A stretch of DNA of 64,000 bases, from the NCBI RefSeq assembly GCF_003217325.1, contig NZ_QJTI01000015.1, forward strand, positions 1-64,000. The letters are read 5' to 3'. The notes under the pieces are model-generated. The model saw only the letters and a list, made by a program, of their open reading frames with translations, did no database searches and had not been told where the DNA came from. The DNA is from Rhodopseudomonas faecalis (lineage in GTDB: Bacteria; Pseudomonadota; Alphaproteobacteria; Rhizobiales; Xanthobacteraceae). The position numbers and the translations under genes are program-made. Every line of letters starts with the position of its first letter. Positions within the stretch are counted from its first letter, which is position 1. Of this stretch, positions 1-64,000 are shown piece by piece.

Positions 1-195
1 ATCACCGCTCTGCAGATAGCGGTTGTAGTACTTCCGGAAGGTTTGCGAGCACGTGCCGTGATGACGGTAAAAGTCGCCCACTCGACGGAATTGGGGCGAG
101 CGACCTTCCTTCACCGCCTCGTACTCGGCGATCAGAAAACGCCACTTCTGGATGTAATTCCGTTCGATCGTCCGATCAAAGCTGTTGTCACGCAT
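1..195 (-). CDS. transposase-like helix-turn-helix protein, 5' part only (cut by window edge)
   Basis: An open frame runs leftwards from ATG (193-195) through the window edge, giving 65 residues without a stop. A GGAGG ribosome-binding site sits 7-8 bases upstream of the ATG, which supports a real start. The fragment is rich in basic and aromatic residues (RNYIQKWRFLIAEYE, then DFYRHHGTCSQTFRKYYNRY). The second part reads like a helix-turn-helix that would select DNA. It resembles the N-terminal part of IS-encoded transposases or orfA-type proteins as I remember them, but the family cannot be fixed from 65 residues. No terminal inverted repeat can be seen because the element would extend out of the window. 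Alternative: a stand-alone DNA-binding protein. Confidence 0.6.
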   Translation of the reverse strand, partial: MRDNSFDRTIERNYIQKWRFLIAEYEAVKEGRSPQFRRVGDFYRHHGTCSQTFRKYYNRYLQSGD

Positions 196-246
196 CGAAG
201 CCTCCCTGAAGGGCGGATTCGATCACCGAATTGTTGAACATGCACA

Positions 247-332
247 ATTGCGAGCCGAAGGCGAAGCAATCCAGAAGCCACGCGGTTCGAAGCTGGATTG
301 CTTCGTCGCTTCGCTCCTCGCAATGCGAAGCT
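247..332. repeat. palindromic intergenic repeat, copy 1 (GAAGCAATCCAG type)
   Basis: Arms CGAAGCAATCCAG (262-274) and CTGGATTGCTTCG (293-305) are perfect inverted repeats of 13 bases. Outer ATTGCGAG / CTCCTCGCAAT segments extend the palindrome. A second copy with the same core lies at 54341-54385. It fills the gap between the transposase-like gene and the lactate dehydrogenase-like gene. It looks like a REP/MITE-type family. Confidence 0.8.
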
Positions 333-385
333 TGTCGTCACCGATCGATTAAGAGCACCAGGTGCTCTCCATACGTGCCATTACT

Positions 386-1525
386 TTACTTCGCCAAGAC
401 GTGGTGATCGATCTCGGCGATCGAATTGACGCCGCACAGCGCCATGGTGGTCGACAGCTCGTTTTTGATGATGTCGATCGCCTTGGCGACGCCGGGGCCG
501 CCAAAGGCGCCGAGGCCGTAGATGTAAGCGCGGCCGATCATGCACGACTTGGCGCCGAGCGCGAGCGCCCGCATCACGTCTTGTCCCGAGCGGATGCCGC
601 CGTCGAACATCACTTCAATGCGGTGGCCGAACTGATCGACGATCTGCGGCAGCACCTCGATCGATGACGGCGCGCCGTCGAGCTGACGGCCGCCATGGTT
701 CGACACCACCAGCGCCTCGGCGCCGGCCTTCACTGCCAGCGCGGCGTCTTCGACGTCGAGAATGCCCTTGATGATCAGCTTGCCGGGCCAGATCGACCGA
801 ATCCAGTCGATGTCCTTCCAGTTCAAGGACGGATCGAATTGCGACGCCACCCAGGCCGACACCGAGCCGAGATCTTTCGAGCCGGGCAGGTGGCCAGCGA
901 TGTTGCCGAAGTTGCGGCTCTTGGCGCCAAGGATGCCTTTCACCCAGCCGGGTTTGCTGGCGATGTCGATGATGTTCTTTAGCCGGAAGATTTCCGGCGG
1001 CACCGACATGCCATTCTTGATGTCCTGGTGGCGCTGGCCGATCACCTGCAGATCGACGGTCAGCACCAGCGCGCTGCATTTGGCGGCGATGGCGCGCTCG
1101 ATCAGCGCTTTCACAAAGCCGCGGTCGCGCATCACATAGAGCTGAAACCAGAATGGCTGATCGACATTGGCGGCGACGTCTTCGATCGAGCAGATCGACA
1201 TGGTCGATAGCGTGTAGGGAATGCCGGCGGCGTGCGCAGCGCGGCAGGCGTGAATCTCGCCGTCGCCATGCTGCATGCCGGTGGAGCCGACCGGCGCCAG
1301 AATCAGCGGCAGCGCGGCGCGTTCGCCGATGATGGTGGTGCTGAGATCGCGCTTGGCGATATCGACCAGAATGCGCTGCCGGAATTTGATTTTCTTCAGA
1401 TCGTCGCGATTGGCGCGCAGCGTTTCCTCGGCATAGGAGCCGTGATCGACATAGTCGAAGAACATTTTGGGCACGCGGCGCCGGTGGATGTCGCGCAAAT
1501 CTTCGATGCAGGTAATTTGCTTCAT
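386..1525 (-). CDS. lldD: FMN-dependent alpha-hydroxy-acid oxidising enzyme, probably L-lactate dehydrogenase
   Basis: A 379-residue TIM-barrel flavoprotein of the LldD / glycolate oxidase family, which oxidises L-2-hydroxy acids to 2-oxo acids and passes electrons to quinone at the inner membrane. The catalytic histidine is His277 in VSNHGGRQLD (274-283). Lys253 in the IIKG strand and the GIRSGQDVMRALALGA phosphate-binding region near the C terminus are also present. Length agrees with E. coli LldD (396). The ATG at 1523-1525 was chosen because the family homology begins at MKQITCIEDL; an upstream start would add 12 unlike residues. It is transcribed alone, away from glmM. Substrate is inferred: (S)-mandelate or glycolate-type acids cannot be excluded. 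Confidence 0.85.
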   Translation of the reverse strand: MKQITCIEDLRDIHRRRVPKMFFDYVDHGSYAEETLRANRDDLKKIKFRQRILVDIAKRDLSTTIIGERAALPLILAPVGSTGMQHGDGEIHACRAAHAAGIPYTLSTMSICSIEDVAANVDQPFWFQLYVMRDRGFVKALIERAIAAKCSALVLTVDLQVIGQRHQDIKNGMSVPPEIFRLKNIIDIASKPGWVKGILGAKSRNFGNIAGHLPGSKDLGSVSAWVASQFDPSLNWKDIDWIRSIWPGKLIIKGILDVEDAALAVKAGAEALVVSNHGGRQLDGAPSSIEVLPQIVDQFGHRIEVMFDGGIRSGQDVMRALALGAKSCMIGRAYIYGLGAFGGPGVAKAIDIIKNELSTTMALCGVNSIAEIDHHVLAK

Positions 1526-1679
1526 GAACGTTCCCAACCTTAGTTCCAACCGATGGCGCACCAGCGCAGCGGCCGAGTGCTAAAGCAATTCGCTGGCAAC
1601 GGAAATCGGATCGCCGCCGGACTGGAACCCCGCCGTGCGCTTCGCGTTGCCGGCAAGGAGACCAGAATGGAGGCGTAGT

Positions 1680-1853
1680 ATGGCGGACCACGCCGCAGAT
1701 GACGACAAGAAGGCGAAGGACAAACTGGCCGAAGAGAAGCAGGCCAAGGATCGGGAACTCGACCAGGCGCTCAAGGATTCTTTTCCGGGATCCGACCCGG
1801 TAAGCATCACCCAGCCGGCGCCTTCGAAGGACGATGCGTCGTCCTCAGGATGA
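1680..1853 (+). CDS. small highly charged conserved protein (57 aa)
   Basis: A 57-residue protein very rich in Lys, Asp, Glu and Ala in its first half (DDKKAKDKLAEEKQAKDREL), likely one charged helix. It ends with a conserved-looking tail LKDSFPGSDPVSITQPAPSKDD. A perfect GGAGG (1669-1673) lies 6 bases before ATG 1680, so this start is preferred over an in-frame ATG at 1635. There is no signal peptide or membrane segment. Similar short proteins with the SFPGSDP motif occur in alphaproteobacteria as far as I recall, with no known function. The charged composition recalls stress or desiccation proteins, but that is only an impression. Confidence 0.75.
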   Translation: MADHAADDDKKAKDKLAEEKQAKDRELDQALKDSFPGSDPVSITQPAPSKDDASSSG

Positions 1854-2055
1854 ACCTGGGGACGGAAGCGGTGCGCCGTCGCTGCGCATCTCCGCCATAA
1901 TTGGCGCTTTTTTCAACAACTTAGGGCGCTCCCGAGGTCCCCGGTCGTAACAATTCATCATATTTCTTGAGGTCATCTCAATCAGAAACGCCCTATAAGC
2001 CGGAACAGCCGGTGGGCGGTGGCGGCGTTTCTAATTCAGTGACCTTGGGGGATCG

Positions 2056-3405
2056 ATGAGTCGCAAATATTTTGGGACCGACGGAATTCGTGGCCGTGCC
2101 AATGGCCTGATTACGCCGGAACTCGCGATGAAAGTCGGCCAAGCCGCCGGTCTGGTGTTCCAGCGCGGCGAGTACCGCCATCGCGTGGTGATCGGCAAAG
2201 ATACAAGGCTGTCGGGCTACATGATCGAAACCGCGCTGGTTGCCGGTTTCACCTCGGTCGGCATGGATGTGCTGCTACTCGGCCCGATGCCGACGCCAGC
2301 GGTGGCGATGCTGACCAAATCGATGCGCGCCGATCTCGGCGTGATGATTTCGGCGTCGCATAATCTGTTCGAGGACAACGGCATCAAGCTGTTCGGCCCG
2401 CATGGCTTCAAGCTGTCGGACGATGTCGAACGCCAGATCGAGCAATTGCTCGACGAATGCCTGGATAAGCGCCTGGCGCCCAGCACCAGCCTCGGCCGCG
2501 CCCGCCGTATCGACGGCGTGCACGATCGCTACATTGAATTTGCCAAGCGGACCTTGCCGCGCGACATCAGCCTGGAAGGGCTGCGCGTCGTGGTCGATTG
2601 CGCCAATGGCGCGGCCTACAAGGTGGTGCCGGAAGCGCTGTGGGAACTGGGCGCCGACGTGGTCTCGATCGGCGTCGATCCGGATGGTTTTAACATCAAC
2701 AAGGAATGCGGCTCGACCGCGCCGGAAGCGCTGAGCCGCAAGGTGCGCGAGATGCGCGGCGATATCGGCATCGCGCTCGATGGCGACGCCGATCGCGTGA
2801 TCCTGACCGATGAGCGCGGTCATGTCATCGACGGCGACCAGCTTTTGGCGGTGATCGCGCAGAGCTGGCAGGAAGACGGCCGGCTCGCCAAGCCGGGCAT
2901 CGTCGCCACCGTAATGTCCAATCTCGGGCTGGAACGGTTCCTCGGCGAGCAGGGCATCGAGATGATGCGCACGCCGGTCGGCGACCGCTACGTGCTCGAG
3001 CAGATGATGAAGGGCGGCTACAATCTCGGCGGCGAGCCGTCCGGCCACATCATCCTCTCCGACTACGCCACCACGGGCGACGGCTTCGTCGCGGCGCTGC
3101 AGGTGCTGGCGGTGGTGCAGAAGCTGGGCCGGCCGGTTTCCGAGGTCTGCCACCGCTTCGATCCGCTGCCGCAGATCCTGAAGAATGTGCGCTATCGCAA
3201 CGGCAAGCCGCTCGACAATGCCGGCGTGAAGTCGGCGATCCGCGACGGCGAACAGCGCCTGAACGGCCACGGCCGGCTGCTGATCCGGCCGTCCGGCACC
3301 GAGCCGGTGATCCGGGTGATGGGCGAGGGCGACGATCGCGAGATCGTGGAAGAAGTGGTCGACACCATCTGCAGTGCGCTTGGCGACGCCGCCGCTGCCG
3401 CGTAG
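2056..3405 (+). CDS. glmM: phosphoglucosamine mutase
   Basis: Interconverts glucosamine-6-phosphate and glucosamine-1-phosphate on the way to UDP-GlcNAc for peptidoglycan and LPS; cytoplasmic. 449 residues, full length for the family. All family motifs are visible: FGTDGIRG at 6-13, the phosphoserine loop ISASHN (98-103, Ser101 accepts phosphate), the Mg-binding DGDADR (242-247), the sugar loop GEPSGH (326-331), and the C-terminal phosphate loop RPSGTEP (411-417). A purine-rich GGGGGA lies just before the ATG. It is single on its strand and closed by a hairpin terminator at 3493-3529. Confidence 0.97.
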
Positions 3406-3492
3406 CGGAAGCCGGCGCCGCGGCTGCAACCCAGCCATGGTTAACTGAGCGCTAGCGCGTGTCGTTCGCGCCCTTTAATGATTTCAGTTCGA

Positions 3493-3529
3493 CGCCGGTC
3501 GCTTCGGTGCGGCCGGCGCTTGCTTTTTT
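3493..3529 (+). terminator. Rho-independent terminator after glmM
   Basis: CGCCGGTCGC (3493-3502) pairs with GCGGCCGGCG (3509-3518) through one G-U wobble and a 6-base loop. A run of six T follows at 3524-3529 after a 5-base spacer. Confidence 0.75.
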
Positions 3530-3553
3530 CATTCAAGATGTGTCGGAACCGCC

Positions 3554-4804
3554 GTGAACAAGCCTGTCGTCGTCGCCCCTGAGGATCAGTCCACGCCGGT
3601 TGCGGCGCCGAACGCTGCAACCACGACAGTGGCCGCGGCCGGGCCGGCCTATCTGGTGCTGGGCGGCATCAGCGTCTCGCATTTCCTCAACGACACCATG
3701 CAGTCGCTGATTCAATCGGTGTATCCGATCCTGAAGGCCAACTACGCGCTCGACTTCGCCCAGATCGGCCTGATCACGCTGGCGTTCCAGTTCACGGCGT
3801 CGCTGCTGCAGCCGGTGGTCGGTCATCTCACCGATCGCAAGCCGCAGCCTTATTCGCTGTCGGTCGGCATGGGTTTTACGCTGTGCGGCCTGCTGCTGCT
3901 GTCGGTGGCGCATCATTATCTGATCATTCTGGTGGCCGCCTCGATGATCGGGCTTGGCTCGGCGGTGTTCCATCCGGAATCGGCGCGCATCGCGCGGCTG
4001 GCGTCCGGCGGCCGCTATGGCATGGCGCAATCGGTGTTTCAGGTCGGCGGCAATTTCGGCACCGCAATGGGGCCGGTGCTGGCGGCGCTGATCGTGGTGC
4101 CGTTCGGGCAGCCGAGCATCGCTTGGTTCGCGTCGATCGCCTTTGTCGCGATCCTGATCCTGTGGCGGATCGGGCGTTGGTATCAGCCGCAGATCGCCAA
4201 GAAGAAGGCGATGGCTGCCGCGCGGCATCCGGACGGACCCAGCTCGCGCCGGGTGATGGTGGCGCTGGTGGTGCTGGTGGTGCTGCTGTTCTCCAAGCAG
4301 GTCTATATGTCCAGCCTGTCGAGCTACTACACCTTCTATCTGATCGGGAAGTTTGGGGTCTCGACCCAGACCGCGCAAATCTATCTGTTCATGTTCCTGG
4401 CGGCGACCGCGGCCGGCGTGTTCTTTGGCGGGCCGCTCGGCGATCGTTTTGGCCGCCGCTATGTGATCTGGTTCTCGATCCTTGGCGCGCTGCCGTTCAC
4501 GCTGGCGCTGCCCTATGTCGGGCTCTATGGCAGCGCGGTGCTCAGCGTGTTCATCGGCTTCATCCTGGCGTCGGCAACCCCGGCGATCATCGTGTTCGCC
4601 CAAGAACTGATGCCGCATCGCTTTGGCATGATCTCCGGCCTGTTCTTCGGCTTCACCTTCGGGATCGGCGGCCTCGGCGCTGCTGCGCTTGGCCAGCTCG
4701 CCGACCGCACCGGCATCGAGTTCGTCTATCAGCTGTGCGCATTCCTGCCGGCGATCGGACTGCTCGCGATATTCCTGCCGCGCATGCCAAAGCACGCGCG
4801 CTAA
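3554..4804 (+). CDS. MFS exporter of the fosmidomycin-resistance (Fsr) family
   Basis: 416-residue major facilitator with about 12 hydrophobic segments, after a soluble Pro/Ala-rich N-terminal stretch of about 30 residues. The first helix region (SVSHFLNDTMQSLIQSVYPIL) and the HPESARIARLA segment after helix 4 are typical of Fsr-like exporters. A second-half GPLGDRFGRRYVIW motif is the MFS loop signature. Family members export fosmidomycin or other small molecules by proton antiport; the natural substrate here is unknown. The start is GTG 3554. The gene follows glmM on the same strand but beyond its terminator, so it probably has its own promoter. Confidence 0.85.
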   Translation: MNKPVVVAPEDQSTPVAAPNAATTTVAAAGPAYLVLGGISVSHFLNDTMQSLIQSVYPILKANYALDFAQIGLITLAFQFTASLLQPVVGHLTDRKPQPYSLSVGMGFTLCGLLLLSVAHHYLIILVAASMIGLGSAVFHPESARIARLASGGRYGMAQSVFQVGGNFGTAMGPVLAALIVVPFGQPSIAWFASIAFVAILILWRIGRWYQPQIAKKKAMAAARHPDGPSSRRVMVALVVLVVLLFSKQVYMSSLSSYYTFYLIGKFGVSTQTAQIYLFMFLAATAAGVFFGGPLGDRFGRRYVIWFSILGALPFTLALPYVGLYGSAVLSVFIGFILASATPAIIVFAQELMPHRFGMISGLFFGFTFGIGGLGAAALGQLADRTGIEFVYQLCAFLPAIGLLAIFLPRMPKHAR

Positions 4805-4942
4805 GCGCTGTGCGGCCGTCGCAAGGCGGCCGCGCCGGGCTCCAATATTCGTGAACGAAGTGTTACCGAATCGCGCGCCGCGGAACATGCGCGGCAGCGC
4901 ACGAGCATCGGAGACACAAAAAATCAACCTTAAAAATTAGGG

Positions 4943-4957
4943 TTAAGTCACGCTTAA
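4943..4957. promoter_or_regulatory. candidate CtrA box upstream of an outer-membrane protein gene
   Basis: TTAA-GTCACGC-TTAA matches the TTAA-N7-TTAA core recognised by the alphaproteobacterial cell-cycle regulator CtrA (established consensus). It sits 80 bases before the ATG of the beta-barrel gene at 5037, in an AT-rich promoter-like stretch. Direct control is inferred. Confidence 0.45.
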
Positions 4958-5036
4958 GGAATAGCTGGCATCGTCTGTCCATCAGTACCCCGGCGTGAGC
5001 TCTCACGGCCGTCTCGATTGCTAAAGGACGACGCCA

Positions 5037-5861
5037 ATGCGTAGCGTGAAATTTCTACTGGCCGCCGGAGCGGCTTCATTGCTGAGTTCGACTGCTGCCT
5101 TCGCCGCCGACATGCCGATCGCGCCACCGCCGGCTTACGCGCCGCCTCCGATCGAGGATTTTGGCGGCTGGTATCTGCGCGGCGATATCGGCATGACCAA
5201 TCAGCGCTATAGCGATTTGAACGATGCCTTTCTGGCCAGCGTCGCCGGTCGGCAGTGGCTCGACAAGGGCGGCTTTGACAGCGGCATGCTGTATGGCTTT
5301 GGTGTCGGCTATCAGTTCAATAGCTGGTTCCGCGCCGATCTCACGGGACAATACCGCGGCCGGACCAAGTACACCGCGCTCGATTCGTTTATGAATGGCG
5401 CTGCTGTTAACACGAACCACCTCGAAGCGACCAAGTCCGAGTGGCTGTTGATGGCCAATGGCTATGTCGACCTCGGAACCTGGTGGTGCGTGACCCCGTT
5501 CGTCGGCGCCGGCATCGGTGCGGCCCGTGTTACGCTCGACAATTGGCGCGATACCAATGTCATTGCCGGTGGCGGTGCTTGGGCTCCGGGGGCTTCGACC
5601 TGGAATTTTGCCTGGGCGGCTCATGCCGGTCTCGCTTACCGGGTCAGCCCGAGCTTCACGGTTGAACTGGCCTATAGCTATGTCAGCCTCGGCTCTGGCC
5701 GGACCGGCGACCCGCGCGAGCTGAATGGTAATAACCCGTTGGTCGGCAACTATGTCGAGCTCAAGGATATCACCTCGCACGACATCAAGTTCGGCGTGCG
5801 CTGGAATCTCGATGCGCCGCCGGTCTATGTGCCGCCGCCGCCCTTGATCCGCAAAGGCTGA
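5037..5861 (+). CDS. outer-membrane beta-barrel protein (Omp25/opacity-like)
   Basis: 274 residues with a classic Sec signal peptide (MRSVKFLLAAGAASLLSSTAAFA, cleavage before ADMP). A short Pro-rich linker (PPPAYAPPPIEDF) follows, and then alternating aromatic/polar beta-strands beginning WYLRGDIGMTNQ. The family (alphaproteobacterial Omp25/Omp31, OmpA-like 8-strand barrels) forms small outer-membrane barrels, often abundant surface antigens. The C terminus is Pro-rich (PPVYVPPPPLIRKG) rather than ending in Phe, which is common in this family. AAAGGACG precedes the ATG by about 8 bases. A CtrA-like box lies 80 bases upstream, and a strong terminator follows at 5891. Confidence 0.85.
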   Translation: MRSVKFLLAAGAASLLSSTAAFAADMPIAPPPAYAPPPIEDFGGWYLRGDIGMTNQRYSDLNDAFLASVAGRQWLDKGGFDSGMLYGFGVGYQFNSWFRADLTGQYRGRTKYTALDSFMNGAAVNTNHLEATKSEWLLMANGYVDLGTWWCVTPFVGAGIGAARVTLDNWRDTNVIAGGGAWAPGASTWNFAWAAHAGLAYRVSPSFTVELAYSYVSLGSGRTGDPRELNGNNPLVGNYVELKDITSHDIKFGVRWNLDAPPVYVPPPPLIRKG

Positions 5862-5890
5862 TCGCAGCCTCGATTGTGTTAGTGATTGTT

Positions 5891-5923
5891 AACGGCGCGG
5901 GCTCCTCCCGCGCCGTTTTCTTT
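5891..5923 (+). terminator. Rho-independent terminator between the two outer-membrane protein genes
   Basis: Perfect 11-bp stem AACGGCGCGGG (5891-5901) / CCCGCGCCGTT (5907-5917) with loop CTCCT, running into TTTTCTTT. Confidence 0.9.
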
Positions 5924-6003
5924 GGTGCGATCTGAGATTTCGCAACGATTGATTAAGGTTAACCGGTGATGATCGCAGCGCATAAGTGTCGAGGAGCGTT
6001 GCG

Positions 6004-6816
6004 ATGCGTGGGCTGGTGGTAGCGGTCGCTTTCGGGGTGATAGCGCAGAGTGCGGCGGCTGCAGATATGCCGCTGTTGCGTGGCTCGCTGCTCGACAGCC
6101 CGCGACGTTACGTCAATTGGGAAGGGTTCTATGTCGGTGGTCAGGCCAGTTACGGCACCACCGACTCGAATTTCGTCAATTCGACCAAGGGTGTCGTCGA
6201 TCAACTGTTGGCCGTCACCGTCCTCAACGCCGAGATGAACGTCTCTAGTTGGCCCGTGCTTGGCAAGCAATCAAGTCATGGCCAGGGCTATGGCGGCTTT
6301 GTTGGTTACAACTGGCAGTGGACTGACGTCGTTCTCGGCCTGGAAGCGAACTACATTCACGGCAAATTCGATAACTCCGACAGCAATGCGAGCAATCCCA
6401 TGGCGCGCTGCATGACGCTTTCGGATGGACGAGATCACTGTCCGGCCTATGCAGCCGATGGATCCATCTCGATCAAGGATCTGGGTTCGGTGCGGGCGCG
6501 GGCGGGCTGGATGATCGGCGGATTTCTGCCATACATGTTCGGTGCCGTTTCGCTGGGGCAGGCTGATATCGTCCGCTCGGCTACGATCGCGGATCGGCTG
6601 TATGACGCACAGGGCGGTTATCTAGGTACCAATTTTTTCGCTAAAACCGATGTGCTGCGCGGCCACTTCATCTACGGCTATGGCGGCGGGCTTGGCATCG
6701 ACATGATGCTCTATGAAGGCCTGTTTTTGCGCGCTGAGTGGGAATATCTGAAATTCGCGGCGCCGATCGACACCAGCGTTTCGACCGTTCGTGGCGGCGT
6801 CGGTTACAAGTTCTGA
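6004..6816 (+). CDS. outer-membrane beta-barrel protein (Omp31/porin-like)
   Basis: 270 residues. Signal peptide MRGLVVAVAFGVIAQSAAA, cleaved before ADMP, then NWEGFYVGGQASYG, the first strand typical of Omp31-type barrels. Aromatic-rich amphipathic strands follow (GFVGYNWQW, LGLEANYIHGKF, GSVRARAGWMIG). The protein ends RGGVGYKF with the terminal Phe that the BAM complex recognises. GAGGAG at 5991-5996 lies 7 bases before ATG 6004, so this start is preferred over GTG 5986. It is probably a paralogue of the preceding gene's family but is only distantly similar. It has its own promoter, since a terminator separates them. Confidence 0.85.
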   Translation: MRGLVVAVAFGVIAQSAAAADMPLLRGSLLDSPRRYVNWEGFYVGGQASYGTTDSNFVNSTKGVVDQLLAVTVLNAEMNVSSWPVLGKQSSHGQGYGGFVGYNWQWTDVVLGLEANYIHGKFDNSDSNASNPMARCMTLSDGRDHCPAYAADGSISIKDLGSVRARAGWMIGGFLPYMFGAVSLGQADIVRSATIADRLYDAQGGYLGTNFFAKTDVLRGHFIYGYGGGLGIDMMLYEGLFLRAEWEYLKFAAPIDTSVSTVRGGVGYKF

Positions 6817-6917
6817 TAGCGGTCGCCGTGGTCGGGCTGATCTGCCGGACCGTGCGGCCGTGTTTTGGATGTGCTATTTGTCCGCAGGATCATTGCAGCA
6901 ATAGGCAAGGGTAGGGC

Positions 6918-7385
6918 ATGACCGGAGAAGCCATCACCATCCGGCCAGCGAAGCGCGCTGATGTGGTCGCGATCGTGAAGTTGCTCGCTGATGATCCGCT
7001 CGGTCAAAACCGCGAGCTGGTGGTGGAGCCTCTGCCGGCGAGCTACTACAAAGCTTTTGATGCGATGCACCGTGCCCATCACATTCAGATGATGGTGGCG
7101 GAGGATGCCGACGGACAGGTGGTTGGTTGCCTGCAACTGGCGATTCTGCCGGGGCTGAGTTCGCAGGGCGCCTCGCGCGGCATCATCGAGGATGTCCGTG
7201 TGGTCAGCGATCGTCGCAGCCAGGGCGTCGGTGAGCGGCTGGTGCGCTGGGCCATTGGCGAAGCGCTCGCCAACGGCTGCAAACTGCTGGAATTGTTCAC
7301 CCACGAAAGCCGGGTCGATGCCCAGCGGTTCTACAAGCGCCTCGGGTTCCAGCCGAGCCATGTCGGCATGACCATGCGGTTTTGA
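6918..7385 (+). CDS. GNAT family N-acetyltransferase
   Basis: 155 residues. The acetyl-CoA-binding motif A is visible as VSDRRSQGVGERLVRWAIGEA (R-x-x-G-x-G-type pyrophosphate loop). It is preceded by the IIEDVRV strand and followed by the ESRVDAQRFYKRLGFQ segment characteristic of GNAT motif B. Enzymes of this type transfer acetyl groups from acetyl-CoA to amines; the substrate cannot be read from sequence. Single gene between the outer-membrane protein and the PAS/chemoreceptor pair. Confidence 0.85.
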   Translation: MTGEAITIRPAKRADVVAIVKLLADDPLGQNRELVVEPLPASYYKAFDAMHRAHHIQMMVAEDADGQVVGCLQLAILPGLSSQGASRGIIEDVRVVSDRRSQGVGERLVRWAIGEALANGCKLLELFTHESRVDAQRFYKRLGFQPSHVGMTMRF

Positions 7386-7549
7386 TTGCACCCGGTGCAG
7401 CTCCTTTAACCTAGGGTTGTTACGGGGCTGCAGCTTAATGCTCGAGTAAGTAGTGTTTCGCAGTTTAGCAATCGATCTCACCGCGCGATAACCGGCCTTC
7501 GCGAGTGATCGCGTGTGCTGTTCGACTGCTGGATGCGAAAGTGACTGAC

Positions 7550-8074
7550 ATGGCCCGTGCAATCGCCAAGCCGACAGGCGTTGAATGCCGATTCGATGAT
7601 CACGAATTGATTGTTACCAAGACTGACCTCAAAGGCCGGATCACCTACGCCAACGACGTCTTCATACGGCTGTCGAAGTTCAGCCGACGAGAGGTGATTG
7701 GCGCCCCGCATAATCTGATCCGCCATCCCGATATGCCGCACTGCATCTTCAAACTGCTATGGGACACGATCCAGGCCAAGAAGGAGATCTTCGCCTATGT
7801 CGTCAACATGGCGCGCGACGGCGATCACTATTGGGTGTTCGCGCACGTCACCCCCACCTTTGACAGCCATCGCAATGTGATCGGCTTTCACTCCAATCGC
7901 CGCAAGCCGGACCGTGCTCAGGTGGCGACAATCGAGCGGCTCTACGCGCAGTTGCGCGCAGAGGAGCGGCGGGCCGGCGGCGCCAAAGAAGGCATGAATG
8001 CGGGCAGCGCAATGCTGATGAAAATGCTCTCCCAGCAAGGTGTGGCCTATGACGAATTCATCTTCTCTGTCTAA
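7550..8074 (+). CDS. Aer-like PAS domain protein
   Basis: 174 residues forming essentially one PAS domain (about residues 15-125). [39 protein letters not shown], then [16 protein letters not shown], closely follow the N-terminal PAS of Aer redox/aerotaxis receptors. A charged helix ([20 protein letters not shown]) follows that could dock on a partner. There is no membrane segment and no signalling module. It overlaps the next gene, a methyl-accepting protein lacking a sensor domain, by 26 bases in another frame. The two together resemble an Aer receptor split into two chains. The ATG at 7550 was chosen; GTG 7541 is equally in frame. Cofactor (FAD or haem) is not deducible. Confidence 0.85.
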
Positions 8075-9359
8075 GGCGCAGTTCGCGCTGCTCGCGGCGG
8101 CGGTCGTGATTCTTTTGCTCGTTGTCATGCGCGCGCTGGATGGCGTACTTGGCCCGATGGCGGAAATTGTAGCCGCCCTCGTTGCCGTCGGGCTGATTGC
8201 TCTCGCCAGCCAGCAACTCAGCCGCGGCACAGCGGCGGTTGCGGAAATCGCCGCGGTTTGTGAGAAGGCTCGCCATGGAGATCTCGAAGCCCGCACGATG
8301 GGCCGCCGCGACGCAGGCGACCTCGGGCGGGCGCAGGCCGAGGTCAACAATATGCTTGATATTGTCGACGCCTTCGTCCGTGAGGCGTCAGCGTCGATGG
8401 ACTACGTCTCGCAGGGCAAGACCTTCCGCAAGGTGCTGACGCGCGGCTTGCCGGGCTCGTTCTGCATTGCGGCGAACACCATCAATGCCAGTACCGACCT
8501 GATGGATCACAAGGTCCGGGAGGTCTCCAATGTGTCACAGCATTTCGCGGTTGGGATGGATCAGGTCGCTACGACGCTGATCAGCGCGTCGGATGAATTG
8601 CAAGGCGCGGCCGGTTCGATGGCTGCGGCCGCCGAGCAAACCAGCCGGCAGTCGACCAGCGTTGCGTCCGGTTCCGAAGAGGCGTCGGCCAGCGTTCAGT
8701 CGGTGGCGAGTGCAGCGGAGCAACTGACGGCGTCGATCTTGGAAATCTCGCGGCAGGTTCAACTGTCGGCGACCAGCACCAAGCAGGCGGTGCAGGAAGC
8801 CACCGAGACCAACGACAAGATCCGCAATCTTTCCGACGCCGCGCAGCGGATCGGCGATGTCGTCAAGCTGATCAATGCGGTTGCGGAACAGACCAACCTG
8901 TTAGCTTTGAACGCGACGATCGAAGCCGCGCGCGCCGGCGAATCGGGCAAGGGCTTTGCGGTCGTTGCCTCAGAGGTGAAGGCGCTGGCCACGCAAACGG
9001 CGAAGGCGACCGAGGAGATCACCGCGCGCATTGCCGAGATGCAGACGGTCACGGAACAGTCGGTCGAAGCGGTCGAGATCATCAGTCAGCGCATCAAAGA
9101 GATCAATGATGTGTCGGGCATAATCGCTGCCGCAGTGGAGCAGCAGGGCGCTGCGACGCGGGAAATCGCTAACAGCGTGCAGCAGGCGTCCAGCGGCACG
9201 TCGGAAGTATCAGCGAACATCGTTGGGATCAGTCAAGCCGCTGACGACACCGGGCGGATCGCAACGCGGGTCAACCATGCCTCCCACAGCATTGCTGCGC
9301 AGGTCGAGACCTTGCGCAACGAAGTGCGGCAGTTCCTCGCCAAAGTCTCGGCGGCGTAG
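8049..9359 (+). CDS. methyl-accepting chemotaxis protein without periplasmic sensor domain
   Basis: 436 residues. Two hydrophobic segments at the N terminus (about 10-28 and 33-52) form a hairpin with almost no periplasmic loop. A HAMP-like stretch ([22 protein letters not shown]) and a long coiled-coil signalling domain follow. The hairpin tip [20 protein letters not shown] is the CheA/CheW contact region. Gln/Glu-rich helices flank it, with potential methylation sites. ATG 8049 has AAGG 8 bases upstream and overlaps the end of the PAS gene, suggesting translational coupling. It probably signals for the PAS protein as its input. No pentapeptide CheR tether is seen at the C terminus. Confidence 0.9.
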
Positions 9360-9433
9360 CGCCGCTGCGAGTTCCAGGAACGTGGCGCCGCGGCCTCTGT
9401 TGCTCCCTGGTCGAAACTTCCAGGGAGAATGTC

Positions 9434-9775
9434 ATGGTTCTGAAATATCTACTGATCGCGGGCCTGATCAGCGCATCATCGGCTGCTGCGGCGCAAAGCG
9501 GCGGCGTCGGTGCGGCGCCGGGCGGTGCCGGTGTCGCCAATAGCCCGAGCACCACGGTACAGAGCCCCGGCGGCGCCGGGATCAACCCCGGCACCTCGAC
9601 CACCACAGGGACCGGCACGTCGAGCAGCACGGCAACCAATCCCGCTGCCGCTACTAATCAGCCCGGCGCGCCCAATACGCAGACGCCCGGCACGATCGGC
9701 ACCGGCGCCGCGCCAAGCGGCCTGCCTGGTGATAGTCCGAGTACCCCTGGCTATCCGGGCCGGGTCGGTCAGTAA
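9434..9775 (+). CDS. small exported low-complexity Gly/Ala/Thr/Pro protein
   Basis: 113 residues. Signal peptide MVLKYLLIAGLISASSAAAA, cleavage before QSGGVG, then about 90 residues composed almost only of Gly, Ala, Pro, Thr, Ser and Asn (GGAGVANSPSTTVQSPGGAG, TSTTTGTGTSSSTATNPAAA). No cysteine, no membrane helix and no recognisable domain. GGGAG lies 8-11 bases before the ATG. Likely periplasmic or cell-surface and disordered. A long inverted repeat after the stop (around 9803-9836) may terminate transcription. Function unknown. Confidence 0.7.
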   Translation: MVLKYLLIAGLISASSAAAAQSGGVGAAPGGAGVANSPSTTVQSPGGAGINPGTSTTTGTGTSSSTATNPAAATNQPGAPNTQTPGTIGTGAAPSGLPGDSPSTPGYPGRVGQ

Positions 9776-9933
9776 CAGTATCGACGCCATCGCAGCAAAA
9801 GGCGCGAGCGCCCCTGTTTTCAGGGCGTTCGCGCTTGCGCCATCGCAAGGTGGCGGGCCGTTCCAGGCGCTAGGCAGGCCGGGCCGGGATTCCAAAGTCT
9901 AGCTTTTCCGGTGAAAATCGGCAGGGAAGTTCC

Positions 9934-10011
9934 TTGACATTGGAGCGCAGAGGTCTATTCCCAGCGGCGGGAAACCTCTCCCCAACGAGAGGCAGCTATC
10001 TGGAAGGATAG
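9934..10011 (+). promoter_or_regulatory. serC leader: promoter plus structured 5' UTR (candidate serC RNA motif)
   Basis: TTGACA (9934-9939) and a weak -10 (about 9956-9961) would start transcription near 9968. The leader then holds a hairpin CCTCTC (9975-9980)/GAGAGG (9987-9992). A second small hairpin follows, CTATC (9996-10000)/GATAG (10007-10011), whose loop presents the GGAAGG ribosome-binding site. If transcription begins further upstream, AGAGGT (9949-9954) can instead pair with ACCTCT (9974-9979), which excludes the first hairpin. A conserved serC RNA motif of unknown ligand is described upstream of serC-serA operons in alphaproteobacteria. Identity is inferred from position and shape. 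Confidence 0.6.
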
Positions 10012-10016
10012 ACTAC

Positions 10017-11186
10017 ATGACGACGAAGCCCGCATCGCGGCCCACGAACTCCAATTTCTCCTCCGGCCCCTGCGCCAAGCGCCCCGGCTGGACCCCCCAA
10101 CAACTGAACGACGCTCCGCTCGGCCGTTCGCACCGTGCCAAGGTCGGCAAGGCCAAGCTCAAGCTGGCCATCGACCTGACCCGCGAAGTGCTGGAAGTGC
10201 CCGCCGATTACAAGATCGGCATCGTTCCGGCCTCCGACACCGGCGCGGTCGAAATGGCGCTGTGGTCGCTGCTCGGCCCGCGTCCCGTCACCGCCATCGC
10301 CTGGGAATCGTTCGGCGACGGCTGGATCGGCGACATTACCAAGGAACTGAAGCTGAAGGACGTCACCAAGCTCAAGGCGGGCTATGGTGAGCTCCCCGAC
10401 CTCTCCAAGGTCGATCCGGCTTCCGACGTGGTGTTCACCTGGAACGGCACCACCTCCGGCGTGCGCGTGCCCAATGCTGACTGGATCAAGGCCGATCGCG
10501 AAGGCCTGACCATTTGCGACGCCACCTCGGCGGCGTTCGCCCAGCCGCTCGATTGGGCCAAGCTCGATGTCGTGACCTTCTCCTGGCAGAAGGCGCTCGG
10601 CGGTGAAGCCGCTCACGGCATGCTGATCCTCAGCCCGCGCGCGGTGGCCCGGCTTGAGAGCCACACCCCGGCCTGGCCGATGCCGAAGATCTTCCGCCTG
10701 ACCAAGGGCGGCAAGCTGATCGAGGGTATCTTCCAGGGCGAGACCATCAACACCCCGTCGATGCTGTGCGTCGAAGACTATATCGACGCGCTCAACTGGG
10801 CGAAGTCGGTTGGCGGTCTCAAGGGTCTGATCGGCCGCGCCGATGCCAGCACCAAGGTGATCACCGACTGGGTCGCCAAGACCCCGTGGGTTGATTTCCT
10901 CGCCACCGATCCGGCGATCCGCTCCAACACCTCGGTGTGCTTGAAGGTGGTTGATCCCGCGATCACCGCGCTCAGCCCCGAAGCCCAGGCCGATTTCGCC
11001 AAGAAGCTGGTGGCGGCGGTCGAAAAGGAAGGCGCGGGTTACGACCTCGGCGCCTATCGCGATGCTCCTCCCGGCTTGCGCATCTGGTGCGGCGCCACGG
11101 TGGAAACCGCCGACGTTGCGGCCCTGACGCAGTGGCTGGACTGGGCGTTTGAAACCACCAAGGCCTCGCTGAATCAGGCGGCCTGA
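10017..11186 (+). CDS. serC: phosphoserine aminotransferase
   Basis: Converts 3-phosphohydroxypyruvate plus glutamate to phosphoserine in the serine pathway (and a related step of pyridoxal phosphate synthesis). 389 residues, class V aminotransferase fold, the longer alphaproteobacterial/archaeal-like type. N-terminal [13 protein letters not shown] is the substrate-phosphate region. The PLP-binding lysine is Lys192 in SWQKALGGE. Asp168 in CDATSAA is the expected pyridine-nitrogen partner. It is followed on the same strand by serA, the preceding enzyme of the pathway, after a 224-base gap that contains a cloverleaf-like repeat. Its structured leader is described separately. Confidence 0.96.
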
Positions 11187-11195
11187 TGCTCTTAA

Positions 11196-11338
11196 CCTCT
11201 CCCCGCCAAGCGGGGAGAGGTCGGATCGCTCTCGCGATCCGGGTGAGGGGCCAGGCACTGCGCTCATCTCACCGTTTGCATATGCGGGGACTCAGCAGCC
11301 CCTCACCCAGCCCTCTCCCCGCAAGAGCGGGGCGAGGG
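11196..11338. repeat. cloverleaf-like palindromic repeat between serC and serA
   Basis: CCTCTCCCCG (11196-11205)/CGGGGAGAGG (11211-11220) forms the first arm. GGGTGAGGGGC (11241-11251) pairs with GCCCCTCACCC (11298-11308). A third arm, CCCTCTCCCCGC...GCGGGGCGAGGG, closes near 11338. The set can fold as a multi-arm structure. The sequence type (CTCTCCCCGC...GCGGGGAGAG) is a common intergenic repeat in this family of bacteria. No T-run follows, so it is unlikely to be a strong intrinsic terminator. Confidence 0.75.
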
Positions 11339-11410
11339 AGCGCACAGCATTCGTTGCAGCTTCAGCTCTCACATCAGCTTCAGCTTTAATTTCAGCTCAG
11401 GACAACTCCG

Positions 11411-13000
11411 ATGACCAAACCCAAGGTTCTTATTTCCGACGCGCTGTCGGAAGCCGCCGTGCAGATCTTCAAGGATCGCGGCATCGACGTCGATTTCCAG
11501 CCGAGCCTCGGCAAGGACAAGGACAAGCTCGCCGAGATCATCGGCAATTACGATGGCCTGGCGATCCGCTCCGCCACCAAGGCCACCGCGAAGATCCTGG
11601 AAAAGGCCACCCGTCTCAAGGTGATCGGCCGCGCCGGCATCGGCGTTGATAACGTCGAAATTCCCGCGGCGACCGCCAAGGGCATCATCGTGATGAACAC
11701 CCCGTTCGGCAATTCGATCACCACCGCCGAACACGCTATCACCATGATGCTGTCGCTGGCCCGCGAGATCCCCGCTGCCGACGCCTCGACCCAGGCCGGC
11801 AAGTGGGAAAAGAACCGCTTCATGGGCGTTGAGATCACCGGCAAGGTGCTCGGCGTGATCGGCTGCGGCAATATCGGTTCGATCGTTGCCGACCGCGCGC
11901 TCGGCCTGAAGATGAAGGTGATTGCGTTCGACCCGTTCCTGTCGCCGGAGCGCGCCAAGGATCTCGGCGTCGATAAGGTCGAACTCGAAGACGTGTTCAA
12001 GCGCGCTGACTTCATCACGCTGCACACCCCGCTCACCGACAAGACCCGCAACATCATCGACGCGGCCGCGATCGCCAAGATGAAGAAGGGCGTGCGCATC
12101 ATCAACTGCGCCCGCGGCGGTCTGGTTGACGAGCAGGCGCTCGCCGAGGCGCTGAAGTCCGGCCAGGTGGCTGGCGCGGCGTTCGACGTGTTCACCGAAG
12201 AACCCGCCACTTCCAACGTGCTGTTCGGCCTGCCGAACGTGATCTGCACCCCGCATCTGGGCGCCTCCACCACGGAAGCTCAGGAAAACGTCGCGCTGCA
12301 GGTGGCCGAGCAGATGTCGGACTACCTGCTCACCGGCGCGATCTCCAACGCGGTGAACTTCCCCTCGATCACCGCGGAAGAAGCGCCGAAGCTGAAGCCG
12401 TTCATTGAACTGGCCGAAAAGCTCGGCTCGTTCGCCGGTCAGCTCACCGAGAGCAACATCGTCAAGGTGACCATCACTTACGAAGGCGAAGTCGCGGAAA
12501 TGAAGATCAAGGCGCTGACTTCGGCGGCGCTGTCGGGTCTGCTGCGGCCGATGCTGGGCGACGTCAACGTCGTGTCGGCGCCGGTGGTGGCCAAGGAGCG
12601 CGGCATGGTGGTGGACGAGATCGTCCGCGCCGCCGAGAGCGACTATGAGAGCCTGATCACCGTGACCGTCGCCACTGAAAAGGGCGAGCGTTCGGTGTCC
12701 GGCACGGTGTTCGCCGACGGTCATCCGCGCCTGGTCGATATCAAGGGCATCCGCGTCGATGCCGAGTTCGGCAAGTCGATGGTCTATGTGACCAACGAGG
12801 ACAAGCCGGGCTTCATCGGCAAGTTCGCCAGCCTGCTCGGCGATGCCAATGTCAACATCGCGACCTTCAGCCTCGGCCGTCACAGCCAGGGCGGCGATGC
12901 GATCGCGCTGGTCGAGATCGACGGGCCGATGCCGGCCGACGTGCTCGCCAAGGTGCAGGCACTGCCGCCGGTCAAGCAGGCCAAGGCGCTGCTGTTCTAA
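11411..13000 (+). CDS. serA: D-3-phosphoglycerate dehydrogenase
   Basis: First step of serine synthesis: 3-phosphoglycerate to 3-phosphohydroxypyruvate with NAD. 529 residues, the long type with an extra allosteric substrate-binding domain (about 320-450) and a C-terminal ACT domain (about 455-529) for serine feedback. NAD-binding GCGNIG lies at 151-156. The catalytic set is Arg235 (NCARGG), Glu264 (FTEEP) and His282 (TPHLGAST). Forms a pathway unit with serC upstream and ends at a near-perfect intrinsic terminator 46 bases after the stop. Confidence 0.97.
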   Translation: MTKPKVLISDALSEAAVQIFKDRGIDVDFQPSLGKDKDKLAEIIGNYDGLAIRSATKATAKILEKATRLKVIGRAGIGVDNVEIPAATAKGIIVMNTPFGNSITTAEHAITMMLSLAREIPAADASTQAGKWEKNRFMGVEITGKVLGVIGCGNIGSIVADRALGLKMKVIAFDPFLSPERAKDLGVDKVELEDVFKRADFITLHTPLTDKTRNIIDAAAIAKMKKGVRIINCARGGLVDEQALAEALKSGQVAGAAFDVFTEEPATSNVLFGLPNVICTPHLGASTTEAQENVALQVAEQMSDYLLTGAISNAVNFPSITAEEAPKLKPFIELAEKLGSFAGQLTESNIVKVTITYEGEVAEMKIKALTSAALSGLLRPMLGDVNVVSAPVVAKERGMVVDEIVRAAESDYESLITVTVATEKGERSVSGTVFADGHPRLVDIKGIRVDAEFGKSMVYVTNEDKPGFIGKFASLLGDANVNIATFSLGRHSQGGDAIALVEIDGPMPADVLAKVQALPPVKQAKALLF

Positions 13001-13045
13001 TTACCAGCGCCGCGTCGCGACGCTTCGATCACCAAAAAAATGCAT

Positions 13046-13074
13046 CCCTCCCCATTCGGGGAGGGATTTTTTTT
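13046..13074 (+). terminator. Rho-independent terminator after serA
   Basis: Perfect 8-bp stem CCCTCCCC (13046-13053)/GGGGAGGG (13058-13065), loop ATTC, followed by A and eight T. Confidence 0.95.
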
Positions 13075-13223
13075 GAGTCTGATTCAATTCGCGAATTGCA
13101 ACGTATGTTCGCCAAGTGGAATTTTCGCAACTTTTACGGTAATAATCCGAAAAGCTTCTACCAATAGTGTGCGCCGCAAGAAACGCCCATGGGAGGGTGT
13201 GACGTGCTAATCGGAGCGCTCAG

Positions 13224-14909
13224 GTGAAGTTCAGTAATCTTCGTATCACGCCCAAGCTCGCCATTTTAGTTACCGTTGCGATGGTCGGCTTGTGTGCCGC
13301 CGGCGTCTATGCCGGCAACATGATGAAGCAGGAATTGCTCACGGCACGCATCGAGCAGACCAAGTACTTCGTCGATATGGGCCGCAATACCGCGCTGGCG
13401 TTGCAGAAGGAAGTCAATGCCGGCCAGCTCACCAAAGAGCAGGCGCTCGCAGAATTCAGCCGCCGCCTCGGCGCGATGACCTTCGACAACGGCAATGGCT
13501 ATCTGTTCGCCTATGGCTATGACGGCATCACCATCGCTTCGCCCGACAAGAAGATGATTGGCCAGAGCTTCCTCAACGTCGCTACCGGCAATCGCTACCT
13601 GCTGCGCGAATTGCGCGATGAGGTGATGGCGAAGGGCGAATCGACGCTGTATTACGATTTCCAGCGCCCCGGTTCGGAGCAACTGCGTCGCAAGATTTCT
13701 TACGCCGTGATGATACCGCAGTGGAACGTGATCGTCGGCTCCGGCGCCTATCTCGACGATCTCGACGCCCGGCTGATGCCGATCGTCTCGGCGCTGGTCG
13801 CGGCGATTCTCGGTATCGGCGCAGTGTGTGGCGCGATTGCCTGGGTGATCGGCCGCTCGATCACCCGGCCATTGGCGAGGCTCGGCGACCGGATGCAATC
13901 GCTCGCCGAAGGCCAGCTCGATGCCGACATTCCGGGCACCGATCGCGGTGACGAAGTCGGCGCGATGGCCAAGTCGGTGCAGGTGTTCAAGGACAACGCG
14001 ATCCGCATTCGCGGCTTGGAGCAGGTTGAGGCCGAGGCGCAGCAGCGCGCCGCCGAAGAACGCCGCCGCACCATGCTCGAGATCGCCGGTGATTTCGAGC
14101 GCAGCGTCAGCGGCATCGTCGGCTCGGTGGCGACCGCCGCGCGCAACATGCAGGCGACCGCGCAATCGATGACGACCACCGCGGGCGATGCTTCGACCCG
14201 CGCCGCCACGGTCGGCTCGGCCACGGAAGCGGCGTCGAGCACGATCGGCACGGTGGCGGCCGCGGCGGAAGAACTGTCGAGCTCGGTCGGCGAGATCGCC
14301 CGCCAGGTGGCGCAGTCGCGGGAAGTCGCCGGCAAGGCAGTGACCGATGCCGAGCAGACCAACGCCACGGTGCAACTACTGTCGACCGGCGCCGAGAAGA
14401 TCGGCGAGGTGGTGCAGCTCATTCACTCGATCGCCTCGCAGACCAATCTGCTGGCGCTGAACGCCACCATCGAAGCGGCGCGTGCCGGCGAATCGGGACG
14501 CGGTTTTGCGGTGGTTGCCTCGGAAGTGAAGGCGCTCGCCAGCCAGACCGCCAAGGCCACCGAGGAAATTTCTTCGCAGGTAGCGGCGATGCAGGCTTCG
14601 ACCAACGATGCGGTCAAGTCGATCTCCAGCATCGGCGAGACCATTGCGAAGATGAGCGAAATCACGGTGGCGATTTCCGGCGCCGTGGAGGAGCAGGGGG
14701 CGGCGACTCGCGAGATTGCGCGCAACATCCAGTCGGTGGCAACCGGCGCCAGCGAAATTCACGGCCACATCGGTGGGGTCGCGACCGCCGCGGAAGCGAC
14801 CGGCGAGGCGGCTGCCGAAGTGCTGACCAGCGCCCGCGAGTTGGATGGTCAGTCCGGCAAGCTGCGCGAAGCGGTCGATCAGTTCCTCGGCAAGGTCCGC
14901 GCCGCGTAA
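13224..14909 (+). CDS. methyl-accepting chemotaxis protein with single Cache sensor domain
   Basis: 561 residues. Membrane helix at about 10-32, then a periplasmic sCache_2-type domain ([42 protein letters not shown]). A second membrane helix lies at about 190-212, then HAMP ([24 protein letters not shown]) and the methyl-accepting coiled coil with hairpin tip [21 protein letters not shown]. Such receptors sense small organic acids or similar ligands and signal through CheW/CheA to the flagellar motor. GTG start at 13224 has GGAG 7 bases upstream. It has its own transcription unit after the serA terminator. A TCCTGGCGG/CCGCCAGGA hairpin (14917-14945) directly follows the stop. Confidence 0.92.
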
Positions 14910-15010
14910 ATCATGATCCTGGCGGCGTGCAGCACACCGCCAGGACCAGCAACGATGCTGTGGTTGCCTTCGCCCGGGCTGATGATCTCAGTCCGGGCCT
15001 CTTTATGGCC

Positions 15011-15163
15011 GTTATACCAGCGACTCCGACCATTGACTTGTCATGCCCGCGCTTTGCGGGCATCCACGTCTTGAAAGCGGCGCAAGATCAAAGACGTGGA
15101 TGGCCGGGACGAAGCCCGGCCATGACGTGCGAATAGGTTGGTATCAATTGCCGTTGGTATTAC
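15011..15163 (+). repeat. dispersed palindromic repeat, copy 1 (ATCCACGTC...GACGTGGAT type)
   Basis: Core 15041-15127 starts TCATGCCCGCG and ends CCCGGCCATGACG. ATCCACGTC (15062-15070) pairs with GACGTGGAT (15093-15101), flanked by local hairpins of GCCCGC/GCGGGC and GGCCGGG/CCCGGCC. A related flank (GGTTGGTATCAATTGCCGTTGGTATTA) continues to 15163 and recurs in copy 2 (27736-27889). Copy 3 is inverted at 33402-33491. Confidence 0.9.
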
Positions 15164-15176
15164 CTGTCGTGGCCGG

Positions 15177-16532
15177 TTACTTGGCCTTCAGGAAGTCGGC
15201 GACTTCGAGCAGCACGAATTCGTTGTCGTCGGCCTTGTTGGGATCGCGACTCGACGAGAACGGCAGGTTGTTGTCATTGCCGACGATGATGTGGGTGTCG
15301 TCAACCTTGTCGACATTCTCGATGGTGAAGAACGGGAACGCCAGCGCGCCGTCGGTCAGCTCCTTGCGCGCCTTCTTGTTCGGGTCACGGATCTTCATCA
15401 GATCGATGAAGCCGATCTTCTTGACCGGCTGGCCGACATTGGCGTCGCTCAGCTCGATCTTGTAAACGCGCTTGAACTTGGCGAGGTCAGCAAAGCAGTT
15501 TTCGGCGCGGGTGCCTTCGGCGCAAGCCTTGTCCTTGGTGCCTTCGCCATTGTCGCGCTCGATCACCAGGCCGTGGGTGGCGTCGATCATGTTGAAATCG
15601 CCGATCGCGTGGCCGTTGCTCTCGAACACATAGTGCCAGGAGCGGCCGGTGAATTTTTCGGCGGCGACGTCAAATTCCAGAATCCGCGCCACTTCGCGGC
15701 CATCGCGCTTTTCCCAGTCCTTGCTGTCGGCGTCCCACAGCGGACCCTCGAGCAGGGGATAGAGGTGCTTGCCGTCCTTGGACGCGGCGAACCCTTCAAA
15801 GCCCTTGGAGCGGCGCAGATTGACGCCGCTATAGCTGGCGCCCGGCGCGCCCGGCGACTGCACCGACCAATGATCCGGCGACTTCACCGGCTTGCCATCG
15901 GCAAGGGTTTCAAACACCGCGAGGATTTTGCCGCTGAGGTCGGCCTTCAGAATGTAGGGGCCGAATTCGTCGCCGATCCAGAAATGATCGCCGATGATCT
16001 GAAAGCCCTCGGTGTCGAAATCGGCGCCGGTCAGATAGCGCTGCTTGCTGTCCTCATGGAGGATGCGGAACGGCACCTTCTTGTCGGGGTCGTGCAGGAA
16101 CACGGTCTGCTGGCGGTCCACTTTGCCGCTCTTCCAGTCGATCTTGTGCCGGCTGAGATAGAGCATCGAGTCCGGCGAATTGTAGCGCGAGCCGAAGCCA
16201 TTGTCGGTCAGCACCCAGAAGGTGCCGTCCGCCATCGCCTTGATGCCGGAATGGCCCTGCAGCGGCTGGCCGTTGAACGGCACCGCGACGCCGGTCGGCC
16301 GGCCGTTCGACTTGCCCATCACCGTGCCCTGCGCGTCGACGCGGCGGCCGGTGGTGTATTTGCCAGAGGTCTTGAGGTCGTCCGGGGCGTCGGCCGGCGC
16401 GGCGACGAAGCTCTGCGCCGGCAGCACGGCATGGCCGGCCAGCGTGGCCGGGAATTCGCCCTCGCTTTGAGCAGCGGCGCCGCCGGCGGTCAGCAGCAGT
16501 GCAGCAACGGAACAAAGCCAACTATGTCGCAT
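15177..16532 (-). CDS. secreted phytase-like esterase
   Basis: 451 residues. Signal peptide MRHSWLCSVAALLLTAGGAAA, cleavage before QSEGEF. The rest matches the 'esterase-like activity of phytase' beta-propeller family, with repeated strands such as GTFWVLTDNGFGSRYNSPDS, HFWIGDEFGPYILKADLSG and GASYSGVNLRRSKGFEGFA. The many Asp/Asn in turns suggest metal binding. Family members are periplasmic or secreted phosphoesterase-like proteins; the substrate is not deducible. ATG 16532 has GGAGG 7 bases upstream, and that GGAGG is the 3' arm of a 10-bp hairpin (16535-16566), so translation may be regulated. Divergent from mbfA. Confidence 0.8.
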   Translation of the reverse strand: MRHSWLCSVAALLLTAGGAAAQSEGEFPATLAGHAVLPAQSFVAAPADAPDDLKTSGKYTTGRRVDAQGTVMGKSNGRPTGVAVPFNGQPLQGHSGIKAMADGTFWVLTDNGFGSRYNSPDSMLYLSRHKIDWKSGKVDRQQTVFLHDPDKKVPFRILHEDSKQRYLTGADFDTEGFQIIGDHFWIGDEFGPYILKADLSGKILAVFETLADGKPVKSPDHWSVQSPGAPGASYSGVNLRRSKGFEGFAASKDGKHLYPLLEGPLWDADSKDWEKRDGREVARILEFDVAAEKFTGRSWHYVFESNGHAIGDFNMIDATHGLVIERDNGEGTKDKACAEGTRAENCFADLAKFKRVYKIELSDANVGQPVKKIGFIDLMKIRDPNKKARKELTDGALAFPFFTIENVDKVDDTHIIVGNDNNLPFSSSRDPNKADDNEFVLLEVADFLKAK

Positions 16533-16534
16533 CG

Positions 16535-16566
16535 AAAAGCCTCCTTGTGATGACGCGGAGGCTTTT
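16535..16566 (-). promoter_or_regulatory. hairpin sequestering the ribosome-binding site of the phytase-like gene
   Basis: AAAAGCCTCC (16535-16544) and GGAGGCTTTT (16557-16566) are a perfect 10-bp inverted repeat with a 12-base loop. In the leftward mRNA the 3' arm contains GGAGG, 7 bases from the AUG. Reading rightwards the same repeat would look like a terminator (GGAGGCTTTTT), but no gene ends there from the left. Confidence 0.75.
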
Positions 16567-16636
16567 TGCCGAGCGACGATCACAGCCGGCTGACGGATCA
16601 ATGACGACGTGATGAACGATCTGCGTTCAAGGCGCT

Positions 16637-16678
16637 TTGACAACGACTGCACCGCAACCTAACTTAGAATCCTTCTAA
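16637..16678 (+). promoter_or_regulatory. mbfA promoter with overlapping Irr box (iron control element)
   Basis: TTGACA (16637-16642), a 17-base spacer and TAACTT (16660-16665) form a good sigma-70-type promoter. The perfect palindrome TTAGAA-TCC-TTCTAA (16664-16678) overlaps the -10 and the expected start site. It matches the TTAGAA-N3-TTCTAA iron control element bound by Irr in Bradyrhizobium-type bacteria, so repression at low iron is inferred. Confidence 0.85.
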
Positions 16679-16687
16679 TGAAGTTGG

Positions 16688-17671
16688 ATGTCGCTGCGGA
16701 TGAAGGCCTTTGCCGAACTGACGGAACGTGAAATTCTCGCCGTTGCAATCGCTGGTGAGGAAGAAGACAGCCGGATTTATCTGGCCTTCGCCGAAGATCT
16801 CGCGGAACGCTACCCAGACTCCGCCCGGCTGTTCACCGAGATGGCCGAGCAGGAGAAGAATCACCGCCACATGCTGCTACAGCTTTACGAGGATCGGTTC
16901 GGCCCCAATCTGCCGCCAATCCGTCGTGAAGACGTCAAGGGTTTTATCCGCCGTCGGCCGATCTGGATGACCCGCAATCTGCCGCTCGATCGAATCCGCA
17001 AGGAGGCGGAAACGATGGAGTTCGAGGCGCACCGCTTCTACACGCGCGCCGCCGAGCGCTCCACCGATGTCGGCATCCGCAAATTGCTGACCGATCTCGC
17101 CGAGATCGAGAAACACCACGAGCACAACGCGGCAAAACTGTCCGACAAGATTTTGACCGCGGAAGTGCGCAGCGAGGAGGATCACACCCGTCGCCGCATG
17201 TTCGTGCTGCAATATGTGCAGCCGGGCCTCGCCGGCTTGATGGATGGTTCGGTCTCGACGCTGGCGCCGCTGTTTGCGGCGGCGTTCGCGACCCACAACA
17301 ATTGGCAGACGTTTCTGGTCGGTCTGGCGGCCTCGATCGGCGCCGGCATTTCGATGGGCTTTGCGGAAGCGCTGTCGGATGACGGCTCGCTCACCGGGCG
17401 CGGCTCGCCCTGGCTGCGCGGCACGATCTGCGGCCTGATGACCACGATCGGCGGCCTCGGCCACACCATCCCGTATCTGGTGCCCGATGCCTGGGCCAAT
17501 GCGTTCTGGATCGCCACCGCGATCGCCGGCCTGGTGGTGTTCCTGGAGCTGTGGGCGATCGCCTATATCCGCGCCAAATACATGGACACGCCGTTCTTGC
17601 AGGCCGTGTTCCAGATCGTGCTGGGCGGCGTGGTGGTGCTGGCGGCCGGCATCTTGATCGGCGGCGCTTAG
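16688..17671 (+). CDS. mbfA: membrane-bound ferritin / iron exporter MbfA (rubrerythrin-VIT1 fusion)
   Basis: 327 residues in two modules. About 1-165 is a ferritin-like four-helix domain with metal-ligand patterns [35 protein letters not shown] and [12 protein letters not shown]. About 170-327 is a VIT1/CCC1-like membrane domain ([39 protein letters not shown], three further helices). In Bradyrhizobium this fusion exports iron and protects from iron and peroxide stress, and is repressed by Irr. The Irr palindrome sits right on the promoter here. The start may be ATG 16688 or, by family alignment (MKxFAxLTERE), ATG 16700. Monocistronic; a GC-rich hairpin follows. Confidence 0.92.
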
Positions 17672-17674
17672 CGC

Positions 17675-17695
17675 CCCCGGCGCGGCGCGCCGGGG
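17675..17695. terminator. GC-rich hairpin between convergent mbfA and DMT transporter genes
   Basis: CCCCGGCGC (17675-17683)/GCGCCGGGG (17687-17695) with a 3-base loop, 4 bases after the mbfA stop and 15 before the end of the convergent gene. No long T-run, so its strength as a terminator is uncertain. Confidence 0.5.
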
Positions 17696-17710
17696 TGTTA
17701 TCGTTGTCGA

Positions 17711-18640
17711 CTAGCTGGTCTTCGGCTGGCGCGCGGCGACATAGACCCCGGCCAGCACCAGCGCATAGCCATAGGCGTGGAACAGCTGCGGCCGCTCGCC
17801 CAGGAACACGATCGCCATCGCCGAACCGAACACCGGGATCAGGTGAAAGAACGGCGCGGCGCGATTGGCGCCGATCAGCCGCACGCCGCGATTGTAGCAG
17901 AGATAGGCCAGGATCGACGGGAAGATCGCCACATAGGCCAGCGAGGCCGCGTTGGCGAAGTCGACCGCCGCCACCGGCCGCACCATCAGTTCCCAGACCA
18001 GCGGCGGAAACAGAAACAGCGCGCCGCAGCCGAACGTGAAGGCCAGGAACGACAGGCCGTGAATCGCCGGCCGCCGTTGCGTCAGTGCCGAATACAGGCC
18101 GAAGATCGCCAGCGCGGTGATGAAGATGATGTCGCCGCGATTGAGTTCGATTTTGGCGAGCTGGGTGAGGTCGCCGCGCAGCAGGATCACAAACACCCCG
18201 GCCATTGACACCAGAATGCCGAGCGCCTGCGTCAGTGTCAGCCGCACGCCGAGAATGATCAGCGACCACAGCGCCACGAACAGCGGCGCGGTCGATTGCA
18301 GCAGCAGGATGTTGAGCGCGGTGGTCGATTCCAGCGCGGTGTATTGCAGCGTGTTGAAGATCGAGATGCCGCTGATCGAGATCGCCAGCATCAATGGCAG
18401 CCGGCGGCGGATTTCGTGCCAGTCCTGGCGCAGATGGCGCCAGGCGAACGGCAGCACGATCAGAAACGCGCAGCTCCAGCGCAGGATCGACAGCGTCACT
18501 GGCGGAAAATGGCCAGCAGCGAGCCGGCCGACAATGGCGTTGCCGGCCCAGAACAGCGAGGTCAGGCTGAGCAGCAGATAAGGCTGGTCGGAGACCCAGC
18601 CGAAGCGGTGTGGATGAGAAGAAGGCGGCGCAGTCGTCAT
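17711..18640 (-). CDS. DMT-superfamily (EamA) transporter
   Basis: 309 residues with about ten hydrophobic helices arranged as two EamA repeats: LLLSLTSLFWAGNAIVGRLAAG starts repeat one, and IIFITALAIFGLYSALTQRRP starts repeat two. SILAYLCYNRGVRLIGANRAAPFFHLIPVFGSAMAIVFLGE is the typical end of the second repeat. These proteins mostly export amino acids or other metabolites; substrate unknown. Initiates about 130 bases downstream of ybaK on the same strand, so it may be co-transcribed with the aldo/keto reductase and ybaK. Confidence 0.88.
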   Translation of the reverse strand: MTTAPPSSHPHRFGWVSDQPYLLLSLTSLFWAGNAIVGRLAAGHFPPVTLSILRWSCAFLIVLPFAWRHLRQDWHEIRRRLPLMLAISISGISIFNTLQYTALESTTALNILLLQSTAPLFVALWSLIILGVRLTLTQALGILVSMAGVFVILLRGDLTQLAKIELNRGDIIFITALAIFGLYSALTQRRPAIHGLSFLAFTFGCGALFLFPPLVWELMVRPVAAVDFANAASLAYVAIFPSILAYLCYNRGVRLIGANRAAPFFHLIPVFGSAMAIVFLGERPQLFHAYGYALVLAGVYVAARQPKTS

Positions 18641-18771
18641 TCAAAGCCCGATCCAGGGCGCGGCCGTGCCTGCGGTTGCCTGCATGATGTGAGCGTCGCT
18701 TCCCTGGTTGTCGTCAGCAATACGGATTTTTGCGCCGATCACAATCTCGGCTGTGCCGCAGCTGTGCAGAT

Positions 18772-19248
18772 TCAATCGGCGACCAGCGGCGTTGCCCGCG
18801 CGCCGATCGCTTGGCACAGCGCGTTTGGGTCGAGCCGGATCTGCAGCCCGCGCTGCCCGCCATTGAGATAGACCAGCGGTTCCGCAAGTGCGCTTTGTTC
18901 CACCGCGGTCGGCAGCTGCTTCTTCTGCCCGAACGGCGAGATGCCGCCAACGTGATAGCCGGTCAGCCGCTCGGCATCGGCCGGCTTCATCATCTTGGCG
19001 CTCTTGCCGCCAAAGGCACCGGCCAGCTTCTTCATGCTCACTTCGCGGTCGGAGGGCACCACCACGCACACCGGCTTGCCATCGACCTCGGCCATCAGCG
19101 TCTTCAGCACACAGCTCGCCGGCACGCCGAGCGCTGCGGCCGCCTGCAGCCCGATCGAGTCGGCATTGGGGTCGTAGTCGTAGTGATGCAGCGTGAAGTC
19201 GATCTTGAGCTTGTCGAGCGCCTGGGTGGCGCGGGTGGTCTTGGACAT
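18772..19248 (-). CDS. ybaK: Cys-tRNA(Pro)/aminoacyl-tRNA deacylase YbaK
   Basis: 158 residues, YbaK/EbsC-type fold. It hydrolyses mischarged Cys-tRNA(Pro). The conserved catalytic-lysine region is VLKTLMAEVDGKPVCVVVPSDREVSMKKLAGAF. GYHVGGISPFGQKKQLPT is the second signature (GG-x-SP-G). Starts 6 bases after the stop of the aldo/keto reductase, so the two form an operon. The gene ends before the DMT transporter on the same strand. Confidence 0.93.
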   Translation of the reverse strand: MSKTTRATQALDKLKIDFTLHHYDYDPNADSIGLQAAAALGVPASCVLKTLMAEVDGKPVCVVVPSDREVSMKKLAGAFGGKSAKMMKPADAERLTGYHVGGISPFGQKKQLPTAVEQSALAEPLVYLNGGQRGLQIRLDPNALCQAIGARATPLVAD

Positions 19249-19254
19249 TGCGGC

Positions 19255-20076
19255 TCATTCATCCCATTGCGGCGCGAACGGCGGATTGACGAAGCGCTGG
19301 TCTTTCGGCAGCCGGGCGATCGCGGCGCGGTCATCGTCATCAAGCTTGAGATCGAGCGCGACGAGATTGCTGCGCTGGCTGGCGGGACTGCCTGATTTCG
19401 GAATCGCCAGCACGTTATCCTGTTGCAGCAACCACGCCAGCGCCACCTGCGATGGCGTGGCGCCATGCTTGTCGGCGATCGCCTGGAGCTGCGGATAAGA
19501 GGCGAGGCGGCCCTGTGCCAGCGGCGCATAGGCCACGATCGGAATGCCATGGCGCTGCGCATAGTCGCACAGCCGGCTTTGGCCGAGCAGCACGTGATAT
19601 TCGATTTGGTTGCAGGCAATCGGCGCCTGCAGTTGCTCAACCGCCTGCTTGAGCAAAGCCACCGGAAAATTGCACACGCCGATCGCGCGGGCGCCGCCTT
19701 GCTCCTTGATGCTCAGCAGCGTGCGTAGCGCGGCGGCAAGGTCCATGTCCGGTGCCGGCCAATGGATCAGATAAAAATCGACATAATCCGTCTTCAGCTT
19801 GGCGAGGCTGGCGTCAAACGCGCGGCGGATCGCATCGGGCGCCAGATTCTGCCACCACACTTTGGTGGTGATGTGAATCTGGTCGCGCGCAATGCCGGAG
19901 CTTGCCACCGCATCGCCGACCGCGTCCTCATTGGCATACATTTCCGCGGTGTCGATGTGGCGATAGCCGAGCGCCAGCGCGCTTTCGACCGCGGCGCGGC
20001 ATGGTTCGCCTTGCAGCCGGAACGTGCCAAGCCCAAGCTTAGGAACCTGCAGTCCCTGGATAGTGATTCGATCCAT
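19255..20076 (-). CDS. aldo/keto reductase (2,5-diketo-D-gluconate reductase type)
   Basis: 273 residues, (alpha/beta)8 barrel using NADPH to reduce aldehydes and ketones. The catalytic tetrad is visible: Asp and Tyr in HIDTAEMYANE, Lys in TTKVWW and His in LIHWP. The cofactor-binding end has AIPKSGSPASQRSN. The ATG at 20076 (MDRITIQG) follows GGGAAC and fits the family length; an ATG at 20088 is possible. First gene of the leftward unit with ybaK, divergent from the phosphorylase operon. Substrate unknown. Confidence 0.9.
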   Translation of the reverse strand: MDRITIQGLQVPKLGLGTFRLQGEPCRAAVESALALGYRHIDTAEMYANEDAVGDAVASSGIARDQIHITTKVWWQNLAPDAIRRAFDASLAKLKTDYVDFYLIHWPAPDMDLAAALRTLLSIKEQGGARAIGVCNFPVALLKQAVEQLQAPIACNQIEYHVLLGQSRLCDYAQRHGIPIVAYAPLAQGRLASYPQLQAIADKHGATPSQVALAWLLQQDNVLAIPKSGSPASQRSNLVALDLKLDDDDRAAIARLPKDQRFVNPPFAPQWDE

Positions 20077-20212
20077 GTCAGTTCCCATGCGCGCGGGGTG
20101 TCGGATGTGATCGTCAGACAAGCAAGCCGTGCCGGGGGCGGTCAAGAGCACAGCGCCACTTCGCTGACTTCCGCAACAGCCCAGCCGTCGCGACCATTGG
20201 TCCGGACACAAC

Positions 20213-20226
20213 CTGACCTGGATCAA
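20213..20226 (+). promoter_or_regulatory. FixK/FNR-type box (one mismatch) before the phosphorylase operon
   Basis: CTGA-CCTGGA-TCAA differs from TTGA-N6-TCAA at one base. Its centre (20219.5) would place a class II start near 20261, 21 bases before the ATG. It lies between divergent genes, so the aldo/keto reductase could also respond. Confidence 0.65.
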
Positions 20227-20281
20227 TTGCGGGCTGGACGAAGCGGGCCATCCTCAACCACCTGCACTGTTCTGGCTTGTC

Positions 20282-21826
20282 ATGATGTCTCCTGTTGATG
20301 CTTCCCGGCCACAACTCACGATCCGTCAGATCCGCCTCGACACTGGCCGCGAGAACGTCGCGGTGATTTCGCGGCGCTCGCGCGCGCTGCGTCCGGAAGT
20401 GTTCAGCGGTTTCAGCCGTGTCGAGATCAGGCGCGGCACCAAATCGCTGCTGGCCACGCTGCTGATTTCCGACGATGACGCCTTGATCGGCCCCGATGAT
20501 CTCGGCCTCGCCGAGCCGTCGTTCCGCCGGTTCGGTGAGCCGGTCGGAACCGCGGTGACGGTGTCGCCGGCGCCGCCGCCCGCCAGCCTCGATGCGGTGC
20601 GCGGCAAGATTCAGGGACGCACGCTGGCCGCCGACGAGATCAAGGCGATCGTCAACGATCTGGCGCGCTATCGCTATTCCGACATGGAGATCGCCGCGTT
20701 CCTGATCGGCTGCGCGCGCTTCATGACGTCCGATGAATTGCTGGCGCTGGTGGCGGCGATGGCCTCGGTCGGCACCCAGCTGCGCTGGGACCGGCCGGTG
20801 GTGGTCGATAAGCACTGCATCGGCGGCATTCCGGGCAATCGCACCTCGATGGTGCTGGTGCCGATCGTTGCCGCCCACGGCCTGACGATTCCGAAAACCT
20901 CCTCGCGCGCCATCACATCGCCAGCCGGCACCGCCGACACAATGGAAGTGCTGGCGCGGGTCGATGTCGGCGTCGCCGAGATGAAGGAGATCGTCGCGGC
21001 CTGCAATGGCTGCATGATCTGGGGCGGCCACGTCAATCTGTCGCCGGCCGACGATATTCTGATCTCGGTGGAACGGCCGCTCTGCCTCGACACCCGCGAG
21101 CAGATGGTGGCTTCGATCATGTCGAAGAAGCTCGCCGCCGGTTCCACGCATCTATTGGTCGATCTGCCGGTCGGCCCGTCCGCCAAGGTCACCGGCGCCA
21201 CCGATGCGATGCGGCTGCGCAAGCTGTTCGAATTCGTCGGCGATCACTATGGCATCGCGGTCGAAACCATCACCACCGACGGCCGTCAGCCGATCGGCAA
21301 TGGCATCGGCCCGGTGCTGGAAGCGCAGGACGTGATGGCCGTGCTCGGCAATGATCCGAAGGCGCCACCTGATCTGCGCGAAAAATCGCTGCGGCTCGCG
21401 GGTCGTCTATTGGAATACGATCCGCAGCTGCGCGGTGGCTCGGGCTATGCCCGCGCCCGCGAATTGCTGGAAAGCGGCGCGGCGCTCAAGCAGATGCAGA
21501 AGATCATCGACAATCAGGGCCCCTCGACTTGCCGCAAGGATCTCGGCACGCTCACCGCCGATGTGGTGGCGCCGCGCGACGGCGTGGTCACCGCGATCGA
21601 TTGTCTGCAGCTCAACCGGCTGGCGCGCACCGCCGGCGCGCCGATCGACAAGGGCGCGGGCATCAAATTGTTCAAGAAGGTCGGCGACCGGGTCGAGGCC
21701 GGCGAGCCGCTGTATCGCATCTATGCGTTCGATCCGTCGGAGCGCGAATTGACGCTGGCCGCGGCGGAGGAAACCAGCGGCTACACCGTTGATGGTGAGC
21801 AGCCGTTCCGGGAGCAGGTGTTGTGA
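20282..21826 (+). CDS. thymidine phosphorylase family protein, AMP phosphorylase-like long form
   Basis: 514 residues, longer than classical DeoA (about 440). An extra N-terminal domain of about 85 residues, as in archaeal AMP phosphorylases, precedes the helical and phosphate-binding domains. Signatures: [15 protein letters not shown] (176-190), [18 protein letters not shown] (205-222), [16 protein letters not shown]. Related enzymes cleave nucleosides, or NMPs for AMP phosphorylase, with phosphate; NMP cleavage gives ribose-1,5-bisphosphate. Which substrate is used here is not provable from sequence. ATG at 20282 or 20285. It overlaps the PRPP synthetase gene by 4 bases (GTGA) and lies 56 bases after a FixK-like box. 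First gene of a three-gene operon. Confidence 0.85.
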
Positions 21827-22740
21827 GTGCGGTCCGGATCGTTGCACTGCCCGAGTCGAGCGAAGCGGCGCGGCGCTTGGCGGTGCGGCTCGGCGTGCCG
21901 ATCGACCTGATCGAGTTGCATCGTTTTCCTGATGGCGAATTGCGGGTCCGGGTCGGCGACGTCGCGCCGACCATGCTGATCTATGCCTCGCTCGACCGCC
22001 CCAATGACAAGCTGATCGCGCTGCTATTTGCCTGCGAGGCGCTGCGCCGCGGCGGCGCCCAGCGCATCGTGCTGATCGCGCCCTATCTGTGCTACATGCG
22101 CCAGGACACGGCGTTCCGGCCGGGCGAGGCGATCAGCCAGCGCGTGATCGGGCAGTTGCTGGGCAGGGCGGTTGATCGGGTGATCACCGTTGATGCGCAT
22201 CTGCACCGCACCCCGGAGATCAGCGCGGTGTTCGCCGATATCGAGGCGGAAAACCTGTCCGCCGCGCCGGCGATGGCGGCGGCGCTGTCGGGCTCGCTGG
22301 CTGCCGACACCATCGTGGTCGGCCCGGACGCCGAGTCGCTGCCCTGGGTCAGCAATCTGGCCAGCCGGCTTGGCTGTGATTGTGCGGTCGCAACCAAGAC
22401 CAGGCGCGATGATCGCACGGTCGAGGTCGGCTTTGCCGATCCGACGCAATTCGTGCTGCGCCCGGTGCTGCTGGTCGATGACATCGTGTCCTCGGGTGGA
22501 ACGCTGATCGCCTGCGCCAAGGCGCTGCGCGCCGCTGGCGCGACTTATATCGATGCGGTGATCACCCACGCGCTGTTTCCGCTCGGCATGCTGCAAGCCT
22601 TCAGTTCTGCCGGCATCCGCACCATGCGGTCCACCGACAGTGTCGCGCATCCCACCAATGCGATCGCGCTCGATGCGCTGTTCGCCGAGGCGCTGCACAA
22701 CGAACTTGTCTCGCCGCTTGCTTCAGGTGCATCCCGATGA
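21823..22740 (+). CDS. ribose-phosphate pyrophosphokinase homologue
   Basis: 305 residues, divergent member of the PRPP synthetase family, which makes PRPP from ribose-5-phosphate and ATP. PRPP-binding loop [13 protein letters not shown] at 215-227. ATP-side [13 protein letters not shown] (86-98) replaces the usual PYFGYARQDRK. The catalytic flexible loop appears as [12 protein letters not shown] (191-202). [11 protein letters not shown] replaces the canonical DLHxxQIQGFF. It is probably not the housekeeping Prs but an accessory form. GTG start within the GTGA overlap with the preceding gene; the end overlaps the next gene by ATGA. Confidence 0.85.
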
Positions 22741-24341
22741 GCGTCAGCCTGCAATTCTGCGGAGCCACCCACACCGTCACCGGCTCCTGCTATCTGTTCA
22801 AGACCGCCAAGGGCAGTTTTCTGGTCGATTGCGGGCTGTATCAGGGGCCCAAAACCCTGAAGGCGCTGAACTACAGCGCGTTCCCGTTCCGGCCGGCCTC
22901 GCTCGACGCGGTGCTGCTGACCCACGCCCATATCGATCATTCCGGGCTGTTGCCGAAGCTGGTGCGCGACGGCTTTGACGGCACGATCTTCGCCACCCGC
23001 GGCACCCGCGATCTGTGTTCCTACATGCTGCCCGACGCCGGCAGCATTCAGGAATCCGAAGTGCTGGCGCTGAACCGCCGCAACGCCGCACGCGGCCGCG
23101 ATGCGGTCGAGCCGATCTACACCAAGACCGACGCGGTGGTGACGCTCGATTCATTTCGGCCGGTCGATTACGAAAGCTGGATCGAGGTCATTCCCGGCGT
23201 GCGCGCCCGCTATTGGAACGCCGGCCATCTGCTCGGCTCGGCGTCGATCGAGATCGAATTCGCCGGCGAGGGCAAGGATGGCGCGCCGCTGCGCGTGCTG
23301 GCGTCCGGCGATCTTGGCCCCGATGCCAAGCTGCTGCAGCCCGATCCGGAAGCGCCGACCGGCTTCGACTACGTGATCTGCGAATCCACCTATGGCGACA
23401 CCGACCGGCCGGCGACCACGCCGGAGCAGCGCCGCGCGCGGCTGGCCGGCGAGGTGCGCGAAGCAGCGGCGCAGCAGGGCGCGCTGCTGATCCCGGCCTT
23501 TGCGGTCGAGCGCACCCAGGAGCTGATCGTCGATCTGATCCAGCTGATGGAGCGCGGCGAGGTGCCGAAGGCGCCGGTGTTCCTCGATTCTCCGCTGGCA
23601 ATCCGGGCGACCGAAGTGTTCCGCCGCCACGCCGCCGATCTCGATGGCGGCGTCGATGTCGAGCGGCTGCTCAATTCGCCGCAGCTGCGCTTCACCGAGA
23701 CGGTTGACGAGAGCAAGTCGATCGCCCGGCTGAACGGCTTTCACATCATCATCGCCGCCAGCGGCATGTGCGACGCCGGCCGCATCCGTCATCATCTGAA
23801 GCGCTGGCTGTGCCGGCGGCACGGCACCGTGCTGCTGGTCGGCTATCAGGCCCATGGCACGCTCGGCCGCTTTCTGGAAGAGGGCGCCAAGGCGGTGCGC
23901 ATCCAGGGCGAGGAGATCAAGGTCGCGGCGCGAATCCGCTGGATCGATGATTACTCCGGTCACGCCGATGGCCCGGAGCTGGCGCGCTGGCTTAGCGCGC
24001 GCCGCCCGATCAGCCGCGGCGTGTTTCTGACCCATGGCGAAGAAGCGGCGATTGCGGGCATGGTGGCGCGGCTCGCCGATGGCGTGGTGCCGGCCGCCAA
24101 ACTGTTCACGCCGGTGCTGGACGAGCTGTTTGAGCTGACCACGCCGGAGCCCGCGGTGCTCGATGGCGGCCATCGCCGCCGGCTGGAGCCGCAGGCGGTG
24201 GTCGAGCTCGATTGGCACAACGACATGTCCAGGCTGATGCTCGACATCAGCGAGCGGATCGATGCCGCCGCCGACGACCGCGCCCGCAGCGTGATCATCC
24301 GCCGGCTGCGCCGTGCGCTGGAGGCTGAAGCCGGCAACTGA
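22737..24341 (+). CDS. metallo-beta-lactamase / beta-CASP ribonuclease-like protein
   Basis: 534 residues. Metallo-beta-lactamase domain with HAHIDH at 63-68, NAGHLLGSASIEIEF and the ASGDLG aspartate. The beta-CASP insert is seen in ICESTYGDTD, PAFAVERTQELI and IIAASGMCDAGRIRHHLKRWL, and the closing histidine motif in DYSGHADG. This matches the YSH1/CPSF-like RNA exo/endonuclease group, with all metal ligands intact. Cytoplasmic. A C-terminal extension of about 80 residues (from ELTTPEP) is unlike the core. Translationally coupled to the PRPP synthetase homologue (ATGA). RNA as substrate is inferred from the family. Confidence 0.88.
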   Translation: MSVSLQFCGATHTVTGSCYLFKTAKGSFLVDCGLYQGPKTLKALNYSAFPFRPASLDAVLLTHAHIDHSGLLPKLVRDGFDGTIFATRGTRDLCSYMLPDAGSIQESEVLALNRRNAARGRDAVEPIYTKTDAVVTLDSFRPVDYESWIEVIPGVRARYWNAGHLLGSASIEIEFAGEGKDGAPLRVLASGDLGPDAKLLQPDPEAPTGFDYVICESTYGDTDRPATTPEQRRARLAGEVREAAAQQGALLIPAFAVERTQELIVDLIQLMERGEVPKAPVFLDSPLAIRATEVFRRHAADLDGGVDVERLLNSPQLRFTETVDESKSIARLNGFHIIIAASGMCDAGRIRHHLKRWLCRRHGTVLLVGYQAHGTLGRFLEEGAKAVRIQGEEIKVAARIRWIDDYSGHADGPELARWLSARRPISRGVFLTHGEEAAIAGMVARLADGVVPAAKLFTPVLDELFELTTPEPAVLDGGHRRRLEPQAVVELDWHNDMSRLMLDISERIDAAADDRARSVIIRRLRRALEAEAGN

Positions 24342-24710
24342 CCAACAGCGCGCGGCGGGTTTGCCGTGAGCCACAATGCCGCGCCGGCTCGCGCTGTCGG
24401 TGCAGAATCGCGCGCGCTCGCGTCACCGCGGCCGCGCTGCGGCTGCTGTTTTCCCCGGAAGATGCGGCGGGCCGCGCTGGCGACGCCTGTTTTTTCGGCG
24501 GATATCAATGATTTGCCGCAGCCCAACCGGGCGGTCGCCGGCCCTTGGCGCTTGCGTCGCCAAGCGTTGTCCAGTATCCGAAAGGGTGCCTCGCATGCGA
24601 GCGGCCACGGCCGTGGGTTGCCTGGGCGCGCGGGTACGATCAGGAAGCTCGAGTGAGCGCGCTTCCGTCCCGATCTGCCCTAACCGAAGAATTTCAGGGG
24701 TTTTCTCCAA
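24342..24710. other. intergenic region before purA (369 bases)
   Basis: No convincing open frame. It holds an inverted repeat CTTGGCG (24544-24550)/CGCCAAG (24558-24564) that could form a hairpin in the purA leader or end the upstream operon. The nearest ribosome-binding-like sequence is CAGGGG about 12-20 bases before the purA ATG. Nothing else identified. Confidence 0.4.
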
Positions 24711-26006
<1,296 letters not shown>

Positions 26007-26145
26007 GATGTTAAACCGCGACAGTTTCCGGCAGGATGACTTGCCGGAAATTGGCCGGTGCCCGGTTACGAGTTTGCACTTAAATCTGGTCGATATGGCC
26101 GATCATGCGTTGATCACCCAGGCGGGGCGGATATTTTGAGTCGAG

Positions 26146-27690
26146 ATGGCTGATTACTACCCGCTTATTGCCCGTGCGATTGCCGGACTGGACCCCAACG
26201 CGCCCGGCGAGGCTCGCCGCGCGCTCTATGAACGTGCCCGGACCGCGCTGATCGCGCAGCTCCGCAACGTGCAGCCTCCGCTGTCGGAATCCGAGATCAC
26301 CCGCGAACGGCTGGCGCTGGAAGAGGCGGTGCGCAAGGTCGAGGCCGAGGCCGCCCAGCGCGCCCGCGACGCCGCCCGCACCGAACAGAAGAATCGCGCT
26401 CGTCCCGGCGACGCCATGCGCCCCGGTGAGGCTCGCCCCGGCGACCCGCGTTCGGGCGAAGCCACCCGTCCTGGCCCCCGGATTCCCGGCCGCCCTGCCG
26501 AGGGTGGCCCGGCCGATGCGCCGGGCAGCGAATCAAAGCCGGACCAGCAGCCAGAGGGCTGGTCGCCCGAGCCGAAGCCGGGCGCTTCTGCCGATCCCGT
26601 TTCCCCGACCCGTCCCGAGCCGCCGCGCATGCCCGGCATGCCGCCGCGCAAGCCCGAACAGCCCGGCGCTTCGATGCGCGGCTTCCGCGATGTGGTGGCC
26701 GATGCCGACGATCTCGGCCGCGCCGCCGCCGAGGCCAATCGCGCCGCGCGCAAGACCTACGCCAATGTCGCTTCGCCCTCGCCGGAATTCGAACGGCTTG
26801 AGCCGAGCCTCGAGAACCGCACCGAAACCGAGCCGAGCTATGGCTATGGCGCTGAGCCGGACGACATGGCCCGCTATCAGCCGGGTGCACGGCCGCAGGC
26901 TGATCAGCCGCCGCCCTCCAAGCGGGTGCGGGGCCCGTTCCCGATCAAGGCGCTGATCGGCGGCGGCGTACTGCTGATGCTGATCGGCGGTGCGTTCCTG
27001 TGGGGACCTGCGCTCTACGATAGTGTGCGCGGCATGCTCAGCTCGCAGCCCGCCGTGGTCGAAGCCCCCAAGGACGCTTCGCCCTCGACCAGCCGTCCGA
27101 AGATCACCGACCGGGTCGGCCAGCCGTCGTCGATGGATCAGATCGCGGCGGTGGCGCAGCGCGTCGTGCTCTATGACGAGGACCCGTCCGATCCCAAGGG
27201 CAAGCAATATGTCGGGTCGGTGGTGTGGCGCACCGAGCCGATCAAGGGCGCAGGCGCCAAGCCCGGCGATATCGCCGTGCGCGCCGATCTCGAAATTCCG
27301 GAACGCCGTTTCAAGATGACGATGTCGTTCCGCCGCAATACCGACTCGTCGCTGCCGGCGAGCCATACCGTGGAACTGACCTTCATGCTGCCGCCGGACT
27401 TTTCGGCCGGCGGCGTCTCGAACGTTCCCGGCATCTTGATGAAGTCGAACGAACAGGCCCGCGGCACGCCGCTCGCTGGCCTCGCGGTCAAGGTCACCGA
27501 CGGCTTCTTCCTGGTCGGGCTGTCCAATGTGGAGAGCGACCGGGTGCGCAATCAGCAACTGCTGAAGGAGCGCTCCTGGTTCGATATTCCGCTGGTGTAC
27601 AGCAATCAGCGCCGCGCCATCATCGCGATCGAGAAGGGCTCGCCCGGCGAGCGCGCCTTCAACGATGCGTTCGCGGCCTGGGGCGGTTAG
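26146..27690 (+). CDS. conserved single-pass membrane protein of unknown function
   Basis: 514 residues. N-terminal helical part (ADYYPLIARAIAGLDPNAPGEARRALYERARTALIAQL, then ERLALEEAVRKVEAEAAQRARDA) of a type found in several alphaproteobacterial proteins. A Pro/Gly/Arg-rich disordered stretch (about 85-195) follows. One membrane helix at about 270-288 (IKALIGGGVLLMLIGGAFLWG) precedes a globular C-terminal domain (about 330-514). That domain has strands such as YVGSVVWRTEPI, HTVELTFMLPPDF and RRAIIAIEKGSPGERAFNDAF. The latter would be periplasmic if the N terminus is inside. Looks like a widespread rhizobial hypothetical protein downstream of purA; no function is known to me. Confidence 0.8.
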   Translation: MADYYPLIARAIAGLDPNAPGEARRALYERARTALIAQLRNVQPPLSESEITRERLALEEAVRKVEAEAAQRARDAARTEQKNRARPGDAMRPGEARPGDPRSGEATRPGPRIPGRPAEGGPADAPGSESKPDQQPEGWSPEPKPGASADPVSPTRPEPPRMPGMPPRKPEQPGASMRGFRDVVADADDLGRAAAEANRAARKTYANVASPSPEFERLEPSLENRTETEPSYGYGAEPDDMARYQPGARPQADQPPPSKRVRGPFPIKALIGGGVLLMLIGGAFLWGPALYDSVRGMLSSQPAVVEAPKDASPSTSRPKITDRVGQPSSMDQIAAVAQRVVLYDEDPSDPKGKQYVGSVVWRTEPIKGAGAKPGDIAVRADLEIPERRFKMTMSFRRNTDSSLPASHTVELTFMLPPDFSAGGVSNVPGILMKSNEQARGTPLAGLAVKVTDGFFLVGLSNVESDRVRNQQLLKERSWFDIPLVYSNQRRAIIAIEKGSPGERAFNDAFAAWGG

Positions 27691-27735
27691 TTCGCGCGCC
27701 TGATCGCGGATCTGTGACGCTGTCAGAAGCGGCGT

Positions 27736-27889
27736 GTTATTCCAGCGGGTCGTATCAATGACCCGTCATGCCCGCGCTTGTCGCGGGTATCCACGTCTTA
27801 AAATCGTTGCAAGGATCAAAGACGTGGATGGCCGGGACGAGCCCGGCCATGACGTGCGGAGTGGTTGGTATCAATCGCCGTTGGTATTA
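27736..27889 (+). repeat. dispersed palindromic repeat, copy 2 (ATCCACGTC...GACGTGGAT type)
   Basis: Core 27766-27854 is nearly identical to copy 1 (15041-15127). Both flanks are shared: GTTATTCCAGCG before, and GGTTGGTATCAATCGCCGTTGGTATTA after. It occupies the 466-base gap 27691-28156 together with other GC-rich palindromes (27950-28010); no gene was found there. Confidence 0.9.
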
Positions 27890-28061
27890 AGCGCGTAACA
27901 ATCACGATTGCCTGGCTGAGGGCCAGGGCGGTGCAACGCGCCGTCTTGTCCCTCTCCCTTGCGGGGTGGCCGGCCGCAGGCCGGTCGGGTGGCGGATCAG
28001 CCGGCCAGCGGCTGGGCGCGAGATCCTGATCGAACCATATAGTTGAAGCTTAGACGAATAT

Positions 28062-28129
28062 GTGGGGCGCAAGCCCCCCACCCCGGCGCTTCGCGCCGAC
28101 CCTCCCCACCGCTACGCGGGGGGAGGGAA
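28062..28129. repeat. GC-rich multi-hairpin repeat
   Basis: Three consecutive hairpins: GGGGCGCAAGCCCC, CGGCGCTTCGCGCCG and CCCTCCCC...GGGGGGAGGG. This resembles half of the element at 11196-11338. It lies 28 bases downstream of the leftward small gene ending at 28157 and may act as its terminator. Confidence 0.6.
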
Positions 28130-28156
28130 GATGCGCGGTGACGAAACAACTCTCGT

Positions 28157-28372
28157 CTACGGGGCGCCTTCGGCTCCCGCGGCGACGGCATGCGACACCA
28201 ATGCCCGGGCGTCGGTCTCGCCGGCTGCCGCGGTGCGCACAATGGTTTCGGCCATCTTCGCTTTGGTGGCGGGCGTGCGATGCTCGGCCGCGATCTGCTC
28301 CACCGCGATGTCCAGCACCTCACGCAGCACGGCGACATAGTCAGCGTCGAAATGATGCGAAGTCTTGGTCAT
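28157..28372 (-). CDS. small conserved-looking helical protein (71 aa)
   Basis: 71 residues, predicted all-helical: HHFDADYVAVLREVLDIAVEQIAAEHRTPATKAKMAETIVRTAAAGETDARALVSHAV. No signal peptide, cysteine or membrane segment. ATG 28372 is preceded by GGAGA at good spacing, which is the main argument for a real gene. The same strand carries the next small gene 190 bases upstream. Function unknown. Confidence 0.65.
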   Translation of the reverse strand: MTKTSHHFDADYVAVLREVLDIAVEQIAAEHRTPATKAKMAETIVRTAAAGETDARALVSHAVAAGAEGAP

Positions 28373-28562
28373 GCACAGTCTCCTTTTGATGGCGGGGCGG
28401 ACCATCGCTGCGCAATAGGGCCGCAGTGAGTCATGGCGATGAAGACGTGGTGACAGATCGTGACATTGATTTGATTCGCACAATGCGATGCGGCCCGCGT
28501 TGCAAAGATCCTTGAATCATTGCAACTCAACGACGCCCAACACGTTAATGGCGGTTTACCAA

Positions 28563-28889
28563 TCACTGAGTGATCCAGCGCGTGACGCGCGCCAACAGGC
28601 CGGGGCGTTGCGCGAGCGCGGCATTGGCATGAGCATCATCATGAATGCGCGCCAGCAGCCGATCGAGGAACAGCGCATCATCGGACGCTGCGATCGTGAA
28701 CTGGGTGCTTTCGGCCTGCACGATGTAGTCGAACAGCGGCTCGGCGCCATCGCTCGCGCGGCTGCGCTGTTTGACGATCACCACCGACGAGGGATCGAAC
28801 CCGGCGTCGAGCAAGGCTCTTCCAAGCTGCGATAGCTGCCCGACAAATTCGGGCTCGAACGTGGTGGTTCCCTGCAGCGTGATCGACAT
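28563..28889 (-). CDS. hypothetical protein (108 aa)
   Basis: 108 residues, mixed alpha/beta. N-terminal strand SITLQGTTTFEPEF, a helix (VGQLSQLGRALLDAGFD), then strands VVIVKQRSR and LFDYIVQAESTQFTIA and a C-terminal helical part rich in Ala. GAGGAG precedes ATG 28889 by 8 bases, so the longer frame to 28919 is rejected. No family recognised. It neighbours another unknown small gene on the same strand. Confidence 0.65.
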   Translation of the reverse strand: MSITLQGTTTFEPEFVGQLSQLGRALLDAGFDPSSVVIVKQRSRASDGAEPLFDYIVQAESTQFTIAASDDALFLDRLLARIHDDAHANAALAQRPGLLARVTRWITQ

Positions 28890-29124
28890 TCCGTCTCTCC
28901 TCGGCATAACGCGACGCACGCTCCCAGCGGTGATTGGTCGCGCGGCGGGGAGCGCAGGTTCACGGCAACTGCCAATTTGAGGAGAATAAATTTTCTGAGG
29001 AGAAGCGGGGGCGGCGCGCCCCTATGCTGCGCTGCGGCGCCAAAAATCTGCCGGCGCGGCGGCGGTGCGGAATCGCCGCACCGCCTGCGACGCGGGCTGG
29101 CGCCCGCGTGCAGTTTTGTTGTGA

Positions 29125-29637
29125 TTACTCGCCGGCGGAGCGTTGCGGCGCCAAGTCGGCGGCGCGGCTGCGATCGGCAGAGGCGACGGCGTCAGGGCGC
29201 GGGGTGTCGCGGCCGGTTGCTTCGTAGGCGCGCTCCGGCGGGCGATAATTGATCACCGCGCACGCGATCGCCAGGATCAGGATCGCGCCGCTTTCGTACA
29301 ACAGGTTTTGCGGCGGCTGATCCTTGCCCTGCAAGATCAGCAGTCGCGCGATCGCGGTGATGGCGATGAACAGTGGCAGCGTGATCGGGATCTTCTTGCT
29401 TTCATAATAGACCGCGACCATCGCCAGCACTTCGACATAGATGAACATCAGCAGCAGGTCTTTGAGCGAGACCCGCATGCCGCGCACGGTTTCGTAGACT
29501 TCTTGCGTCATCGCGATCACCGCGAAGGTGCCGATCACCACCAGGAAGGCGTTTTCCAGATGCTGGATCACCTTGCGTAGCAAAGGCATATTCGCCGGCA
29601 CGGATTGCGGCGTGCTATTCATTCGGTCGGGCTGCAT
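29125..29637 (-). CDS. psiE: PsiE-family (phosphate-starvation-inducible E) membrane protein
   Basis: 170 residues with four hydrophobic helices: AFLVVIGTFAVIAMTQEVYE, LKDLLLMFIYVEVLAMVAVYY, IPITLPLFIAITAIARLLIL and SGAILILAIACAVINY. The FIYVEVLAMVAVYYESKKIPI segment is the PsiE signature. Membership is clear but the family's biochemical role is unknown; in E. coli psiE is induced by phosphate limitation. A disordered charged tail follows residue 130. GGAAG precedes ATG 29637. A small hairpin (29662-29678) lies 25 bases upstream in its leader. Confidence 0.8.
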   Translation of the reverse strand: MQPDRMNSTPQSVPANMPLLRKVIQHLENAFLVVIGTFAVIAMTQEVYETVRGMRVSLKDLLLMFIYVEVLAMVAVYYESKKIPITLPLFIAITAIARLLILQGKDQPPQNLLYESGAILILAIACAVINYRPPERAYEATGRDTPRPDAVASADRSRAADLAPQRSAGE

Positions 29638-29977
29638 AAAACTTCCGATCGTGAGTGAGAGACACCGTTGGTCGGTGTGATACTAATTTGTTGCAGATGG
29701 TTCTTGCTGGCATCGAGCAAGGCTGCTGCGAACCGGCAGCCTTAGCCTGCAAAGGTGCGTGCAACAAGGCGAGCGCCGTGGTGCGCTGTCGCACCCTCAA
29801 ACGACAATGTTGCGCGCGTGCTACTTGTGCGGAAAGGACAGCCGTCGATCTCGGCCCGTCGCATGTTGAAGTGGCGGTGGCGGCGTTGCCAGAAACAGCA
29901 AGGCCGCGCCCTCATAGACGCGGCCATCAAACCCTTGGGCCGCAGCGCGACGCCGCGGCCGGGGCAGGTGAGAAAAC
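29638..29977. other. intergenic region between psiE and trcR (340 bases)
   Basis: No supported gene. It contains a small palindrome ACACCG (29662-29667)/CGGTGT (29673-29678) in front of psiE. GGCCGCG (29902-29908)/CGCGGCC (29919-29925) could terminate the leftward trcR transcript, but it has only a weak T-tract (CTTGCTGTTTC). Confidence 0.4.
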
Positions 29978-30682
29978 TTACAACTCGTCCTCGTCCTCGT
30001 CGTGCTTCTTGCCGCCGATGGTCTTGAGCTTGGCGAACACGGCATCGACGTCGAGATCGTCCTGGCTCTTGTCGGAGCTTTCGTATTCGTCGTCCTTGCG
30101 GGTGGTTTCCGAGGCCGGCAGCAGCGTGGCGCCGCCATAGGCCTGATCGAGCGGCTTTTCCTTGGCGGCGCGCTGCACTTCGAAGTCGAGTTCGATCTGG
30201 GTGCACAGGCCGAGCGTCACCGGGTCCATCGGCGTCAGGGTCGAGGCGTTCCAGTGGGTGCGGTCGCGAATCGAGGCGATCGTGGTCTTGGTGGTGCCGA
30301 CCAGGCGCATGATCTGCGCGTCCTTGAGTTCCGGGTGGTTGCGCACCAGCCAGAGGATCGCGCTCGGACGGTCATGGCGGCGCGACACCGGGGTGTAGCG
30401 CGGGCCTTTCTTCTTGGACGATTGCGGCAGAATCACCCGGCTTTCGCCGAGCTTCAGCCGGTAATTCGGGTCCTTTTCGCCCTTCTCGATTTCATCCCGA
30501 GTGAGCTGGCCGGTGGAGATCGGGTCCATGCCCTTGATGCCCTGGGCCGAGTCGCCGTCGGCAATCGCCTTGATCTCCAGCGGATGCATCTTCGTGAAGT
30601 CGGCGACCTGATCGAAGGTCAAAGCGGTGTTGTCGACCAGCCAGACGGCCGTCGCTTTCGGCATCAGCGGGGCGTTGCTCAT
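29978..30682 (-). CDS. trcR: cell cycle transcriptional regulator TrcR (DUF1013)
   Basis: 234 residues, restricted to alphaproteobacteria. The N-terminal block MPKATAVWLVDNTALTFDQVADFTKMHPLEIKAIADG is the DUF1013 signature and looks like a helix-turn-helix. A second segment, RHDRPSAILWLVRNHPELKDAQIMRLVGTTKTTIASIRDRTHWN, repeats that layout, so two DNA-binding-like modules are present. The C terminus is acidic and disordered (DEDEDEL). The family regulates cell-cycle genes in Caulobacter-type bacteria. ATG 30682 has GGAGA upstream; a longer frame to 30790 is not supported. Divergent from ispH. Confidence 0.88.
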   Translation of the reverse strand: MSNAPLMPKATAVWLVDNTALTFDQVADFTKMHPLEIKAIADGDSAQGIKGMDPISTGQLTRDEIEKGEKDPNYRLKLGESRVILPQSSKKKGPRYTPVSRRHDRPSAILWLVRNHPELKDAQIMRLVGTTKTTIASIRDRTHWNASTLTPMDPVTLGLCTQIELDFEVQRAAKEKPLDQAYGGATLLPASETTRKDDEYESSDKSQDDLDVDAVFAKLKTIGGKKHDEDEDEL

Positions 30683-30925
30683 GGCATATCTCCTTTGCGC
30701 TTCGCCCACCTCCCGGAAGAGGCGAAGCCGTCGGGTCCTCGGAATGACGGAATTCGCGCCTATATAAGCCGTCCAGCCCGGCTGGCGCAATGGCCGTGGT
30801 TCGGCCTTGACAGGGTCACAAAGGACCTTCAGTTCTAGAGAGAACTCTGAGTAGCCGAAACGCCAATTGGCCGCGTCCGTTCCCGATCCTATGGTGCGGT
30901 GGACAGCGCTCCGGATCGCTTGACC

Positions 30926-31888
30926 ATGCTTTCAAAACCGCCTCTGAAAATAGTGCTTTGCTCGCCGCGCGGCTTCTGTGCCGGTGTGGTGCGGGCCATT
31001 GATACGGTCGAACGTGCCTTGGCGCTGTATGGCGCCCCGGTCTATGTTCGCCACGAGATCGTTCACAATCGCTACGTGGTCGACAATCTCCGTGCCAAGG
31101 GCGCGGTGTTTGTCGAGGAACTCGACGAAATCCCCGACACTAAGGCGCCGGTGGTGTTTTCCGCCCATGGCGTGCCGAAGGACGTGCCGGAGGAGGCGCA
31201 TCGCCGCAATTTCTTCTCGCTGGACGCCACCTGTCCGCTGGTCACCAAGGTGCACCGCGAGGCGGCGATCCATTACAAGCGCGGCCGCGAAATCCTGCTG
31301 ATCGGCCATTCCCATCACCCGGAAGTGGTCGGCACGCTCGGCCAGCTGCCGGAAGGCGCGGTGTCGCTGATCGAAACCACGGCGGATGCCGAGGCCTATC
31401 AGCCCAAGAACCCGGACAATCTCGCTTTTGTGACCCAGACCACGCTGTCGATCGACGACACCTCGGGCATCGTCGCCGTGCTGCGGCAGCGGTTCCCGAA
31501 CATCTCCGGGCCGCACAAGGAAGACATCTGCTACGCTACCACCAACCGTCAGGCGGCGGTCAAGAAGGTGGCGCCGATCGTCGATGCCATGATTGTGGTC
31601 GGTGCGCCGAATTCGTCGAACTCGCTGCGGCTGCGTGAAGTGGCCGAACGCGAGGGCTGCAAGGTGGCGGTGCTGGCGCAGCGCGCTTCCGATATCGAGT
31701 GGAGCCAGTTCGAAGGCATTGCCACGCTCGGCCTGACCGCCGGCGCCTCGGCGCCCGAAGTGATCGTCGAAGAGATCATGGGGGCGTTCGCGGAGCGATA
31801 TGAGCTCAGCGTTGAGACGGTGTCGGCCGCGGAGGAGAACGAGTTCTTCCCGTTGCCGCGGGCGTTGCGACCCGACGCTGCCGAGTAG
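30926..31888 (+). CDS. ispH: 4-hydroxy-3-methylbut-2-enyl diphosphate reductase
   Basis: Last step of the MEP isoprenoid pathway, producing IPP and DMAPP with a [4Fe-4S] cluster. 320 residues from ATG 30926; GTG 30899 would add nine residues, and neither has a clear ribosome-binding site. The three cluster cysteines are in GFCAGV (Cys18), DATCPLV and [11 protein letters not shown]. The catalytic loop [20 protein letters not shown] and [13 protein letters not shown] are also present. First gene of a rightward unit with thrB (5 bases) and rnhA (4-base overlap). Confidence 0.96.
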
Positions 31889-31893
31889 CTGGG

Positions 31894-32874
31894 GTGGCCG
31901 TTTATACTGACGTCGCCGCGGATGAACTCGCGGCGTTCCTGAGCGCATACGACATTGGGGCGCTGCTCTCCTACAAGGGCATCGCCGAAGGCGTCGAGAA
32001 TTCCAACTATCTGCTGCACACCAGCCGCGGCCATTTCATTCTGACGCTCTATGAAAAGCGCGTCGCCGCGGAAGACCTGCCGTATTTCCTGTCGCTGATG
32101 GCGCATCTGGCGGCGCGTGGCGTCAACTGCCCGCAGCCGGAGAAGAACCGCGACGGCGCGGTGTGCGGCACGCTGGCCGGCCGGCCGGCGGTGATCATCA
32201 ATTTTCTGGAAGGCGTGTGGCCGCGCCGGCCCAATGTGGCGCAATGCGCCGGGGTTGGCGAAGCGCTCGCCAAAATGCATCTCGCCGGCCAGGATTTTCC
32301 GCTGTACCGCCGGAATCCGCTGTCGGTGTCGGGCTGGCGGCCGCTGTTCGAGCTGGCGGCCGAGCGTGCGGATGAAATCCAGGTCGGGCTGCGCGCGTTC
32401 ATCGCCGCCGAGCTCGATCATCTCGAAGGCTGCTGGCCGCAGCAGCTGCCGAACGGCGTGATCCACGCCGACCTGTTCCCGGACAACGTGTTCTTCATCG
32501 ACGACAAGCTGTCGGGGCTGATCGACTTTCCGTTCTCCTGCAACGATATCCTGGCCTATGACGTCGCGATCTGCCTGAACGCCTGGTGCTTTGAGCAGGA
32601 CCACGCTTTCAACGTCACCAAGGCGCGGGCGTTGCTGCATGCCTATAATCGCGATCGGCCGCTCAGTGCCGCCGAACAGGACGCCCTGCCGCTGCTGGCG
32701 CGCGGCGCCGCGCTGCGCTTTTTGCTGACCCGGCTGGTCGATTTCCTGAACGTGCCGGAAGGCGCGCTGGTGAAGCCCAAGGACCCGCTGGAATATGTCC
32801 GCAAGCTGCGCTTTCACCAAAGCGTGGGCTGCATGGCCGATTACGGCGTCGAGACCTCAGGGCTGCCGGCGTGA
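31894..32874 (+). CDS. thrB: homoserine kinase (ThrB, aminoglycoside-phosphotransferase fold)
   Basis: Phosphorylates homoserine on the threonine pathway. 326 residues of the APH/choline-kinase-like type used by alphaproteobacteria, not the GHMP type. [23 protein letters not shown] is the nucleotide-binding hairpin. The catalytic loop is [14 protein letters not shown] and the metal site is [18 protein letters not shown] start 5 bases after ispH. The end overlaps rnhA by GTGA, so the genes are translationally coupled. Confidence 0.94.
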
Positions 32875-33332
32875 GCGCGCGGCCGCTGGTCACCATTTTC
32901 ACCGATGGCGCCTGTTCCGGTAATCCCGGGCCGGGCGGCTGGGGTGCGATCCTGAAATTCGGTGAGATCGAAAAAGAGCTGAAGGGTGGCGAGTCGCCGA
33001 CTACCAATAATCGCATGGAGCTTTTGGCGGCGATTGCGGCGCTGGAAGCGCTGACCAAGCCGTGCACCGTCGAGCTCTATACCGACAGCCAATATCTGCG
33101 GCAGGGCATCACCAGCTGGATCCATAATTGGAAGCGCAACGGCTGGAAGACCGCTGACAAGAAGCCGGTCAAGAATGTCGATCTCTGGCAGCGGCTGGAA
33201 GCGGCGCTGCATCAGCATGAAGTGCGCTGGCATTGGGTCAAGGGCCATGCCGGCCATCCCGAGAACGAGCGCGCCGATCAGCTCGCCCGCGACGGCCTTG
33301 CCGAAAACCGCGCCAGGTCCCGGGCCGTTTAG
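32871..33332 (+). CDS. rnhA: ribonuclease HI
   Basis: Degrades RNA in RNA-DNA hybrids. 153 residues, standard length. The active-site acids are visible in [33 protein letters not shown] and ENERADQLA, with the accompanying His in [10 protein letters not shown]. Basic handle region [21 protein letters not shown] start overlapping the end of thrB by 4 bases. Last gene of the ispH-thrB-rnhA unit. Confidence 0.97.
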
Positions 33333-33401
33333 TAGAGCAGCCTTGAGGCGCTGGGCCCCAAGGCTGATGTCGTCTTAGCAATGCCGACCAACCTCACCAC
33401 G

Positions 33402-33491
33402 CGTCGTGGCCGGGCTCGTCCCGGCCATCCACGTCTTTGAGCTTGCACCTGCTTTCAAGACGTGGATGCCCGCGACAAAGCGCGGGCATGA
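33402..33491 (-). repeat. dispersed palindromic repeat, copy 3 (inverted)
   Basis: The reverse complement begins TCATGCCCGCGCTTTGTCGCGGGC and ends GGCCACGACG, matching copies 1 and 2, with ATCCACGTC/GACGTGGAT arms. It lies between convergent rnhA and the peroxiredoxin gene and could serve as a shared transcription end. Confidence 0.88.
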
Positions 33492-33528
33492 CGAGTCACA
33501 AGTGACGGCCGTCGGTATCGGGTCGATA

Positions 33529-34014
33529 TCAGAGCTGACCGAGCAGGGTATCGCCACCCGACACTTCAACCGCGCCCGGATTGGGCTCGACGTTGAGCTT
33601 GGTCACGACGCCGTCTTCCACCAGCATCGAATAGCGGTGCGAACGGATGCCGAGGCCGAGGCCGGAGGCGTCGAGGTCGAGGCCGATCGCCTTGGCGAAC
33701 TCGGCATTGCCGTCGGCCAGGAAGATCGCTTCGTTGCGCTGGTCGGTGTCGCGCTTCCAGGCGTTCATCACGAACGCGTCGTTGACCGCGACGATCGCGA
33801 TGGTGTCGACGCCCTTGTCCTTCATCGCATAAGCGTTGAGGAAAATGCTGGGAATATGCATCTTGTGGCAGGTGCCGGTATAGGCGCCCGGCACCGCGAA
33901 CAGCGCGACCTTCTTGCCCTTGAAAACGTCGTCGGTGGTTTTCACCTGGACGCCGTCTTCGGTCATGACGCGGAATTGCACCTGGGGCAAACGATCGCCG
34001 ACTTTAATAGTCAT
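33529..34014 (-). CDS. peroxiredoxin (Prx5-like, single cysteine)
   Basis: 161 residues. Reduces H2O2 and organic peroxides. The peroxidatic cysteine is in VPGAYTGTCHKMHIPSI (canonical VPGAFTxTC). It is the only cysteine in the chain, so a 1-Cys mechanism with an external thiol such as glutaredoxin or GSH is inferred. The conserved Arg is in LGLGIRSHRYSMLVEDG. ATG 34014 with GGAGAA 8 bases before; an in-frame start at 34071 lacks support. Alone on its strand, convergent with the rnhA unit. Confidence 0.92.
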   Translation of the reverse strand: MTIKVGDRLPQVQFRVMTEDGVQVKTTDDVFKGKKVALFAVPGAYTGTCHKMHIPSIFLNAYAMKDKGVDTIAIVAVNDAFVMNAWKRDTDQRNEAIFLADGNAEFAKAIGLDLDASGLGLGIRSHRYSMLVEDGVVTKLNVEPNPGAVEVSGGDTLLGQL

Positions 34015-34232
34015 TGCCAACTTCTCCGTGAATGGGACACCGTCATTAGACTGGGAGTACGGAACTGACAAGCTGTCGCAACAGTCATTGTCGCGACCAA
34101 GGTGCCAGATACCGTTCTGCTGTGATCATGTGGTGCGGCACAGCCGGGTCTGAAACCAGCGCAGTGCGGCTCGCCGGGAAATCTCCGCCACGCACCGCTG
34201 CAGGATTCGCGCGCGAAGCTGGCGCTCGGCCC

Positions 34233-34265
34233 AAAAAGAAACGGGCGGCTCCAACGAGCCGCCCG
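34233..34265 (-). terminator. Rho-independent terminator after fadD
   Basis: Read leftwards: 10-bp perfect stem CGGGCGGCTC/GAGCCGCCCG (34256-34265 with 34242-34251), a 4-base loop, then TTTCTTTTT. It lies 11 bases past the fadD stop. Confidence 0.93.
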
Positions 34266-34276
34266 CCATTGTAACT

Positions 34277-35965
34277 TTAGGCCGCCGCCTGGCCCTTCTT
34301 CTCGTCGCGCAACTGCCGACGCAGGATTTTGCCGACATTGGTCTTCGGCAGCTCGGTGCGGAATTCGATCATCTTCGGCACCTTGTAGTTGGTGAGCTGG
34401 GTGCGGCAGAACTCGATGATCTCTTCGGCGGTGACGTTCGGGTCCTTCTTGACCACGAACGCCTTGACCGCTTCGCTGGAGCGCGCATCGGAGACGCCGA
34501 CCACCGCGCATTCCAGCACGCCGGGATGGGTGGCGATCACTTCCTCGATCTCGTTCGGATAGACGTTGAAGCCCGAGACCAGGATCATGTCCTTCTTGCG
34601 ATCGACGATCCGCACCGAGCCATCCGGATTCATCACACCGATATCGCCGGTGCGGAAGAAGCCGTCGGCGGTCATCACCATCGCGGTTTCGTCCGGCATG
34701 TTCCAATAGCCGGACATCACCTGCGGGCCCTGGGCGCAGATTTCGCCCGGTTGGCCGAGCGGCACTTCGTTGCCGGCATCGTCGCGGATCGAAATATAGG
34801 TCGAGGGCAGCGGCAGACCGATGGTGCCGGTGAAGCCTTCGATGGTCGCCGGGTTGCAGGTCAAGACCGGCGAGGTTTCCGACAGGCCATAGCCTTCGGC
34901 GATGCCGCAGCCGGTCAGCTTGTTCCAGGCCTCGGCCACCGGACGCTGCACCGCCATGCCGCCGCCATTGGAAATCTTCAGCTTGGAGAAATCGACCTGT
35001 TCGATGCCCGGTGCGTGCAGCAGGCCGTTGTACAGCGTGTTGACCGCGGGGAAGCTGTTGACCTGATACTTCTTCAGCTCCTTGACGAAGCTCTTCATGT
35101 CGCGCGGATTGGGGATCAGCAGATTGACGCCGCCGGCGCGCACCGCCAGCAGGAAACACGCGGTCAATGCGAAGATGTGATAGAGCGGCAGCGCGCAGAC
35201 AATAAAGATCTGCTCGACATTCGGCAGCAATTGCAGCGCCGGTTGCAGCCAGGCATCGTTCTGCAGCACGTTGGCGACGATGTTGCGGTGCAGCAGAGTG
35301 GCGCCCTTCGACACGCCAGTGGTGCCGCCGGTGTATTGCAGGAACGCGACGTCGTCCGGACCGATGACAGGCTTGACCAGCTGCATCTTGCGGCCAGCGG
35401 CGATCACGTCGTTGAACGGCACCGCTTGCGGCAGATTGAAAGCCGGCACCATCTTCTTGACGCGGCGAACCACGAAATTGACGATCAGGCCCTTGAAGCC
35501 GAGCATGTCGCCCATGGTGGCGACGATCACGTGTTTGACCGGCGTCTTGGCGACCACTTGCTCAACGGTGCTGGCAAAGTTTTCCAGCACCACGATCGCT
35601 TCGGCGCCGGAATTCTTGAGCTGATGCTCGAGTTCGCGCGGGGTGTAGAGCGGATTGACGTTGACGACTGTGAAGCCGGCGCGCAGCACCGCGGTGGTCG
35701 CCACCGGATATTGCAGCACGTTGGGCATCATCACGGCGACGCGCGCGCCCTTCTTTAAGCCCTTGTTCTGCAGATAGGCGCCGAACGCCGCCGACAATTC
35801 GTCGAGTTCGCCATAGGTGATCGCTTTGTCCATGCAGATGAACGCTTTGCGATCGCGGAATTTTCTAAAGCTTTCCTCGAACAGATCGACCAGCGACGGA
35901 TACTGCGTGGTATCAATGTCCGCTGGTACTCCCGGCGGGTAGTGCTTAAGCCAGATGCGCTCCAT
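34277..35965 (-). CDS. fadD: long-chain acyl-CoA synthetase
   Basis: Activates fatty acids to acyl-CoA with ATP; membrane-associated. 562 residues. The AMP-binding P-loop appears as LQYTGGTTGVSKGATLLHRN. YGLSETSPVLTCNP is the adenine motif, and DGFFRTGDIGVMNPDGSVRIVDRKKDMILVSGFNVYPNEIEEV is the hinge and FACS signature. The catalytic Lys is near the C terminus in PKTNVGKILRRQLRD. ATG 35965 follows GAGGGG at good spacing. Monocistronic with its own terminator. Closest type is FadD (medium/long chain); the chain-length range is not deducible. Confidence 0.94.
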   Translation of the reverse strand: MERIWLKHYPPGVPADIDTTQYPSLVDLFEESFRKFRDRKAFICMDKAITYGELDELSAAFGAYLQNKGLKKGARVAVMMPNVLQYPVATTAVLRAGFTVVNVNPLYTPRELEHQLKNSGAEAIVVLENFASTVEQVVAKTPVKHVIVATMGDMLGFKGLIVNFVVRRVKKMVPAFNLPQAVPFNDVIAAGRKMQLVKPVIGPDDVAFLQYTGGTTGVSKGATLLHRNIVANVLQNDAWLQPALQLLPNVEQIFIVCALPLYHIFALTACFLLAVRAGGVNLLIPNPRDMKSFVKELKKYQVNSFPAVNTLYNGLLHAPGIEQVDFSKLKISNGGGMAVQRPVAEAWNKLTGCGIAEGYGLSETSPVLTCNPATIEGFTGTIGLPLPSTYISIRDDAGNEVPLGQPGEICAQGPQVMSGYWNMPDETAMVMTADGFFRTGDIGVMNPDGSVRIVDRKKDMILVSGFNVYPNEIEEVIATHPGVLECAVVGVSDARSSEAVKAFVVKKDPNVTAEEIIEFCRTQLTNYKVPKMIEFRTELPKTNVGKILRRQLRDEKKGQAAA

Positions 35966-36201
35966 GATGTTTCCCCTCAGTCCTTCCTGGAGCCGCCGCT
36001 CCGCTGTCCCGGTGGTATCACGCTGGGGCGAAGAACCGCGTGAAACGCGCCGCGGCGACAAAACCATATCGCCAGTTCCATTGTTCCTGCTTTGTGCAGG
36101 CACTTTGTTGTGGCGGAGTATTGGTCAAAGGCGAGACGGAACGCAAGCGGCGGAAAGTCTGGCTTTGTGTTGCCGCACTGCGGAAAAACGGGCTGTCGCG
36201 C

Positions 36202-37743
36202 TCAGCTTTTCGGCTTGGACTCGGGCGCCGGCTTGGCGTCGGTAGTATTGGCCTTCGGTGCCGGCTTGGCGGCCTTCGGTTTATCGGCAGCGGGCTTGTC
36301 GGCGGCCGGTTTGGCAGCGCTCAGTGCCGGCTTGACGGCGCCGGCAGCGGGGCGGGGCGCTTGTTTCGGCGCGGCGGCCGGTTTGGCGACGCTGGTCTTC
36401 GGATCAAGCGTCACCGATTTGCGGCCATCGGGCTTCGTGCCGACCTTGGTGTCGGCGGCGGAGCTGGCTGTGGGCTTAGCGGACTTGTCAGTCGCGGCGT
36501 GTTGTTTCTTGCTACGCGGCTTGGGCGCGGGCTTTGCGCTATCGGCTTCGACCGCTGCAATGAGCGCGGCGCCGCTCTTTTTCGGTCCGGTGTAAACCAC
36601 CACCGGTTCGGTCGGCGCTGGTGCCGCGGCCAGCATATCGACCGGGCGCAGCGACGGCGTCTGTAGTCCGGAGAAGAACGACATCGTGGCGTTGCCGGCG
36701 TTCTGCTCACTGGCCATCAGGTCTTCCGGCGACTCATCGGATGCCGGACGCTTGCGCTTCGGTCCGCATACCTCGTCGCGCAGATTGGGCGGCATGGCAT
36801 CGATCGGCGCGAGATTATCAACGGTGCCGAGTGCCGGTTGCAGCCAGGTCAGCGAATTGCTGGAAAAACCGCGATCGAGCAGTTGAATCGCCTTGATGGC
36901 GCGGGCCTGCGACGACGATGCGCCGAGCACCACCGCGATCAGGCGGCGGCCGTCGCGCGTTGCCGAGGCAACGAGATTGAAGCCGGACGCGCAGATGAAG
37001 CCGGTCTTCATGCCGTCGGCGCCCGGATAGCGGCCGATCAGCCGATTGAAATTCGGGGTGACGCGCTTGCCGAAACGGATCGCGGGAATATGCACGAAGT
37101 ACTCATACTCCGGCATGTCGCGAATGATGGCGCGCGCCAGGATCGCAAGGTCGCGCGCCGAGGTCACCTGACCTTCGGCGGGCAGGCCGTTGGGATTGAC
37201 GTAGTGGGTCTGCGTCATACCGAGCCGCTGGGCGGTGAGGTTCATCTCCTCGGAAAAAGCGTCGATCGAGCCGGATACGCCCTCGGCCAGCACCACCGCC
37301 ATGTCGTTGGCGGACTTCACCATCATCATCTTCAGCGCGTTATCGACGGTGACCTGGGTGCCGGCGCGGAACCCCATCTTCGAGGGCGCCTCAGCCGCCG
37401 CGGTCGGCGACACTGTGAACACGCTGTCGAGCGTGATGCGTCCTTCCTTGACCGCCTTGAGCGTGACGTAGGTCGTCATCAGCTTGGTGACCGAGGCGGG
37501 ATACCACGGATAGGTCGCGTTCTCGGCATGCAGCACCTTGCCGCTGTCGGCTTCCACCAGCAGCAGCGCTTCGGCGTCCGCGTTGTGCGGCGCCGCGGTG
37601 GCGAGCATGGCCACTGCGAGTGCGGCAAATAGTTTCAGCGGCGATGCGCGAAGCGCGAATGGAGCAAATTGCACGATCCGATTCCGGTCCTTGGCAGCCC
37701 ATCGGGCTGCGGTTCCTGTCGGTTGGTGGGTGTTCCAGCGCAT
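36202..37743 (-). CDS. D-alanyl-D-alanine carboxypeptidase with long Ala/Lys/Pro tail
   Basis: 513 residues, penicillin-binding serine peptidase of the DacA/DacF type that trims peptidoglycan stem peptides in the periplasm. Signal/anchor hydrophobic segment about 36-57 (ending APHNADA). Catalytic motifs: SVTK at 84-87 (Ser84), SAN at 144-146, KTG at 246-248. The catalytic domain ends near residue 310. The rest (about 390-513) is an unusual low-complexity tail of repeated AKPA/ADKP units rich in Lys, suited to binding acidic wall polymers. Hydrophobic anchoring at the C terminus, typical of DacA, is absent. Confidence 0.9.
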   Translation of the reverse strand: MRWNTHQPTGTAARWAAKDRNRIVQFAPFALRASPLKLFAALAVAMLATAAPHNADAEALLLVEADSGKVLHAENATYPWYPASVTKLMTTYVTLKAVKEGRITLDSVFTVSPTAAAEAPSKMGFRAGTQVTVDNALKMMMVKSANDMAVVLAEGVSGSIDAFSEEMNLTAQRLGMTQTHYVNPNGLPAEGQVTSARDLAILARAIIRDMPEYEYFVHIPAIRFGKRVTPNFNRLIGRYPGADGMKTGFICASGFNLVASATRDGRRLIAVVLGASSSQARAIKAIQLLDRGFSSNSLTWLQPALGTVDNLAPIDAMPPNLRDEVCGPKRKRPASDESPEDLMASEQNAGNATMSFFSGLQTPSLRPVDMLAAAPAPTEPVVVYTGPKKSGAALIAAVEADSAKPAPKPRSKKQHAATDKSAKPTASSAADTKVGTKPDGRKSVTLDPKTSVAKPAAAPKQAPRPAAGAVKPALSAAKPAADKPAADKPKAAKPAPKANTTDAKPAPESKPKS

Positions 37744-37869
37744 GGCGCCGCGAAACGGCGGGCGCTGCCCAACCTATACTGGCTTCCGGTTCCAGAACAG
37801 GGCTTGGCGCGGGTTATTCAGCGATGAAAGGGGCCAAAATTCGACCATTGGCATAATCGCGATGGCAGC

Positions 37870-39678
37870 TTACCGCGGCTCGGCATCCTCATCGCGCGCT
37901 GCCGCGACGGCGGTACGGGATTCGTCCTGCGCCATATATTGCGCGCGGGCGAGCTCGGCGAAGGTACCGCGCCGCGCCAGCAATTCGTCGAAACTACCGC
38001 TCTCGATCACCTTGCCATTGTCGAACACCAAAATTCGCGTGGCGTGGCGGATGGTCGACAGCCGGTGCGCGATCACGAAAGTGGTGCGGCCTTTCATCAC
38101 TTCATCGAGCGCCAGGCTGACCTTGGCTTCGGTGACCGCGTCGAGCGCGCTGGTGGCTTCGTCGAGGATCAGGATCGGCGGGTTCTTGAGCAGTGCGCGC
38201 GCGATCGACAGCCGCTGCCGTTCGCCGCCGGACAGCATGCGGCCGCGCTCGCCGGCGCTGGTGTCGAATTTCTGATCGCTGCGTTCGATGAAGTCCAAGG
38301 CCTGCGCGCGCAGCGCTGCCAGTCGCAGTTCCTCGTCGCTGGCATCGGGTTTGCCGACCCGCAGATTGTCGGCGATGGTGCGGTCGAACAGCAGCGCTTC
38401 CTGGAACACCACGCCGATATTGCGGCGCAGCCCGGCGAGCGTGAAGCTGCGGATGTCGGCGCCGTCGATCTTCACTGAGCCCGATTGCGGATCGAAGGCG
38501 CGGTGCAGCAGCGCGATCGCGGTCGATTTGCCGGCGCCGGTGGCGCCGACCAGCGCGATGGTGTCGCCGGGCTCGGCGACGAAACTGAGGTCTTCGACCG
38601 CAGGGCGCTTGCCGTCATAGGAGAACGACACGTTGTCGAATTCGACGCGCCCTTTCAGCCGTCCCGGATCGACCGCGTCGGGGCGGTCGCGCACCGTCGG
38701 CACCGCGTCGAGTATGTTGATGAATTCCTGCAGCCGTGGCGCTTCCATGAACACGCTGTTGATGAAGCCGACCACCTGTTCCAGCTTCTGGATCAGCATG
38801 GTGGCGAACGACACGAACATCACGATTTCGCCGACGCTGGACAGGCCGCGCTCGTGCAGCGCGATGCCGACCGCGAAGATCGCCAGCACGGTGATGGTGG
38901 TGGAAGCACGGGTGATCACCGTGATCGCGGCCCACCACGACAGCACCGGCATCTGCATCGCCAGCAGCTTATCGGCGACAAAGCGCAGACCCTGCACCTC
39001 GGCGTCGATCCGCACAAAACTCTGCACCAAGGCGATGTTGCCGAGCGCGTCGGAGGCGCGCGCCGACAGCGCGCTGTAGCTGTCTTCGACCGCGCCCTGC
39101 ATCGCATAGGTTTTGCGCACCACCAGCGTGGTCAGCACCGTGAACACAATGCACAGCGCAAACAGCAGCAGCGCCAGCCGCCAGTTGAGATACAGCGACA
39201 GCGGCAGCAGCACCACCAGCGACAGGATCGCGGCAAAATGCTCGCGGAAAAAGCCGAGCCACAGCCGCCACAAGGCATCGGTGCCCTGCAGCATCACCTT
39301 CATCAGCCGACCAGAATGAATGCCGGTGTGATAGGTGAGCGGCAATTGCAGCACATGCTCGAAATAATCGGTGAGCACCGCCTGGCGCTGGCGATGGGCA
39401 AGCCGGTCGGCATGCAGCGCCACCGCCGCGCTACAGCCGATGGTGAACAGCCCGAACACCGCCCAGGCCAGCAGCAGCGGCCAGGGTGACTGCGATTGGG
39501 CCGCCATCGCGCCGGTCGACAGATTGCCGGACAGCACGTCGATGATGCGGCCAAACAGCACAGGCTCGGCGAATTGTGCGGCTGCGAGCAGCAGATTGGC
39601 GCCCGCCAGCACCCAGCCAAGCAGCGCTTCCTTGCCGAGCAGCAGCAGCACGCGGGCGTAGAGTCGAAGCATGGGCAT
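37870..39678 (-). CDS. ABC exporter, cyclic beta-glucan (NdvA) type
   Basis: 602 residues: six-helix membrane domain (about 1-320) fused to an ATPase. Walker A is GATGAGKST, the signature [16 protein letters not shown], Walker [13 protein letters not shown], and the H-loop IAHRLST. The membrane part ([45 protein letters not shown], [16 protein letters not shown], [15 protein letters not shown]) resembles rhizobial NdvA, which exports cyclic beta-1,2-glucan to the periplasm, so NdvA/ChvA-like is the best guess. No glucan synthase gene (ndvB) is nearby. Other lipid or polysaccharide substrates are possible. Confidence 0.85.
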
Positions 39679-40017
39679 AGGCGCTCGCTCGGCGGAACCA
39701 ACGCGCTATCGATAGAGCATTTTGCGGCGACACGGAATGCGGTTCCGTCGCTCGCACGGCGGGTGGCTGCGTGGTCGCGGCAATGTCAACGAGGCGGTGG
39801 TTGCGTACGCAGGCCAATGCGCTAACGGTATAGCTAGTTGGCCCAAGGCTTGAGAATCATGACTCGATCTCCTACCTTAAGCCCTTGATACAGCCAGCAG
39901 AATGGGGCGCGATAACTGTACTGATCAGGTGGACCGAACCGCTAACCGATCCTCTTGTTGCAACAATCTCAGCTTTATTAGCGATACCCTGGCTTCATCA
40001 GGTCGTGATGCCGCGGG
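39679..40017. other. intergenic region before the nuo operon (339 bases to the FixK box)
   Basis: No supported gene or repeat. A leftward promoter for the ABC exporter should lie at its left end. The right end leads into the FixK box at 40018. Confidence 0.35.
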
Positions 40018-40031
40018 TTGATTGGGGTCAA
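40018..40031 (+). promoter_or_regulatory. perfect FixK/FNR-type box upstream of nuoA
   Basis: TTGA-TTGGGG-TCAA. Centre at 40024.5; a class II promoter would start near 40066. That lies downstream of ATG 40055 and upstream of TTG 40133, so the box helps decide the nuoA start. Confidence 0.85.
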
Positions 40032-40132
40032 CTGGAGCTCGTCGTCGCCGTGGCATGTCAGCCACGCATCTCTCAATCCCCTGTGTGGCCGTTGCCGCGG
40101 CGCAGAGCGGGCAGGCGTTTGGAGCTTTGCCG

Positions 40133-40528
40133 TTGGGTGATTTCCTGTTTCCGATTGCCCCCGGCGCAGCGCTGGCGATTCATGTTGCGCTGTCGGCCGG
40201 CATCGTTGCCGCCATTGTGGTGGTGGCAGCTTGGCTGCGCGAAAAGCGCGCCGGGGCGCGGCCCGACGTTCCCTATGAAAGCGGCATTCTGCCCGCGGCG
40301 CCGCCGCAGGGACCACAGAACGCGCCCTACTTCCTGATCGCTGCGCTGTTCGTGATCTTCGATATGGAAGCGGCGATCCTGTTCGCCTGGGCGGTGGCGG
40401 CGCGCGATGCCGGCTGGCTCGGCCTTGCTGAAGCGGCGATTTTCATCGGCGTGCTGCTGCTGGCCTTGATCTATCTGTGGGTCGATGGTGCGCTCGATTG
40501 GGGTGGGCCGAGGCAGCGCAAGAAATGA
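40133..40528 (+). CDS. nuoA: NADH-quinone oxidoreductase subunit A
   Basis: Membrane subunit of complex I next to the quinone channel. Three helices (about 12-35, 66-86, 95-115) with the conserved loop DVPYESGI and [15 protein letters not shown]. The start is TTG 40133, for three reasons seen in the sequence. GGAG (40121-40124) lies 8 bases upstream. The distance to VPYESGI (about 45 residues) equals E. coli NuoA. The FixK box would place the transcript start after the alternative ATG 40055. If ATG 40055 were used, 26 extra residues would be added. Overlaps nuoB by ATGA. Confidence 0.88.
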
Positions 40529-41142
40529 GCTACGAATTGCAGCGTCCCGGCGCGGAAATGCCGGTCGAAGAACAGATGGCGCTCACCAGCCTGTTCACGC
40601 GCCTTGAGGATCTGGTGGCGTGGTCGCGCAAGCACAGTCTGTGGCCGTTCAATTTCGGGCTGTCGTGCTGCTATGTCGAACAGGTCTCGGCGCTGACGCC
40701 GGTGTTCGATCAGGCGCGCTTTGGCGCCGAAGTGATCCGCGCCTCGCCGCGCCAGGCCGACCTCTTGGTGGTGTCAGGCACGGTGTTTCACAAGATGGCG
40801 GCGCCGCTGCTGCGGCTCTATGAGCAGATGCGCGCGCCGCGCTGGGTGATTTCGATGGGCGCCTGCGCCAATTCTGGCGGCATGTACGACGTGTATTCGG
40901 TGGTGCAGGGCGTCGATAGCATTCTGCCGGTCGATGTTTACATTCCCGGCTGTCCGCCGCGCCCGGAAGCGGTGCTCGATGCCTTGATGCTGTTGCAGCA
41001 GCAGGTCGGCGCGCAGCGTCGTCCGCTCGGCGTCACCGTCGGCAATGCCGCCGCGCTCGGCTTCGATGCGCCGCGCCGCCGCGACGATCGTCGCGAGCAG
41101 CGCATGGCGCAAACTCTGCTCGATCCCCCGGAGAAGCTGTGA
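40525..41142 (+). CDS. nuoB: NADH-quinone oxidoreductase subunit B
   Basis: 205 residues. Peripheral subunit carrying the terminal [4Fe-4S] cluster N2 that reduces quinone. Ligand cysteines: the tandem pair in LSCCYVEQ, one in [11 protein letters not shown] and one in IPGCPPRPE. The C-terminal extension (about 40 residues after LLQQQ) is charged. Translationally coupled to nuoA (ATGA) and nuoC/D (GTGA). Confidence 0.96.
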
Positions 41143-42884
41143 CCGCCGCCGAGCTCGTCAAACACCTCGGCGCGCGCTTTGGTCAGGGCGTTCTGGGCGA
41201 ACAGCTGACCAAGGATTCGTTCCCGACGGTGTGGATCAGGCCGGAGATCGCTCCGGCCGTGCATCGCTTTCTCAAGAGCGAGATCGCGAGGCCGTTTTCG
41301 CTGCTCGCCGATCTGTGGGCGATCGACGAGACCGCGCGCCGCCATCGCGAGGGCCAGCCGCCGTCCGGCGTCACCATCGCCAGCCATCTGGTGTCGCTCG
41401 ATCGCAATCTCGACATCTGTCTCAAAGTGCCGCTCGACGCGCAGCAGCCGCGCGCGCATTCGATCGCGCATGTCTATCCGAACGCGGATTGGTATGAGCG
41501 CGAGGCGTATGATCTGTTCGGCGTCCAGTTTGAAGGCCGCAAGGACCATCGCCGCATTCTGCTGCCGCCGTTGTGGGAAGGCCATCCGCTGCGCAAGGAT
41601 CAGCCGGTGCGCGCCACCGAGCGGCCGCCCTTCGTGATGACGCAGGCGCAGTTCGATGCCGAGGAGCGGGCGCTCGCGGTCGATCCGCAGGCGCTCGACC
41701 TGCCGACCGAGCGCGACGGCCTCGAACTGATGATCCTCAATTACGGCCCGCACAGCATGGCGACGCACGGCGTGTTTCGCATCGTGCTGGCGCTGGACGG
41801 TGAGGAGATCGTCGCGGCGCGGCCGGATATCGGCTTCCATCATCGCGGCGCCGAGAAGATCGCCGAGCGGCAGAGCTGGCATCAGTTCATCCCTTATACC
41901 GACCGCATCGATTATCTCGGCGGCTTGATGGGGGAGCTGCCCTATCTGCAGGCGGTGGAGCGGCTGTGCGGCATCACCGTGCCGGACCGCGCCAAAACCA
42001 TCCGCATCATGCTCGCCGAGTTTTTCCGCATCATGAACCATCTGCTGTTCTACGGCACGATGGCGCAGGATTGTGGGGCGATGTCGCCGGTGTTTTACAT
42101 GTTCACCGACCGCGAACGCGCTTACCGGGTGATCGAAGCGGTCACCGGCGCACGCATGCATCCCGGCTGGTTCCGGATCGGCGGCGTCGCGGCCGATCTG
42201 CCGGAAGGCTGGGAGCGGCTGGTGCGCGAGTTTCTCGACTGGATGCCGTCGCGGCTCGATGATTATGCCGGCATGGTGCTCGGCAATGAAATCTTCCGCG
42301 GCCGCACGGTCGGCATCGCCGCCTATGACACCGCGACCGCGCTGGAATGGGGCATCACCGGCCCGGGGCTGCGCGCCACCGGCTGCGGCTTCGATATCCG
42401 CAAGGCGCGACCTTACGGCGGCTATGAGAATTTCGAGTTCGAGGTGCCGACCGGCGTTCATGGCGATTGCTATGATCGCGTGCTGGTGCGTGTCGAGGAA
42501 ATCCGGCAATCGCTGCGCATCATCCGGCAGTGCCTCGATCACATGCCGTCCGGGCCGATCAAGGCCGATCATCCTTTGACCACGCCGCCGCCGCGCGAGC
42601 GCATGCTGCATGACATCGATACCTTGATCCACCATTTCGTCGGCGTCAGCTGGGGGCCGGTGGTGCCGGTCGGCGAAGCGACCGGCCAGATCGAGACCGC
42701 GCGCGGCTTGACGCAATATTCGCTGATCTCAGATGGCACCACCACGAGCTATCGCACCAGGATCAGGACGCCGTCGTTCACCCATCTGCAATCGGTGGCG
42801 GCGATCGCGCCCGGGCTGACGGTGGCCGACCTCGTCGCCTATCTCGGCAGCATTGACTACGTGATGTCGGACGTCGACCGATGA
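41139..42884 (+). CDS. nuoCD: NADH-quinone oxidoreductase fused subunit C/D
   Basis: 581 residues: NuoC domain (about 1-180, signature [33 protein letters not shown]) fused to NuoD (about 195-581, [31 protein letters not shown], ending [10 protein letters not shown]). NuoD forms the quinone site with NuoB. The fusion is the arrangement of E. coli and related complex I forms; other alphaproteobacterial complex I operons have separate nuoC and nuoD. GTG start overlapping nuoB. Confidence 0.97.
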
Positions 42885-43354
42885 CCCTGAAAGCTGAAAC
42901 CATACAGGCGATCCGCACCGCCGCGCATCATCACGGCGGCGCCAAGGCGGCGATGCTGGAAGCGCTCAAGCTGGTGCAGGCGGCCGAAGGCTGGGTGTCG
43001 GATGCGCATCTCGCGGAAGCCGCGGCCACGCTTGGCGTCACCACCGCTGAACTCGACAGCCTCGCCACCTTCTACAGCCACATCTTCCGTTCGCCGGTCG
43101 GCGAAACGGTGATCCTGCTGTGCGATGGCCTGAGCTGCTATCTGAACGGTGCCGACGATGTGCGCGACGCCGTGCAGCAGAAGCTCGGCATCGGCTTTGG
43201 CGAAACCACGCCGGACGGCAAGTTCACGCTGCTCAATGTCTGCTGCATCGGCGGCTGCGACCGCGCGCCGGCGGCGCTGCTGGGGCCAGACCGCAAGCTG
43301 GTCGGGCCATTGTCGGCCGATCAGCTCGACCAACTGATCGAGGCGGCGCAATGA
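42881..43354 (+). CDS. nuoE: NADH-quinone oxidoreductase subunit E
   Basis: 157 residues, thioredoxin-like [2Fe-2S] protein of the NADH-oxidising module (cluster N1a). Ligands are in CDGLSC and CCIGGC. N-terminal helical bundle [26 protein letters not shown] overlaps on both sides. Confidence 0.96.
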
Positions 43355-44637
43355 GCGAAACCCCGCTGACCTGCCGCGCCAGGCCCGACCGTAGCCCGCA
43401 CAGCTTTGCCGAGTGGCAACGGCTTGGTGGTTACGAGGCGCTGCGCCGCGCGCTCAAGGAATTGTCGCCCGATGATCTGGTGGCGCTGGTCGAATCCTCC
43501 GGCCTGCGCGGCCGCGGCGGCGCCGGCTTCCTGACCGGCACCAAATGGAAGCTGATGCGCAAGGCGGCGGCTGCCGCCGGCGAGGGGCCGCGCTATCTGT
43601 GCGTCAATGGCGATGAGATGGAGCCCGGCTCGTTCAAGGACCGGCTGCTGCTGGAAGCGCTGCCGCATCAGCTGATCGAAGGCGCGATGCTGGCCGCTTA
43701 TGCGATCGGCGCCACCGAAGTGATCCTGCTGGTGCGCGATGCCTATCGCGCTGGCGCCGCGGCGCTGAACCGCGCCATTGTCGAAATCGAATCCGCAGGC
43801 CTGCTCGGCAGCAATATTCTCGGCTCGGGCTTTTCGCTGACCATGCGGGTGCACGGCTCGGCCGGGCGCTACATCGTCGGCGAAGAAACCGCGCTGATCT
43901 CGGCGATCGAGGGCGATCGTCCGGTGCCGCGCGCCCGCCCGCCTTACCCGGCGCAGAGCGGGCTGTGGGGCCGGCCGACCATCGTCAACAATGTCGAGAC
44001 GCTGTCCTGCGTGCCGCTGATCGTGCAGCACGGCGCCGACTGGTTCCGCGGCCTGTCGCGCACCGAGGAAGGCGGCACCAAGCTTTATGGCGTGTCCGGC
44101 CGCGTCAATCGTCCGATGCTGATCGAGGCGCCGATGGGCACGACCGCGCGCGAACTGATCGAGCGCTGCGGCGGCATCCGTGACGGCCGCCGGCTACGCG
44201 CGTTCCAGCCCGGTGGCGGTGCCACCGCGTTTCTGGAAGAAGCCGAACTCGATGTGCCGATGGATTTCGGCCATCTGAAAAAGGCCGGCAGCGCGCTCGG
44301 CACCGGCGCATTGATCGTGCTCGACGAAACCTCGTGCCCGGTGGCGTCGATCGCGCGTCACGCGCGGTTCTATGCCCGCGAAAGCTGCGGATTGTGTACG
44401 CCGTGCCGCGACGGCCTGCCGTGGGTATCAAAACTGCTCGATCAGCTCGAAGCCGGGCAGGGCACTGCCGCAACGCTCGAGCTGCTACAGATGCATGTTG
44501 ATCTGGCTGGTCCCTCGGGGCGCAGTTTCTGCGATCTGATGACCGGCGCAATGACGCCGGTGCGCAGCGGGCTTGAACGCTTTGCTGATGTTTTTGCCGC
44601 ACATCTTGCGGGCCATTGTCCGGTGGGGCGCGCATGA
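43351..44637 (+). CDS. nuoF: NADH-quinone oxidoreductase subunit F
   Basis: 428 residues; binds NADH and FMN and carries [4Fe-4S] cluster N3. GLRGRGGAGFLTGTKW is the NADH/FMN glycine loop. CVNGDEMEPGSFKDR and HGSAGRYIVGEETALISAIEG are FMN contacts. ESCGLCTPCRDG plus a later Cys bind N3. ATG 43351 chosen by the ATGA coupling with nuoE. Confidence 0.97.
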   Translation: MSETPLTCRARPDRSPHSFAEWQRLGGYEALRRALKELSPDDLVALVESSGLRGRGGAGFLTGTKWKLMRKAAAAAGEGPRYLCVNGDEMEPGSFKDRLLLEALPHQLIEGAMLAAYAIGATEVILLVRDAYRAGAAALNRAIVEIESAGLLGSNILGSGFSLTMRVHGSAGRYIVGEETALISAIEGDRPVPRARPPYPAQSGLWGRPTIVNNVETLSCVPLIVQHGADWFRGLSRTEEGGTKLYGVSGRVNRPMLIEAPMGTTARELIERCGGIRDGRRLRAFQPGGGATAFLEEAELDVPMDFGHLKKAGSALGTGALIVLDETSCPVASIARHARFYARESCGLCTPCRDGLPWVSKLLDQLEAGQGTAATLELLQMHVDLAGPSGRSFCDLMTGAMTPVRSGLERFADVFAAHLAGHCPVGRA

Positions 44638-47252
44638 CCGTGAAAATCACCATTGATGGCCGCACCATCGAGGCCAAGGACGGCGAGGATCTGCTCGCGG
44701 TCTGCCTCGCCAATGGCATCGACATTCCGTATTTCTGCTGGCACGGCGCGCTCGGTTCGGCCGGTGCCTGCCGGCAATGCGCGGTGCGGGTCTATGGCGG
44801 ACCGGACGATGACGTCGGCAAGATCGTGATGTCGTGCATGACGCCGGTCAGCGACGGGCTGCGGGTCTCGGTCGCCGATCAGGAGGCCAGCAATTTCCGC
44901 GCGCGGGTGATCGAGTGGCTGATGATCAATCATCCGCATGATTGTCCGGTGTGCGAGGAAGCCGGCTCCTGCCATTTGCAGGACATGACCATTGCCACCG
45001 GCCATCACAGCCGGCGCTATCAGTTCGACAAGCGCACCCATCGCAATCAGGATCTCGGGCCGCTGCTCACCCATGAGATGAACCGCTGCATCGCCTGCTA
45101 TCGCTGCACGCGGTTTTATCGCGACTATGCGGGCGGCCGTGATCTCGATGCGTTCGGCTCGCATGGCAATGTGTATTTCGGCCGTGCCGAGGACGGCGTG
45201 CTGGAAAGCCCGTTCGCCGGCAATCTCGCCGAGGTCTGCCCGACCGGCGTCTTTAACGACAAGGGCTGGTCGCAGCATTACGCGCGCAAATGGGACATGA
45301 AGGCGACGCCGTCGATCTGTCCGCATTGCGCGGTCGGCTGCAATCTGTTTGTCGCCGAGCGCGGCGGCCAGGTGCGTCGGGTGCAGAACCGCTATCACAG
45401 CGCGCTCAACGGTTATTTCCTGTGCGATCGCGGCCGGTTCGGGCCGCTGCATGTGGTGTCCGAGCGCCGGCTGACAGCGCCGCGCCGCGGCAATGCCGCG
45501 CTCAGCGATCATGACGCGATCAATGCCGCGCAACAACTGATCGCCGCGGGCGCGATCGGCATCGGCTCGCCGCGCGCCTCGCTGGAAGCCAATGCCGCGC
45601 TGCGCCGGCTGGTCGGGCCCGAGCGGTTCTTTGCCGGCGTGTCCGATGCCGAAGCCCGGCTGACGCGGCGCATGGCCGAGTTGCTGCGCGCGCGCCCAAG
45701 TCAGATCGCCTCGCTATCCGAGATCGAACGCTGCGACGCCGTGCTGGTGCTCGGCGAACAGCTCACCGACAGCGCGCCGCGCATGGCGCTGGCGCTGCGC
45801 CAGGCCTCGCGCGGTGCCGAGCGTGAACTCGCGGCACAAAAGGGCGTCCATCAGTGGCTCGATCAGGCGGTGCGCGTCGCCGGCGAAGGCCGCCGCAGCC
45901 CGATCATGCTGGCGACGCCGCTGCCGGACTCGACGCTCGATCCGATCGCGACGCTGGCGCTGCGCCGCGACCCGTTGCAGGTCGCCGCGCTCGGACATGC
46001 GGTCGCCGCCGCGCTCGCCGGCCGCGATGAAGATCGCGACGCCAGCGACATTGCCCGCACGTTGCAAGCAGCCAAGCGGCCGCTGATCATCGCCGGCTCC
46101 GGGCTCGGCCTTGCCGACACGGTGGAAGCCGCAGCCGCGATCGCGGCCGCGCTTGGCGGTGATGCCAGGATTGCGCTGATCGCGCCCGAGGCCAACAGTT
46201 TTGGGCTGGCGCTGCTTAGCGGCGAGGGCATCGAGGCGGCCACCGCGGCGCTGCGGCGCGGGCCAGCCCGTCACGTCATCGTGCTGGAGAACGATCTGTT
46301 CGAGCGCGCGCCGCGTGCCTGCGTCGAGCAGTTGCTGGGGGCGGCCGATGAGGTGATCGCGCTCGACTGCCTCGACAATGAGACCACGCAGCGCGCCAAT
46401 CTGGTGCTGCCGGTGGCGAGTTTCAGCGAACAGGCCGGCAGCTACGTCAATTATGAAGGCCGCGCGCAGCGCTTCTTCGCCGCGTTGCCGCCGTCGGCCG
46501 AGGTGCCGGCGTCGTGGCGGCGGCTCGCCGCGCTCGGAGCCGGACCGTTCACGGCGCTCGATCAGTTGATCGACGCTATCTTGGCCGAACGGCCTGAGCT
46601 TGCCGGGCTGAAAGGCGCCGCGCCCGAGGCGTCGTGCCAATGCGCCCATGGTCATGGCACGCGCACGCCGCGGCCGCTGTCCGGCCGCACCGCCGATGAC
46701 CGCGCCGGCCGCGATCCGGCGGCGACGCCGCCGCTTGATCCGGATTCCGCGCTCGGCTTTGGCATGGAAGGCTCGCGCGGCCGCGAATTGCCGCCCGCGC
46801 TGCTGACCGGCTACGACACCCACGGGCTGCACTCCGCCAATGCGGTGACGCGCTTTGTCGAGGAGATCAACGGCCCGCTGCGCGGCGGCGATCCCGGCGC
46901 GCGGCTGTTCGGCCCCGAGGGCGGCGCCATTTCCGAAGCTGCGCCGCCGGTCGCGATCGAAGGCGAGGGGCTGCTGCTGCTGCCGCTGCCCGATGTGTTC
47001 AGCGGCACCGAAACCAGCCGCGCCTCGGCCTTGCTGGCGGCACGGGCGCCGGCGCCGCGGCTATTGCTGCATCCCGATGAGGCCGAGCGCCTTGGCCTTG
47101 CGGCCGGTGATGCGGTGCTGATCAATGGCGAACCCTGCGCGGCGCGGCTGACGCTTGAGCCGTCACTGGCGCAGGGCGTGGTGGCGCTCAGCGCCGGGAC
47201 GTTGGCGCCGCGCGGTCCGCTGCGCCGGGTGCGGGTGGAGGCGGCGCGATGA
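44634..47252 (+). CDS. nuoG: NADH-quinone oxidoreductase subunit G
   Basis: 872 residues. N-terminal ferredoxin-like [2Fe-2S] domain (ANGIDIPYFCWHGALGSAGACRQC). His-Cys [4Fe-4S] site HPHDCPVCEEAGSCHLQD, then CIACYRCTRFYRD with CPTGVF. CPHCAVGCNLF adds the extra cluster N7 as in E. coli. A molybdopterin-oxidoreductase-like domain (about 220-640) follows without a visible cofactor cysteine/serine ligand. A low-complexity insert with CQCAHGHG near 660 precedes a final barrel domain. ATGA coupling to nuoF and nuoH. Confidence 0.95.
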   Translation: MTVKITIDGRTIEAKDGEDLLAVCLANGIDIPYFCWHGALGSAGACRQCAVRVYGGPDDDVGKIVMSCMTPVSDGLRVSVADQEASNFRARVIEWLMINHPHDCPVCEEAGSCHLQDMTIATGHHSRRYQFDKRTHRNQDLGPLLTHEMNRCIACYRCTRFYRDYAGGRDLDAFGSHGNVYFGRAEDGVLESPFAGNLAEVCPTGVFNDKGWSQHYARKWDMKATPSICPHCAVGCNLFVAERGGQVRRVQNRYHSALNGYFLCDRGRFGPLHVVSERRLTAPRRGNAALSDHDAINAAQQLIAAGAIGIGSPRASLEANAALRRLVGPERFFAGVSDAEARLTRRMAELLRARPSQIASLSEIERCDAVLVLGEQLTDSAPRMALALRQASRGAERELAAQKGVHQWLDQAVRVAGEGRRSPIMLATPLPDSTLDPIATLALRRDPLQVAALGHAVAAALAGRDEDRDASDIARTLQAAKRPLIIAGSGLGLADTVEAAAAIAAALGGDARIALIAPEANSFGLALLSGEGIEAATAALRRGPARHVIVLENDLFERAPRACVEQLLGAADEVIALDCLDNETTQRANLVLPVASFSEQAGSYVNYEGRAQRFFAALPPSAEVPASWRRLAALGAGPFTALDQLIDAILAERPELAGLKGAAPEASCQCAHGHGTRTPRPLSGRTADDRAGRDPAATPPLDPDSALGFGMEGSRGRELPPALLTGYDTHGLHSANAVTRFVEEINGPLRGGDPGARLFGPEGGAISEAAPPVAIEGEGLLLLPLPDVFSGTETSRASALLAARAPAPRLLLHPDEAERLGLAAGDAVLINGEPCAARLTLEPSLAQGVVALSAGTLAPRGPLRRVRVEAAR

Positions 47253-48208
47253 TCGGCATGCTGCTCACCGCCACGATCTCGACCATGCTGATCATGGCGC
47301 TGCTGGTCGCGGCCGGCACCTTCACCTGGGTCGAGCGCCGCGTGCTGGCATTCGTGCAGGAGCGGCTTGGTCCGAACCGGGTCGGTCCGTTCGGCTTCCT
47401 GCAATGGGTCGCCGACACGGTGAAGATCATCGCCAAGGAAGACGAGGTGCCGCCCGGCGCCGACCACGTCGCCTATCGGCTGGCGCCCGCCGTGGCGGCG
47501 ACGCCGGTGCTGGCCGGCTTTGGCGTGGTGGCGTTCGGCGATGGGCTGGCGCTGGCCTCGATCGATGTCGGGGTGATGTTCGTGCTCGGCATGATGGGGC
47601 TGACCGCCTATGCCGTGGTGCTGGGCGCTTTGGCTTCGCCGAGCCGGTTCTCGCTGATCGGCGGCCTGCGCGCCGCGGCGCAGATGCTGGCCTATGAGGC
47701 GTTTCTCGGCCTGTCGCTGCTCGGGGTGGTGATGCTGGCCGGCAGCCTGTCGATGAACGACATCGTCCGCGCCCAGGAAAACGTCTGGTTCATCGTGCTG
47801 CAGCCGCTCGGCGCGGCGCTGTTCACGCTCGGCGGCATCGCCGCGGCGCATCGCACGCCGTTCGACTTGCCGGAATCCGAGAACGATCTGGTTGGCGGCT
47901 ACATCACCGAATACACCGGCATGTCGTTCGGGCTGTTCTTCCTCGGCGAATATCTGGCGATCCTGCTGGTGTCGGCCTTTGCCGTCACGCTGTTCTTCGG
48001 CGGCTGGCTCGGTCCGTGGCTGCCGGGCCCGATCTGGTTCGGCCTGAAGACCGGCGCGATCGCGGTGATGTTCGTCTGGATTCGCGCCGCGATGCCGCGG
48101 CCGCGCTACGACCAGATGGTGACCGTGGCCTGGAAGGTGGCGTTGCCGCTGGCGCTGCTCAATCTGCTGATCACCGGCGTGGTCGTGGTGGCAAGGAGCG
48201 CGCCATGA
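47249..48208 (+). CDS. nuoH: NADH-quinone oxidoreductase subunit H
   Basis: 319 residues, about eight membrane helices. Forms the quinone tunnel mouth. Signatures [38 protein letters not shown], and [26 protein letters not shown], whose acidic loop lines the quinone path. Coupled by ATGA to nuoG and nuoI. Confidence 0.97.
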
Positions 48209-48726
48209 AGGGACTGGGCTGGCTGGAAGGTCTGCTGCGGGTCGGCCGAAAACTGTTCGGCAAGGTCGAGACCGTCGAATATCCGGAGGTGCGGCCCTAT
48301 CTGCCGCCGCGCAGCCGTGGCCGGATCGTGCTGACCCGCGATCCCGATGGCCAGGAGCGCTGCGTCGCCTGCAATCTGTGCGCGGCGGCGTGCCCGGTCG
48401 GCTGCATCGACCTCGCCAAGGCGGTGGCCGATGACGGCCGCTGGTACCCAGAACACTTCCGAATCAATTTCGCCCGCTGCATCTTCTGCGGCTACTGCGA
48501 GGAAGCCTGCCCGACCTCGGCGATCCAGCTCACGCCGGATTTCGAACTGAGCGAATGGCGGCGCGATGCCTTGGTCTATGACAAGCATGATCTGTTGATC
48601 GCTGGCGAGGGCAAGGTGCGCGGCTATCGCTACTGGTCGGTGGCCGGCAAGGCGATCGCGGGCAAGGACAAGGGCGAAGCCGATCATGAATCGCCGCCCG
48701 TTGATTTGAAGGGATTGCTGCCCTGA
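48205..48726 (+). CDS. nuoI: NADH-quinone oxidoreductase subunit I
   Basis: 173 residues with two [4Fe-4S] ferredoxin motifs, [12 protein letters not shown] and [12 protein letters not shown] (clusters N6a/N6b). An N-terminal amphipathic helix ([17 protein letters not shown]) lies on the membrane. ATG in the ATGA overlap with nuoH; the TGA is in a CTGA overlap with nuoJ. Confidence 0.97.
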
Positions 48727-49223
48727 GCCCGCTTCTTGCCACTTACGCCGGATCGCTGGCCTTGATCGCCGCCGCACTCGCGGTGACGCGGACCAATGTC
48801 GTGCATTCGCTGCTCTATCTGTTGTCGACGCTGCTGGCGCTGGCGGCGGCGTTCTTTGCGCTCGGCGCCGGCTTTGCCGCGGCGCTGCTGATCATCGTCT
48901 ATGCCGGCGCCATCGTGGTGCTGTTCGTGTTCGTGGCGATGACGGTCGGCACCGACGGCTCGGCGATCGCACGCGAGCGCGAGATGCTGCGGCAGTCCTG
49001 GCCGGTGCCAGCCGCGATCAGCGTGCTGGTGGCGGCGCCATTTTTGTTCGGCATCAGCGATCCGATCCCGAGCCACGCCACGCCGGTATCGGCGCAGGCG
49101 GTCGGGCGGCTGTTGTTCGGCCCCTGGGCGCTGGCGATTGAACTCGCCTCGTTCCTGTTGCTCGCCGGTCTGATCGGCGTGCGCCATATCGGCCGTGATC
49201 GCGGCCCGGAGCAGGAACCATGA
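48723..49223 (+). CDS. nuoJ: NADH-quinone oxidoreductase subunit J (CTG start)
   Basis: Membrane subunit with five helices. [47 protein letters not shown] is the family core. No ATG, GTG or TTG lies early enough to give the first helix. The only start that does so is CTG 48723, which overlaps the nuoI stop as CTGA, mirroring the ATGA/GTGA coupling of the other nuo genes. It gives 166 residues. The distance to the TRTN motif (22) then matches E. coli NuoJ (THTN at about 20). TTG 48762 would delete most of helix one. Confidence 0.9.
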
Positions 49224-49528
49224 GCGGCGCCGCACTCACCGGGATGATGATCATCGCCGCCGGGCTGTTCGCAGCCGGGCTGTTCGGCGTGCTGGCGCGC
49301 CGCGGCATCCTGTTTCAATTGGTCGCGCTGGAAGTGGCATTGAGCGGCCCGGCGCTGGCCTTCATCGCTGCCGGTGCCTATCACGGCGAAGCCGATGGCC
49401 AGGGCATGTTCGTGCTGACCCTGACCTTGGCGGCCGCCGAAGTCGCGGTTGGCCTCGCGCTGTTCCTGCGGATCAGGCGCGCCAAGGGCAGCGATGACAG
49501 CGACGCCGTCAGCGGGCTGAAGGGGTAG
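49220..49528 (+). CDS. nuoK: NADH-quinone oxidoreductase subunit K
   Basis: 102 residues, three membrane helices. Conserved Glu residues are in LVALEVALSGPALAF and TLAAAEVAVGLALFL, the proton-path glutamates of NuoK. The family's usual GxxG-N pattern before the second helix is degenerate here (GILFQLVALE). ATGA overlap with nuoJ; ends 2 bases before nuoL. Confidence 0.93.
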   Translation: MSGAALTGMMIIAAGLFAAGLFGVLARRGILFQLVALEVALSGPALAFIAAGAYHGEADGQGMFVLTLTLAAAEVAVGLALFLRIRRAKGSDDSDAVSGLKG

Positions 49529-49530
49529 CC

Positions 49531-51501
49531 ATGGCGCAGCTCCTTCCGTTCGTTCCCGTCCCGGCACTGCTCGGCTTCATCCTGCTGGCGCTGGTGCCGC
49601 TGCGGATGCCGCGCGCGCTGGTCACCGTTATCGGCGTGGTCAGCGCGGTGCTGCCGGCGCTGGTGATGCTGCCGGTGCTGGTCTCCTGTGTCGGCGGCGA
49701 CGCCTGCCAGGCCGGCACGGTCATCAACATCCTCAGCATCAATGTCAGCGCGTTCACCGCCGAAATCGCGATGGCGCTCGACCCGGTCAGCGTGGTCGGC
49801 GGCATCACGGTGGCGTTCATCAGCGCGATGGTGCTGATCTATGCCGGCGCCTATATGAGCGAGGAGCCGGTCGCCGATCTGCGGCGGTTCTTCGCCTATA
49901 TGAACCTGTTTCTCGCCGGCATGCTGGCGGTGGTGCTGGCTGCCGATGCGGTGCTGCTGTTCCTCGGCTGGGAAACCATCGGCCTGTGCAGCTTCCTGCT
50001 GATCGCGTTCTACACCAAGAAGCCGAAATCGCTGGCGGCCGGCACCAAGGCGCTGGTCACCACCCGCATTGCCGACAGCCTGCTGCTCGGCGGCTTGATG
50101 CTGCTGTTTCTGGCGACCGGCACCACGCGCTTCGACGGCATGCTGGCCAAGGTCGGCAGCATCGATAGCTGGCAGCTCACCGCGATCGCCGGTCTGATCG
50201 CCACCGGCGCGCTCGGCAAATCGGCGCAGGTGCCGTTCCACACCTGGCTGCCGAGCGCGATGGCTGGCCCGACCCCGGTGTCGGCGCTGCTGCATTCGGC
50301 GACCATGGTCGCGGCCGGCGTGATCCTGCTGGTGCGGCTGTCGCCGCTGATCGCGGCGTCGCCCGATGTCGCTGCGGTGGTGGCGCTGCTCGGCCTTGGC
50401 ACCGCACTCCTGACCGCGACCGCGGCGCTGATCCAGCGCGACATCAAGAAGCTGCTGGCGTTCTCGACCATGAGCCAGATCGGCTTCATGGTGCTGGCGG
50501 TCGGCATGGGCTCGCCCGCCGCGGCGCTGGCGCATTTTGCGATCCATGCGGTGTTCAAGTCGCTGCTGTTCCTCAGCGCCGGCATTTTGAGCCACGGCGC
50601 TCATGGCTCGACCGCGATCGAAGCGCTGCGCGGCTCGCGCCGCCGCATGCCGCTGCCGTTCGGGAGTTTTGCGGTCGGCGCGGCGTCGCTCGCCGGTCTG
50701 CCGGTGATCACCGCCGGCTGGTACTCCAAGGAAGCGGTGCTGGCCGCGGTGTGGAGCAGCGGGCTGTGGGGCGTGCCGCTGTGGGCGCTCGGCGTCATCG
50801 CCGCGGTGCTGACCGCCGCCTATTCGTTCCGGGTGGTGCTGGTCGCCGCCAGCGACGGGCCGGAAAAGGCGCCGGCGCCGTGGGACGGCTTTGCGGTCTG
50901 GGTGCCGCTCGCCACGCTGGCGACGCTGGCGATCCTGTCCGGCTTCACCGTCAACGCGCTGATCGGCTTTGCTGGCGGCCTGCCGGAGCATCTGCCGCTG
51001 CTGGCGGTGCTGCTCGGCGCCGCGGCGCCGCTCGCCGGTCTGGCGCTGGCCTGGCAGTTCGAGCGCGACCCGCGCCGGCTGCGACGTCTCGCGGCGCGGC
51101 TGCGCCATCGCAAGATCTTCCGGGCCGACAGCCTGTATTACCTGATCTTCGTGCGCAATTTCCGGCGCACCACCAAGCGGCTCTCGGGACCCATCGATGG
51201 CAACAACGGCGCGGTGCAGATGCCAGAGCCGCCGCTGGTGCTCGATGTGGTACGGCTGGTGTCGGGTGATCCGATTGGTCGCGCGCTGGTGACGGCGGCG
51301 ATCCGGATCGCCAATACAATCGTGGCGCGGTTCAATCCCGATCGGATTGACCTCGCTTGGATGAGCTTTGCCCGGTCGTTCGGCGGGGCATGGGCGCGTG
51401 CACGACTGATCCAGACCGGCCGGCTGCGCGAGCAATCGCTGGGCCTCGCGCTCGGCTTCGTCGGTCTGCTTCTGTTTGCCTGGGGGACCTCATGGCGCTG
51501 A
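49531..51501 (+). CDS. nuoL: NADH-quinone oxidoreductase subunit L
   Basis: 656 residues, largest antiporter-like proton-pumping subunit with about 16 helices and the long C-terminal lateral helix. Key stretches: LFLGWETIGLCSFLLIAFY (pump Glu), GKSAQVPFHTWLPSAMAGPTPVSALLHSATMVAAGV, QRDIKKLLAFSTMSQIGFM and AVFKSLLFLSAGILSHG. Its 3' end overlaps nuoM by 10 bases. Confidence 0.96.
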   Translation: MAQLLPFVPVPALLGFILLALVPLRMPRALVTVIGVVSAVLPALVMLPVLVSCVGGDACQAGTVINILSINVSAFTAEIAMALDPVSVVGGITVAFISAMVLIYAGAYMSEEPVADLRRFFAYMNLFLAGMLAVVLAADAVLLFLGWETIGLCSFLLIAFYTKKPKSLAAGTKALVTTRIADSLLLGGLMLLFLATGTTRFDGMLAKVGSIDSWQLTAIAGLIATGALGKSAQVPFHTWLPSAMAGPTPVSALLHSATMVAAGVILLVRLSPLIAASPDVAAVVALLGLGTALLTATAALIQRDIKKLLAFSTMSQIGFMVLAVGMGSPAAALAHFAIHAVFKSLLFLSAGILSHGAHGSTAIEALRGSRRRMPLPFGSFAVGAASLAGLPVITAGWYSKEAVLAAVWSSGLWGVPLWALGVIAAVLTAAYSFRVVLVAASDGPEKAPAPWDGFAVWVPLATLATLAILSGFTVNALIGFAGGLPEHLPLLAVLLGAAAPLAGLALAWQFERDPRRLRRLAARLRHRKIFRADSLYYLIFVRNFRRTTKRLSGPIDGNNGAVQMPEPPLVLDVVRLVSGDPIGRALVTAAIRIANTIVARFNPDRIDLAWMSFARSFGGAWARARLIQTGRLREQSLGLALGFVGLLLFAWGTSWR

Positions 51502-52940
51502 TCGCCCTTCTTCTGCTGCCACTGCTGGGGGGCCTGGCGGCCTATATCGTCGCGGGCAAGGGCCGGGGCGATGCGGAACGCTGGGTCACCATCGTCACGC
51601 TCGCCGCCACGCTCGCGGTGCTGATCCTGGCGATGGCCGGCAGCGGCGATGGCCGCTGGATGGCGCAAGTGATGGTGCCCTGGGTGCCGTCGCTCGGCAT
51701 CTCCATCAATTTTGCGCTCGACGGGTTGTCGGCGGCGCTGATCGCGATCGCGGCCGGGCTCGGCATCATCTGCGTGATGGCCTCCTGGCGCGATATCCGC
51801 GTCGATTCCGGGCTGTTCCATGCCTGCGTGTGCTGGACCATCGCCGCGACCATCGGCGTATTCATGTCGTTCGACCTGTTGGTGTTCGTGTTCTTCTGGG
51901 AAGCGATGCTGATCCCGAGCTTCATGCTGATCGCGATCTGGGGGCATGGCGACAAGGAAGGCGCGGCGCTGAAATTCCTGATCTTCAACGCGGTCGCCGG
52001 CTTCGGCCTGCTGGCCGCGGTGTTCGCGCTGGCCTCGATGGCCGGCCATATGACCTTCAATGCCTTTGAACTGGCCGAACTAAAACTGTCGCCGACCGCG
52101 CAGGTCTGGCTGCTGCTCGGCTTCTCGCTGGCGTTTCTGGTCAAGCTGTCGGTGCCGCCGTTCCACGCCTGGCTGCCGGATGCGCATACGCTGGCACCGA
52201 CCGCGGGTTCGATCCTGCTGGCGGGCGTGCTGCTGAAGACCGGCGGCTATGGCCTGTTCCGCTTCGCGCCGATGCTGTTTCCGGACGGCCTGGCGGTGCT
52301 GGCGCCCTATGCGCTCGCACTCGGCGCTGCCGGCGCGCTCTATGGCGGCTTTGTCGCCTGCGGCCAGACCGATGCCAAGCGGCTGGTCGCCTACACCTCG
52401 ATCGCGCATATGAGCATCGTGCTGATGGGCGTTGCCGCCGGCGTGCATTATGCGCTGGCTGGTGCCGCGGTCGAAATGGTGGCGCATTCGTTCTCGGCTT
52501 CCGCGCTGTTCATGCTGATCGGCGCGCTCTATGAGCGCACCCAGACCCGCGATCTGCGCCAGCTCGGCGGTCTGCAGCAGACCGCGCCGCGCTTTGCCGC
52601 CGCGTTTGCGATGTTCTGTTCGGCGCTGCTGGCTCTGCCTGGCACCGCTAACTTCGTCGGCGAGGCGCTGGTGGTGGTCGGCATCTTCCAGGTCAACTGG
52701 CCGTTCGCGCTGGTGGCGCTGTCGACGCTGATCGTCTCGGTGGTTTATGCGACCCGGCTGCTCAAGGGCGTGGTGTTTGGCGAAGCGCGGCCGCGCCATG
52801 TGATCGATCTGAGCTGGCGGGAATATGTGCCGGTGATCGTGCTGTCGGTGGCGACCTTGGTGGTCGGCCTGTATCCGCAAAGCCTGATCGCGTTGCTCGA
52901 GCCGGCCATCAAGGCGGCGCTGGTGCTGAAGCTGCCATGA
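51492..52940 (+). CDS. nuoM: NADH-quinone oxidoreductase subunit M
   Basis: 482 residues, antiporter-like proton-pumping subunit. FVFFWEAMLIPSFMLIAIWG carries the pump Glu. KLSVPPFHAWLPDAHTLAPTAGSILLAGVLLKTGGYGLFRF and QTDAKRLVAYTSIAHMSIVL are the discontinuous-helix signatures. ATG 51492 overlaps nuoL by 10 bases; the end overlaps nuoN by ATGA. Confidence 0.96.
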   Translation: MALIALLLLPLLGGLAAYIVAGKGRGDAERWVTIVTLAATLAVLILAMAGSGDGRWMAQVMVPWVPSLGISINFALDGLSAALIAIAAGLGIICVMASWRDIRVDSGLFHACVCWTIAATIGVFMSFDLLVFVFFWEAMLIPSFMLIAIWGHGDKEGAALKFLIFNAVAGFGLLAAVFALASMAGHMTFNAFELAELKLSPTAQVWLLLGFSLAFLVKLSVPPFHAWLPDAHTLAPTAGSILLAGVLLKTGGYGLFRFAPMLFPDGLAVLAPYALALGAAGALYGGFVACGQTDAKRLVAYTSIAHMSIVLMGVAAGVHYALAGAAVEMVAHSFSASALFMLIGALYERTQTRDLRQLGGLQQTAPRFAAAFAMFCSALLALPGTANFVGEALVVVGIFQVNWPFALVALSTLIVSVVYATRLLKGVVFGEARPRHVIDLSWREYVPVIVLSVATLVVGLYPQSLIALLEPAIKAALVLKLP

Positions 52941-54307
52941 CCGCTGATCAGCTGATCGCTCTTTCGCCGCTGATTGCCGTCGCGCTTGGCGCGGTGGCGG
53001 CCATGCTGCTGGCGCCGGTGATGCACAGTGATCGCGCCGCGCGCATTGCCGCGGCCATCGGGCTCGCCGCCGCGGCGCTGATCGTGATCTTCCGGGTCGG
53101 CACCCCGCCGCAACCGATCGGTGCGCTGTACACCGATGACGGTCTGGCGCGGTTCGGCACCGCCTATGCGGCGATGTTCGGACTCGCCGCGCTGGTGTTC
53201 CTGCGTGTCGGCAATGTCGCCAAGGAAGCGCCGGCGCTGGTGGCGCTGGTCGCGCTCGGCGCCGCCTCATTGGCCGGCGCCGGTCATGCCGCGACGCTGT
53301 TTCTCGGCCTCGAACTGATCAGCCTGTCGTTGATCGCGCTGTTCGCATTTCCGCTCTCGGCTGCGGCGCTGGAAGCGGGCTATAAATTCCTGGTGATGAG
53401 CGGTCTCGCCACTTCGGCGCAGCTGCTCGGCGTGGCGCTGATCTATGCCGAAACCGGCGCGCTGGATTTTCCCGGCTGGACCGGGCAGGGCGCGCTGTTC
53501 GCGCTCGGCGGCGCGCTGCTGTTGTCCGGGCTGGCGTTCAAGTTTTCGCTGGCGCCGTTTCACATGTGGACGCCGGACGCCTTTGAAGGCGCACCGGCTG
53601 GCGCCGCCGCGCTCGCCGGCGTGGTGTCGAAGGCCGCAGTGGCGATTGCGATCCTGCGGCTGAACAGCGAAGCGTCATTGGCGCAGCCGCTATGGAGCGG
53701 CGGGCTGGCCGCGCTCGGCGCAGCCTCGGTGCTGATCGGCAATCTCTTGGCACTGCGCCAGCCGCTATTGCCGCGCATGCTCGGCTATTCGACCATCGCC
53801 CATTCCGGCTATATCGCGCTGATCCTGGCCTCGGGCGCGCCCAAGGCTGCCGAAGCGGTGCTGTTCTATCTCGGCATCTACGCCCCGGCGCTGACCGCGG
53901 CGCTATGCGCCTCGGCGATGCTCGGCCAGCGGCCGACGCTGGAGGATGTGCGCGGCTTGGCGAAGACCAGGCCGCTGGAAGCAACCGCGCTGGTGATCGG
54001 GCTGTTGTCGCTGGCTGGCCTGCCGGCGGCCGGCGGCTTCATCGCCAAGGTCTATCTGTTCCAGTCGCTGGTGGTGACCAGCTCATGGGTGCTGCTGGTG
54101 GTGGCCGCGATCGGCGCATCGCTCGGCTTCTATTACTACGCGCGGTTCTTCACCGCGCCGTTCGTCGGCAAGAGCCGGATCGAGCCGGCGCCGCGCCATC
54201 GGGCCGATCGGGTGCTGCTGATCTTCTGCGCCTTTGTGATCCTGCTGTTCGGCTTCGAGCCGACCTTGCTGGTCACCGCCGTCACCACCGCGCTTGCGGT
54301 GCGGTGA
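52937..54307 (+). CDS. nuoN: NADH-quinone oxidoreductase subunit N
   Basis: 456 residues, third antiporter-like subunit. LGLELISLSLIALFAF carries the pump Glu. FKFSLAPFHMWTPDAFEGAPAGAAALAGVVSKAAVAIAI and LPRMLGYSTIAHSGYIALIL are present. Last gene of the operon; a palindromic repeat follows 34 bases after the stop and probably ends the transcript. Confidence 0.96.
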   Translation: MTADQLIALSPLIAVALGAVAAMLLAPVMHSDRAARIAAAIGLAAAALIVIFRVGTPPQPIGALYTDDGLARFGTAYAAMFGLAALVFLRVGNVAKEAPALVALVALGAASLAGAGHAATLFLGLELISLSLIALFAFPLSAAALEAGYKFLVMSGLATSAQLLGVALIYAETGALDFPGWTGQGALFALGGALLLSGLAFKFSLAPFHMWTPDAFEGAPAGAAALAGVVSKAAVAIAILRLNSEASLAQPLWSGGLAALGAASVLIGNLLALRQPLLPRMLGYSTIAHSGYIALILASGAPKAAEAVLFYLGIYAPALTAALCASAMLGQRPTLEDVRGLAKTRPLEATALVIGLLSLAGLPAAGGFIAKVYLFQSLVVTSSWVLLVVAAIGASLGFYYYARFFTAPFVGKSRIEPAPRHRADRVLLIFCAFVILLFGFEPTLLVTAVTTALAVR

Positions 54308-54340
54308 GCGTCACACCGGCGTCGCAAGTAACCCAAACGA

Positions 54341-54385
54341 CGAAGCAATCCATCGGGCCATTGGCTTGGCCCCTGGATTGCTTCG
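54341..54385. repeat. palindromic intergenic repeat, copy 2 (GAAGCAATCCAG type)
   Basis: CGAAGCAATCCA (54341-54352)/TGGATTGCTTCG (54374-54385) with inner GGGCCA/TGGCCC gives an 18-bp interrupted stem. Same core as the repeat at 247-332. It lies between the convergent ends of nuoN and metY. Confidence 0.85.
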
Positions 54386-54429
54386 CTGCGTTTGCAATGA
54401 CGATGGGTGATTGATCGAACGGCGGTCGT

Positions 54430-55737
54430 TTACGCCGCGACCGCCAGCCGTCCCGCCGCCAAACCGCGTTCCAGATCGGCGATGATGTCGTCGATATGCT
54501 CAAGGCCGATCGACAGCCGCACATAGCCTTCCGACACGCCGGTCGCGAGCTGTTCCTCGGTGGAGAGCTGCGAGTGGGTGGTGCTGGCCGGGTGGATCGC
54601 CAGACTGCGCGCATCGCCGATATTGGCGACGTGATACAGCAGTTTCAGCGCGTCGATGAACTTGCGGCCGGCTTCCTTGCCGCCGGCGAGTTCAAAGCCG
54701 ACCAGACCGCCGAACTTGCCGTTCAGATATTTGTCGGCGCGCTCGCGGGCGACGCCGCTCTGCTTGGAGGGATGGATCACCTTGGTGACTTCGGGCCGCG
54801 ATGCCAGGAAGTCGGCGACCGCTTGGGCGTTCTGCACATGGCGCTCGATGCGCAGCGGAAGCGTCTCGATGCCTTGCAGGATCTGGAAGGCGTTGAACGG
54901 CGACAGCGCCGAACCGAGATCGCGCAGCAGCGTGGTGCGCGCCTTGATGATGTAGGCGACCGGGCCGATCGGTTTCACCGCCTCAACCCACACCGCGCCG
55001 TGATAACTCGGATCGGGAGTGTTGAGCGCCGGCTGGCGCTGCGGGAACTGCTCCCAGGGGAAGTTGCCGCCGTCCACGATCACGCCGCCGATCGAGGTGC
55101 CGTGGCCCCCGAGATATTTGGTCGCCGAGTAAACAACGATCGCGGCACCATGCTCGAGCGGCTTCACCAGCAGCGGCGCGGCGGTGTTGTCGACGATCAG
55201 CGGAATGCCGTGCTTGCGGCCGATGGCGGCGACCTCCGCGATCGGAAACACCGCCAGCTTCGGATTCGGCAGCGTCTCGGCATAATAAGCGCGGGTGCGC
55301 TCGTCAGTGGCGCGCTCGAACGCCTCCGGATCGGACGGATCGACAAAGCGCACTTCGATGCCCTGATCCTTCAGCGTGTTGGCGAACAGATTCCAGGTGC
55401 CGCCATACAAGTCGGTCGAGCTGACGATGTTGTCGCCAGCGCGCGCCAGATTCTGGATCGAGAACGCCGAAGCCGCCTGACCGGAGGCCACCGCCAGCGC
55501 CGCGACGCCGCCTTCCAGCGCGGCGACGCGCTGTTCCAGCACGTCGGTGGTCGGGTTGCCGAGCCGCGTATAGATGTTGCCGAGTTCCTTGAGCGCGAAC
55601 AGGTTGGCGGCGTGGTCAGTGTCGCGGAACTGGTACGAGGTGGTCTGGAACAGCGGCACCGCCACCGAGCCAGTGGCCGGGTCGGCGCGCCAGCCGGCAT
55701 GCAGCGCGAGGGTTTCGGGGTGAAGTTTGTCGGTCAT
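54430..55737 (-). CDS. metY: O-acetylhomoserine sulfhydrylase (methionine pathway)
   Basis: 435 residues, Cys/Met-metabolism PLP enzyme that makes homocysteine from O-acetylhomoserine and sulfide. Family marks: ALHAGWRADPATGSVAVPLFQTTSYQF, YTRLGNPTTDVLEQRVAALEGG and the PLP lysine Lys207 in YSATKYLGGHG. The C-terminal VANIGDARSLAIHPASTTHSQLSTEEQLATGVSEGYVRLSIGLEH is typical of MetY rather than MetB/MetC. AAAGGA precedes the ATG. No SAM-II-like riboswitch could be recognised in its 5' region. Monocistronic. Confidence 0.94.
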   Translation of the reverse strand: MTDKLHPETLALHAGWRADPATGSVAVPLFQTTSYQFRDTDHAANLFALKELGNIYTRLGNPTTDVLEQRVAALEGGVAALAVASGQAASAFSIQNLARAGDNIVSSTDLYGGTWNLFANTLKDQGIEVRFVDPSDPEAFERATDERTRAYYAETLPNPKLAVFPIAEVAAIGRKHGIPLIVDNTAAPLLVKPLEHGAAIVVYSATKYLGGHGTSIGGVIVDGGNFPWEQFPQRQPALNTPDPSYHGAVWVEAVKPIGPVAYIIKARTTLLRDLGSALSPFNAFQILQGIETLPLRIERHVQNAQAVADFLASRPEVTKVIHPSKQSGVARERADKYLNGKFGGLVGFELAGGKEAGRKFIDALKLLYHVANIGDARSLAIHPASTTHSQLSTEEQLATGVSEGYVRLSIGLEHIDDIIADLERGLAAGRLAVAA

Positions 55738-56057
55738 GGCGCATCCTTTGACGTTGAGGCGAGGGCGCCGCTCGCGGCTGCGATCGGGCGCCTGATGGAC
55801 GCATCACGTCGGGATGGAGGGGGCAAGTCAATCAGCTCAGAGAAAAAACAATCTCCTTCATCCGGTGAAACGGGTTTGGAGAAGGTCGTTTCTCATCGTT
55901 CAGCTGCAGAAGGAGAAAATTGTTTCTCGTTCCGGCCATTCTGGCGCGCTGAGTCGGCCAATAAAAAGGCCGCCTTTGCAGGCGGCCAAGTCTAGGGAGG
56001 AAACGCCCAAGGAGGGCACGATAGCGAGGTCGCCATCGTTACGGTTGAGCAGCGTGC
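55738..56057. other. intergenic region between metY and fixK (320 bases)
   Basis: It holds the metY promoter region (unassigned) and the fixK terminator (55963-55987). Two similar AGAAGGAGA-type purine tracts lie near 55850 and 55911. I found no open frame or riboswitch. Confidence 0.4.
55963..55987 (-). terminator. Rho-independent terminator after fixK
   Basis: Read leftwards: stem GGCCGCC/GGCGGCC (55981-55987 with 55968-55974), 6-base loop, then TTTTT (complement of 55963-55967). Confidence 0.92.
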
Positions 56058-56747
56058 TCAAGCGTCCATGTTGTGCAGGTGCTGGCGGTTGCGCAGCGAG
56101 ATCTGGCGCGCGCCCGAGAAGCCAAGAACGCCCTGGCTGTGGAGCTGCGACAGTGCACGGGAAACGGTTTCGAGGGTCAGGCCGAGATAGTCGCCGATGT
56201 CGCGGCGGCACATCGGCAGCGCCAGCAGGCCGGCAACAGCGAGGCGGCGGTCCATCTCCAAAAGGAAGTTGGCGACGCGCTCCATGGCGTTCTTACGGCC
56301 GAGCAGCAGCATATGGTCTTCGGCGTGGCGCAGCTCGCCGGCGGTCATCGCCCACAGGCTGCGGGCGACGTTGACGTCGGTGGCGGCTGCCTGTTCGACG
56401 CTGCGGCGCTTCAGCAGGCGCACGGTGGTGTCGACGATCGCTTCGGCGGTGAGGCGGTGCACCGGGCCCGATTCCAGGCCGAACACATCGCCGGGCAGGT
56501 AGAAGGCGCCGATCTGGCGGCGGCCGTCAGACAGCAGCTTGTAGTTGCGCACCGCGCCGGTCACGACCTGATAGACGTATTCGGCGGGCTCGTCCTCGCC
56601 GTAAATCTCTTCTTCCTTCTTGTAGCAAAATTCGGAGGCGACCAGGCCGGCATGCACCATGACCATCGAGAACTGGTCGGACGCGGAGGACGCGCTGTTG
56701 CCCGGCTTGACGGGAGTGACCGAAGTTCTGACTGCCTGGTTGAGCAT
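56058..56747 (-). CDS. fixK: FixK-type Crp/Fnr transcription factor
   Basis: 229 residues: cyclic-nucleotide-like beta-roll (about 35-115), dimer helix (about 120-165) and helix-turn-helix (CRRDIGDYLGLTLETVSRALSQL, 180-202), whose recognition helix fits TTGA-N6-TCAA sites. The N-terminal cysteine cluster of FNR is absent, so it does not sense oxygen itself. Cys180 at the HTH corresponds to the redox-sensitive Cys of Bradyrhizobium FixK2 (family knowledge). It activates microaerobic genes after induction by FixLJ. A FixJ-like site lies 92 bases upstream, and its own terminator follows. Several FixK-like boxes occur in this window. Confidence 0.93.
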   Translation of the reverse strand: MLNQAVRTSVTPVKPGNSASSASDQFSMVMVHAGLVASEFCYKKEEEIYGEDEPAEYVYQVVTGAVRNYKLLSDGRRQIGAFYLPGDVFGLESGPVHRLTAEAIVDTTVRLLKRRSVEQAAATDVNVARSLWAMTAGELRHAEDHMLLLGRKNAMERVANFLLEMDRRLAVAGLLALPMCRRDIGDYLGLTLETVSRALSQLHSQGVLGFSGARQISLRNRQHLHNMDA

Positions 56748-56820
56748 ACGCCGTCTCCTATTCGGAAGCTGATGGCCGGCGTTCTAGCCAACTTTACCGC
56801 TGGCAGACCATTTCGATCGT

Positions 56821-56850
56821 TATCTTAAGGGTGTCCCCCTACGTAGTTTT
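56821..56850 (-). promoter_or_regulatory. candidate FixJ-dependent fixK promoter
   Basis: Read leftwards, the palindrome CTACGTAG (56839-56846) is followed by GGGGACAC and CCTTAAG (56824-56830). GTA-GTAG-type sequences are the known FixJ contact in fixK promoters. Position (about 75-105 bases before the fixK ATG) fits. Not proven from sequence alone. Confidence 0.55.
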
Positions 56851-56881
56851 CCGGAGGGATTTAGCGTGCGCAAGCAGCGTG

Positions 56882-57298
56882 TTAACGCAAGCTTTCCTGC
56901 ATCGCGAACGGGGCGAGCGGGCCATTGCCCTCGCGGATCGCACCCCAGATATGCCCGACCAGCGTGTCCTCAAGGTTCGGCTTGGTGGCGAGGTGGTGCA
57001 CGCCAAACGCCGCGGCCCGTTCCGAAATGGTCTCGTCCGGATAGCCGGTGATCATCACGATCGGGGTCTGCACGTGCCGCTCGCGCAGCCGCTTGGTGAG
57101 GTCGATGCCGTTCATGGTCGGCATCTTGTAATCGATCACAATGCAATCGATGTGGTTTTCGGCGACCGCTTCCAGCAGCGCTGCGCCGTTACGGAACGTA
57201 CGTACTTGGAACCCGTCCGTTTCCAGAAGGAAACGTAGCGAACCGAGTACGCCGTAATCGTCGTCGACGACGTAAACAACCGCGGGCGGTGCTAGCAT
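56882..57298 (-). CDS. single-domain response regulator between fixJ and fixK
   Basis: 138 residues: receiver domain only. Acidic pocket VDDD (11-14), phospho-acceptor Asp56 in IDYKMPTMNG, Thr in MITGYP and Lys in ATKPN, all intact. No output domain. ATG 57298 preceded by GGGA; a TTG at 57322 is less likely. Lying between fixJ and fixK on the same strand, it may be a phosphate sink or modulator of FixL, or serve another kinase. Function inferred only from position. Confidence 0.88.
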   Translation of the reverse strand: MLAPPAVVYVVDDDYGVLGSLRFLLETDGFQVRTFRNGAALLEAVAENHIDCIVIDYKMPTMNGIDLTKRLRERHVQTPIVMITGYPDETISERAAAFGVHHLATKPNLEDTLVGHIWGAIREGNGPLAPFAMQESLR

Positions 57299-57377
57299 CT
57301 TAAATCCCACACGTGCCAGCAAGTGAACGATGCAGATTTGAAATAAGATGCTTTTCCGGGTTGCAGCTTGATCTAAC

Positions 57378-57995
57378 TCAATCCTTTAACGCCCCGCCGC
57401 GCATCGCCAGGCGAACAAGCTCGGACAGGCTGCCGGCCTGCATCTTGGTCATCACATTGGCGCGATAAACTTCGATGGTGCGTGGGCTGATATCGAATTC
57501 ACGCGCGATCACCTTGTTGGACAGGCCGGCCACCAGACCGTCCATCACCTGCCGTTCGCGCGGACTAAGCGTTTGAATCCGGGCGGCGATATCGAGCGCG
57601 ATCGCCTCGTTGCGGGCGCCTTCGCTGGCCTGCTGCAATGCGGCATCGATCATCGAAATCAGACGATCGTCATCGAACGGTTTTTCGATGAAATCGATGG
57701 CGCCAAGCTTCATCGCTTCGACCGCCAGCGGCACGTCGCCATGGCCGGTCATCATCACCACCGGCAGCCGGGCGCGCTCGCTCTTGAGCTGCTTGAGCAG
57801 GTCCATGCCGTCCATGCCCGGCATGCGCACGTCGGACACAATGCAGCCGAACGGCAAATTGGGCATCGAATCGAGGAAGGTCAGCGCCGATTCGTAGAGG
57901 GTCACGGCGTAATCGGCCGAATCCAGCAGGAACTCGAGCGAGTCGCGCATCGCCGGATCGTCGTCGATGACGTAGACGTGTCCCTTATGTGGCAT
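57378..57995 (-). CDS. fixJ: response regulator FixJ
   Basis: 205 residues. Receiver domain (1-120) with acidic pocket IDDDP, phospho-acceptor Asp55 in SDVRMPGMDG, Thr in MMTGHGDVP and Lys in IEKPFDDD. A LuxR/FixJ-type helix-turn-helix (LSPRERQVMDGLVAGLSNKVIAREFDISPRTIEVYRANVMTKM) follows. Phosphorylated by FixL at low oxygen, it activates fixK. The ATG 57995 lies inside the 3' end of fixL (11-base overlap), with GAGGA upstream. Confidence 0.95.
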   Translation of the reverse strand: MPHKGHVYVIDDDPAMRDSLEFLLDSADYAVTLYESALTFLDSMPNLPFGCIVSDVRMPGMDGMDLLKQLKSERARLPVVMMTGHGDVPLAVEAMKLGAIDFIEKPFDDDRLISMIDAALQQASEGARNEAIALDIAARIQTLSPRERQVMDGLVAGLSNKVIAREFDISPRTIEVYRANVMTKMQAGSLSELVRLAMRGGALKD

Positions 57996-59628
57996 CGGCC
58001 AAGTCCTCTTGCGACGCAGCCGGCAGCGTGAAGCGGAAGGTGGCGCCCCCCCAAGGGTTGTTCTCCGCCCACATCCGGCCGCCATGGGCCTCAATGATCG
58101 AGCGGCTTATCGACAATCCGACACCCATTCCGGTCTCTTTGGTGGTGAAGAAGGTCTGAAACAAATTGGATTGCACATCGTCCTGGAATCCGGTGCCGGT
58201 ATCGGAAACCGACACCTCGATCATGTGATCGGCCGCCCGCGCATTGGCAGCGATCAGCTCCTTCTTCTCCGAATTGGCCATCGCTTCAAGCGCGTTGCGA
58301 AACAAATTGACGAGAACCTGCTGAATCTGCACGCGATCGACCAGCACCAGGTCGTGTCGCGCGTTGAGATTGAACCTTAGTTGCACGCCTTGCTCGCGCG
58401 CGCCGCTCAGCCCGAGCGCGCCGGCTTCCTCGATCAGCTTGGCCAGGCTCTCGACCTGCTTCTCGGTTTCGCCGCGCGCCACGAAATCGCGCAGCCGCCG
58501 GATGATCTGACCGGCGCGCAGCGCCTGTTCGGCGGCGCGGTCCATGGCGCTTTCGATCTTGGCGCGATTGGAATCGTCGATCGCGCTCAGTAGCCGCCGC
58601 GATCCCTTGATGTAATTGCTGATCGCCGACAGCGGCTGGTTCAGCTCGTGGGCGAGGGCGGACGCCATCTCGCCCATGGCGCTGAGCCGCGAGACATGCA
58701 CCAGCTCGGATTGCAGCTCGTGCAACCGGGCCTGGGTCTGCTGATATTCGGTCAGGTCGCGCACGAAGCCGGTGAAATAGCGCTCGCCGCCGGATTGCAT
58801 CTCGCCGATCGTCAGATGAATCGGGAACGTGCTGCCGTCGCGGCGCCGCCCGGTGACGATCCGGCCGATGCCGATGATGTGCCGCTCGCCGGACTTGCTG
58901 TAGCGCTGCAGATGGTTGTCGTGGCGCGAGCGGTCCGGCCCCGCCATCAGCTCGCTGACATTGCGCCCGATCGCCTCGCCCTCGCTGTAGCCGAACAGCC
59001 GTTCCGCCGCGCTGCTGAAAAAACGCATGATGCCGCGGCTGTCGATCACGATCATCGCGTCCGGCACCGTCTCCAGGATCGACCGCAGATGGGTCTCCTG
59101 GGTGCGCAGCGCCTGTTCGAGCCTTTTCTGGTCGTCGATGTCCTGCACGATGCCGGCGAGACAAAGCGGCGTGCCCGGCATAGCCGGCACCACGCTGCCG
59201 CGCAGCCGCACCCAATGGCTGCCGCCGGGTGCGCGCTCGGTCTGGTATTCGACATTGAAAGCCGCGCCGGTTTCGATCGAATGGCGCAGCGCCGATTGCA
59301 CGGTGGCGCGGTCGTCCGCCGGCAGCAGCGCCAAAAATCGTTCCAGGCTGATCGGCGGGCTGTGGGCCGCGCCCAGCACCGCAGAGTTGGTCACAGCGCG
59401 ATCATCGACCGTGCAGTCCGAGCTGGTGGCGGCAAGGGGGGCGGCGTCCGGTGCGGTGGCGGCGTCAAGGCCGGTCAAGCCGAGGAGGTGTTGCGCCGAT
59501 GGCGACAGCACCAGATCATGGCTGGTGAGATTTAGCTCCCAGACCCCGACTCCGGCCCCCTCGATGCCCGCCTGAAGGCGCTCGTGGAGACAGCGATCAT
59601 CGATGTCCGATCGATCAATAACCGTCAC
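57985..59628 (-). CDS. fixL: oxygen-sensing histidine kinase FixL
   Basis: 547 residues. Two PAS domains (about 20-165 and 180-300) and a histidine-kinase core. The second PAS is the haem-binding type: His236 in PDRSRHDNHLQRY is the proximal haem ligand and Arg256 in IIGIGRIVTG the oxygen-signalling arginine, by analogy with Bradyrhizobium FixL. H-box LAHELNQPLSA with His327. N, G1 and G2 boxes are VNLFRNALEAM, VSDTGTGF and GMGVGLSISRSIIEAHGG. No membrane helices, so it is soluble like B. japonicum FixL. GTG start. Overlaps fixJ by 11 bases. Confidence 0.96.
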   Translation of the reverse strand: MTVIDRSDIDDRCLHERLQAGIEGAGVGVWELNLTSHDLVLSPSAQHLLGLTGLDAATAPDAAPLAATSSDCTVDDRAVTNSAVLGAAHSPPISLERFLALLPADDRATVQSALRHSIETGAAFNVEYQTERAPGGSHWVRLRGSVVPAMPGTPLCLAGIVQDIDDQKRLEQALRTQETHLRSILETVPDAMIVIDSRGIMRFFSSAAERLFGYSEGEAIGRNVSELMAGPDRSRHDNHLQRYSKSGERHIIGIGRIVTGRRRDGSTFPIHLTIGEMQSGGERYFTGFVRDLTEYQQTQARLHELQSELVHVSRLSAMGEMASALAHELNQPLSAISNYIKGSRRLLSAIDDSNRAKIESAMDRAAEQALRAGQIIRRLRDFVARGETEKQVESLAKLIEEAGALGLSGAREQGVQLRFNLNARHDLVLVDRVQIQQVLVNLFRNALEAMANSEKKELIAANARAADHMIEVSVSDTGTGFQDDVQSNLFQTFFTTKETGMGVGLSISRSIIEAHGGRMWAENNPWGGATFRFTLPAASQEDLADAT

Positions 59629-59773
59629 GCTCCCGCCTTCAGCCGTTGATTAGCTATTTCATAACACAACAGCATTCTCATTCGCAACACGGCCGGCGGG
59701 TGCGGCCATGGCGGTCAATGGGCAGAAAGACGCCTGCTGCGTCGCGGTGACGACCCAGTCAGCGCTTAGTGTT

Positions 59774-60502
59774 TCAGGCCGACTTGAGCGTGTGCTCGTC
59801 TTCCGGCGAGTTCAGATAGAAGCCGGACATGGTGTCGACCCAGCACAGATGATCGTGAACCTCCTTGACTCCACAAACATTCTCGGCCGCGACGATCGAG
59901 GCCCGGCGCGAGCGTTCCTCGGTGATGACGCCGCTGAGATGGACCGCGCCGTTACGCACCAGCACGCTGAGCCCAAACGGCCGCCAATCATTGTTGTCGA
60001 TCGCGGCGATCACTTTGGCGCGAATAACGTCGTCGCAAGTGCCTTCGGCCGGCGCCTCGCGCGCCAGAGTGGCGACCGCCTGCAGCAGATTCTTGCGGGT
60101 GACGATGCCGATCATCCGGCCGTCCTGCATCACCGGCAGGCGTTTGATCTGATATTTTTCCATGGCGCGGACGATGTCGGCAACCGTGGCGTCGGCCCGC
60201 ACCGTGTAGGGATGCCGGGTCATGATCTCACCGACCTTGCGGCCATGCTCATGCACGAAATCGGCGGCGGTCTGGCCGGGGCCGAGCAGCAGCTTCAGCC
60301 AGCGGCCGCGCTTGCGTTCGGTGCCGATTTCCACGCGGCGCAGGAAGTCGCCTTCCGAAATCACACCGATCAGTTCGCCGTCATGATCGATCACCGGCAG
60401 GCCGCTGACATGGTGCGTCAGCATGATCGTGGCGGCGTCGACGATCGACGCCTCCGGTCCGATCGTGACGACGTCCCGGGTCATGATCTGATGCGCTCGC
60501 AT
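59774..60502 (-). CDS. CBS-pair plus BON domain protein
   Basis: 242 residues. Two CBS motifs (about 1-58: MTRDVVTIGPEASIVDAATIMLTHHVSGLPVID; about 92-150: MTRHPYTVRADATVADIVRAMEKYQIKRLPVM), followed by a BON domain (about 160-225: VIRAKVIAAIDNNDWRPFGLSVLVRNGAVHLSGVI). CBS pairs bind adenine nucleotides; BON domains are lipid- or membrane-associated in other proteins. There is no signal peptide. GGGGAG precedes the ATG. A perfect FixK box sits 69-82 bases upstream, so microaerobic induction is likely. Partner unknown. Confidence 0.88.
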   Translation of the reverse strand: MRAHQIMTRDVVTIGPEASIVDAATIMLTHHVSGLPVIDHDGELIGVISEGDFLRRVEIGTERKRGRWLKLLLGPGQTAADFVHEHGRKVGEIMTRHPYTVRADATVADIVRAMEKYQIKRLPVMQDGRMIGIVTRKNLLQAVATLAREAPAEGTCDDVIRAKVIAAIDNNDWRPFGLSVLVRNGAVHLSGVITEERSRRASIVAAENVCGVKEVHDHLCWVDTMSGFYLNSPEDEHTLKSA

Positions 60503-60570
60503 GGATTGCTCCCCGTTATGGCTTCGTTGTCGGCGCTTGAGTAGCCTAGGCGCGCTGCCCGCAAGCTCGA

Positions 60571-60584
60571 TTGACCCACGTCAA
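60571..60584 (-). promoter_or_regulatory. perfect FixK/FNR-type box upstream of the CBS-BON gene
   Basis: TTGA-CCCACG-TCAA. Its centre is 75 bases before the ATG. A class II start would fall near 60536, with TAGGCT (complement of 60543-60548) as a plausible -10. Confidence 0.85.
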
Positions 60585-60657
60585 CGGCGCGGTCGATCTG
60601 AACTACCTGTGAACGGCAGTGGTCTTGCTTGCGTCGCCCGATCGGCCAAGGGCAAAG

Positions 60658-60682
60658 GCTGCGGCGCCATCAGCGCCGCAGC
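60658..60682 (-). terminator. strong hairpin after the leftward universal stress protein gene
   Basis: GCTGCGGCGC (60658-60667)/GCGCCGCAGC (60673-60682), perfect 10-bp stem with a 5-base loop, 51 bases past the usp stop. T-tract weak (CTTTG). Confidence 0.6.
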
Positions 60683-60732
60683 GGTCGTAGGGCGAAGCGC
60701 GGTGCCGGCGCAGCCGCGCGGCGCGGCCAGTG

Positions 60733-61566
60733 TCAATGCGCCATCAGCGTCGGCACCGTCAGCGACTTGAACATGCCGCGCGTCACGCCGCCGAGGATGA
60801 ATTCGCGCAGCCGCGAATGGCCATAGCCGCCCATCACCATCAGATCGGCGCAGCTATCGGCCGCCAGCGACAGTAGCGCGCTGTGAATCTTGCCGCTGTC
60901 GCAATTGAACTTGTTGGTGGTGGCGCTGAGTTTGTGACGCGAAAGATGCGCGACCAGCGCGTCGCAACTGGTGTCGCCCGCGACGTCCGGGTCCTCATTG
61001 ATGGTGACGATCTCGATGGTCTTGGCGCGCTTTAGCCACGGCATGGCATCGTGCACTGCACGCGCCGCCGGACGGCTGCCATCCCAGCAGATCAGCACCC
61101 GGTTGGGCTGTAGCGGCCCGGCATGGATATAGGGCACCAGCAGCATCGGCCGCCCGGAGTTGAACAGCACCGCTTCCGCCAGCCCATCATGATTGCAAGG
61201 ATGCGCCGGATCGGGCTGCGCCACGATATTGAGATCGTACATCCGCCCGATCAGCGACAAGGTCTCATTGGCCAGCGCCGGGCTGTCGGCGATGGTGCGG
61301 CCGTCATGCGGCAGGCCGGCGGCGCCGACCGTGGCCTTGAACTGGTCGAGCCGCTGCGTCGCCTTGTCGAGATTGGTGTTGTACTGGCTGGCGTCGGCAT
61401 AATAGGCAGCGGAAGCGCCGACCACGATCGCCGGATTGATCGGCTGATAGGCGCAGGCGATCGCCTCGAGATGCGCTCCGAACAGCTTGGCGACAGAAAC
61501 CGCACAATCGATCACCGGCTCCGCCGGCCGCTCGACCGGCAGGTGAACCAAGATATCGTTCAGCAT
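60733..61566 (-). CDS. universal stress protein (tandem UspA), leftward copy
   Basis: 277 residues, two UspA-like halves (about 1-145 and 150-277). The second half ends with the ATP-binding signature GGYGHSRLREFILGGVTRGM (G-x2-G-x9-G-type). The first half is degenerate (NIVAQPDPAHP). ATG 61566. Divergent from a second usp gene, with a FixK-like box midway between them. Usp proteins support survival under energy or oxygen limitation. Confidence 0.9.
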   Translation of the reverse strand: MLNDILVHLPVERPAEPVIDCAVSVAKLFGAHLEAIACAYQPINPAIVVGASAAYYADASQYNTNLDKATQRLDQFKATVGAAGLPHDGRTIADSPALANETLSLIGRMYDLNIVAQPDPAHPCNHDGLAEAVLFNSGRPMLLVPYIHAGPLQPNRVLICWDGSRPAARAVHDAMPWLKRAKTIEIVTINEDPDVAGDTSCDALVAHLSRHKLSATTNKFNCDSGKIHSALLSLAADSCADLMVMGGYGHSRLREFILGGVTRGMFKSLTVPTLMAH

Positions 61567-61639
61567 GGCGGCGCTCTTTCGTTGCTACCCATCCCAATGC
61601 AGCTATCATTTCATTATATCGCTGCCATCAGATTGTGGT

Positions 61640-61653
61640 TTGATCTATCTCAT
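61640..61653. promoter_or_regulatory. FixK/FNR-type box (one mismatch) between divergent usp genes
   Basis: TTGA-TCTATC-TCAT, one base from consensus. Its centre is about 80 bases from the leftward start and 84 from the rightward start, so it could serve both promoters. Confidence 0.7.
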
Positions 61654-61730
61654 CCTGTGTGCTGCCCTGCAGGATGCAATCAGCACAGGCCGCAAGCTTC
61701 TATGCGACCTGACGCCGCGCAGAGGGAACG

Positions 61731-62555
61731 ATGACATATCGCACAGTGATGGTGAGTCTGGCGGTAGACCAGGACAACACCCGGCTGCTCGAAGTCGCCG
61801 CTCAGGTAGCAAAGCACTTTGCCGCCGATGTCATTGGCGTTGCCGCGGCCGATGACAGCCCGCCTTTGTATTATGCCTCCGGTGCGCAGGCCGAAAAGCT
61901 GGAAGCGCTCAGTTCGGACGCGCTGCAAAGCAAGGTCGATGCTTTGCAGCACGAGTTTCGGAGCGCGCTCCAGGGGCATGGCGCCGCGCTGCATTGGCGC
62001 GCGGCGCAGGACGTGCCGGCGCGCTTCATGGCAGCCCAGGCGCGCGCGGTCGATCTGGTGGTCAGTGGCGGTGGCGGCACCATGAGCGATCCGTTCACCG
62101 TGCCCGATCCGGCCGATCTGGTGATGCAGCTCGGCCGGCCGCTGCTGGTGGTGCCGGCCAACACCGGCACCATTGATCTCGGCCATGTGCTGATCGCCTG
62201 GAAGGACAATCCGGAGGCGCGCCGCGCGGTGGTCGCGGCGCTGCCGCTGCTCAAGCAGGCTGCGCAGGTCCTGGTGGTCGGCATTGTCGAGGATGATGTC
62301 AGCCGCGATCAAGCCCAGGCCGGCGTCGCCGATGTCGTGGCCTGGCTTGGCCGCCATGAAGTGGCCGCCACCGGGCTGGTTCCCGACGAGGCCGGCAATG
62401 TCGCATTGCAGCTCGATCGGCTGGCTACCGCGAGCGAGGCCGGCGTGATCGTCGCCGGCGCCTATGGTCATTCGCGCTTCAGGGAATGGATTTTGGGCGG
62501 CGTGACGCAATATCTGGTGACGCAGACCGGCCGCTGCGCCTTGCTGTCGCATTGA
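61731..62555 (+). CDS. universal stress protein (tandem UspA), rightward copy
   Basis: 274 residues, two Usp halves. The second half ends AGAYGHSRFREWILGGVTQYL with the nucleotide-binding glycines. The first half has SGGGGTMSDPFTVPDPADLVMQLGRPLLVVPA in the equivalent place. Clearly a paralogue of the leftward gene (shared GHSRxREx-ILGGVT). Seven bases before the PHA synthase gene, so they are probably co-transcribed from the shared FixK-box region. Confidence 0.9.
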   Translation: MTYRTVMVSLAVDQDNTRLLEVAAQVAKHFAADVIGVAAADDSPPLYYASGAQAEKLEALSSDALQSKVDALQHEFRSALQGHGAALHWRAAQDVPARFMAAQARAVDLVVSGGGGTMSDPFTVPDPADLVMQLGRPLLVVPANTGTIDLGHVLIAWKDNPEARRAVVAALPLLKQAAQVLVVGIVEDDVSRDQAQAGVADVVAWLGRHEVAATGLVPDEAGNVALQLDRLATASEAGVIVAGAYGHSRFREWILGGVTQYLVTQTGRCALLSH

Positions 62556-62562
62556 GCCGGCC

Positions 62563-64000
62563 ATGGACCGGCCCGCTGACCCAGGGGTGCCGATCATCAA
62601 GCCGCAGGGCGAGACGCCGCTGACGGCTGCCAGCCAGAGGCCCAACCCGAACGCAGGCTCGGAAGCGCCGGGCGCCCCCTCCGGTTTCGACAATGCCGAT
62701 CGGCTGCTGCATGCCGCGTTGGCGCGGCTGACCGGCGGCATCGCCCCGGCGGCGCTGCTGCTCGCCTATAGCGATTGGCTGATTCATCTCGCCGCGGCGC
62801 CGGCGCGGCGGCTTGAGATCGCCGCGGCCGCGGCTCACGCGGCCGAGCGCTACGCCGCCGCGGCCCGGGACGTTACCACGCCGTGGGCCAGCATCAAGCC
62901 GCAGCCGCAGGACCAGCGTTTTACGGGCGCCGATTGGGAGCTGCCGCCATTCAATCTGCTGGCGCAGGGTTTTCTGCTCGCCGAGCAATGGTGGCATCTG
63001 GCGACCACCGGGGTGCGCGGCGTCGGGCGACAGAACGAAGCGATCGTCGATTTCTCGATGCGCCAGGTGCTGGATGCGATGGCGCCGTCGAATTTCGCCG
63101 GCAGCAATCCGGAGGTGATCCGCAAAACTCTGGAGAGCCGCGGCCAGAGCCTGTTCGAGGGCTGGCAGAACTGGCTGGAAGACTGGCGGCAGCTATGCGC
63201 CACCGGCGGCCTGTCCGCGGCGTCGCCGTTCGTGGTCGGGCGCGATGTCGCGGTGACGCCGGGGCAGGTGGTGTACCGCAATCATCTGATCGAGCTGATC
63301 CAATACGCGCCCAGCACCGATCAGGTGCATCGCGAGCCGGTGCTGATCGTGCCGGCCTGGATCATGAAATATTACATTCTCGATCTGTCGCCGCATAACT
63401 CGCTGGTGAAATATCTCACCGACCACGGTTTTACGGTGTTCATGATCTCCTGGCGCAATCCGGACGCCGCCGATCGCGACATCGATTTCGATGCCTATCG
63501 CACGCTCGGCGTCGATGCCGCGCTCGAAGCCATTGCCGACATCGTGCCCGACGTGCCGGTGCATGGCGTCGGCTATTGCTTGGGCGGCACGCTGCTGTCG
63601 ATCGCCGCCGCGACCATGGCGCGCGACGGCATCCATCGGCTGCACAGCATCACGCTATTTGCCGCGCAGACCGATTTCACCGAGGCCGGCGAGCTGACGC
63701 TGTTCATCAATCCGAGCCAGGTGGCGTTTCTGGAAGACATGATGTGGCAGCGCGGCGTGCTCGACACCACGCAGATGGCCGGCGCGTTTCAGATCCTGCG
63801 CTCCAACGATCTGGTGTGGTCGCGCTTGGTGCGGCACTATCTGATGGGCGAACAATCGGTGCCGAACGATCTGATGTCCTGGAATGCCGACGCCACCCGG
63901 CAGCCCTACCGGATGCATTCGGAATATCTGCGGCATCTGTTCTTGGACAATGATCTCGCCGGCGGCCGCTATCTGGTCGATGGCCGGCCGATCTCGCTGT
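62563..64000 (+). CDS. phaC: poly(3-hydroxyalkanoate) synthase, cut by window edge
   Basis: 479 residues up to the window end, open at the right edge. It polymerises (R)-3-hydroxyacyl-CoA into storage granules. A PhaC N-terminal domain (TTPWASIKPQPQDQRFTGADWELPPFNLLAQGFLLAEQWW) precedes an alpha/beta-hydrolase core. Its lipase-like box is GVGYCLGG, with the nucleophile Cys339 in place of Ser, as expected for PhaC. HREPVLIVPAWIMKYYILDLSPHNSLVKYL and FMISWRNP are strongly conserved family segments. The catalytic Asp and His would lie near or past the edge. ATG 62563, 7 bases after usp; ribosome-binding site weak. It probably belongs to the FixK-linked usp operon and may be one of several PHA synthases. 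Confidence 0.92.
   Translation, partial: MDRPADPGVPIIKPQGETPLTAASQRPNPNAGSEAPGAPSGFDNADRLLHAALARLTGGIAPAALLLAYSDWLIHLAAAPARRLEIAAAAAHAAERYAAAARDVTTPWASIKPQPQDQRFTGADWELPPFNLLAQGFLLAEQWWHLATTGVRGVGRQNEAIVDFSMRQVLDAMAPSNFAGSNPEVIRKTLESRGQSLFEGWQNWLEDWRQLCATGGLSAASPFVVGRDVAVTPGQVVYRNHLIELIQYAPSTDQVHREPVLIVPAWIMKYYILDLSPHNSLVKYLTDHGFTVFMISWRNPDAADRDIDFDAYRTLGVDAALEAIADIVPDVPVHGVGYCLGGTLLSIAAATMARDGIHRLHSITLFAAQTDFTEAGELTLFINPSQVAFLEDMMWQRGVLDTTQMAGAFQILRSNDLVWSRLVRHYLMGEQSVPNDLMSWNADATRQPYRMHSEYLRHLFLDNDLAGGRYLVDGRPISL

Follow-up and report, generated by a model that had tools for sequence, protein, structure and literature searches.

Archaeal NMP phosphorylases convert NMP and inorganic phosphate (Pi) into a free base and ribose-1,5-bisphosphate (R15P), and AMP phosphorylase in some uncultivated bacteria is reportedly the subject of papers. 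The bacterial outlet for R15P is PhnN, which forms PRPP from R15P and ATP. TTHA0252 of Thermus thermophilus, a protein related to the nuclease considered below, is reported to show 5'-3' exo-RNase activity, and its disruption to alter the mRNA of 207 genes in log phase (PMC4229858). The operon bll3117-bll3116-bll3115 of Bradyrhizobium diazoefficiens contains the identical three families in the same order as the locus analyzed here, behind a box of the same type (at -74, and at -69 here). We saw no difference in kind between the two operons; the published FixK2 data, in the sections available, give no metabolic interpretation, and a search of open-licence papers returned nothing on the three-gene module beyond two Bradyrhizobium papers.

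The locus lies in a 64,000-nucleotide stretch of Rhodopseudomonas faecalis DNA (the window, meaning the whole stretch that was analyzed). We read its operon as an oxygen-controlled bacterial NMP-breakdown module, with a probability of roughly 0.55. The sequence-only reading of this DNA had presented an oxygen-regulated bacterial version of the archaeal pathway with its own RNase as new to its knowledge; this claim is weaker than stated, because the regulation is on record in a relative and because an "NMP shunt" has already been suggested for some bacteria (PMC9700705). The module differs from the archaeal system by its Prs homologue, its RNase, its oxygen control and, in places, a phosphoketolase.

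Layout and conservation of the operon

Open reading frame analysis places the three genes at 20282-24341 on the forward strand, and each neighbouring pair shares the 4 bp that had been noted earlier. The first gene (20282-21826) encodes an NMP/thymidine-phosphorylase-family enzyme of 514 aa with an extra N-terminal domain, the second (21823-22740, GTG start) a PRK07199-type PRPP synthetase (Prs) homologue of 305 aa, and the third (22737-24341) a beta-CASP metallo-beta-lactamase RNase-like protein of 534 aa, extended at its C-terminus by helices. The phosphorylase-Prs-beta-CASP order, for which the sequence-only reading had proposed a survey, is kept at 69 of 80 loci from close relatives. The Prs gene is absent from ten of these 80 loci, and this absence counts against the NMP-breakdown reading; phosphorylase and beta-CASP genes are still neighbours there, and only one of the ten genomes has a Prs homologue elsewhere. 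Across the phylum, the phosphorylase gene adjoins Prs at 38 of 46 loci, and a beta-CASP gene stands next to the two at 20 of 46, in differing arrangements.

None of the six window genes flanking the operon had a match at the 80 close loci, all of which were matched by the phosphorylase used as positive control; at the distant loci, one of the six was matched, at one locus, compared with 46 matches for the control. The operon therefore does not travel with purA or its other neighbours. These counts are subject to several features of the sample. One contig (L103) stops after the phosphorylase gene, so that Prs and beta-CASP cannot be judged there; G236 was left out because of a broken contig; and L160 is a locus with Prs and no phosphorylase. 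The close and distant sets overlap, since L086 and L115 apparently come from one genome (G159 = G414) and L097 and L116 look like the same contig. From the 80 loci of the close set, only 10 were placed in the tree. Gene calls at the relatives' loci still contain some antisense ORFs.

The FixK-type box and its regulators

A FixK/FNR-type box, CTGACCTGGATCAA, is found at 20213-20226 on the forward strand, 69 bp 5' of the phosphorylase start, with two mismatches to TTGATNNNNATCAA. Because the window holds 26 FixK-type sites with two mismatches versus 13 expected, this single box is weak by itself. The comparison with close relatives bears out the box that the sequence-only reading had placed ahead of the operon: an upstream site matching at least 9 of 10 positions occurs at 62 of 79 loci (L085, whose upstream region is short, was dropped from this scoring), whereas 6.7% of length-matched segments drawn at random from these loci contain one. 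The core TGAYN4RTCAA is present upstream at 59 of 80. The columns left free by the search pattern (the first base and the central four) are 71-98% identical, compared with mostly 31-71% for the flanks. Judged from sequence, the box is a conserved footprint in the group to which the window belongs. Strong FixK-type boxes occur at only 8 of the 46 phylum-wide loci, a point against the NMP-breakdown reading.

The window also encodes, on the reverse strand, the components of a FixL-FixJ-FixK cascade. The CRP/FNR regulator at 56061-56747 has Crp-family Pfam domains over cut-off, and its best NCBIfam match is FixK (NF050806), at 227.6 bits, below the cut-off of 300; this FixK-type regulator likely activates the operon. 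It is accompanied by a FixJ response regulator at 57381-58094 (PRK09390, 344.1 bits, cut-off 255) and a FixL oxygen sensor kinase at 57988-59628 (NF041777, 872.4 bits, cut-off 850), the overlap between their coordinates being an effect of the start chosen. For the B. diazoefficiens orthologue, published data give a predicted FixK2 box, ATGATCTGGGTCAA, at -74 and lower expression without fixK2 (PMC9104804), as well as dependence on FixK2 and induction by microoxia, a behaviour shared by a phosphoketolase-acetate kinase pair (PMC9104804, PMC6515984). Two entries in one table go against the NMP-breakdown reading: the three genes are listed as lying outside the direct FixK2 targets as defined by Mesa et al. 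2008, and as showing no change in bacteroids (PMC6515984). The footprint, the fixLJK genes in the window and these published data together support oxygen/FixK control of the operon, as had been proposed.

Properties of the three proteins

Assignment of the first protein to the phosphorylase family with the extra N-terminal domain, already made from the sequence, agrees with its score against the archaeal-type putative thymidine phosphorylase profile TIGR02645 (695.7 bits, cut-off 434.6, profile positions 1-493 of 493). The closest solved structures are 4ga5 and 4ga6, which we take to be those of the archaeal NMP (AMP) phosphorylase TK0352. The two proteins belong to the same overall family and are alike over their full length, N-terminal domain included. 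At the presumed AMP-site positions of TK0352 (G168, 194-199, T203, D256, S264 and K288) the window phosphorylase is identical throughout, and these positions are near-invariant across 80 close and 41 distant homologues, L155-L159 being counted separately from the latter. The SRAITS columns are kept in all 80 close and in 40 or 41 of the 41 distant homologues, and K302 in every one of the 80 and the 41; thymidine phosphorylases diverge at the AMP-site positions. Unlike TK0352, the window enzyme falls below the NCBIfam equivalog cut-off for AMP_phos (TIGR03327; 480 vs 535 bits) and has Lys177, as in thymidine phosphorylases, in place of the Val of 4ga5; both differences weigh against the NMP-breakdown reading. 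The phosphorylase structure predicted in this analysis (mean pLDDT 56, pTM 0.40) was set aside.

Four distant homologues from four families (L155-L158) are fusions of PhnN with the phosphorylase, PhnN scoring over cut-off in all four (164.1-185.6 vs 156 bits), and their loci are without Prs and have NadC directly upstream. The product of NadC is a 5'-mononucleotide and PhnN uses R15P, so the phosphorylase fits as the intervening step. These fusions strongly suggest that the family makes R15P from nucleotides, and their position beside NadC suggests that it also recycles PRPP elsewhere. Because of them, the NMP-breakdown reading becomes more credible and its rivals slightly less so. The NadC-linked fusions nevertheless serve a purpose other than RNA breakdown, which counts against that same reading. 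AMP-site positions, family scores and PhnN fusions, all of them sequence evidence, support an NMP-type rather than a thymidine-type enzyme, in line with the sequence-only reading.

PhnN lies outside the window operon. It was found over cut-off in 25 of the 46 genomes searched (one genome being present twice), among them the window's genome and all ten whose locus has no Prs, and had no match over cut-off in the other 21. The R15P isomerase of the archaeal pentose bisphosphate pathway (TIGR00511) was over cut-off in none of the 46, the best score in the window's genome being 141.1 vs 314.1 bits. This result is in line with the NMP-breakdown reading, and an isomerase route is unsupported in this set.

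The second protein had been called a divergent PRPP synthetase. It does belong to a distinct subfamily (PRK07199/NF005537, 381.9 vs 322 bits; TIGR01251, 198 vs 113) and misses the Pfam PF14572 cut-off (23.6 vs 27), but it retains the ordinary PRPP-synthetase catalytic residues. The positions that we take to be catalytic (flexible-loop Lys and Arg, FxDxE, RQD, His, and DD of the PRPP loop) hardly change across 69 close and 41 distant homologues; the PRPP-loop residue Gly226 varies. The distribution of PhnN versus Prs (Fisher p 0.002) was set aside, as it is confounded by kinship, counts one genome twice and scores G399, which has no Prs match at all, as Prs-less.

The third protein fits its earlier description as an RNase-like beta-CASP protein: it is over the Pfam cut-offs for Beta-Casp (123 bits) and RMMBL (48.9), its metallo-beta-lactamase motif HxHxDH is intact (THAHIDHSG), and among solved structures it comes closest to TTHA0252 in both sequence and fold. 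It scored under the NCBIfam equivalog cut-offs for aCPSF1 (234.2 vs 580.2 bits) and type VII Cas14 (320.6 vs 800). It differs from TTHA0252 by about 90 additional C-terminal residues past RMMBL, ending in two predicted helices (485-510 and 514-532), which are less confident than the model as a whole (pLDDT 76.9). Beta-CASP matches were found in 30 of 45 phosphorylase genomes and in 65 of 353 others (Fisher p 7.6e-11, uncorrected for kinship), a distribution in favour of the NMP-breakdown reading. In six genomes without the phosphorylase, the beta-CASP gene forms a head-to-head pair with the gene of a divergent phosphoketolase; these pairs are at odds with the NMP-breakdown reading and indicate that the beta-CASP protein may serve a wider gene set.

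A proposed route and its alternatives

At low oxygen, the FixL-FixJ-FixK cascade would turn the operon on, the beta-CASP protein would degrade RNA to 5'-NMPs, and the phosphorylase would convert NMP and Pi into base and R15P, like its archaeal counterpart. The Prs homologue would act at the R15P/PRPP side, in the place held by PhnN in the fused relatives; it may handle R15P itself or, with PhnN, may drive the reaction of PRPP and AMP to ribose 5-phosphate (R5P) and ATP. Ribose would thereby be regained, together with part of the energy of the glycosidic bond. R5P could yield acetyl phosphate and ATP where phosphoketolase and acetate kinase exist. In support of the NMP-breakdown reading, a phosphoketolase gene lies near or inside the module at six loci from five families, accompanied at four of the six by acetate kinase. 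No phosphoketolase was found in the window's genome, and the enzyme is present in 14 of the 45 genomes that carry the phosphorylase and in 4 of 35 controls, a co-occurrence (p 0.057) that was set aside as evidence on its own; both results run counter to the NMP-breakdown reading. In this scheme we infer the RNase products, NMP as the substrate, the reaction of Prs and its direction, and the overall purpose. If the NMP reading is true, the archaeal route runs in many Proteobacteria with its own RNase and, within the window's group, is governed by oxygen, and the "thymidine phosphorylase" annotation is wrong for a whole subfamily. The reading would also offer a testable account of the way in which bacteria that are not growing use their RNA store at low oxygen.

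The operon may instead remodel nucleotide pools without recovering energy, the phosphorylase clearing excess NMPs at low oxygen, PhnN turning R15P into PRPP, Prs being an ordinary extra PRPP synthetase for re-salvage of bases, and the RNase merely supplying NMPs. The intact catalytic positions of Prs, the occurrence of PhnN in 25 of 46 genomes, the window's and all ten with a Prs-less locus among them, and the four PhnN-phosphorylase fusions, which point to PRPP as end product, agree with such a role. Since it leaves the linkage with phosphoketolase and acetate kinase unexplained, and 21 of the 46 genomes carry the phosphorylase yet no PhnN over cut-off, we regard it as somewhat unlikely. The phosphorylase could also be a thymidine/uridine phosphorylase acting on nucleosides, in line with public records ("thymidine phosphorylase family protein"), with the shared Lys177 and with a TIGR02645 search, which found no further thymidine phosphorylase in the genome. 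This is very improbable, given scores far under the cut-offs of thymidine phosphorylase models (139.9 vs 570.7 bits for TIGR02643, 196.6 vs 269 for a second model), the NMP-type motif, and homologues fused to the R15P kinase PhnN beside NadC.

The three genes might, finally, be unrelated low-oxygen genes clustered by FixK/FNR control, with the beta-CASP protein tuning anoxic mRNA turnover. Single loci do hold Usp, CBS-BON, a FixL-like kinase or a copper-type ATPase near the module, the beta-CASP gene pairs with phosphoketolase in the six genomes mentioned above, and the 207 mRNAs changed by TTHA0252 disruption would fit this role (PMC4229858). The 4-bp overlaps and the strict phosphorylase-Prs pairing (38 of 46) are difficult to reconcile with mere clustering, as are the many linked loci without a strong FixK/FNR box, making this account quite unlikely.

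A stronger version of the NMP-breakdown reading is RNA-to-ATP survival in Proteobacteria: anoxic cells would digest their own RNA, phosphorolysis would conserve the glycosidic bond as R15P, the PRK07199 enzyme, in practice no PRPP synthetase, would transfer the phosphate at C1 of R15P to AMP or ADP, and R5P would feed phosphoketolase and acetate kinase for further ATP. We consider it unlikely.

Operon layout and probable low-oxygen control

The genes for the phosphorylase (20282-21826), the Prs homologue (21823-22740) and the beta-CASP RNase-like protein (22737-24341) all lie on the plus strand and overlap by 4 bp at both junctions, as the sequence-only reading had described. The same reading had placed them behind a FixK-like box, CTGACCTGGATCAA (20213-20226), which has two mismatches to TTGATNNNNATCAA. 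Because the window contains 26 FNR/FixK-like sites against 13 expected from shuffling (an approximately 2-fold excess; 0 of 100 shuffles reached 26), this box requires outside support, and relatives provide it. Among 80 close-relative loci, retrieved with the phosphorylase as query, 62 of the 79 upstream regions scored contain a site that agrees with 9 or more of 10 positions, versus 6.7% of equal-length random segments from the same loci, and the core TGAYN4RTCAA was present in 59 of the 80. Moreover, the box columns left free by the search pattern show 71-98% identity (first base, 92%; central four, 81, 98, 90, and 71%), versus mostly 31-71% in the flanks. Across the phylum, strong FixK/FNR-type boxes (at least 9) precede 8 of 46 loci (about 2 expected), and four of these eight belong to the window's family, so that the evidence for oxygen control of the module applies chiefly to the window's group.

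Published data on the orthologous operon of B. diazoefficiens, bll3117-bll3116-bll3115, support this regulatory half of the finding and already place it on record. According to excerpts of PMC9104804, the operon has a predicted FixK2 box, ATGATCTGGGTCAA, at -74, and expression without fixK2 is 6.6-fold lower for bll3117 and 30.6-fold lower for bll3115. In excerpts of PMC6515984, microoxia raises the transcripts 5.1-, 7.7-, and 15.4-fold and the proteins by log2 values of 2.1, 4.4, and 2.9 (bll3117, bll3116, and bll3115, respectively); there, the three genes stand in an expanded, less stringent list, and are marked as not direct FixK2 targets sensu Mesa et al. 2008 and as unchanged in soybean bacteroids. 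The excerpts of both papers give no metabolic interpretation of the operon.

The window also encodes FixL, FixJ, and a FixK-type regulator (within 56061-59628), grouped over 56061-62552 with a lone receiver protein, a CBS-BON protein, and two Usp-domain proteins; a PHA synthase gene follows from 62563. A one-mismatch FNR-type site (40018-40031) lies where the reading frame for NADH dehydrogenase chain 3 begins, with a NuoB gene next in line, and 16688-17668 encodes an MbfA-type iron exporter (rubrerythrin and VIT1; NCBIfam, 555.4 bits for a cut-off of 450).

Phosphorylase identity and PhnN fusions

The phosphorylase scores 695.7 bits against TIGR02645 (cut-off 434.6), 480 bits against the AMP phosphorylase equivalog, under its cut-off of 535, and 139.9 bits against the thymidine phosphorylase model (cut-off 570.7). 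Its nearest solved chains, 4ga5/4ga6, are deposited as putative thymidine phosphorylase; we take them to be the T. kodakarensis enzyme. The AMP-site positions that we presume for this enzyme are all shared by the window phosphorylase and hardly vary among 80 close and 41 distant homologues. Thymidine phosphorylases carry the motif SGRGLxHTGGT, whereas the window phosphorylase's own protein family has a different motif at the same place. Lys177, however, is common to the window protein and thymidine phosphorylases and is Val in 4ga5, which calls for caution in the NMP reading. Excerpts of PMC9700705 give AMP, CMP, and UMP as substrates of the T. kodakarensis enzyme.

Of the distant loci, five in which no Prs gene adjoins the phosphorylase (L155-L159) were set apart. 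In four of them, from four families, the phosphorylase is fused behind PhnN, with NadC directly upstream on the same strand (313.3-329.2 bits; cut-off 198.4): L155:6970-9930, L156:8662-11681, L157:8622-11616, and L158:7425-10077. All four fusions exceed the cut-offs for PhnN (181.4, 164.1, 185.6, and 168.6 bits; cut-off 156) and PRK04350 (phosphorylase), and three exceed that for TIGR02645 (L158, 409.6 of 434.6); L159 gave no PhnN match and only a partial phosphorylase match. NadC converts quinolinate and PRPP to nicotinate mononucleotide, and PhnN is a ribose-1,5-bisphosphate (R15P) kinase whose product is PRPP. From fusion and linkage we infer that PRPP would be regenerated at these loci if the phosphorylase cut a mononucleotide to R15P and PhnN then acted on the R15P; the loci could thus recycle PRPP during quinolinate to nicotinate conversion. 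The fusions fit R15P as the product of the phosphorylase family, and do not fit thymidine phosphorolysis. TRAP/MFS transporter-like genes and MarR-type regulators occur close to the NadC and fusion genes in the loci looked at.

The Prs homologue, the beta-CASP protein and gene order

The "divergent PRPP synthetase" of the sequence-only reading does belong to a separate subfamily, PRK07199 (381.9 bits; cut-off 322), but 69 close and 41 distant homologues retain the catalytic positions that we assume for Prs, with one PRPP-loop glycine varying; its sequence may therefore be that of an ordinary PRPP synthetase. A second, canonical Prs is encoded elsewhere in the genome. The Prs gene is absent from 10 of the 80 close loci (L043, L048, L057, L059, L075, L079, L081, L083, L101, and L109), where phosphorylase and beta-CASP genes are direct neighbours. 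Elsewhere in these ten genomes, a PRK07199 gene turned up once; eight genomes gave only a weaker match of canonical type, and the remaining one gave none at threshold. Of 46 genomes searched, 25 have PhnN over its cut-off, including all ten, and none has R15P isomerase over its cut-off. Prs, fused PhnN, and separate PhnN may thus be alternatives, although the counts are confounded by kinship, and this gives a hint that the Prs homologue acts in R15P/PRPP chemistry.

The window beta-CASP protein has Beta-Casp and RMMBL domains over cut-off. TTHA0252 is its nearest structure both by sequence and by the fold of the predicted model (Foldseek E 2.9e-32; pLDDT 76.9), in which a C-terminal extension is predicted to end in two helices, with partly low confidence. 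A 5'-3' exo-RNase activity is reported for TTHA0252 in excerpts of PMC4229858.

The three-gene order read from the sequence is found in 69 close loci, in all of which successive matches lie no more than 200 bp apart, and holds in part across the phylum. In 398 evenly drawn Proteobacteria, we detected the phosphorylase in 45 and PRK07199 Prs in 41. Among 47 neighbourhoods retrieved, 46 had a phosphorylase match; Prs lies at most 200 bp downstream in 38 of the 46, but a beta-CASP gene adjoins the module in only 20, in varied arrangements: it follows Prs in 7, precedes the phosphorylase in 12, and is divergent in 1. In a quick, midpoint-rooted phosphorylase tree (57 rows), the loci with beta-CASP downstream make up a single clade and those with it upstream fall elsewhere; the upstream genes are of a shorter type, matching the window protein only over its initial ~440-470 residues. 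Two recruitments of beta-CASP are therefore likely, albeit not proven. Beta-CASP matches occur in 30/45 phosphorylase genomes versus 65/353 others, a statistic that ignores kinship.

Proposed pathway and phosphoketolase linkage

Most likely, the beta-CASP RNase would yield NMPs, which the phosphorylase would split into base and R15P. The R15P would then be linked to PRPP and ribose-5-phosphate (R5P) by the Prs homologue, alone or together with PhnN, and, where present, phosphoketolase and acetate kinase would convert R5P to acetate and ATP. The RNase and phosphorylase steps draw on family membership, conserved sites, and the PhnN fusions, and we infer the other two from gene linkage. In the boldest version, which has a low probability, the PRK07199 enzyme would transfer phosphate directly from R15P to AMP or ADP. 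The novelty claimed for an oxygen-regulated bacterial version stands in part: within the library covered, our literature search found no paper describing the module as a pathway, but regulation of the orthologue is published and an NMP shunt in some bacteria was suggested before (excerpts of PMC9700705).

Pfam-confirmed phosphoketolases lie in or near the module in six loci from five families. The order is phosphorylase-Prs-phosphoketolase in L139 and L124; Prs-phosphoketolase-beta-CASP-phosphorylase in L148, directly followed by a MaoC-phosphate acetyltransferase fusion and acetate kinase (L148:5710-8363); beta-CASP-phosphorylase-Prs-phosphoketolase, then an ABC1 kinase and acetate kinase, in L149; and Prs-small ORF-phosphoketolase-beta-CASP-phosphorylase in L150, with acetate kinase nearby on the opposite strand. 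In L154, a beta-CASP, phosphoketolase, and acetate kinase group lies some kilobases from phosphorylase-Prs. Acetate kinase was confirmed in L148, L149, L150, and L154. No phosphoketolase was found in the window's genome, and its frequency in phosphorylase genomes (14/45, versus 4/35 controls) gives p 0.057, which together count against an obligate link with the module. The phosphoketolases of L139, L148, L149, and L150 form a divergent subfamily, present in 12 of the 398 genomes; six genomes that lack the phosphorylase have its gene paired head to head with one for beta-CASP. This head-to-head pair is seen in L161, L162, L163, and L164, with no phosphorylase match at the survey threshold. In B. 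diazoefficiens, a phosphoketolase-acetate kinase pair, bll2518-bll2517, is also on the FixK2 list, according to excerpts of PMC9104804.
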